Source: a bacterium (GTDB lineage Bacteria > Planctomycetota > UBA11346). Taken from it: a stretch of 28,833 bases of DNA. Of this stretch, positions 1 to 28,833 are shown in pieces. The position numbers were made by a program, and so were the translations under genes. The stretch is taken from NCBI GenBank assembly GCA_020049615.1, contig JAIFKN010000056.1, positions 1-28,833 of the forward strand. Reading direction: 5' to 3'. Every line of letters begins with the position of its first letter. Within the stretch, counting starts at the first letter, position 1. The notes beneath the pieces were generated by a model, which had not been told where the DNA came from, did not search any database, and saw only the letters and a list, made by a program, of their open reading frames with translations.

Positions 1-1830
1 CCGATGGGCTGGGCCTGGGGTGTGGTCAACCACCTGCTGGGCGTGCGCAACAGCGACGAGCTGCGCAAGGCGCACCAGGCGGTGCAGGGTGACATGGTGG
101 CGATGGGCTTGCGCATGGCGCAGTCGAAGCCGGTGTACCAGGCACTGAAGCGCCTGCAGCCCGCCGACGAGGTCGAGCGGCGCGTGCTCCAGGCGCGCAT
201 TCGCGATGCTGAACTGTCCGGCGTTGGCCTGGAAGGCGCAGCCAAAGCAGCGTTCCTGGCCAACCAGAAGGAGCTGTCCGAGCTGGCGACGCGCTTCAGC
301 AACCAGGTGCTCGACGCCAGCAAGGCGTTCACCTTGACCCTGACTTCAGCTGCCGAGATCGACGGCTTGCCCGCCAGCGCCCGGGCTGGAGCCGCAGCAG
401 CAGCGGTGCGCGCCGGGCACGGCACTGCCACGCCCGAGAACGGGCCGTGGGTGGTCGGGCTCGACATCCCCAGCTTCATCCCGTTCATGGAGCACGCCCG
501 CCGTCGCGACCTGCGCGAGCGGCTCTACCGCGCCTTCATCCGCCGTGGCGCCGACGCGCCGCACGACAACCATCCGGTGATCGAACGCATCCTGGCGCTC
601 AAGCGCGAGCAGGCCGGGCTGCTCGGCCTGGCCAACTGGGCCGAAGTCTCGCTGTCCCAGAAGATGGCGGGCAGGATCCCGGCGGTGCACCGCCTGCTCG
701 ATGAACTGCACGCCGCGGCCCTGCCGAAGGCCCGCGCCGAGCACGCCGAGCTGTGCGCCTTCGCCGGCATGGAGCTGCAGCCCTGGGACGTGCCGTTCTG
801 GGCCGAGCGCCTGCGCGAGAAGTCCTTCTCCTACACCGACGAGGAGCTGCGCCCGTACTTCGCCCTGCCGCGGGTGCTCGACGGCCTGTTCGCGCTGTGC
901 GGACGCCTGTTCGGCATCCGCGTCGAAGCGGTCGACGGGATCAGCGTATGGCATCCCGACGTGCGCTACTACCGCGTCCGCGAAGCCGCCGACGGCCGCG
1001 AGCTGGCCGGATTCTACCTCGATCCCTACAGCCGCCCGGCCGACAAGCGCGGCGGCGCCTGGATGGACAACGCCATCGACCGCCACGGTGCCCGCATCCC
1101 GGTCGCCTACCTGGTCTGCAACCAGTCGCCGCCGGTAGGCGGGGCACCGTCGCTGATGACCTTCCGCGAGGTCGAGACGCTGTTCCACGAGTTCGGCCAC
1201 GGGCTGCAGCACATGCTGACCACCGTCCCGCGCCTGGAGGCGGCGGGCATCAACAACGTCGAATGGGACGCGGTCGAGCTGCCCAGCCAGTTTATGGAGA
1301 ACTGGTGCCTGCACCGGCCGACCCTGGCCGGCCTGGCGCGGCACTGGCAGACCGGTGAACCACTGCCCGAGGCGCTGATCGGCAAGCTGCGCGCCGCCAA
1401 GACCTACCGCGCCGGGGCCGCCACGCTGCGCCAGCTGTACTTCGCCCGCACCGACCTGGTGCTGCACAGCGAGGGGGGCGAGCCGCACGCGGTGCAGCGC
1501 AGGGTGGCGGAGACCCACACCGTCATCCCGCCGCTGCCCGAGGACCGCTCGCTGTGCTCGTTCTCGCACATCTTCGCCGGCGGTTACAGCGCTGGCTACT
1601 ACAGCTACAAGTGGGCCGAGGTGCTGTCGGCCGATGCCTTCGCCGCCTTCGAGGAGGCCGGGCTGGACGATCCGATGCAGGTCGCCGCCACCGGCAGGCG
1701 CTTCCGCGACACCGTCCTGTCGCTCGGCGGCGGAGCGCATCCGCTTCTGGTGTTCAAGGCCTTCCGCGGGCGCGAGCCGAACACTGCGGCTCTGCTTCGC
1801 CACTCGGGCCTGGTCCCCGTCAGCCTCTGA
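1..1830 (+). CDS. prlC: M3 family oligopeptidase (oligopeptidase A-like), 5' truncated by window edge
   Basis: Zinc metallopeptidase of the M3 family (oligopeptidase A / thimet oligopeptidase), a cytoplasmic enzyme that degrades short peptides, including cleaved signal peptides. Counting from the first in-window Met at position 4, the zinc motif HEFGH is at residues 395-399 (bases 1186-1200). The third zinc ligand is E425 in the VELPSQ segment 30 residues on, the family spacing. The N-terminal part visible (MGWAWGVVNHLLGVRNSDEL) matches a region that lies some 70 residues inside full-length family members of about 680 residues, and the frame is open to base 1, so the true start is upstream of the window. 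The C-terminus is complete. Its last 11 bases overlap the 3' end of the convergent ribB-type gene. The symbol follows the E. coli orthologue; M3 subfamily assignment (PrlC versus Dcp) is likely but not proven. Confidence 0.93.
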   Translation, partial: PMGWAWGVVNHLLGVRNSDELRKAHQAVQGDMVAMGLRMAQSKPVYQALKRLQPADEVERRVLQARIRDAELSGVGLEGAAKAAFLANQKELSELATRFSNQVLDASKAFTLTLTSAAEIDGLPASARAGAAAAAVRAGHGTATPENGPWVVGLDIPSFIPFMEHARRRDLRERLYRAFIRRGADAPHDNHPVIERILALKREQAGLLGLANWAEVSLSQKMAGRIPAVHRLLDELHAAALPKARAEHAELCAFAGMELQPWDVPFWAERLREKSFSYTDEELRPYFALPRVLDGLFALCGRLFGIRVEAVDGISVWHPDVRYYRVREAADGRELAGFYLDPYSRPADKRGGAWMDNAIDRHGARIPVAYLVCNQSPPVGGAPSLMTFREVETLFHEFGHGLQHMLTTVPRLEAAGINNVEWDAVELPSQFMENWCLHRPTLAGLARHWQTGEPLPEALIGKLRAAKTYRAGAATLRQLYFARTDLVLHSEGGEPHAVQRRVAETHTVIPPLPEDRSLCSFSHIFAGGYSAGYYSYKWAEVLSADAFAAFEEAGLDDPMQVAATGRRFRDTVLSLGGGAHPLLVFKAFRGREPNTAALLRHSGLVPVSL

Positions 1831-2932
1831 CGCGTTCGACCAGTTCGAGGCCGTAACCGGCCAGGGCGACCAGCGGCCGGTCGCTGTTGGTCATCAGGCG
1901 CAGGCGGCGGACGCCGAGGTGGCGCAGGATCTGCGCGCCGATGCCGTAGTCGCGGTTGTCCATCACCGCCGAACTGCTCGGCTCGGCGCGGTGGTCGGTG
2001 CCGCCGAGCTTGACCAGCCGGGTCGGCAGGTCGGTGCCGTCGGTGTCGCGCATGTACAGCAGCACGCCGCCGCCGGCCTCGCGCAGGGCCTGCAGCGAGT
2101 TGCGCGGTGACAGCTTCCAGCCGCCGCCGAAGACGTCGTCGAAGACCTGCTCCTTGGCCACCCGCACCAGCACCGGGTCGGCGCACTCGCGGCCGGGGCC
2201 GAGGCGGTCGCCGAGGACGATGGCGAGGTGGTGCTCGCCGCCCACGCTCTCGCGGTAGCAGAAGGCCCGCGCCGGACCAGCGTCGGTCTCGACCGGCGCC
2301 TCGGCGACCAGCGTGACCAGCGATTCGCGGCGTTCGCGCCAGGCGATCAGGTCGGCGATCGAGGCCAGCAGCAGGCCGTGTTCGGCGCAGTAGGTCTCGA
2401 GGTCCGGCAGGCGGGCCATCTCGCCGTCCGGCTTCATGATCTCGCAGATCACCGCCGCCGGCTTGCACCCGGCGAGGCGGGCGAGGTCGACGCCGGCCTC
2501 GGTGTGGCCGGCGCGCACCAGCACGCCGCCGTCGCGGGCACGCAGCGGGAAGACGTGGCCCGGGGTGACGATGTCCTGCGGCTTGGACTCGTCGGCGATG
2601 GCGACCTGGATGGTGCGGGCGCGGTCGGCGGCGCTGATCCCGGTGGTGACGCCTTCGCGGGCCTCGATCGACAGGGTGAAGGCCGTACCCATGCGGCTCT
2701 TGTTGTCCTTGGTCATCATCGGCAGTCCGAGGCGGTCGAGCAGCGGGCCGTCCATGCTCAGGCAGATCAGCCCGCAGGCCTTGGTCGCCATGAAGGCGAC
2801 GTGCTTGGCCGAGAGGTGCTCGGCGGCGATGACCAGGTCACCCTCGTTCTCGCGGTCTTCGTCGTCGACCAGGACGATCATCTGGCCGGCGCGGATCGCC
2901 TCGATGACGTGGGGGATGGGCGTCAGCGGCAT
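1820..2932 (-). CDS. ribB: 3,4-dihydroxy-2-butanone 4-phosphate synthase with degenerate GTP cyclohydrolase II-like domain (RibBX type)
   Basis: Riboflavin biosynthesis enzyme converting ribulose 5-phosphate to 3,4-dihydroxy-2-butanone 4-phosphate plus formate. The N-terminal ~200 residues are a full RibB domain, with the acidic loop DDEDRENEGD, the TPGHVFPLRAR segment and the RAGHTEAGVDLARLAG segment. The C-terminal ~165 residues align in order with GTP cyclohydrolase II (LLYMRDTDG, DNRDYGIGAQILRHLGV, LRLMTNSDRP). However, the three zinc cysteines of RibA (in the SECLTGD and RCDCG segments) are absent: the equivalent stretch reads VAKEQVFDDVFGGGWKLSPR. The second domain is therefore unlikely to be catalytic, as in known RibBX proteins. 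I chose ATG at 2932; an upstream GTG at 2980 only adds a low-complexity leader. No FMN riboswitch is recognisable in the 94-bp upstream gap. Confidence 0.93.
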   Translation of the reverse strand: MPLTPIPHVIEAIRAGQMIVLVDDEDRENEGDLVIAAEHLSAKHVAFMATKACGLICLSMDGPLLDRLGLPMMTKDNKSRMGTAFTLSIEAREGVTTGISAADRARTIQVAIADESKPQDIVTPGHVFPLRARDGGVLVRAGHTEAGVDLARLAGCKPAAVICEIMKPDGEMARLPDLETYCAEHGLLLASIADLIAWRERRESLVTLVAEAPVETDAGPARAFCYRESVGGEHHLAIVLGDRLGPGRECADPVLVRVAKEQVFDDVFGGGWKLSPRNSLQALREAGGGVLLYMRDTDGTDLPTRLVKLGGTDHRAEPSSSAVMDNRDYGIGAQILRHLGVRRLRLMTNSDRPLVALAGYGLELVERVRG

Positions 2933-3012
2933 GACTGCGCATGGTGGGGGGGACGGCGGCTCCACAACCGCGTGCCACACCCCGGTAAGGATTGACAGCC
3001 GGTGGCGTCATC

Positions 3013-3017
3013 AGGAG
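3013..3017 (+). promoter_or_regulatory. Shine-Dalgarno AGGAG deciding a GTG start
   Basis: AGGAG lies 9 bases before the GTG at 3027 and is the only strong ribosome binding site in this short gap. It supports the GTG start of the small secreted protein that heads the metal-efflux operon, rather than a start far upstream in the long open frame antisense to ribB. Confidence 0.55.
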
Positions 3018-3026
3018 TGTATCCCT

Positions 3027-3374
3027 GTGCCCCGCCTCCCTGAGCTCCTGCGCCATGCCGCCACAGCCCTCGCGGTGGTGGCCATGCTGATGTGGGCGTT
3101 CCGTGTGCACGGGCACGTCCCTGTCGCAGCCGGTGGTCATGCCGACCACTCCAGCGAGGCTTGCGGCATCCTCGGCCTGCTTGACGGCGACCTGCCCGAG
3201 CCGGCCGATGACGGTGATCATTGCGACTGCCCGGGTACCGCCTGCGCCCCCCCGCAGCACATCGCCGTCACCGGCGATGGCTCAGTGATCGTCGATCGCC
3301 TGCGTGTCGGATCCCTGGCCATCCCCGAAGGCCAGCTCCCCCAGCCCGATCCGCCGCCTGTCCGAAGCGTCTGA
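3027..3374 (+). CDS. Small secreted/membrane-anchored Cys-His protein heading the metal efflux operon
   Basis: A 115-residue protein that I do not recognise as a named family. It begins with a short basic region and a hydrophobic stretch (AATALAVVAMLMWAF) that fits a signal peptide or anchor. A middle part rich in His, Cys and acidic residues follows (HGHVPVAAGGHADHSSEAC, then DDGDHCDCPGTACAPPQH), and then a proline-rich tail. The clustered Cys/His residues suggest periplasmic metal binding (inference). The GTG start is chosen because of the AGGAG at 3013-3017. The 3' end precedes the adaptor gene ATG by 71 bases, and the gene reads in the same direction as the RND genes, so it is probably the first gene of that operon. 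Small periplasmic proteins of this style (for example DUF2946-like) are often found beside Cus/Czc genes, but membership in that family is not established. Confidence 0.7.
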   Translation: MPRLPELLRHAATALAVVAMLMWAFRVHGHVPVAAGGHADHSSEACGILGLLDGDLPEPADDGDHCDCPGTACAPPQHIAVTGDGSVIVDRLRVGSLAIPEGQLPQPDPPPVRSV

Positions 3375-3445
3375 GGTCCGCGCCCGCGCATGCCGCGCGG
3401 GCGCCGTCGCGTGCCCGTGCACGCGCAACCTCGGCGACGGACCCC

Positions 3446-4846
3446 ATGAATCAATCCATCAGCGCCTTCCGCCGTTCCGGCGGCTGGGCCATTCCACTGT
3501 GCCTCCTCCTGCTCGCGGCCTGCGGCGGGCAGCCGACCACCCCGCCACCGGCGCCCGCGGCCGCCGACCCGCACGCCGGCCACGACCATGGCAGCGGCGT
3601 CATCGCCCTGCCCGAACTGGTGCAGCGCAACCTCGGCATCACCTGGGCCACGGCCGAGTATCGCGTCGTCCAGGGCGTCCTGCGGATGCCCGGCCGCTTC
3701 GAGGCCGAACCGTCGGCCCGCCGTGCCTACCTGGTGCCGACCTCCGGCCGCATCGAACTGCAGGTCGCCCCTTACCAGCGCGTCGCCGCCGGCGACCTGC
3801 TCTACCGCCTGCATGCCGCCGAATGGCGTCGCCTGCAACTGGAGCTGGCCGAGGCCCAGGTCGCGGTCGAGGCCGCCCCCGCCCGCCTGGTGGCGGTCGA
3901 GGAGCAGGTCGCGGCCCTGGAGGCGGCGATCGGACAGTGGCGCACGCGCCAGGAGACCCTCGAACGGCTCGGCCGCGAGCTGGGCGGCTCGGCCACCGAG
4001 CTGGCCGAGGCGGCGGCGCGCAGTGCTGAGCTGCATGTCGACCTGGCGCAGGCCCGTCGCGATCTCGCCGAGGCGCGCAGCCAGGCTGGCGACGGCGGGC
4101 AGGCGCGCCTGCGCCAGCGGCTGCTGCTCGCCCAGGCGGCGCAGCTGACCGGCCGTGCCGAAGCTGATCTGCTGGTCGTCAGCGACGGCCTGCCGCTGTG
4201 GGCGACGCTGCCTGCCATCGAGGTGCGCGCGCGCGGCCCCGGCCTGGTTGAAGGTGACGTCCATGTCGACGGCTGGACCGAGGTCCACGAGACGGCGCTG
4301 ACCGTCACCGATCCCACCGGCGTGCGCTTGCGCGCCGCCGGCCTGCAGGCCGACCTGCCGCGCCTGCGCGACGGCCTGCCGGCGCGCATCGTCGCCAGCG
4401 ATCCCGCGGTGGCGGTGGCCATCCAGGCGACCCTGGTGATCTCCCCGATGGCCGATGCCATCGACCGCTCGGTCGACCTCATCGCCCGACCGGCGCCGGG
4501 TGGCGCCCTGCCCGCCTGGGTGCGTCCCGGCGTCACCGCCAACCTCGAAGTCGTGATCGCCGGCTCGCCGGAGGAGGAACTGGCCATTCCGCTGGCCGCC
4601 ACCATCCGCGACGGCTTGAAGACCATGTTCTACCGCCGTGATCCGCACGATCCTGGCGCGGTGGTGCCGGTCGAGGCCGACCTCGGAGCCAACGATGGCC
4701 GCTTCGTCGCGGTGCTGTCCGGCCTCAAGGAGGGGGACCAGGTGGTGCTCGGGGGGATCTATCCGCTGAAGCTGTCGCAGCAGCAGGGAGGCAGCCAGGC
4801 CGGACATTTCGATCCCGACGGCACCTTCCATACGGGCAAGCACTGA
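3446..4846 (+). CDS. Heavy-metal RND efflux periplasmic adaptor lipoprotein (CusB/CzcB-like)
   Basis: A 466-residue membrane fusion protein linking an inner-membrane RND pump to an outer-membrane channel. The N-terminus is a lipoprotein signal: a hydrophobic run IPLCLLLLAAC ending in lipobox LAAC with the modified Cys at about residue 26. A Gly/Pro/Ala linker and a His-rich motif DPHAGHDHG follow, the sort of metal-binding extension seen in CusB/CzcB relatives. Next come a beta-strand/lipoyl-like half (RMPGRFEAEPSARRAYLVPTS), a long Ala/Glu/Arg-rich coiled-coil hairpin at about residues 130-230, and a C-terminal beta-barrel region (AIPLAATIRDGLKTMFY, VVLGGIYPLKLSQQ). ATG 3446 is chosen because it gives this signal peptide; the open frame upstream is Arg/Pro/Ala-rich shadow sequence. 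The stop codon overlaps the pump start (TGATG), indicating translational coupling. The metal specificity cannot be read from sequence. Confidence 0.9.
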   Translation: MNQSISAFRRSGGWAIPLCLLLLAACGGQPTTPPPAPAAADPHAGHDHGSGVIALPELVQRNLGITWATAEYRVVQGVLRMPGRFEAEPSARRAYLVPTSGRIELQVAPYQRVAAGDLLYRLHAAEWRRLQLELAEAQVAVEAAPARLVAVEEQVAALEAAIGQWRTRQETLERLGRELGGSATELAEAAARSAELHVDLAQARRDLAEARSQAGDGGQARLRQRLLLAQAAQLTGRAEADLLVVSDGLPLWATLPAIEVRARGPGLVEGDVHVDGWTEVHETALTVTDPTGVRLRAAGLQADLPRLRDGLPARIVASDPAVAVAIQATLVISPMADAIDRSVDLIARPAPGGALPAWVRPGVTANLEVVIAGSPEEELAIPLAATIRDGLKTMFYRRDPHDPGAVVPVEADLGANDGRFVAVLSGLKEGDQVVLGGIYPLKLSQQQGGSQAGHFDPDGTFHTGKH

Positions 4847-7800
4847 TGTCGCATGCCCTCATCGGCCTGTCGCTGCGCCACGCCAAGGCGGTGGTCATCG
4901 TCGCCGGCATCCTCCTCGCCGTCGCCGGCTGGTTGATCCCGCGCATGGCGGTCGACGTCTTCCCTGAACTGAACGCCCCGACCGTAGTGGTGATGAGCGA
5001 GTCCGGCGGCCTCGCCGCCGACGAGGTCGAGCAGTACGTCACCGTGCCGATCGAGGCGGCGGTCAACGGCATGCCGGGCATGCGCAAGCTGCGCTCGTCG
5101 TCGTCGCTCGGCCTGTCGATCGTCTGGGCCGAGTTCGACTGGGGCGCCGACCTGTGGCGCGCCCGCCAGCAGGTCGCCGAGCGGCTGTCGGCGGTGGAGG
5201 CGGGTCTGCCGCCCGGCGTGCACGCCGAGATCGCGCCAGTCACGTCGATCACCGGCGAGGTCATGCTGCTGTCGGTCACCTCGCCGGACGGCAGTCGCAC
5301 ACCGCAGGAATTGCGTTCGTTTGCCGAATTCCAGCTCAGCAACCGCCTCCTCGGCGTGCCCGGCATCGCCCAGGTCGTCGCCATCGGCGGCGAACTCCCC
5401 GAATATCAGGTGCTGTGCCGGCCCGACCGCCTGCGCCTCTACGGCCTGACCGTCGCGGCGGTGGTCGAGGCGGCGCGCCAGTCCCATTCCACCGCCAGCG
5501 CCGGCTTCCTGCCCAACCGCGAAGGGCTGGAGGTGCCGATCCGGCAGACCGCCCAGGTGGCGCGGGTCGCCGACATCCAGCGCACCGTCGTCGCCTTCCA
5601 CGAGGGCGTGGCGGTGACCATCGGCGATGTCGCCGAGGTCGCCCTGGCGCCGGCGCCCGCGCGCGGCACCGCCACCGAGCGCGGCCTGCCGGCGGTGATC
5701 ATCTCGGTGCAGAAGTCGCCGGGCACCAACACCCTGGCCCTGACCGGCGCCCTTGATCGGGCGGTGGCCTCGCTGGCGGTTCCCGGCGGCATGCTCGTCA
5801 ACACCCATGTCTTCCGCCAGGCCGACTTCATCCAGGTGGCGGTCGACAACCTGCTGCGCGTGCTGGTCGAGGCGGCGGTCATCGTCACCGCCATCCTCGT
5901 CCTCTTCCTGCTCAACGTCCGCGCCACCGTCATCACCCTGACCGCCCTGCCGCTGTCGCTGGGCGCCGCCTTCGCGGTCATGGCCTGGGCCGGCCTGTCG
6001 ATCAACGTCATGACCCTGGGCGGCCTCGCGGTCGCCCTCGGCGGGCTGGTCGACGATGCCATCATCTACGTCGAGAACGCCGTTCGCCGGCTGGGCGCCA
6101 ACCGCCGGCTGCCCGCGGAGTCGCGCCTGTCCGAGGAGGTGGTGGTCGAGCGTTCCAGTCACGAGATCGCCGGCCCGATGATCTTCGCCACCATCATCAT
6201 CGTGCTGGTGTTCGTGCCGCTGCTCTTCCTCGCCGGCCTGGAGGGGCGCTTCTTCCGTCCCCTCGGCGTCGCCTACATCGTCTCGACCCTGGCCAGCCTG
6301 CTGGTCGCGCTCACCGTCACGCCGGCGCTCAGCCGGCTGCTGCTCACCGGACTGAGGCGGCACGGCATCGAGGGCGATGGGTTCCTCGTCAGGTGGCTCA
6401 AGGCGGCCTACCGGCCCGTGCTGGCCTGGTCGCTGCGTTGGCAGCGCAGCGTCGTGCTCGGCTCCTCGGCCATCGCCCTCGCCGCCCTGGCGCTGGCCTC
6501 TACCTTCGGTTCCAGCTTCCTGCCCGCCTTCAAGGAGGGCACCTTCACGGTCATGATCATGACCCCGCCCGGCACCTCGCTGATCGAGAGCGACCGCCTG
6601 GTGCGCGGGGTCGAGGCGCGTATCGCCGGCATACCGGGGGTGCAGGATGTCGCACGCCGCACCGGCCGCGCCGAGCGTGATCAGCACGCCGAGCCGCCCT
6701 CGACCAGCGAGCTGAACGTGACCATGGACTTCGGCGCGCAGGACACGGTGCGGGCCGAGCTCGACCGCATCCTCGCGCAGATGCCCGGCGTCGTCACCAG
6801 CGTCGGCCAGCCGATCGAGCATCGCATGTCGCACGTGCTATCGGGCACGCCGGCCGCCGTGTCGATCACCGTCTTCGGTGACGACCTCGACCGCCTGCGC
6901 GCCGTGGTCCAGGAGATCGAGGGCGTCCTGCGCGGCGTCGCCGGGGCCCGCGACGTGGTCGCCAACCGCGAGGTCATGATCCAGACCCTGCCGGTGCGCT
7001 ACCGCCACGAGGACCTGGCGCGCGCCGGATTGACTCCGGCGGCGGCGGCCGAGCAGGTCGAGCAGGCCATGGCCGGGGTGCGCGTGGCGACGGTGAACCA
7101 GGGCCTGGCGCGCTACGACCTGACCGTCCGTCTGCACGCCGACGAGCGACAGACCGAGACGCAGCTCGGTGAACTGGTGCTGAAGAGCCCGCACGGCCCG
7201 CAGGTGCGCCTGCGCGAGGTCGCCGACATCGGCCTGGAGATGGCCAGCAACCTCATCGCCCGCGAAGGCGCCCGGCGCAAGGCGGTGGTCAGCTGCAACG
7301 TCGCCGACGGCCACAACCTCGGCGACCTGGTGGTCTCCATCCGCGCGGCAGTCGATCCGCTGGTGGCGCGCGCCGGCCTGGCGGTGCACTACGGCGGCCA
7401 GTTCGAGGCCCAGCAGGAGGCCAGCCGCACGATCGCGGCGATGGGCCTGGCGGTGGTGGTCGCCGTCTTCCTGCTGCTCGCCGCCGCGCTGTCTTCGGGC
7501 AAGGCCGCCAGCCTGGTCATGCTCAACCTGCCGCTGTCGCTGATCGGCGGCATCGCCGCGATCTTCATCGCCGAATCGCCGTCGCTGCCGGGCAATGCCG
7601 CGGCCCTCCTGGGACTGGGCGGAACCTACACCGCGCCGGTGCTGTCGATCGCCAGCCTGGTCGGATTCATCACCCTTTTCGGCATCGCGGTCAGGAACGG
7701 CATCCTGCTGATCAACCAGTACCAGTCGCACGCCGAGGACGGCCGACCCCTGATGCAGGCGATCATGCATGGCTCCGAGGAACGCCTGGTCGCCATCCTC

Positions 7801-8031
7801 ATGACCGCGCTGTGCGCCGCCATCGGCCTGATCCCGCTGGCCATGATGGCTGGCGAGCCGGGGGCCGAGATCCTCGCCCCGCTCGCCATCGTCGTGCTCG
7901 GCGGCCTGGCCAGCTCGACCCTGCTCAATCTCGTGGTCGTGCCGGCCGCCTACGCCTGGGTCTTCGCCCGCGGCGAGCGGCCGCACGGCATCGCCCTCGA
8001 CCAACCCCCAACCTCGGAGACCACACCATGA
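4846..8031 (+). CDS. Heavy-metal efflux RND pump (CusA/CzcA family)
   Basis: A 1061-residue inner-membrane proton-driven RND transporter, full length for the HME (heavy-metal) class. The first membrane segment (VVIVAGILLAVAGWLIP) leads into VDVFPELNAPTVVVM, and the periplasmic segment RSSSSLGLSIVWAEFDWG is characteristic of CusA/CzcA proteins. The TM4 proton-relay segment is GGLVDDAIIYVENAVRR, with adjacent Asp at residues 403-404. A second periplasmic domain and TM7-12 follow (MAGEPGAEILAPLAIVVLGG near the end). The stop overlaps the start of the next gene (ATGA), so pump, adaptor and the His-rich protein are one operon. No gene for an outer-membrane factor (CusC/TolC-like) is present, so the channel must be encoded elsewhere. 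Substrate is inferred to be a transition metal, mainly from family and His-rich neighbours. Confidence 0.92.
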   Translation: MSHALIGLSLRHAKAVVIVAGILLAVAGWLIPRMAVDVFPELNAPTVVVMSESGGLAADEVEQYVTVPIEAAVNGMPGMRKLRSSSSLGLSIVWAEFDWGADLWRARQQVAERLSAVEAGLPPGVHAEIAPVTSITGEVMLLSVTSPDGSRTPQELRSFAEFQLSNRLLGVPGIAQVVAIGGELPEYQVLCRPDRLRLYGLTVAAVVEAARQSHSTASAGFLPNREGLEVPIRQTAQVARVADIQRTVVAFHEGVAVTIGDVAEVALAPAPARGTATERGLPAVIISVQKSPGTNTLALTGALDRAVASLAVPGGMLVNTHVFRQADFIQVAVDNLLRVLVEAAVIVTAILVLFLLNVRATVITLTALPLSLGAAFAVMAWAGLSINVMTLGGLAVALGGLVDDAIIYVENAVRRLGANRRLPAESRLSEEVVVERSSHEIAGPMIFATIIIVLVFVPLLFLAGLEGRFFRPLGVAYIVSTLASLLVALTVTPALSRLLLTGLRRHGIEGDGFLVRWLKAAYRPVLAWSLRWQRSVVLGSSAIALAALALASTFGSSFLPAFKEGTFTVMIMTPPGTSLIESDRLVRGVEARIAGIPGVQDVARRTGRAERDQHAEPPSTSELNVTMDFGAQDTVRAELDRILAQMPGVVTSVGQPIEHRMSHVLSGTPAAVSITVFGDDLDRLRAVVQEIEGVLRGVAGARDVVANREVMIQTLPVRYRHEDLARAGLTPAAAAEQVEQAMAGVRVATVNQGLARYDLTVRLHADERQTETQLGELVLKSPHGPQVRLREVADIGLEMASNLIAREGARRKAVVSCNVADGHNLGDLVVSIRAAVDPLVARAGLAVHYGGQFEAQQEASRTIAAMGLAVVVAVFLLLAAALSSGKAASLVMLNLPLSLIGGIAAIFIAESPSLPGNAAALLGLGGTYTAPVLSIASLVGFITLFGIAVRNGILLINQYQSHAEDGRPLMQAIMHGSEERLVAILMTALCAAIGLIPLAMMAGEPGAEILAPLAIVVLGGLASSTLLNLVVVPAAYAWVFARGERPHGIALDQPPTSETTP

Positions 8032-8456
8032 CCCCCACCCGCATCCTCCTCGCCATGCTCGCCGCCGTCGCGCCGCTCGTCGCCGCCGACGAGCATGCCG
8101 GCCACGACCACGCCGCGCACGCCCACGGCGAGGCCACCAGCCTCGGCAGCGTCGCCATCGGTCAGCAGCAGGTCGCGCTCAGCGCCGCCGGTGCGCTCAA
8201 GGCCGGCGGCGAACTGCACATCGAACTGCTGTTCAAGCCGGCCGCCCCCGCGCCCAAGGCGGTGCGGGTGTGGATCGGCCCCGAGAACGGCCGCGGTTCA
8301 GCCAAGGCCAAGGCCGAGATGGAGGCCCCCGGCGAGTACGCCGCCCATGTCGAGGTCCCGGCCGCCCTGGCAGCCGACCACCTGATCTGGATCAGTATCG
8401 AACCGGAGGCTGGCGAGTCGGCGAAGGCCTCGGTGGCGCTGCCGAAGGCGAAATAG
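8028..8456 (+). CDS. His-rich secreted protein, last gene of the metal efflux operon
   Basis: A 142-residue exported protein with a clear signal peptide (MTPTRILLAMLAAVAPLVAA). Immediately after the likely cleavage site lies a His/Ala segment, EHAGHDHAAHAHGEA, with six His in under 15 residues. The remaining ~105 residues look like a small beta-sandwich (alternating hydrophobics in GELHIELLFKPAAPAPKAVRVWIG and GEYAAHVEVPAALAADHLIWISIEPE). The start codon overlaps the RND pump stop by 4 bases (ATGA), so it is translated with the pump. The HAGHDH motif resembles the HAGHDHG motif just after the lipobox of the adaptor, suggesting that both handle the same metal in the periplasm (inference). I cannot name its family. 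Confidence 0.8.
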   Translation: MTPTRILLAMLAAVAPLVAADEHAGHDHAAHAHGEATSLGSVAIGQQQVALSAAGALKAGGELHIELLFKPAAPAPKAVRVWIGPENGRGSAKAKAEMEAPGEYAAHVEVPAALAADHLIWISIEPEAGESAKASVALPKAK

Positions 8457-8471
8457 GGGCGCTCCCCCGGG

Positions 8472-9944
8472 CTAGAACTGACCTGCTCTGGCGATCGCCA
8501 TCAGCGTGGCCCGCGCCTTGCGCAGGGTCTCCTCGTACTCGCCCTGCGCAGTGGAGTCGGCGACGACGCCGGCGCCGGCCTGCACATGCGCCTCGCCCGG
8601 GGTCAGGATGGCGGTGCGCAGGGCGATGCAGGTGTCGAGGTTGCCGCGGAAGTCGAGGTAGCCGACGGCGCCGGCGTAGGGGCCGCGCTTCACCGGTTCG
8701 AGCTCGTCGATGATCTTCATCGACATGACCTTGGGCGCGCCGCTGACCGTGCCGGCGGGGTGGCAGGCGCGCAGCGCGTCGAGCGCGTCGAGGTCGTCGC
8801 GCAGCTCGCCCTCGACGTGCGAGACGATGTGCTGCACGTGGCTGTAGCGCTCGATGATCATCTGCTCGGTCAGCTTCACCGTGCCGGCCTTGCACACCCG
8901 GCCGACGTCGTTGCGGCCGAGGTCGATGAGCATGGTGTGCTCGGCGATCTCCTTCGGGTCTGCCAGCAGCTTGCGGGCGAGCTCCTCGTCCTCGGCCGGG
9001 GTCTTGCCGCGCAGGGCGGTGCCAGCGATCGGGCGGACCGCGACCTTGCGGTCCTCGACCCGCACCAGCAGTTCGGGGCTGGCGCCGACCAGGGCGCTGT
9101 CGCCCTGGCGCAGGTAGAACAGGTAGGGCGAGGGGTTCAGGCTGCGCAGGCTGCGGTAGACCTGGAAAGGACTGACGTGGCAGGCGGTGGTCAGGCGCTG
9201 CGACAGCACCACCTGGAAGCTGTCGCCGGCGCGGATGCGCTCGTGGATGACGCCGACGGCCTCGTGGAACTTCGATACCGGGGTGTGGGCGTGCCATTCC
9301 GGCTCGACGGCCGGTTGCGGCTCGACCAGGCGGACCGGGGCGGGGGCCTCGAGCCGGCGCTGCAGCGTGTCGAGGTCGCGGCCGGCGCGGGCGTATTCGC
9401 CCTCGACCGTGCGGCCATCGCTGAGGTCGAGATGGGCGATGAGCAGCAGGTGGTTGTAGCTGTGGTCGAACACCAGGACGGTGTCGCAGTGCATCAGGTG
9501 CACGTCGGGCAGGCCGAGCTTGTCGGGCGGGCAGTTCGGCAGCGGCTCGGCGGCGCGGACCACGTCGTAGCCCCAGTAGCCGACCAGGCCGCCGGTGAAG
9601 CGCGGCAGCCCCGGGATGGTCGCGGCCTTGAAGCGGCGGTGGTAGGCTCGCACGGCGCTGAACGGATCGCCGTCGAGGTGCTCGGAACGGCCGTCGGAGC
9701 GGATCAGGGTCAGGCGGGTGAGATCGCCGACCAGGCGGGCCTTGGGCGCCACGCCGAGCATGCTGTAGCGCGCTACGCGCTCGCCGCCGACCACGCTTTC
9801 GAAGAGGAAGGCATGCGGCTCGTCGGCCAGCCGCGACAGCGCCGCGACCGGGGTCAGGTCGTCGGCGACCAGGCGCCGGACGACCGGGATGAGGTTGAAG
9901 CCCTGGGCGGCGAGCTGCTTGGCGGCGGCGAGATCGGGAGTCAT
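8472..9944 (-). CDS. trpE: Anthranilate synthase component I
   Basis: A 490-residue chorismate-using enzyme making anthranilate, the first committed step of tryptophan synthesis, with glutamine amidotransferase TrpG as partner (not encoded here). The N-terminal domain carries the feedback-site segment FLFESVVGGERVARYSMLGV, matching the family's LLES motif. The C-terminal chorismate-binding domain is complete: SPELLVRVEDRKVAVRPIAGT, then DLGRNDVGRVCKAGTVKL, ERYSHVQHIVSHVEGEL, HPAGTVSGAPKVMSMKIIDE, and PYAGAVGYLDFRGNLDTCIA. Start ATG 9944 gives the usual N-terminus (MTPDLAAAKQLAAQGFNLIPV). No strong ribosome site precedes it. It stands alone between the metal operon (convergent, 15-bp gap) and the pot operon. 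No Trp-codon-rich leader peptide is evident upstream. The motifs fit trpE better than pabB. Confidence 0.93.
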   Translation of the reverse strand: MTPDLAAAKQLAAQGFNLIPVVRRLVADDLTPVAALSRLADEPHAFLFESVVGGERVARYSMLGVAPKARLVGDLTRLTLIRSDGRSEHLDGDPFSAVRAYHRRFKAATIPGLPRFTGGLVGYWGYDVVRAAEPLPNCPPDKLGLPDVHLMHCDTVLVFDHSYNHLLLIAHLDLSDGRTVEGEYARAGRDLDTLQRRLEAPAPVRLVEPQPAVEPEWHAHTPVSKFHEAVGVIHERIRAGDSFQVVLSQRLTTACHVSPFQVYRSLRSLNPSPYLFYLRQGDSALVGASPELLVRVEDRKVAVRPIAGTALRGKTPAEDEELARKLLADPKEIAEHTMLIDLGRNDVGRVCKAGTVKLTEQMIIERYSHVQHIVSHVEGELRDDLDALDALRACHPAGTVSGAPKVMSMKIIDELEPVKRGPYAGAVGYLDFRGNLDTCIALRTAILTPGEAHVQAGAGVVADSTAQGEYEETLRKARATLMAIARAGQF

Positions 9945-10109
9945 GCGGGTGCCGTTATCGTGGTAGGGGCTCCATCGCAAAGCGATGGGCGGTTGCCGAG
10001 GGGGGTCCAGTGCAAAGCCATGGCCGCAGCCGCAGGCGAGGACCGGCTGTTCTCGCAAAGCCCGTGGGGGCAGGCCCGCCAGGGCCTTGGGGGCGAAACC
10101 CCCAAGCGA
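9945..10109. repeat. potD-trpE intergenic region with hairpins and three degenerate GCAAAG repeats
   Basis: This 165-bp gap contains a perfect 7-bp stem with an AAA loop at 9972-9988 (CCATCGC/GCGATGG). Two related but imperfect copies of the core GCAAAGC follow, near 10013 and 10057. A separate 8-bp stem lies at 10086-10106. Because trpE and potD both read leftward, the region is downstream of potD and upstream of trpE. The repeated cores are seen directly; a function as REP-like elements or leader structure is inference. Confidence 0.4.
10086..10106 (-). terminator. Hairpin directly after potD (possible terminator, no T-tract)
   Basis: A perfect inverted repeat CTTGGGGG / CCCCCAAG with a 5-base CGAAA loop, starting 3 bases after the potD stop codon in the direction of transcription. 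The 8-bp GC-rich stem could end or stabilise the pot operon transcript. There is no following U-tract on the minus strand, so a classical Rho-independent terminator is not proven. Confidence 0.45.
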
Positions 10110-11153
10110 TCACTCCGACTTAACCGCCGTCCACGCCGCATCCCACAGTCGCGAATCCTTGCCCAGATCCTCGAGGTAGCGCAGCCGCTTCATCTCTTCC
10201 TTGCTGGGATAGATCGCAGGGTTCTGCAGCAGTTCCGGCTTGATCTTGGGTTTGGCCGCCTCCACGGGCGAGGCGTACTGGATGAAGTTGGCGTTCTGCG
10301 CCGCGACGTCGGCGTCGAGCAGGAAATTGATCAGGGCGTGGGCGCCGGCCGGGTTGGGCGACTTGGCCGAGACCATCAGCATGTCGACCCAGATCTCGGC
10401 GCCCTCCTTGGGGATGGCGTAGGCGAGCTTGGTCTTGCTTTCGGCGATGCCACGCGCCGCGTCGCCGTTGTAGACCATCGCGACCACGGCCTCACCGCCG
10501 ACCACCCGGTTCTTGCCGTCGACGCCACCGGCGAAGCCCAGGCACTTGGCGCTCGACTTGGCCTTGGCCACCGCTTCGGAGGCAGCCTTGACCTCGGCAG
10601 GGACGCGGCTGTTCATGTTCTTCCCCTGCCAGGCCAGGGTGCTGGCGAGGGTCGTCTTGGCCTCGTCGAGCAGGGTGAACGGACCGGGCTGCTGGGCCGG
10701 ATCGAGAACCCAGGCCCAGGTCGGCTCGCCCGTCACCTTGGCGGGGTCGTACATCAGGCCCGAGGTGCCCCAGAAGTAGGGGAAGCCGTACTGGTTCCCC
10801 AGGTCGAATTCGTGGTTGAGGAAGTCGAGGCTGACGTTGGAACGGTTGGGGATCAGCGCCTGATCGAGCTTCTGCACCAGTTTCAGGCCGACCATCTGCT
10901 TGACCACGACGCCGCTGGCGACCAGCACGTCGTACTGGTCGGTGCCGCCGGTCTGCAGCTTGGCGATCATCTCCTCCTGCGCCTCGTAGAGCTGGATGTC
11001 GAGGGCGTATCCGGTCTTGGCCTTGAACTGGTCGGCCAGGGCGGGATCGATGTACTCGGAGTACATGAAGATGCGCACCGGTGCGGCGTCGCCGGCGGCG
11101 AGCGCGGCGACCACGATGAGCAGGGGGATGGAGCGCAGGAGGGGCATGGTCAT
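10110..11153 (-). CDS. potD: Polyamine ABC transporter substrate-binding protein (PotD/PotF-like)
   Basis: A 347-residue periplasmic binding protein delivering spermidine/putrescine-type ligands to the PotABC importer. It has a signal peptide (LLRSIPLLIVVAALAAGDA). The fold matches PotD throughout: YSEYIDPALADQFKAKTGYAL, QYGFPYFWGTSGLMYDPAKV, PFTLLDEAKTTLASTLAW, AVVAMVYNGDAARG, and the ligand-site region PKEGAEIWVDMLMVS, whose Trp and Asp correspond to W255 and D257 of E. coli PotD. The usual Trp of the N-terminal NWTEY motif is Tyr31 here (MYSEY), so ligand preference may differ. ATG 11153 is chosen because it overlaps the potC stop as ATGA; an in-frame Met two codons later is the alternative. 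Last gene of the potABCD operon. Confidence 0.92.
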   Translation of the reverse strand: MTMPLLRSIPLLIVVAALAAGDAAPVRIFMYSEYIDPALADQFKAKTGYALDIQLYEAQEEMIAKLQTGGTDQYDVLVASGVVVKQMVGLKLVQKLDQALIPNRSNVSLDFLNHEFDLGNQYGFPYFWGTSGLMYDPAKVTGEPTWAWVLDPAQQPGPFTLLDEAKTTLASTLAWQGKNMNSRVPAEVKAASEAVAKAKSSAKCLGFAGGVDGKNRVVGGEAVVAMVYNGDAARGIAESKTKLAYAIPKEGAEIWVDMLMVSAKSPNPAGAHALINFLLDADVAAQNANFIQYASPVEAAKPKIKPELLQNPAIYPSKEEMKRLRYLEDLGKDSRLWDAAWTAVKSE

Positions 11154-11956
11154 TCCTTGGGCTTGGCGTCCTGCCGTGCCTGCAGCCAGGCCACGACGAT
11201 GATGGCCAGCATGGTGCCGGCAACGATGACGGTTGAAAGGGCGTGGATCTCGGGGGTCACCCCGCGCCGGACCGAGGCGTAGATGAGCAGCGGGAGGGTG
11301 GTCGAGTCTGGTCCCGAGACGAAGAAGGAGACGACGAAGTCGTCGAGCGAGATGGTGAAGGCGAGCAGTGCCCCGGCGACGATGCCGGGCATGAGCTGGG
11401 GCAGCAGGACGCGCAGCCAGATCTGTCCGGTGTTGGCGTACAGATCCCGCGCCGCTTCGACCTGGTCGCGGCCGATGGTGGTCAGGCGGCTGGACACAAC
11501 CAGGGTGACGAAGGAGACCTGGAAGGTGGCATGGGCGATGATCAGCGTGGTCATGCCCGGCTTGAACACCGACCACCATTCGCGCAGCACGGCGAAGGCC
11601 CCGACCAGGGCGATGGCCAGGATGATGTCCGGGGTCACCACCGGCAGGTTGATCGCCAGGTCGGAGCCGCGGCGGAACCAGCGTGGCCAGGGGGTGCGGT
11701 TCAGGCCGATGGCCAGGCAGGTGCCGAGGACGGTGGCGATCACGGTCGACACGACGCCGAGGACCAGGCTGTTCCAGGCCGCCGAGAGGATCGCCTCGTT
11801 CCCGGCCATCTTGGCGTACCAGTCGACGGTGAAGCCGCCCCAGCGCTGGCCATAGCGGGTGCTGTTGAAGGACAGGATGGCGACCGCGAGCAGCGGGACG
11901 TAGAGGATGACCAGGCCGAGCCAGGACAGGGCAGGGATGTAGCGGGGGAGCTTCAT
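11150..11956 (-). CDS. potC: Polyamine ABC transporter permease PotC
   Basis: A 268-residue inner-membrane permease of the binding-protein-dependent importer family. It starts with a hydrophobic helix (WLGLVILYVPLLAVAILSFNSTRYG), typical for PotC/PotI, and has about six membrane segments. The cytoplasmic EAA loop that docks on the ATPase is VEAARDLYANTGQIWLRVLL followed by PQLMPGIVAG. The segment ISLDDFVVSFFVSGPDSTTL is strongly PotC-like. It lies between potB (57-bp gap) and potD (4-base ATGA overlap), so permease and binding protein are probably translationally coupled. Confidence 0.94.
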   Translation of the reverse strand: MKLPRYIPALSWLGLVILYVPLLAVAILSFNSTRYGQRWGGFTVDWYAKMAGNEAILSAAWNSLVLGVVSTVIATVLGTCLAIGLNRTPWPRWFRRGSDLAINLPVVTPDIILAIALVGAFAVLREWWSVFKPGMTTLIIAHATFQVSFVTLVVSSRLTTIGRDQVEAARDLYANTGQIWLRVLLPQLMPGIVAGALLAFTISLDDFVVSFFVSGPDSTTLPLLIYASVRRGVTPEIHALSTVIVAGTMLAIIVVAWLQARQDAKPKE

Positions 11957-11964
11957 CGCTGTTG

Positions 11965-11989
11965 CCCAGGGGCTTCGCCCAATGCTGGG
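11965..11989. repeat. Nested inverted repeat between potB and potC
   Basis: The 57-bp potB-potC gap contains an inner stem GGGC-TTC-GCCC (11970-11980) inside an outer CCCAG / CTGGG pair (11965-11969 and 11985-11989). Such intercistronic hairpins can set transcript processing or relative expression within an operon. That role is inference; the pairing is seen in the sequence. Confidence 0.35.
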
Positions 11990-12014
11990 GTTCGGAGGAT
12001 GTACGCCGCTCGTC

Positions 12015-12923
12015 TCATCGTCTGGGCGCCTCGCGCTCGCTGACGACGCGCAGCCCCCACAGGGCGAACAGCGATGCGCCGACCAGGAACATGCCGGCGG
12101 CGGCGCCGAAGGGCCAGTTGTTCATCGAGCCGAACTGCTGCTGGATGAGGTTGCCCACCAGCAGGAACTTGGCTCCGCCCAGCATGTCGCTGATCACGAA
12201 CATGCCCAGGCTGGGAATGAAGGTCAGGATGGTGGCGGCGATCAGTCCGGGCATGCACTGCGCGAGGATGCCGTGGCGGAAGGTGCGCAACCGCCCGGCG
12301 TGGAGGTCGCGCGCCGCCTCGACCAGCGACCAGTCGAGGCGCTCGACCGAGGTGTACAGCGGCAGCACGGTGAATGGCAGCATGCAGGAGACCATGCCAA
12401 GGTAGACCGCGGTCACGGTCGGGTACAGGGCGACGCCTTCGGGCACCAATCCGAGCGACTGCGCGACCCAGGCGGCCGGCATCTGCGCGCCGAGGAACTG
12501 CTGCCAGGCGTAGGTGCGGATGACCAGGTTGACGCAGCTGGGGACCATGACCAGGGCGAGCAGCAAGGGCCTCAAGCGGGTCGGCTTGGCCGCAATCCAG
12601 AAGGCCATGGGGAAGCCGAGCAGCAAGCACAGCAGGGTGGTCACGCCCGCCAGCAGGACGCTGCGCCACAGGATCTTGGCGTGGTTCCAACTGAAGCCGA
12701 ACTCGTCCCAGCCGGCCAGCCGTTCAAGGTTGGCCCAGGTGAAGGTCCATTCGACCCCGCCGTATTCGCCCCGGTTGGCGAAAGCCAGGCCGGCCAGCCC
12801 GCCCAGGGGGGCGAACAGGAAGATGCCCATCCAGAGGAAGGCGCCAGCGATCAGCAGGAGGCCGCGGCCGTACAGGCGGGGAGCGGTGGTCAGATAGCCG
12901 TCGACGACGATGGGCCGCGGCAT
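12015..12923 (-). CDS. potB: Polyamine ABC transporter permease PotB
   Basis: A 302-residue inner-membrane permease, partner of PotC in the polyamine importer. An N-terminal membrane segment (GLLLIAGAFLWMGIFLFAPL) is followed by a periplasmic loop (EYGGVEWTFTWANLERLAGW) and the core permease helices. The segment ALVMVPSCVNLVIRTYAWQQ is typical of PotB/PotH. The EAA loop reads LVEAARDLHAGRLRTFRHGI, followed by MPGLIAATILTFIPSLGMFV. It starts 3 bases after the potA stop codon, so it is tightly co-transcribed with the ATPase. Confidence 0.94.
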   Translation of the reverse strand: MPRPIVVDGYLTTAPRLYGRGLLLIAGAFLWMGIFLFAPLGGLAGLAFANRGEYGGVEWTFTWANLERLAGWDEFGFSWNHAKILWRSVLLAGVTTLLCLLLGFPMAFWIAAKPTRLRPLLLALVMVPSCVNLVIRTYAWQQFLGAQMPAAWVAQSLGLVPEGVALYPTVTAVYLGMVSCMLPFTVLPLYTSVERLDWSLVEAARDLHAGRLRTFRHGILAQCMPGLIAATILTFIPSLGMFVISDMLGGAKFLLVGNLIQQQFGSMNNWPFGAAAGMFLVGASLFALWGLRVVSEREAPRR

Positions 12924-12926
12924 GGG

Positions 12927-13988
12927 TCAGTCGCGCAGCACCAGCAGGTCATCGGGCGGCAGCTCCAGCCACACCTCCTGGCCCTCCGTGTGGTGCTGGT
13001 CGGGTTCGGTGATGATGCGCAGGCTGACGTCGCCACCCACCGCGACCTGCAGCTCCCAGTGGTCGCCGCGGAACAGCCGCTCCGTGACGCGACCGTGGAT
13101 GCCATTGACCGCTGGTTCAGCGTCGCGCACCTCGATGTCCTCGGGGCGGATGGCGAGGTGGCCTTCGGCCCACGGGGCGGGAGCCGGCAGGTGGAGGGGG
13201 CCGAAGGCGCACACCGCCGTCGGCTTGCCTGGGCAGCGCGCAGCCAGGAGGTTGGCCGAGCCCATGAATTCGGCGACGAAGCGCGACACCGGGCGCTCGT
13301 AGACCTCCTCCGGCGTGCCATCCTGGGCGATGCGCCCCTCCTGCATGATCAGGATGCGGTCGGATACCGCGATCGCCTCATCCTGGTCATGCGTCACCAG
13401 GATGAACGTGATCTGGTACTTCCGCTGGATGCGTTTGAGCTCGCCCTGCACCTCATGGCGCAGCTTGGCGTCGAGGGCCGACATGGGCTCGTCCAGCAGC
13501 AGCACCTCGGGTTCGTTGACCAGGGCGCGGGCCAGGGCGATGCGCTGGCGCTGGCCGCCGGACAGTTCGTGCGGATAGCGGCGGGCCAGGTCGGTGATGC
13601 GCATGGTCTCCATCGCCTCGCGCACCCGGCGGGTGATGTCGGCCGAGGGCAGACGACGGCTTTTCAGGCCGAAAGCGACGTTGTCCTCGCAGCGCAGGTG
13701 CGGGAAGAGCGCGTAGCTCTGGAACACCGTGTTGACGGGACGCTTGTGCGCCGGCAGGGCGAGCAGATCGACGCCGCCGAGGTGGACCTCGCCGCGGTCG
13801 GGCAGCTCAAAACCGGCGATGATGCGCAGCAGGGTGGTCTTGCCGCAGCCGGATGGGCCGAGCAGGGTGACGAACTGGCCATCGGGGATGTCGAGCGACA
13901 GTCCGCGCAGGACATGCACCGGGCCAAACGACTTCTCGACTCCACGGATGGTCAGGTCGAGGGGCCGGTCGGCAGGCGTGGCGAGCAT
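12927..13988 (-). CDS. potA: Polyamine ABC transporter ATP-binding protein PotA
   Basis: A 353-residue cytoplasmic ATPase powering the PotBC permease. Motifs are intact: Walker A GPSGCGKTT at residues 44-52, Q-loop Q90, signature LSGGQ at 142-146, Walker B LLLDEP at 163-168, D-loop SALD, and switch His200 (VTHDQDEA). The segment VFQSYALFPHL is typical of this importer class. Residues from about 240 on form the regulatory TOBE/OB domain (EFMGSANLLAAR, HLAIRPEDIEV). First gene of the operon, transcribed leftward. The start ATG at 13988 gives the expected short lead into RGVEKSFG. Its promoter must lie in the 278-bp gap shared with the divergent porin. Confidence 0.95.
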   Translation of the reverse strand: MLATPADRPLDLTIRGVEKSFGPVHVLRGLSLDIPDGQFVTLLGPSGCGKTTLLRIIAGFELPDRGEVHLGGVDLLALPAHKRPVNTVFQSYALFPHLRCEDNVAFGLKSRRLPSADITRRVREAMETMRITDLARRYPHELSGGQRQRIALARALVNEPEVLLLDEPMSALDAKLRHEVQGELKRIQRKYQITFILVTHDQDEAIAVSDRILIMQEGRIAQDGTPEEVYERPVSRFVAEFMGSANLLAARCPGKPTAVCAFGPLHLPAPAPWAEGHLAIRPEDIEVRDAEPAVNGIHGRVTERLFRGDHWELQVAVGGDVSLRIITEPDQHHTEGQEVWLELPPDDLLVLRD

Positions 13989-14076
13989 CTGCGCGGCAGG
14001 CTAGAAGCCTGACCAGACTCGGCAATCGCAGCCTCGGGCAGCCATCCGAACCCCGGTTGCCACCAGGAATGGGCAG

Positions 14077-14113
14077 ATGAGGCTCTGATGAAGGTCGGGT
14101 GAATGAGGTCTGA
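14077..14113. promoter_or_regulatory. Imperfect direct repeat in the divergent potA-porin promoter region
   Basis: ATGAGGCTCTGA at 14077-14088 and ATGAGGTCTGA at 14103-14113 form a direct repeat differing by one base deletion, 26 bases start to start. It lies between the divergent potA and porin starts, in an AT-richer patch, just upstream of a weak promoter-like pair. It could be a tandem operator for a regulator of either gene. No known binding consensus was recognised. Confidence 0.3.
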
Positions 14114-14121
14114 ATAAACAG

Positions 14122-14149
14122 TTGCGCCGCCTTTTCGCCTTCCCATAAC
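14122..14149 (+). promoter_or_regulatory. Weak sigma70-like promoter candidate for the porin
   Basis: TTGCGC (14122-14127), a 16-base spacer and CATAAC (14144-14149) lie about 120 bases before the porin start. Matches are only 3/6 and 4/6, so this is tentative. The rest of the 278-bp gap between potA and the porin shows no gene. Confidence 0.2.
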
Positions 14150-14266
14150 TCAGCGCACCTAGGTCACGGCCAGTGGTTTCCCCGGTGTATACCGGCACTG
14201 CTGCGACTTGGCGCCCCGGTCCGCGTCGGGCTGGCGGCAGACACCCACCTCAGAGGATTCTCCCTC

Positions 14267-14953
14267 ATGCGTATCCGTACCCTGGTGCCCGCCCTGGCGT
14301 GCCTCGCTGCCGCCCCCATCTACGCCGCCGACAGCGTTCCCGCGGTCAAGATCGACGGCTTCGTCGATACCATCCTGGCCGGCACGTCCGTGATCGACAG
14401 CGATCCCGAGACCTCGGAAAGCAACACCGCCTTCAGCTACCAGGCCAAGCTGGGCGTCGCCGCGACCATCTCGGACAAGGTGTCGGCCCAGGTCGACCTG
14501 TTCATTTCGGGCAGTGATCTGGATTCGTCGACCCTGGACGACAACGGTGACCCGGTTGCGTCCAATCAGGTCGCGGTCCGCCAGGCCTATGGCATCTGGA
14601 AGATCACCCCGGACATCGAGCTGAAGACCGGTAAGTTCATCAGCAACTATGGCTGGATCGCGGCCTACGCTCCCGGCCTGTACCGCATCAACACGGGTCC
14701 CATCGTTGACTTCTACGGCGTCGATCAGATCGGTGCCGACGTCAAGTACACCAAGGACGCCCTCACCGCCTGCCTGACCATCGCCAACGGCTTCTTCGGC
14801 GAGGGTGACAACGACTCGGCCCAGTCCGGCAGCGATCAGAAGGATCAGGCCATGGCCATCGGCGTCGATGTGCTGTACGCCCTCGGCGACAAGGGCTCGG
14901 TCAATGCCGAACTGGTGTACGATATGGACGCCAACCCCTCCACTTCGGCCTGA
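14267..14953 (+). CDS. Outer-membrane beta-barrel porin (BBP2/OmpL-like), N-terminal part, reading frame broken
   Basis: The first 228 codons of an outer-membrane beta-barrel protein. It has a signal peptide (MRIRTLVPALACLAAAPIYA) and a good ribosome site, AGAGGA, 9 bases before the ATG. The mature part shows alternating hydrophobic/polar strands: PAVKIDGFVDTILAG, SYQAKLGVAATISDKVSAQV, VAVRQAYGIWKITPDIELKT, GKFISNYGWIAAYAPGLYRI. The start 'KIDGFVDT' and 'GKF.SNYG' pattern resembles the putative BBP2/OmpL-like porin group. The frame stops at 14951-14953 after ANPSTSA, in the middle of the barrel. The natural continuation is present in the next frame from 14941 (see next entry). One extra C in the four-C run at 14935-14938 would join the two into a protein of about 354 residues. 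Confidence 0.85.
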   Translation: MRIRTLVPALACLAAAPIYAADSVPAVKIDGFVDTILAGTSVIDSDPETSESNTAFSYQAKLGVAATISDKVSAQVDLFISGSDLDSSTLDDNGDPVASNQVAVRQAYGIWKITPDIELKTGKFISNYGWIAAYAPGLYRINTGPIVDFYGVDQIGADVKYTKDALTACLTIANGFFGEGDNDSAQSGSDQKDQAMAIGVDVLYALGDKGSVNAELVYDMDANPSTSA

Positions 14954-15330
14954 ACGCCACCCTGACCCCGAACGAGCAGATCACCGCCGGTGCGGAACTG
15001 ATCTGGCAGTCGGTCGCGGCCATCGATGACGCCGCCACGGGCAGCGATGCCGACCAGGAGCACCTTGGCTTCATGGCCATGGTCAACTACAAGCTGGGCA
15101 GCGCCCTGCCGGTTCCGGCCTCGGTCACCGCCATGCTGCAGTACCACGCCGAGGACAATGACGTGTCCGGCATGGAACTCGCGGTCGCCCTGCTGACGAA
15201 CCCGGCTGGCACCGACAAGCTCGGCGCCAACTTCGAGATCTACTACGCCTCGGAAGAGACCGACGACGGCACGGACACGACCGAGTCGACCGAAGTCGGC
15301 GTCGCCGCCGAACTGCTCTACGTCTTCTGA
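14941..15330 (+). pseudogene. Porin C-terminal part, frameshifted continuation
   Basis: Continuation of the beta-barrel in the alternative frame: HFGLNATLTPNEQITAGAEL, then LGFMAMVNYKLGSALPVPAS, FEIYYASEETDDG, and a final strand VGVAAELLYVF that ends in Phe, the classic outer-membrane C-terminal signal recognised by the BAM complex. There is no credible start codon at the break; the first in-frame ATG (15073) would cut through a strand. This segment is therefore the 3' half of the 14267 gene, separated by a one-base loss, and not a gene of its own. It could be a sequencing/assembly error or a real inactivating mutation. Confidence 0.85.
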
Positions 15331-15358
15331 TCTGCTGATCAGTCGCGTCTGAATCCGA

Positions 15359-15380
15359 CCCCGGTGGGAAACCACCGGGG
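15359..15380 (+). terminator. 9-bp hairpin with GAAA tetraloop after the porin
   Basis: A perfect 9-bp stem CCCCGGTGG / CCACCGGGG closed by a GAAA tetraloop, beginning 29 bases after the porin stop. Very stable and well placed to end the porin message or protect its 3' end. There is no T-tract after it. Confidence 0.55.
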
Positions 15381-15459
15381 CGACAGCGCCATGCGCAGCG
15401 TCTACAACCGCACGGCGGCGGAAAACCCAGTGAATAGGGATAGGTTGCCGGATCTTGTT

Positions 15460-15484
15460 TTTCTGATTTCAGTCATTACAGAAA
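15460..15484. promoter_or_regulatory. Candidate operator: TTTCTG-N13-CAGAAA
   Basis: An inverted repeat TTTCTG (15460-15465) and CAGAAA (15479-15484) with a 13-base spacer lies in an AT-rich island 22 bases before the start of the two-gene unit that ends with a GbsR/MarR-type regulator. Its position over the likely promoter suggests autoregulation by that regulator (inference). No confident -35/-10 pair was found. Confidence 0.35.
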
Positions 15485-15505
15485 CTATCAGAGGGAGGGT
15501 CAGCG

Positions 15506-16270
15506 ATGTTCCTCACCGACGATCTGCTCCACTGTGACGATCCGGACACCCGGCAGGTCTGGCGCATCCCGTTGCGGCAGATCACCGCGGTGGATGCCGA
15601 CGTCGCCGAACGCTGGCTGGTCAACGCGCGCCTGCCCGCCTGCCGGTTCCGGGAATTGGTCACGGCGCCGTTCCTCGAACCCCGCCTGGTCGACGGATCC
15701 GTGCTCCTGGCGCTCTGCGCGACCCGTATCCGCCATGCTGCGCCGACCTGGGCGCCACTGGGTGTCGGGCCGCCGAGCATGAACTGCACGTTGCGTGTCG
15801 CCTGCCGCGATGGCCGCGATGGCCGCCCCTGCGTCTGGGTCGCCGAGCGCTTCACTGACAGCGTGCTGGCTCCGACCCTGGCCAAGTTCGGATTTCCGCC
15901 GGTCAGCGGCGGACTGGTCGATCACGGCGGATCTGGGCGGCTCGATCTCACGGCGGACGACGGTCTGGTCCGCGTCCATGTCCGTCCAGGCCGAGGCCCG
16001 GCACCGGAACTGTTCGCTACGGCTGACGCGCTGGCAGGTTTCATCGCCGCAGGAGTGCGCAGCTTCACCCCGGGATGCACCGCGGGGCGCTGGGCGGTGA
16101 TCGATGTCGAGAACCGTGGCGCCAATGTCCTGACCCATCTCGAGGGCTGGGAGGGTTGGTTGCGCACGCCCTGGGGTGACTGCAGCATCGACGGGGTGTA
16201 TCTCACCCGTGATGGGCTGTACCGCTGGACCAAGCATGGCGAGGTGGATGACCGGGGCGAGCCCATCTGA
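15506..16270 (+). CDS. Unrecognised 254-residue protein upstream of a GbsR-type regulator
   Basis: I do not recognise this family. It has no signal peptide or membrane helix and is presumably cytoplasmic. The start is well supported by a purine-rich site, GAGGGAGGG, at 15491-15499. The protein is rich in Asp, Arg, Trp and Cys, with predicted beta-rich segments: VWRIPLRQITAVDADVAERW, LPACRFRELVTAPFLEPRLV, CTLRVACRDGRDGRPCVWVA. A C-terminal section has several Trp and Gly (LEGWEGWLRTPWGDC, GLYRWTKHGEV). The 'LPACRFRELV...GVGPPSMNCTL' layout is faintly like DUF2071/acetoacetate-decarboxylase-fold proteins, but this is too weak to assign. It ends 7 bases before the regulator start, so the two are almost certainly co-transcribed and functionally linked. 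Confidence 0.75.
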   Translation: MFLTDDLLHCDDPDTRQVWRIPLRQITAVDADVAERWLVNARLPACRFRELVTAPFLEPRLVDGSVLLALCATRIRHAAPTWAPLGVGPPSMNCTLRVACRDGRDGRPCVWVAERFTDSVLAPTLAKFGFPPVSGGLVDHGGSGRLDLTADDGLVRVHVRPGRGPAPELFATADALAGFIAAGVRSFTPGCTAGRWAVIDVENRGANVLTHLEGWEGWLRTPWGDCSIDGVYLTRDGLYRWTKHGEVDDRGEPI

Positions 16271-16277
16271 GCCGGTC

Positions 16278-16817
16278 ATGAACACCACCGCTCCGCCGTC
16301 CATGCCGCCCGTCGTCCAGCGTTTCGTCCTGCACTGGGGCGAGATGGGCACCCGCTGGGGCATCAACCGCACGGTGGCGCAGGTGCACGCCCTGCTCTAC
16401 CTGTCGGAGCGGCCGTTGAACGCTGACGACATCACGGGCACGCTCGGGGTCGCGCGCAGCAACGTCTCGACCTCGCTCAAGGAACTGGTGGGCTGGGACC
16501 TCATCCGCACCGTGCACATCCTGGGCGACCGCCGGGACCACTTCGACACCATCCATGATCCCTGGGAACTGTTCCGCCGCGTCCTCGCGGAGCGCCGGCG
16601 GCGCGAACTCGACCCCACCACCGCCGAACTGGCGGCCTGCGCCGACCAGGCCCAGGCCGAAGGCGCCTCATCCGAGGTCCGCGAGCGGATCGCGCGCATG
16701 CACCAGTTCTTCCAGGCGATGGGCGCTGCGCACGACGCGGTCAAGGACGTCCCGCCGCGACTGCTGGCCAAGACGCTCAGTGCCGGCGCCGCCTTCCGCA
16801 AGCTGTTCGGCGGTTGA
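16278..16817 (+). CDS. GbsR/MarR-family winged-helix transcriptional regulator
   Basis: A 179-residue DNA-binding protein of the GbsR group of MarR-like regulators. The helix-turn-helix region is WGINRTVAQVHALLYLSERP, followed by LNADDITGTLGVARSNVSTS with the recognition helix and LKELVGWDLIRTVHILGDRR as the wing. The C-terminal half is helical (DPWELFRRVLAERRRRELDP onward), probably the dimerisation part. ATG 16278 is chosen for compactness after the preceding stop; the longer open frame upstream overlaps the first gene. B. subtilis GbsR controls glycine-betaine synthesis from choline, but many family members control unrelated transport genes. The target here is unknown; the candidate operator at 15460-15484 makes autoregulation plausible. 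Confidence 0.87.
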   Translation: MNTTAPPSMPPVVQRFVLHWGEMGTRWGINRTVAQVHALLYLSERPLNADDITGTLGVARSNVSTSLKELVGWDLIRTVHILGDRRDHFDTIHDPWELFRRVLAERRRRELDPTTAELAACADQAQAEGASSEVRERIARMHQFFQAMGAAHDAVKDVPPRLLAKTLSAGAAFRKLFGG

Positions 16818-16829
16818 GCCGATGATCCC

Positions 16830-16889
16830 CAGGACCGCGGGCTTCAGCCCGCGTCAAGGTCGCATCGCGGACTGAAGCCCGCGGTCCTG
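16830..16889. repeat. REP-like 24-nt inverted repeat between convergent gbsR-type gene and grpE
   Basis: Arms at 16830-16853 and 16866-16889 are complementary over 24 bases with one mismatch (a C against a T), around a 12-base loop. The core is a palindrome-like CGCGGGCTTCAGCCCGCG. It fills most of the 94-bp gap between two convergent genes, where it could serve as a bidirectional transcription stop. Its structure is that of an interspersed REP/BIME-type element. Other copies in the genome cannot be checked here. Confidence 0.75.
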
Positions 16890-16911
16890 CGAGCCGTCGG
16901 TCCTGAAGGTC

Positions 16912-17430
16912 CTACTTCGCGACGACGACCTGGGCAGAGCGGATCAGCTGGTCCTTCAGCTTCCAGCCGCTGCGGTGGGTCAGCACGATGCTGCCCTTGG
17001 CGACGCCCTCGCGCGCTTCTTCGGCCAGCACCTCGTGCACGGCCGGGTCGAACACGCCTTCGCTGGCTACCGGCTCGATGCCGGCGGCGGACAGCGATGA
17101 ACGCAGGCTCTCGCGGATCATGGTCACGCCCTGGGCGAATTCGTTGAACGACTCCGGCGTGGCGGCGGCGAGGGCGCGGTCGAGGTTGTCGAGCTGGTCG
17201 AGGATCGGGCGGACGAAGTTGGCCACGCCGCGGCTGCGCGCCTCGTCGGCCTCCTTGCGCAGGCGCTTGCGCACGTTCTCGAACTCCGCCTGCTGGCGCA
17301 TGCAGCGCTCCTTCCACTCCAGCACCTGGCTGCGGGTCGCCTCGTATTCGGAGGTTTGGATGGTGATGGTCTCTGCAGGAGTCGTCTCCGAGGCTGCGTT
17401 TTCGGGCTGCGGCTGGGCCTGGTCGGACAT
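16912..17430 (-). CDS. grpE: Nucleotide exchange factor GrpE
   Basis: A 172-residue co-chaperone that releases ADP from DnaK. An acidic, low-complexity N-terminus (MSDQAQPQPENAASETTPAE) is followed by the long coiled-coil helix (RSQVLEWKERCMRQQAEFEN, VRKRLRKEADEARSRGVANF), the four-helix-bundle segment (VRPILDQLDNLDRALAAATP) and the C-terminal beta domain (FDPAVHEVLAEEAREG, GWKLKDQLIRSAQVVVAK). It starts two bases after the dnaJ stop, so dnaJ and grpE form one transcript with dnaJ first. dnaK is not adjacent. Confidence 0.95.
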   Translation of the reverse strand: MSDQAQPQPENAASETTPAETITIQTSEYEATRSQVLEWKERCMRQQAEFENVRKRLRKEADEARSRGVANFVRPILDQLDNLDRALAAATPESFNEFAQGVTMIRESLRSSLSAAGIEPVASEGVFDPAVHEVLAEEAREGVAKGSIVLTHRSGWKLKDQLIRSAQVVVAK

Positions 17431-17432
17431 GG

Positions 17433-18554
<1,122 letters not shown>

Positions 18555-18627
18555 GGGTTTCCAGGTGGGCGCGTCAGGATGGCGCACCCCGCCGCCTGTC
18601 TAGCACATGCTGGGCCATTGCGCCTCC

Positions 18628-18780
18628 ATTGCCCCAGGGGCTAGGGGTCAGGGGTTAGGGTCGTAGAGCGGCGTATCTTGGGACCACGGGGGGGTGGCGT
18701 CGCCGCGCGGATGGCTAAATTCCATGACCCCGATCCTGCACCACGACCCGAACCCCTAACCCCTAACCCCCAGGGGCAAT
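18628..18780. mobile_element. MITE-like 153-bp element with G-rich terminal inverted repeats (candidate)
   Basis: The left end (18628-18664) and the reverse complement of the right end (18743-18780) match in about 33 of 38 positions. Both begin ATTGCCCC and end TCGT, with an array of G-tracts between. The left end has tracts GGGG, GGGG, GGGG, GGG separated by CTA, TCA and TTA on the plus strand. The right end has five-, four-, four- and three-G tracts separated by TTA, TTA and TTC on the minus strand. Each is a four-tract G-quadruplex motif. The 78-bp centre codes for nothing visible. No target-site duplication was recognised, so mobility is only inferred. The right end reaches into the start codon of the FHA activator gene. 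Confidence 0.5.
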
Positions 18781-20125
18781 GAACCATATGCCCCTCCTGC
18801 GCATCATCGACGGCGTCGAGAAGGGCCGCGTCTTCGAGATCGACGCTGATCGCGTCACCCTCGGCCGCGAACCCGAGAACGCCATCTGCCTGCCCGACGT
18901 CAAGGCCAGCCGCGTCCATTGCGAGATCATCCGCAAGGAGGGGCGCTGGCACCTCAAGGACCTCGGCTCAAGCAACGGCACCTGGAGCGAAGACGGGCGC
19001 ATCGACTCGCTGCCGATGCAAGACGGCTCGACCTTCCGCATCGGCCGCACCTGGCTGCGCTTCGAGAGCAAGGCCCCGCAGACCATCTCCGAGCTCGCCT
19101 CGGTCGGCGGCGAGACCGTGCTGGGCCTCGACAAGACGCACACCAGCGGCCTGCTGCAGGTCGGCGGTGACCGGGTCAACGCCTACCTCGCGCTGCTGCA
19201 CCACATCGTGCTGCAGAGCAACGGTGCGCGCGGCCGCGACGAGCTGTTCGACATCCTCGATGACATCTCGGCCGACGCGCTGGAGGGCGACCGGGTGGCG
19301 GTGTTCCTGCCTGATGCCGACGGCTGGAGCCTATGGCCGCCGCACGAGAAGCGTCTGCGCGCGCGCTGGGGCGCCGCGCCCTTCGCCCGCACCCTGCTGG
19401 CCGAGGTCCGCCAGCGCCGCGAACCGCTGCTGGTGGCGATGCCGCCGAGCGTCAAGAGCGCCACTCCCGAGGCCGACTTCGCCCCGTCGCAGTCGATGGT
19501 CCAGTCCGGGGTCAACAGCGCGATGGCCGCGCCGCTGCGGCTGGGCGACGAGGTCCACGCCCTGCTGTACGTCGACCGCCTGAACGGGGCCAAGGCCTTC
19601 ACCCGCACCGATCTGGAGTTCCTCGCCGCAGTCGCCAACCAGCTTGCGGTGCAGCTGGCCAACACCCAGAAGGTCGCCCAGCTGACCGCCGAGGTCGAGC
19701 GTCTGGCGGTGGCGCCGCATCGCGCGGCGGTGCAGCTGGTCGGCGCTGATCCGGTGATGCAGACGGTGCAGGCCTTCGTCGCCCGCGCCGCCCCGACCAT
19801 GGCGCCGGTCCTGGTGCTGGGCGAGAGCGGCACCGGCAAGGAACTCGTCGCGCGCGCCGTGCACCAGCAGTCGAAGCGGGCCGACAAGCCGCCATCGCCG
19901 AGAATCTGGTCGAAAGCACGCTGTTCGGTCACGTCAAAGGGGCCTTCACCGGCGCCGACGAGACCCGGCCCGGCGTCTTCGAGCTTGCCGACGGCGCCAC
20001 ACTGTTCCTCGACGAGGTCGGCGAACTGCCGCTGGGTACCCAGGCCAAGCTGCTGCGCGCGCTGGAGCAGGGCGAGGTGCAGCGCGTCGGTGACAGCAGC
20101 CTGCGCAAGGTCGATGTGCGGGTGA
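18779..20125 (+). CDS. FHA-GAF-sigma54 (NtrC-type) activator, N-terminal part, reading frame broken
   Basis: Intended product: a sigma54-dependent transcription activator gated by phosphothreonine binding. The FHA domain occupies residues 5-100 (LGRE at 28-31, SRVH at 44-47, LGSSNGTW at 62-69). A GAF sensor domain follows (about 125-305, ending [17 protein letters not shown] [15 protein letters not shown]), then the start of the AAA+ domain with Walker A GESGTGKE at 348-355. After KRADKP (about residue 372) the frame departs into Ser/Arg/Pro-rich nonsense and stops at 20125. The rest of the AAA+ domain and the HTH lie in another frame from 19891. By comparison with NtrC relatives, the seven residues between 'KP' and 'AIAEN' (normally PFxAxNCA-like) are missing, implying a ~22-nt deletion. 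ATG 18779 sits on the inverted-repeat end; ATG 18788 is an alternative start. Confidence 0.82.
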
Positions 20126-20631
20126 TCGCGGCGACCAACCGCGACCTCGCCGGCGAGGCCAGGGCCGGCCGTTTCCGCGAGGACCTCTACCACCGCCTCA
20201 ACGTCCTGGTCGTCACCCTGCCGCCGCTGCGCGAGCGGCCGGGCGATATCGAGACGTTGATCGACCATTTCCTCGCGGAGTCGGCCCGGCGGCTGGGCCA
20301 GCCGGCCAAGCGCCTTGCGCCGGAGGCGCGCACCCTGCTGCTGCGCTACCCGTGGCCGGGCAATGTCCGCCAGTTGCGCAACGTCCTCGAGCGGGCCTCG
20401 ATCATGGCGGCCGGGCCGCAGATCCTGCCTGGCGACCTGCCCGCCGAGGTCGGCGCCTCCCCGGCGACGGTGCAGGTCGATGCGCCGATGGCCACGCTCG
20501 CCGAGGTCGAACGGACCCACATCCTGCGCGTCCTGGAACGCTGTGGCGGCAACAAGAAGCAGGCCGCCGACATCCTGGCGATCGACCGCTCAACCCTCTA
20601 CGCCAAGCTCAAGCAGTTCGGCCAGGGGTAA
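19891..20631 (+). pseudogene. Sigma54 activator, C-terminal AAA+ and HTH part, out of frame with its start
   Basis: About 246 codons continuing the NtrC-type activator: [20 protein letters not shown] with the sigma54-contacting GAFTGA loop at 19939-19956, Walker [11 protein letters not shown], the segment [20 protein letters not shown], sensor-type [20 protein letters not shown] and WPGNVRQLRNVLERA. The terminal Fis-type helix-turn-helix is VLERCGGNKKQAADILAIDR followed by STLYAKLKQF. There is no start codon at the break; the first in-frame ATG (20077) lies inside the AAA+ fold. Unless the break is an assembly error, no functional activator is made. The segment ends 44 bases before the kinase -10 box. 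Confidence 0.85.
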
Positions 20632-20648
20632 CCTTTGGAATAGAGGGG

Positions 20649-20677
20649 TTGGGAACCTGGCGGGCGTGTGATAGAAT
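20649..20677 (+). promoter_or_regulatory. Sigma70-like promoter placing transcription start at the kinase ATG
   Basis: TTGGGA (20649-20654), a 17-base spacer and TAGAAT (20672-20677) match the sigma70 consensus at 4/6 and 5/6. A start 7-8 bases after the -10 falls on 20684-20685, the A of the second possible ATG of the kinase. This suggests a leaderless message, and would make the earlier in-frame ATG at 20676 unusable because it lies within the -10 box. Confidence 0.5.
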
Positions 20678-20684
20678 GGAGTCG

Positions 20685-21872
20685 ATGGGATCGTCTTCCA
20701 AGCGCGTCGCCATTCCTGCCCGCCGGCCCAGCCGGCTGTGGGACAACCTGGTCGCCCAGGCCGATGACAAGGCCGCCACCGACACGTTGATGCCGGTGGA
20801 CCTGTCGGCCGATGATGTCGCCGCCCTTGAGCATCTGACGCCGCCGAAACCCGAGGTGCGCACCGGCGGCCGCGGCCAGCGCACGCCTCCGGCTGTCCCC
20901 GAGATACCTCTCGACACCAGCGCCTGGACCGAATTCAACCGCCGCTATCGCGTCCATGGTCAGATCGATGATGGCGGCATGGCCCGGGTGCTGCTGGCGC
21001 GGCAGCATGCCCTCGCCCGCGATGTGGCGGTGAAGGTGCTGCAGAAGGACGGAACCTCGACCGCCAAGCTGCTGTTCCGGGCCGAGGCCCTGGTCACGGC
21101 CTATCTCGAGCATCCCAACATCGTCCCGGTGTACGATGCGGCGGACAACTGCCTGGTGATGCGCCGGGTGCGCGGCGGCAGTCTCAGCCGCATGATCCCG
21201 CACCGCCCGGATCCGCGGCGGTTGCCGCAACTGGTCGAGGCCATCCTGCGCGCCTGCGACGGCATCGCCTTCGCCCACAGCCGCGGCATCATCCATCGCG
21301 ACATCAAGGCCGACAACATCATGGTCGGCGAGTTCGGCGAGGTCCTGGTGGTCGACTGGGGCCTGGCCCTGGCCATCGCCGTCGGACCGGACGGCGAATG
21401 GCACGCCCCGCGACTGGACCACTGCCCGAACGTGTGCGCCGGCACCCCGGGCTGCGTGCCACCCGAGATCGCCCGCGGCGACCGTGCCGATGTGGGCGTC
21501 CACACCGATCTGCACATGCTCGGCGGTCTCCTCTACCACGTCATCACCGGCCGTATGCCGTTCGACCATCCCGAGAAGCTCGAGGCCCTGCTCCTTGCCG
21601 CCGGCAACCAGTACCGGCCGCTCGCCGAGGCCGCTCCCGGCGCTCCGCGCCGGCTGGTCGCCGCGTGCGAACGGGCGATGGCCTTCCTGCCCGAGGAGCG
21701 CGGGGTGATCGCCGACTTCATCGCCGATCTCCGTGCCTACCTCGGGCGCGAGGTGGCGCGCGTCTCGCCCGAGACCGGCACCTTCACTCCGGTCAGCGGG
21801 TCTGCGCCCGGGGACGGCACCGAGGCGATCAGCCTCGCGCGTCGCATGCTGCGCCGCCTGCGGGGCGCGTAG
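20685..21872 (+). CDS. Hanks-type serine/threonine protein kinase
   Basis: A 395-residue soluble protein kinase; no membrane helix is visible. An ~85-residue N-terminal extension precedes the kinase domain. Motifs: a glycine-poor nucleotide loop (GQIDDGGMARVLLA, 92-105), the ATP lysine K117 in VAVKVL, a helix-C Glu at about 134, catalytic HRDIKADN at 204-211, DWG at 224-226 in place of DFG, a PPE activation-segment end at 259-261, and HTDLHMLGGLLYHVITGRMP after it. All catalytic residues are present, so activity is likely. The segment NIMVGEFGEVLVVDWGLALA is the style common in Planctomycetota and relatives. The start at 20685 is preferred because of the promoter spacing; 20676 is the alternative. 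As an upstream neighbour encodes an FHA (phosphothreonine-reading) activator, kinase and activator may be a signalling pair. Confidence 0.9.
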   Translation: MGSSSKRVAIPARRPSRLWDNLVAQADDKAATDTLMPVDLSADDVAALEHLTPPKPEVRTGGRGQRTPPAVPEIPLDTSAWTEFNRRYRVHGQIDDGGMARVLLARQHALARDVAVKVLQKDGTSTAKLLFRAEALVTAYLEHPNIVPVYDAADNCLVMRRVRGGSLSRMIPHRPDPRRLPQLVEAILRACDGIAFAHSRGIIHRDIKADNIMVGEFGEVLVVDWGLALAIAVGPDGEWHAPRLDHCPNVCAGTPGCVPPEIARGDRADVGVHTDLHMLGGLLYHVITGRMPFDHPEKLEALLLAAGNQYRPLAEAAPGAPRRLVAACERAMAFLPEERGVIADFIADLRAYLGREVARVSPETGTFTPVSGSAPGDGTEAISLARRMLRRLRGA

Positions 21873-21944
21873 CGTCACTCTCACTTCCAGTCCCATCCGG
21901 ACCGGCTGGATGCGGCGCCGGATCAGGGCCTTAGGTTTTCACGC

Positions 21945-23027
21945 ATGACCATCAACGATCTCCTCGCCGCCATGGGCAAGCACAACGCCACCGACCTGCA
22001 TGTCCGGGTCGGCGAGCCGCCGGTGTTCCGTGTCGCTGGCGACCTGGTCAGGCTGAAGAGCCCGCCGCTCACCGTCGAACAGGTCAACGAACTGCTGACG
22101 CCGCTGCTCGACGAACGCCTGCAGGGCGAGATGAAGGTGCGGGGCTACGCCGACTTCTCGCACAGCATCGACGGCGTCGGCCGCTTCCGCTGCAACATCT
22201 TCAAGGCCCTGGGCAAGCTCTCCGCCGCCATCCGCCGGGTGAAACCCAAGGTTCCGACCTATGAGGATCTCAACCTGCCAGGGGCGATCCGCAAATGCGC
22301 CGAATACGAGCAGGGCCTGGTGCTGGTCGGTGGCATCACCGGATCCGGCAAGTCGACCAGCCTCGCCGCCGTCCTCGACGACATCAATCACCGCCGCCGC
22401 TGCCATATCCTCACCATCGAGGATCCGGTCGAGTACGTCTTCGCCGATGACAAGGCGGTGATCAACCAGCGCGAGGTGTTCACCGATGTGGCGACCTTCG
22501 AGGATGCCCTGCGCTCGGCGGTGCGCGAGGACCCCGACGTCATGCTGCTGGGCGAGATGCGCGACGCCACGACCTTCGAGACGGCGCTGACCGCGGCGGA
22601 GACCGGCCATCTGGTCTTCGGCACGGTCCACTCCTCCGGCGCGGCGCAGACACTCGGACGCATCATGGACCTGTTCCCGACTGACAAGCACGCCCAGATC
22701 CGCACCTCCCTGGCCTTCAATCTGCGCTGCATCCTCAACCAGAAGCTGCTGCCCGGCGTCGAGAAGGGCACCATGTACCCGGTCGTCGAGATCATGTTCA
22801 TCTCGCCGCTGATGAAGAAGCTGATCCAGGACGGCGAATTCGCGAAGGTCGCCGAGGCCCTGGCCAAGGACCGCGAGAATGGCTGCGAGACCTTCGCCGC
22901 TGCCCTCAACCGGCTCTACAAGGAGAAGAAGATATCCATGGATACCGCCCTGGCGGCGGCGCCGAATCCCGAGGAACTACGCATGATGATGCGCGGCATC
23001 ACCATCTCCGATGGAGGCATCGTCTAG
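21945..23027 (+). CDS. pilT: PilT-like twitching motility / pilus retraction ATPase
   Basis: A 360-residue hexameric secretion-superfamily ATPase that drives type IV pilus retraction. The N-terminal PAS-like part opens with MTINDLLAAMGKHNATDLHV, the conserved 'SDLHL' type start. Walker A GITGSGKST is at 130-138, the Asp box at HILTIEDPVEYVF, Walker B at DVMLLGEMRD (about 198-207), and the His box at ETGHLVFGTVHSSGAAQT. The C-terminal segment SPLMKKLIQDGEFAKVAEAL corresponds to the PilT AIRNLIRE region, though the match is loose, so a PilU or accessory PilT paralogue is possible. No other pilus genes are in the window. The 72-bp gap from the kinase gene has no evident terminator, so the two may be co-transcribed. 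Confidence 0.92.
   Translation: MTINDLLAAMGKHNATDLHVRVGEPPVFRVAGDLVRLKSPPLTVEQVNELLTPLLDERLQGEMKVRGYADFSHSIDGVGRFRCNIFKALGKLSAAIRRVKPKVPTYEDLNLPGAIRKCAEYEQGLVLVGGITGSGKSTSLAAVLDDINHRRRCHILTIEDPVEYVFADDKAVINQREVFTDVATFEDALRSAVREDPDVMLLGEMRDATTFETALTAAETGHLVFGTVHSSGAAQTLGRIMDLFPTDKHAQIRTSLAFNLRCILNQKLLPGVEKGTMYPVVEIMFISPLMKKLIQDGEFAKVAEALAKDRENGCETFAAALNRLYKEKKISMDTALAAAPNPEELRMMMRGITISDGGIV
23013..23017 (+). promoter_or_regulatory. Shine-Dalgarno GGAGG inside the end of pilT, deciding a GTG start
   Basis: GGAGG lies within the last codons of pilT, 11 bases before GTG 23029. The competing ATG at 23011 has no ribosome site and overlaps pilT by 17 bases. This favours GTG 23029 as the start of the following gene. 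Confidence 0.5.
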
Positions 23028-23028
23028 C

Positions 23029-23670
23029 GTGGCATCGCACGAGCCATCCGTCTCGTCGCTGGCCGACGCGTTGTCGCGGACCCGCGAGCAGGCGCCACCA
23101 CCGCGGGTCGCCATCGCCAAGCCGAGCGATCTGGTGCGGGTGCTCATCGGCACCGTGCTGGTCCTCATGCTGGCGTTCGTCGCCGGCATCCTCGCCCTCG
23201 GCCTGCGCACCTCGGAACTTGTGGCTGAAATGCACCAGGCGCGCCTCGATCGCGAGGAACGCGACATGCGCGCGCTCCCCAGCGAGGCGGTGCTGCGCGA
23301 TGCCGATGCCACGCGGCGCGAGGCGCTTGCGCGGCCGCTCGCCGCGGGCGTGATCTGGCAGGCGCGCTGCGCCCTGCTGGCGCGCGAGAGCGATTGGAAC
23401 GAGGTGGACGCGCTGTGTGTCCGGCTCGGCCTGACCAGCCCCGATGACCTGCTGCCTGGAACCCGGCTATGGCGCGCCGAGGCCCTGCACCGGCTCGGCC
23501 GTCAATCCGAGGCGGCGCGGGAGCTGCATGGCATCGACCAGCGTCGGCTCGACGAGGCCGCACGGATGCGGGCTGCCGATCTCGCCGGCCGCATCTGGCT
23601 AGTCGAACGGCCAGCGGAACAACGTGGCAAGTCCGCGGCCGAAGGCGCTGACCAGTTCGACGCCCGGTAG
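23029..23670 (+). CDS. Single-pass membrane protein of unknown function, coupled to pilT
   Basis: A 213-residue protein I cannot assign. A ~40-residue Ser/Arg-rich cytoplasmic N-terminus precedes one membrane helix (VLIGTVLVLMLAFVAGILAL), then an Arg/Glu/Ala-rich helical C-terminal region. The segment LPGTRLWRAEALHRLGRQSE followed by AARELHGI is reminiscent of a tetratricopeptide repeat. GTG 23029 is chosen because of the GGAGG at 23013-23017, one base after the pilT stop codon. Position suggests a role with the PilT motor (inference). The last 72 bases (23599-23670) overlap the 3' end of the convergent MFS gene, which makes its C-terminus unusual. Confidence 0.65.
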   Translation: MASHEPSVSSLADALSRTREQAPPPRVAIAKPSDLVRVLIGTVLVLMLAFVAGILALGLRTSELVAEMHQARLDREERDMRALPSEAVLRDADATRREALARPLAAGVIWQARCALLARESDWNEVDALCVRLGLTSPDDLLPGTRLWRAEALHRLGRQSEAARELHGIDQRRLDEAARMRAADLAGRIWLVERPAEQRGKSAAEGADQFDAR

Positions 23671-25026
23671 TGTCCGCAGCAACGAGCCGCCCTCTCCGGC
23701 ATTGATGCTGCGCAGGGCCGGCAGCCAGCGCAGAGCCAGGTACAGACCCGGCAGGCGGAGCACCAGGCTGAGCAGGAAGATGGTATGGTAGTGGCTGCCG
23801 GCGATGGGTGGAACCAGATCGATCAGCACGGTGCCGATGACCGTGCCGGCGACGATGCAGGCGGCGGCGACGGTGTTGAAGTAGCCGACCAGTTCGGCCC
23901 GGCGATCGCCGTCCGAGTGGGCGGTGAACAGCAAGGCGCCGATGGCGACCTCGGCCCCGGCCCAGGCGATGCCGGCGACCACCTCGTTCAGCAGCAGGAT
24001 CCACAGGCTCGTCGACAGGGCCCAGGCGATGGGCAGCAGCAGGATCAGCGCCATGCTGATGCGCAGCACGGCGCGTGGTCCGAACAGGTCGACCATCCGG
24101 CCGACCAGCGGATAGAACAGGATGCGTACCACCACGCTGGCGTAGAGCAGCAGGGTGTAGTCGAAGTCGCGCAGGCCGAGGCCGCCTTCCGCCTGCGGGG
24201 CGATCATGTAACTGGCGAAGAAGGGGCCGGCGACCATCACCCCGCCGACGAAGGTCGACCAGACCAGGGTCCAGCGTCCGGCATCGGTACGCGTGATCGT
24301 GCGGAGGAAACCGCCCAGGCCGGTGGCTGCTTCGGCTGAGCGGGCCGAAAGCGATTGCTGTCGCGGGCGCTCCGGCATCTCCGGCTGGCGCAGCAGGCAC
24401 CAGATGCTGGCCACGCGGCTGAAGGCGGCCACCAGCAGGATGGCCGACATGCCCCACGGTCCGGCATCCAACGGCAGGACATGCGCGATCCAGGCGAACA
24501 GACCGGCGAACAGCAGCTTGGTGACATTGAACAGGCGCATGCGCCGTGCCTGATAGCTGCCGCCGATGCTGCGAGGCACCAGTGAACTGGTCCAGCCGAC
24601 CCAAGCTGGACCGACCACGACGAAGCACAGGCCGATGAGGCAGATCATCGCCACCGCCAGCGGCACCGCCCAGGCCGCCTCCGGGGCATGGACCGGCAGC
24701 AGCAGCAGCAGCAGCGCCGCGACCTGGAGCCAGCCAGGGCGGATGGCCGCCCGCTTGGCGCCTCCGAGCTTGCGGATGAGCGTGCGGATCGCCGGCGACA
24801 AGGCGAACATGCCGATCTGCGGGATGATGGTCAGCAGGCCGATGACGAAGGCGGCGGCGCCGAGGCGGGTCTGCAGCAGCGGCACCATCCACACCTCGAT
24901 GGCCGCGAACATGCCGCCGACCACCCCGCCTTCGATCATCGCGTAGAACAGTCCGCGCCGTATCGGACCGCCGTGCCGCCACTGCCAGAACGGGACGCGC
25001 ATCCCGGCATCATGCCACGGAGTCAT
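23599..25026 (-). CDS. Major facilitator superfamily (MFS) transporter
   Basis: A 475-residue polytopic inner-membrane transporter with about 12 hydrophobic helices. Examples are AAAFVIGLLTIIPQIGMFAL, AVPLAVAMICLIGLCFVVVG, LRISMALILLLPIAWALSTS and AACIVAGTVIGTVLIDLVPP. A hydrophilic central loop near residues 220-245 (LRQPEMPERPRQQSLSARSA) divides the two halves, and a loop after TM8 reads RILFYPLVGRMVDLFGPRAV, the MFS G-x-x-x-D pattern. The substrate is not predictable. ATG 25026 gives a short N-terminus before the first helix; ATG 25002 is the alternative. It is divergent from the lipoyl-pathway gene with a 53-bp gap, and its 3' end overlaps the convergent membrane-protein gene. Confidence 0.85.
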   Translation of the reverse strand: MTPWHDAGMRVPFWQWRHGGPIRRGLFYAMIEGGVVGGMFAAIEVWMVPLLQTRLGAAAFVIGLLTIIPQIGMFALSPAIRTLIRKLGGAKRAAIRPGWLQVAALLLLLLPVHAPEAAWAVPLAVAMICLIGLCFVVVGPAWVGWTSSLVPRSIGGSYQARRMRLFNVTKLLFAGLFAWIAHVLPLDAGPWGMSAILLVAAFSRVASIWCLLRQPEMPERPRQQSLSARSAEAATGLGGFLRTITRTDAGRWTLVWSTFVGGVMVAGPFFASYMIAPQAEGGLGLRDFDYTLLLYASVVVRILFYPLVGRMVDLFGPRAVLRISMALILLLPIAWALSTSLWILLLNEVVAGIAWAGAEVAIGALLFTAHSDGDRRAELVGYFNTVAAACIVAGTVIGTVLIDLVPPIAGSHYHTIFLLSLVLRLPGLYLALRWLPALRSINAGEGGSLLRTLPGVELVSAFGRGLATLFRWPFD

Positions 25027-25079
25027 CCGGGGCAACCCACCCGGATTGCGTGGCCTTGCATGTCGCCAGAGTACGCCAC

Positions 25080-25811
25080 GTGATCCGCCTCCTGCCGATC
25101 CTGACAGCCGACGGTCCCGAGCAGATGGCCCGTGACGAGGCCCTGCTCGAGGTCGAGGGACCGCCAACCCTGCGCCTGTACCACTGGGATCCGCCGACCG
25201 TCTCGCTCGGCTGCTTCCAGGACCATGCCACCAGCACGGCTGCGTTGCCGTCGGGCACGGCTGTGGTCCGGCGCATCACCGGCGGCGGTGCGATCTGGCA
25301 CCAGCACGAGGTGACCTACTGCCTGGCCGGGACGCTCGGCCGCGACGGTCTGCCGGAGCGCGCCCGCGATCTCTACCCGTTGATCCATGGCGCGGCGCTG
25401 GCGGCGCTGGCCCGGCGCGGAGCCGGTCTGGCGCTGCAGCCGCTGTCGACCGGTGACCGCCGCTATCAGGCCGAGCCGCGCTGCTTCGCCAGTCCGGCCG
25501 TCGATGACCTGGTGCATGCCGACGGCGGCAAGGCGCTGGGCAGCGCGGCGCGGGCGCGCGGCGGCCGGGTTGTGCTGCACGGCAGTCTCAAGCTGGCGAG
25601 CAATCCGTGGGATGGCGATGTCGTCACCGGCTGCGGGCTGGACTGGGAGACGGCTGCGGCGGCGCTGCGCGAGGGGGTGTGCGGGGCGTTGCAGTTGCCG
25701 CTGGTTCCTGGTGCGTGGACGCCAGCCGAATTGGAGGCTGCGGCACGCATCCGTCAGGAACGCTACGGCAGTACGGCCTGGGTTGAACGTCGCGAAGGCC
25801 CGCGGCCATAG
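25080..25811 (+). CDS. Lipoate/octanoate protein transferase-ligase family enzyme (LipM/LplA-like)
   Basis: A 243-residue cofactor transferase of the biotin/lipoate protein ligase fold, attaching octanoate or lipoate to lipoyl domains of dehydrogenase complexes or GcvH. Motifs: RRITGGGAIWHQHEVTYCL at 64-82 (the RRxxGGGxxxH substrate-binding motif) and, further on, PRCFASP with Cys135 followed by DGGKALGSAARARGGRVVLH with Lys151. A Cys just before this Lys segment is the hallmark of LipM-type octanoyltransferases, whose Cys forms the acyl thioester; LplA ligases lack it. LipM is therefore more likely than a lipoate ligase, but not certain. GTG 25080 is chosen because it gives the family-like N-terminus IRLLPILTADGPEQMARDEA and follows AGAG by 8 bases; GTG 25050 is possible. 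Confidence 0.85.
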   Translation: MIRLLPILTADGPEQMARDEALLEVEGPPTLRLYHWDPPTVSLGCFQDHATSTAALPSGTAVVRRITGGGAIWHQHEVTYCLAGTLGRDGLPERARDLYPLIHGAALAALARRGAGLALQPLSTGDRRYQAEPRCFASPAVDDLVHADGGKALGSAARARGGRVVLHGSLKLASNPWDGDVVTGCGLDWETAAAALREGVCGALQLPLVPGAWTPAELEAAARIRQERYGSTAWVERREGPRP

Positions 25812-25892
25812 CTGGGAGGGTCGAGCACCAGCTCGACCACGGGGCGATTGCCTCCATTGCCACAGGGTCGAGCTGGCGCTCGACCCTCCCAG
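25812..25892. repeat. REP-like 27-nt inverted repeat between convergent lipM-like gene and ABC ATPase
   Basis: Arms at 25812-25838 and 25866-25892 are complementary over 27 bases with one mismatch, around a 27-base loop. The core GGTCGAGCTGGCGCTCGACC is itself nearly palindromic, so each arm can also fold on itself. The element exactly fills the 83-bp gap between two convergent stop codons. It looks like an interspersed extragenic palindrome and could act as a bidirectional terminator. The loop carries a sequence also found next to the 18.6-kb element. Confidence 0.75.
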
Positions 25893-25894
25893 GC

Positions 25895-26547
<653 letters not shown>

Positions 26548-26551
<4 letters not shown>

Positions 26552-27915
26552 CCGCCGCCCTCGCGCAGGGTGTCGATCGGCTGCACCCGCGAGGCGCGCC
26601 AGGCCGGCAGCAGCACGGCGAGCAGGCCGATGAAGGTCATCGAACCGATGAACAGCAGCGGGATCCACAGGTCGAAGCTGGTCGGGGCCTGCGGGGTGTA
26701 GAATACGCTCTCGGGGAAGAGCGAGAAACCGAAGGTGTCGGACAGCGGGTTGAGCAGGCCGAGCAGCCCCCAGCCGATGCCCCAGCCGAGCAGCCCGCCG
26801 CCCAGGCAGCAGGCCAGGCCGGCGGCGAGGAAGGCGCCAGCGAGGTCGCGGCGGCGGGCACCGAGGCCGCGCAGCACGCCGATGTCGTGACGCAGTTCCG
26901 CGACCATGGTCGAGAACACCGCGTAGATCACGAACACGGTCAGCAACTGGATGGCGATCATGCAGACAGTGAAGAGGTTGCGCTGGATCTCCATCATCTT
27001 GACCATGTTGCCGCGCAGATCGCGCCAGGTCAGGGCGCGCAGGCCGGTCGCCGTGGCGACGCTGGCGGCGACCTCGTCGATGTCGCTGCCGTCGGTTGCC
27101 AGACGATAGCCGCTGACCCGCGCCTGCCGGTCGCCCTTGGCCTGCATGCCGGCGAGGCGCTGCGCCAGCGGCAGGGGGGCGATCACCAGATAGCGGTCGA
27201 TCTCCAGCACGCCGGTGCCGATGGTGTCGGAGATCTCGGCGGTGACGCGGCCGACGGTGCCTCCGCTGCCGTTGGGCAGGGCCAGCTGGATGGTCTCGCC
27301 GGGGCGCATGCCGTGGGGGTAGAGCAGCTCGCGACCGCAGACCACGCCGGGGCGCGGTCGCTGCGCTGGCGGCAGGGCGACAGGCAGGCCGCCGATCGCG
27401 CTGGCGAGATGCAGGCCGGCCAGGGCGGTCGTCGCACGCCACCCCGGGGTGACGAAACCGCTGCCGCGTTCGTCGACCGGGATGGGCGGGGCGCGCAGTT
27501 CCAGCACCGGCTGCGGGTGCAGGATGGCGGGGTCGAGCCGGCCGAGTTGCGCGTCGAGCGCCCAGTCGACGCCCTGCACCTGGCTGGGGATGTTGCCGCG
27601 CAGGTCGTCGCCGGCTCCGGAACGCGAGAGGATGGCCCAGCTGTCGACCACCGGCGCCAGCCGCGCCACGCCGGGCACGTCGAGGATCGCCTGCCGGTTG
27701 GCTTCCGAGTCGCGCAGGCCCTGCATCGCCACCCGCGGCTGCACCACGATGTCGGCCTCGTAGGCGCGGGCGTTGACCGCCACCAGGCGGTACCAGCCCT
27801 GGACCAGGTCGACGATGACCACCGGCACGGCGACGGTCAGGGTGATCGCCGCCAGGGCCAGCCACGCCGCGCGGCGGCGCTTCAGCCAGCGGATACCGAG
27901 GTGGGCGGCAAGCAC
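26548..27915 (-). CDS. FtsX/LolC-like ABC transporter permease
   Basis: A 455-residue permease of the MacB/LolC/FtsX topology: one N-terminal membrane helix (AAWLALAAITLTVAVPVVIV), a ~270-residue periplasmic domain, then three C-terminal helices (FTVCMIAIQLLTVFVIYAVF; LAGAFLAAGLACCLGGGLLG; DLWIPLLFIGSMTFIGLLAV). The cytoplasmic coupling motif is ELRHDIGVLRGLGARRRDLA, and the C-terminal signature is PAWRASRVQPIDTLREG. Only one permease gene is present, so it may work as a homodimer with the LolD-like ATPase, unlike E. coli LolCDE, which uses two. The start is GTG 27915; no clear ribosome site precedes it. It begins 10 bases after the stop of the upstream antiporter gene. Confidence 0.88.
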
Positions 27916-27925
27916 GCGCCGCAGG

Positions 27926-28833
27926 CTAGGGGACGGGCGCGCTCACGGAAGGTGGTTGCGGGGTCGCCGGCCTGAGCGGCTGCGGATGCCAGCCCATCAG
28001 GAAAACCAGGGCGACGCAGCCGACGACGTAGGCCAGGCTGACATGCCAGCCGTGGCGCAGCCACGCCCCGACCGACTTGGCCTCGGGGAAGGTGTTGGAC
28101 AGGGCGACGCCGGCGCTGGAGCCGAACCACACCATCGAGCCGCCGAAGCCGACCGCGTAGGCCAGCATGCCCCAGTCGTAGTTGTCCTGGGCGATGGCCA
28201 GGGCGGTGAGCGGGATGTTGTCGAACACGGCGCTGACGAAGCCGAGGCCGCAGGCGGTCTGCCACGAAGGGGCCGGCAGTTTTTCGACCGGCATCATCGA
28301 GGCGCACAGCACCAGGGAGAGCAGGAAGATGCTGCCCTTGACCGCGCCGGGCATCAGCGACCAGTCCGGCTTGCGCAGCGGCACGCTGATCAGGATGGCC
28401 AGCCACACCGCGGCGCCGATCCATGGGAACAGGTCACCGATGTCGGCGCGCCAGGACGAGGCCAGCACGGTGTTCAGCAGCACGTTCATGCCGATGGCGC
28501 AGGCCAGGATCAGGCCGACGACGGCGAGCTGGCTCCAGTCGAGGCGCAGGCCGAACCGGGCGTCCTTCTGGATCGGCTGATGCGCCTGCTGCTGGCGGGC
28601 GGCGATGAACGCGACGATCAGCACGGCCACGCCGGCGCCGACATAGGCGTGCAGCACGTCGAGTGGCGAGGCGCCGCGGATCCACATCATCGTGGTGGTG
28701 GTGTCGCCGACCACGCTGCCGGCGCCGCCGGCGTTGCTGGCCGCGACGATGCCGGCCAGGAAGCCGATATGGACTCGCTTCTGGTAGACGACAGCGGCGA
28801 TGGTGCCGCCGATCATCGCGGCGGCGATGTTGT
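27926..28833 (-). CDS. nhaD: NhaD-type Na+/H+ antiporter, C-terminal part (5' end beyond the window)
   Basis: The last ~300 residues of an ion transporter of the arsenite-permease/NhaD superfamily, an inner-membrane antiporter exchanging Na+ (or Li+) for H+. The reading frame stays open to the window edge, so the N-terminal third is missing. The conserved segment ASNAGGAGSVVGDTTTTMMW matches the NhaD 'NAGGAWSPIGDVTTTMLW' pattern, with changes at W and PI. A second conserved element lies at SAVFDNIPLTALAIAQDNYD, the DNxP motif of the second inverted repeat. At least seven hydrophobic helices are visible. It is upstream of and close to the ABC exporter genes on the same strand, so co-transcription is possible. 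The symbol is tentative. Confidence 0.85.
   Translation of the reverse strand, partial: NIAAAMIGGTIAAVVYQKRVHIGFLAGIVAASNAGGAGSVVGDTTTTMMWIRGASPLDVLHAYVGAGVAVLIVAFIAARQQQAHQPIQKDARFGLRLDWSQLAVVGLILACAIGMNVLLNTVLASSWRADIGDLFPWIGAAVWLAILISVPLRKPDWSLMPGAVKGSIFLLSLVLCASMMPVEKLPAPSWQTACGLGFVSAVFDNIPLTALAIAQDNYDWGMLAYAVGFGGSMVWFGSSAGVALSNTFPEAKSVGAWLRHGWHVSLAYVVGCVALVFLMGWHPQPLRPATPQPPSVSAPVP

What the first reader, a model, noticed from the sequence alone, without database searches (positions are those of the whole stretch)
18628..18780. Inverted pair of four-tract G-quadruplex motifs forming the ends of a MITE-like element between divergent dnaJ and an FHA activator
Both ends share the layout ATTGCCCC, N, four G-tracts with 3-nt loops, TCGT. 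The left copy is G-rich on the plus strand and the right copy on the minus strand, so each strand can fold a quadruplex, or the ends can pair into one long cruciform. The G-tract loops are mostly TTA-like, giving a telomere-like look that is unusual in a bacterial intergenic region. The element occupies nearly the whole promoter region of two stress/signalling genes, and its right end supplies the ATG of the activator, so it may influence both genes' expression.
Basis: partly seen in the sequence, partly recalled or inferred. Interest (0 to 1): 0.7.

Follow-up and report, generated by a model that had tools for sequence, protein, structure and literature searches.

The report
Hairpin insertion element with heptad ends
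A short hairpin-forming DNA insert with repeated 7-letter ends sits between two genes of a planctomycete bacterium, and its relatives suggest that such inserts are gene-less cousins of elements that carry a small helical protein known from inserts in ribosomal RNA genes.

Summary
The inverted pair of capped, G-rich heptad arrays at 18628-18780 is real and far beyond chance. It is not a classical MITE. The capped end recurs at many sites in two congeneric genomes and a few in two further genomes, as outward-capped inverted arms whose interiors differ from copy to copy. Congener G003 has the same dnaJ/FHA gene pair without the element and with 148 nt less between the genes, so the window most likely carries an insertion. 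One copy in G002, with the same cap and heptad, encloses a gene of PF05635, the protein of 23S rRNA intervening sequences (IVP/S23p). IVP genes are associated with 7-nt arrays: 28 of 30 loci in this family against 2 of 19 Y1-transposase loci, and 12 of 15 plasmid loci (13 of the 15 cyanobacterial) against 6 of 188 control positions. Stretches from 20 IVP-free genomes had no such array. Best reading: a gene-less member of intergenic, IVS-like hairpin elements. Mobility, excision and quadruplex folding are inferred, not shown. The right end does not supply the activator's conserved start codon.

The parts
18628..18635 (+). left cap ATTGCCCC
   Evidence: Same cap before G-heptads at 27 merged places in G002 and 37 in G004, and at a few in G001 and G018.
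18637..18660 (+). left G-rich heptad array, four G-tracts, loops CTA, TCA, TTA
   Evidence: Period-7 repeat; quadruplex motif on + strand.
18661..18746 (.). spacer, 86 nt, with TCGT/ACGA at its two ends
   Evidence: only notable match to another copy is 11 nt, CTGCACCACGA, shared with L163 of G002.
18747..18771 (-). right G-rich heptad array, G on the minus strand, loops TTA, TTA, TTC
18773..18780 (-). right cap ATTGCCCC (reads GGGGCAAT on +)
18597..18607 (.). TGTCTAGCACA, conserved in G001 and G003 next to dnaJ, outside the element; possible dnaJ promoter part (inference)
18779..18781 (+). in-frame ATG at the element's right end, upstream of the conserved start
18788..18790 (+). conserved start codon of the FHA-GAF-sigma54 activator
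   Evidence: Homology with G001 starts at 18788; same start context in G002 and G003; domains.
17433..18554 (-). dnaJ (start ATG read at 18554)
   Evidence: Pfam DnaJ, DnaJ_C, DnaJ_CXXCXGXG.

Best explanation
The 153 bp are an insertion of a dispersed family of hairpin elements whose two ends are a constant cap (ATTGCCCC) plus inverted tandem 7-nt repeats. It is the gene-less form of intergenic elements that, in their full form, carry a gene for the four-helix-bundle IVP/S23p protein of 23S rRNA intervening sequences (IVSs). Shown by sequence: multi-copy ends in relatives, absence at the same gene pair in G003, mostly unrelated interiors, one IVP-bearing copy with the same cap and heptad, and a wider association of IVP genes with period-7 arrays. 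Inferred: the arms pair in RNA or single-stranded DNA; IVP made by full elements helps gene-less ones spread in trans; the two arms are written from a common template or copied from each other, so that arms agree while interiors do not; heptad numbers drift by slippage; in host RNA the stem is a substrate for RNase III, as in rRNA IVSs.
For: Capped ends: 36 exact hits in G002, 0 in 197 other genomes, 0 for the reversed control; the degenerate form is in 4 of 8 genomes searched. G003 has dnaJ and the activator side by side with 85 nt between start codons against 233 in the window, and no element. G002:C189 has cap and GGGGTTA arms around a PF05635 gene. Period-7 arrays near IVP genes: 28 of 30 family loci on either side and 19 of 30 on both (27 distinct stretches), against 2 and 0 of 19 Y1 loci and 0 of 11 chance-hit loci. 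Lag-7 test: 24 of 26 family loci, 11 of 28 phylum loci, 1 of 18 Y1 loci; upstream against inverted downstream flank of the same locus exceeds the 95% quantile of cross-locus pairs in 24 of 28 phylum loci, 5 of 18 Y1 loci. Plasmids: 12 of 15 loci against 6 of 188 positions. Arrays: 0 in 317 kb from 19 IVP-free genomes and 0 in 312 kb of G003; 21 in 388 kb from 20 IVP-bearing genomes, 7 of them positive; 39 in 355 kb of G002. By genome 8 of 21 against 0 of 20, p 0.003. L330: an IVP inside a 23S rRNA gene with such arms. Coxiella's IVS has tandem heptamers before its S23p gene and a 28-bp terminal stem (PMC4990558, passages).
Against: The bridge between this capped family and IVP is one IVP-bearing copy (G002:C189); two other IVP loci with GGGGTCC arms (L219, L233) lack the cap. 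G001 and G018 have 21 and 9 IVP matches but only 3 and 4 capped places. In the phylum sample 7 of 28 IVP loci have a perfect array on either side and 1 on both, and 17 of 28 fail the lag-7 threshold. The inverted-flank test gave 2 of 26 in family f1, where related loci raise the cross-locus values, and 5 of 18 for the Y1 control. On plasmids own-inverted similarity exceeds the cross-locus quantile in 6 of 15, and L319 has direct rather than inverted arrays. 13 of 20 IVP-bearing genomes showed no array in the stretch sampled, and many of those stretches, like 14 of 20 from G002, came from contigs already known to hold an IVP gene or an earlier hit; six G002 contigs picked without such knowledge gave 4 arrays in 85 kb. 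No correction for relatedness. The window's own genome is not held. No movement was observed.
Confidence: 0.6

Rival explanations
1. A REP/BIME-like family: short capped half-units that insert or duplicate one by one and end up as inverted clusters, moved by a Y1 (RAYT-type) transposase.
For: Half-units occur in tandem on each side, pointing outward, with variable spacers, as in BIMEs (recalled). Y1_Tnp matches exist in G001 (2), G002 (5), G004 (2) and G018 (10).
Against: Period-7 arrays near Y1 genes: 2 of 19 on either side, 0 of 19 on both. REPs do not usually vary by a changing 7-nt tandem unit behind a constant cap (recalled).
Confidence: 0.17
2. A classical MITE: an internally deleted copy of an insertion sequence with ATTGCCCC ends.
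For: Inverted ends, small size (median 93.5 bp over 28 extracted copies), many copies.
Against: Of 28 extracted copies, the 22 with spacers of 20-200 nt were compared: 231 pairs, mean score 6.48 against 6.05 for shuffled; 6 pairs exceed the shuffled maximum of 10, mostly leftover heptad or cap units by eye. No target duplication seen by eye. Most cap-to-cap stretches printed are too short for a transposase gene; a parent insertion sequence was not searched for systematically.
Confidence: 0.08
3. Slippage-grown simple repeats kept for regulation by quadruplex or cruciform, not insertions.
For: Rehm et al. 2015 describe quadruplex-forming heptamers in intergenic DNA, in Xanthomonas often as inverted pairs, and did not find them linked to mobile elements (abstract, passages and discussion).
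Against: A constant 8-nt cap is hard to get from slippage. G003 lacks about 150 bp at the site. At one ilvB/ilvN junction G002 has an IVP element and G018 a gene-less heptad pair, while G001 (two copies), G003, G004, G007 and G015 have neither.
Confidence: 0.1

Closest known systems
23S rRNA intervening sequences (IVS) with the S23p/IVP gene, e.g. Coxiella burnetii (PMC4990558, passages read)
   Same: Terminal inverted repeats forming a long stem; an IVP gene in the full form; tandem heptamers next to the gene; here also an IVP inside a 23S rRNA gene (L330) with heptad arms.
   Different: The window element lies between protein genes, has no gene, and has the ATTGCCCC cap; excision by RNase III is unknown here.
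GGGNATC / GGGGA(C/T)T heptameric quadruplex repeats of Xanthomonas and Nostoc (Rehm et al. 2015, PMC4692102)
   Same: G-rich 7-nt units, often four, intergenic, in Xanthomonas often as convergent inverted pairs.
   Different: Different unit; here a fixed cap, a site without the element in a congener, and an association with IVP genes, while the paper reports no link to mobile elements.
TAACTGA repeats of Beggiatoaceae and some cyanobacteria (PMC4679880, start of abstract and passages seen)
   Same: 7-nt tandem repeats dispersed between genes.
   Different: Almost all are direct repeats, read there as possibly regulatory; the passages seen mention no IVP.
REP/BIME/REPIN and MITE families (recalled)
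   Same: Short palindromic intergenic repeats in inverted pairs.
   Different: Interiors mostly unrelated between copies, unit changes by lineage, no matching transposase identified.

Membership tests
MITE | terminal inverted repeats | tested here: met
MITE | copies share internal sequence derived from one parent element | tested here: not met
   22 of 28 spacers compared, mean similarity near the shuffled level; 6 of 231 pairs above the shuffled maximum.
MITE | target site duplication | tested here: inconclusive
   None seen by eye at the window site or in the sites printed; no formal test.
REP/BIME with RAYT | association with a Y1 (RAYT-type) transposase | tested here: inconclusive
   Y1 genes present but period-7 arrays near only 2 of 19; the cap itself was not searched around them.
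23S rRNA IVS | located inside a 23S rRNA gene | tested here: not met
   The window element lies between dnaJ and an FHA activator; no Rfam hit in the window.
23S rRNA IVS | terminal stem from inverted repeats | tested here: met
   Predicted only.
23S rRNA IVS | IVP/S23p gene inside (optional in rRNA IVSs, recalled) | tested here: not met
   86-nt spacer in the window holds no such gene; present in the G002:C189 copy.
23S rRNA IVS | excision by RNase III | not testable with these tools
   Needs RNA work.
Heptameric G-quadruplex repeats | intergenic G-rich 7-nt tandem units able to form G4 | tested here: met
   Motif level only.
Heptameric G-quadruplex repeats | unit GGGNATC or GGGGA(C/T)T | tested here: not met
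   Units here are GGGGTTA, GGGGCTA, GGGGTCA, GGGGTTC.

The most novel reading that the evidence does not exclude
IVP genes define a widespread class of mobile hairpin elements that insert at gene junctions and into rRNA, whose ends are 7-nt (sometimes 8-nt) repeats written by a templated or fold-back copying process. The same cap and heptad surround unrelated interiors, and homologous IVP cores carry variant heptads. Many of the unexplained heptameric repeats of bacteria would then be gene-less products of such elements. (Lowered from 0.35 on re-check: the heptads of homologous cores are variants of one another, not unrelated.)
Probability: 0.3. Interest if true: 0.9.

Novelty: new variant of a known kind. 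Interest (0 to 1): 0.68.

Why it matters
The role of G-rich heptameric repeats and the function and origin of IVS elements are both called open in the papers seen (PMC4692102 discussion; PMC4990558 passages). A link between the two would give the repeats an origin and the protein a role in element spread, and both could be tested in ordinary laboratory bacteria.

Tried and rejected
Rejected: chance; a classical MITE; a known RNA family (window, no match; six IVP loci, only rRNA in L330); a simple sigma-70 promoter or terminator within 18540-18800 (none found). The idea that the cap is an ordinary enriched word of the genus was dropped: CATTGCCC is at expectation in 312 kb of G003 (3 seen, 2.4 expected). 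Still, one native CATTGCCC lies at the empty site of G003 and one upstream of the FHA gene in G002, so the cap may copy or prefer such a site. A search with the whole 153 bp in 198 relatives gave 18 genomes at E <= 0.01, with short pieces of an arm or, in a few, of the spacer, and no match to the whole element.

Limits of sampling. Capped places, merged by me from the lists: 27 of 29 in G002 were fetched (two GGGGGGC-type places, C27:11363 and C161:11981, left out) and 20 of 37 in G004. Five G001 and seven G018 regions were fetched, some picked; L188, L194, L195 and L196 showed no capped end. One search extracted 28 copies by fixed rules (16 from G002, 11 from G004, and the window). IVP loci: 30 of 41 matches had loci; three overlap others and were dropped, where one more had too short a flank. 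One search gave 29 new loci; L283 was left out of the tests as it lies at a contig edge; the loci are the best-scoring matches, not a random draw. Plasmids: 15 of 30 matching records were read; near-duplicates, partial matches, the four Riemerella records and some others were left out. Y1 controls: 19, 18. In one search my label said 18 IVP-free genomes; the list holds 19, and the genome-level test was redone. The gene caller is crude: 25 of 56 left ends and 29 of 56 right ends of capped clusters lie within 25 bp of a called gene end, and 6 of 56 clusters were flagged as inside a called frame; counts taken by hand from that output.

Literature searches. No title or abstract start in those listings ties IVP genes in general to heptad arrays; most subscription journals and all preprints are outside that library.

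Full report
What is there. Window 18628-18780 holds two arms that match in 32 of 37 aligned columns in inverted orientation. Each is a cap, ATTGCCCC, followed by a period-7 G-rich array. The cap-plus-array pattern is found nowhere else in the window and in none of 100 shuffles, and the two arrays are the only four-tract quadruplex motifs found in the window. As a single strand the element folds into one long hairpin: RNA -87.1 kcal/mol, z -5.1; DNA of the other strand -49.3 kcal/mol, z -6.8. Hairpin and quadruplex would compete for the same bases; only prediction was possible.

Setting. dnaJ runs left from 18554 and an FHA-GAF-sigma54 activator runs right (Pfam). The host is very likely a planctomycete: the nearest held genome, G001, has the contig of JALHRW010000052.1, a Planctomycetota MAG. 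The window's own assembly is not held. In G001 homology to the dnaJ side stops at 18619 and homology to the activator begins at 18788, on two different contigs, without the element. G003, of the same genus, has dnaJ and the activator side by side, at 71% protein identity each, with 85 nt between start codons against 233 in the window, and no element. Of the loci found with the activator, only G003's had dnaJ next to it. So the element is most simply an insertion in the window's lineage; loss in G003 is not excluded. The conserved start of the activator is ATGCCC at 18788. The ATG at the element's end (18779) is in frame but not conserved.

Copies elsewhere. The exact right-end pattern has 36 hits in G002 and none in 197 other relatives, control zero. 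A looser pattern finds it in G001, G002, G004 and G018, and not in G003, G008, G022 or G023. Behind the same cap the heptad differs: GGGGTTA in G002, GGGGTCC and GGGGGTT in G004, GGGGTTC and GGGGTCC in G001, mainly GGGGTCC in G018. Caps face outward, and extra half-units are stacked on each side in the same sense. By a crude gene caller, 25 of 56 left ends and 29 of 56 right ends lie within 25 bp of a gene end, and 6 of 56 clusters were flagged as inside a frame. Of 28 extracted copies the 22 with spacers of 20-200 nt were compared: mean pair score 6.48 against 6.05 for shuffled, with 6 of 231 pairs above the shuffled maximum of 10. By eye these are mostly leftover heptads or caps; one is an 11-nt match between the window and L163. 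That speaks against a MITE family spread from one parent.

The link to IVP. The G002:C189 copy has the same cap and GGGGTTA arms around a gene for PF05635, 23S_rRNA_IVP. PF05635 is found in G001 (21 matches), G002 (5), G004 (6) and G018 (9), and in none of G003, G007, G008, G012 or 14 control genomes. Perfect period-7 arrays lie within 700 bp of 28 of 30 of these loci (27 distinct stretches) on at least one side and 19 of 30 on both, against 2 of 19 and 0 of 19 for Y1-transposase loci and 0 of 11 for chance-hit G001 loci; other periods give 0 or 1. Of the two misses, L236 has 8-mer arrays by eye. Two IVP loci with GGGGTCC arms, L219 and L233, lack the cap. Across Planctomycetota 102 of 199 genomes have a PF05635 match. 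Among 28 best-scoring loci tested there, 7 have a perfect array on either side and 1 on both, and 11 pass a degenerate lag-7 test, against 1 of 18 Y1 loci. Upstream and inverted downstream flanks of the same locus resemble each other more than 95% of cross-locus pairs in 24 of 28 of these, in 5 of 18 Y1 loci, and in only 2 of 26 loci of family f1, where related loci raise the background. By eye many more of the phylum loci show degenerate inverted 7- or 8-mers. On plasmids (13 cyanobacterial loci, one Gemmatirosa, one Azospirillum) 12 of 15 IVP loci pass at 20 of 28 matches, against 6 of 188 evenly spaced control positions on four of the plasmids; the Gemmatirosa locus has 8-mers instead. There, own-inverted similarity exceeds the cross-locus quantile in 6 of 15. 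L330, from Azospirillum, is an IVP within a 23S rRNA gene with such arms.

Genome level. Degenerate period-7 arrays: 21 in 388 kb from 20 IVP-bearing genomes (7 of them positive), 0 in 317 kb from 19 IVP-free genomes, 0 in 312 kb of G003, and 39 in 355 kb of G002. Many of the IVP-bearing stretches, and 14 of 20 from G002, came from contigs already known to hold an IVP gene or an earlier hit; six G002 contigs taken without such knowledge gave 4 arrays in 85 kb. Counting genomes, 8 of 21 against 0 of 20, Fisher p 0.003, without correction for relatedness; the same test used a miscounted 19. About half of the arrays have an inverted partner within 700 bp by a strict test: 20 of 43 in G002 (split more finely than), 11 of 21 in the others.

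Arms and interiors. Homologous IVP cores, for example L226 and L240 (81% identical over 816 bp), carry variant heptads (TCGGCCA against GGCGTTC downstream), as do L234, L243 and L245 of G001, which share a leader with L220. These heptads are related to each other, so the core side shows drift rather than free exchange; the freer exchange is on the side of the gene-less copies. At one junction, ilvB/ilvN, G002 has an IVP element, G018 a gene-less heptad pair, and G001 (two copies), G003, G004, G007 and G015 have neither; G004 has a short 8-mer repeat there. This is what independent insertion at gene junctions would look like.

How it may work. I think arms are copied from each other, or from a common template, when the element is made, so that arms agree within a copy while interiors are free. 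IVP would act in trans on the stem. These steps are inferred. The known rRNA intervening sequences give the nearest precedent: in Coxiella a 28-bp terminal stem, an S23p gene, tandem heptamers that vary in number between strains, and RNase III cleavage in vitro (PMC4990558, passages). Rehm et al. (PMC4692102, abstract, passages and discussion) describe the closest repeats and leave their role open.

Verdict. Very probably a real insertion, an ordinary intergenic repeat at first sight, whose relatives point to a link between heptad repeats and IVP elements that I did not find stated in seven paper searches. The weakest joint is that only one IVP-bearing copy with this cap was seen.

Noticed in passing
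window 18779-20631: The activator reads in two overlapping frames (18779-20125 and 20077-20631), each with part of the sigma-54 domain, whereas G001 has one open frame of 635 aa; a frameshift or a sequencing error. Described only.
   Followed up: partly
window 25812-25892 and 16819-16900: Two other hairpins (37-nt arms 86% and 35-nt arms 83% complementary), REP-like, without heptads.
   Followed up: no
L220, L231, L232, L234, L240, L241, L243, L245: A conserved, strongly self-complementary leader of roughly 125 nt lies next to many IVP genes; L231, L234, L240 and L245 gave no Rfam match.
   Followed up: partly
L319, L325, L329: IVP genes sit between CRISPR genes on cyanobacterial plasmids: cas6/cas4 twice and cas10/cmr3-like.
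   Followed up: no
G001:C242, C173, C249, C285, C271, C284; G004:C183, C40: IVP matches occur as two copies in opposite orientation a few hundred bases apart.
   Followed up: no
G002 sample L351-L370: Several other heptad families besides GGGGTTA are dispersed in G002, such as GTTCGGC, CCAGCCT and GCTCAAA.
   Followed up: partly
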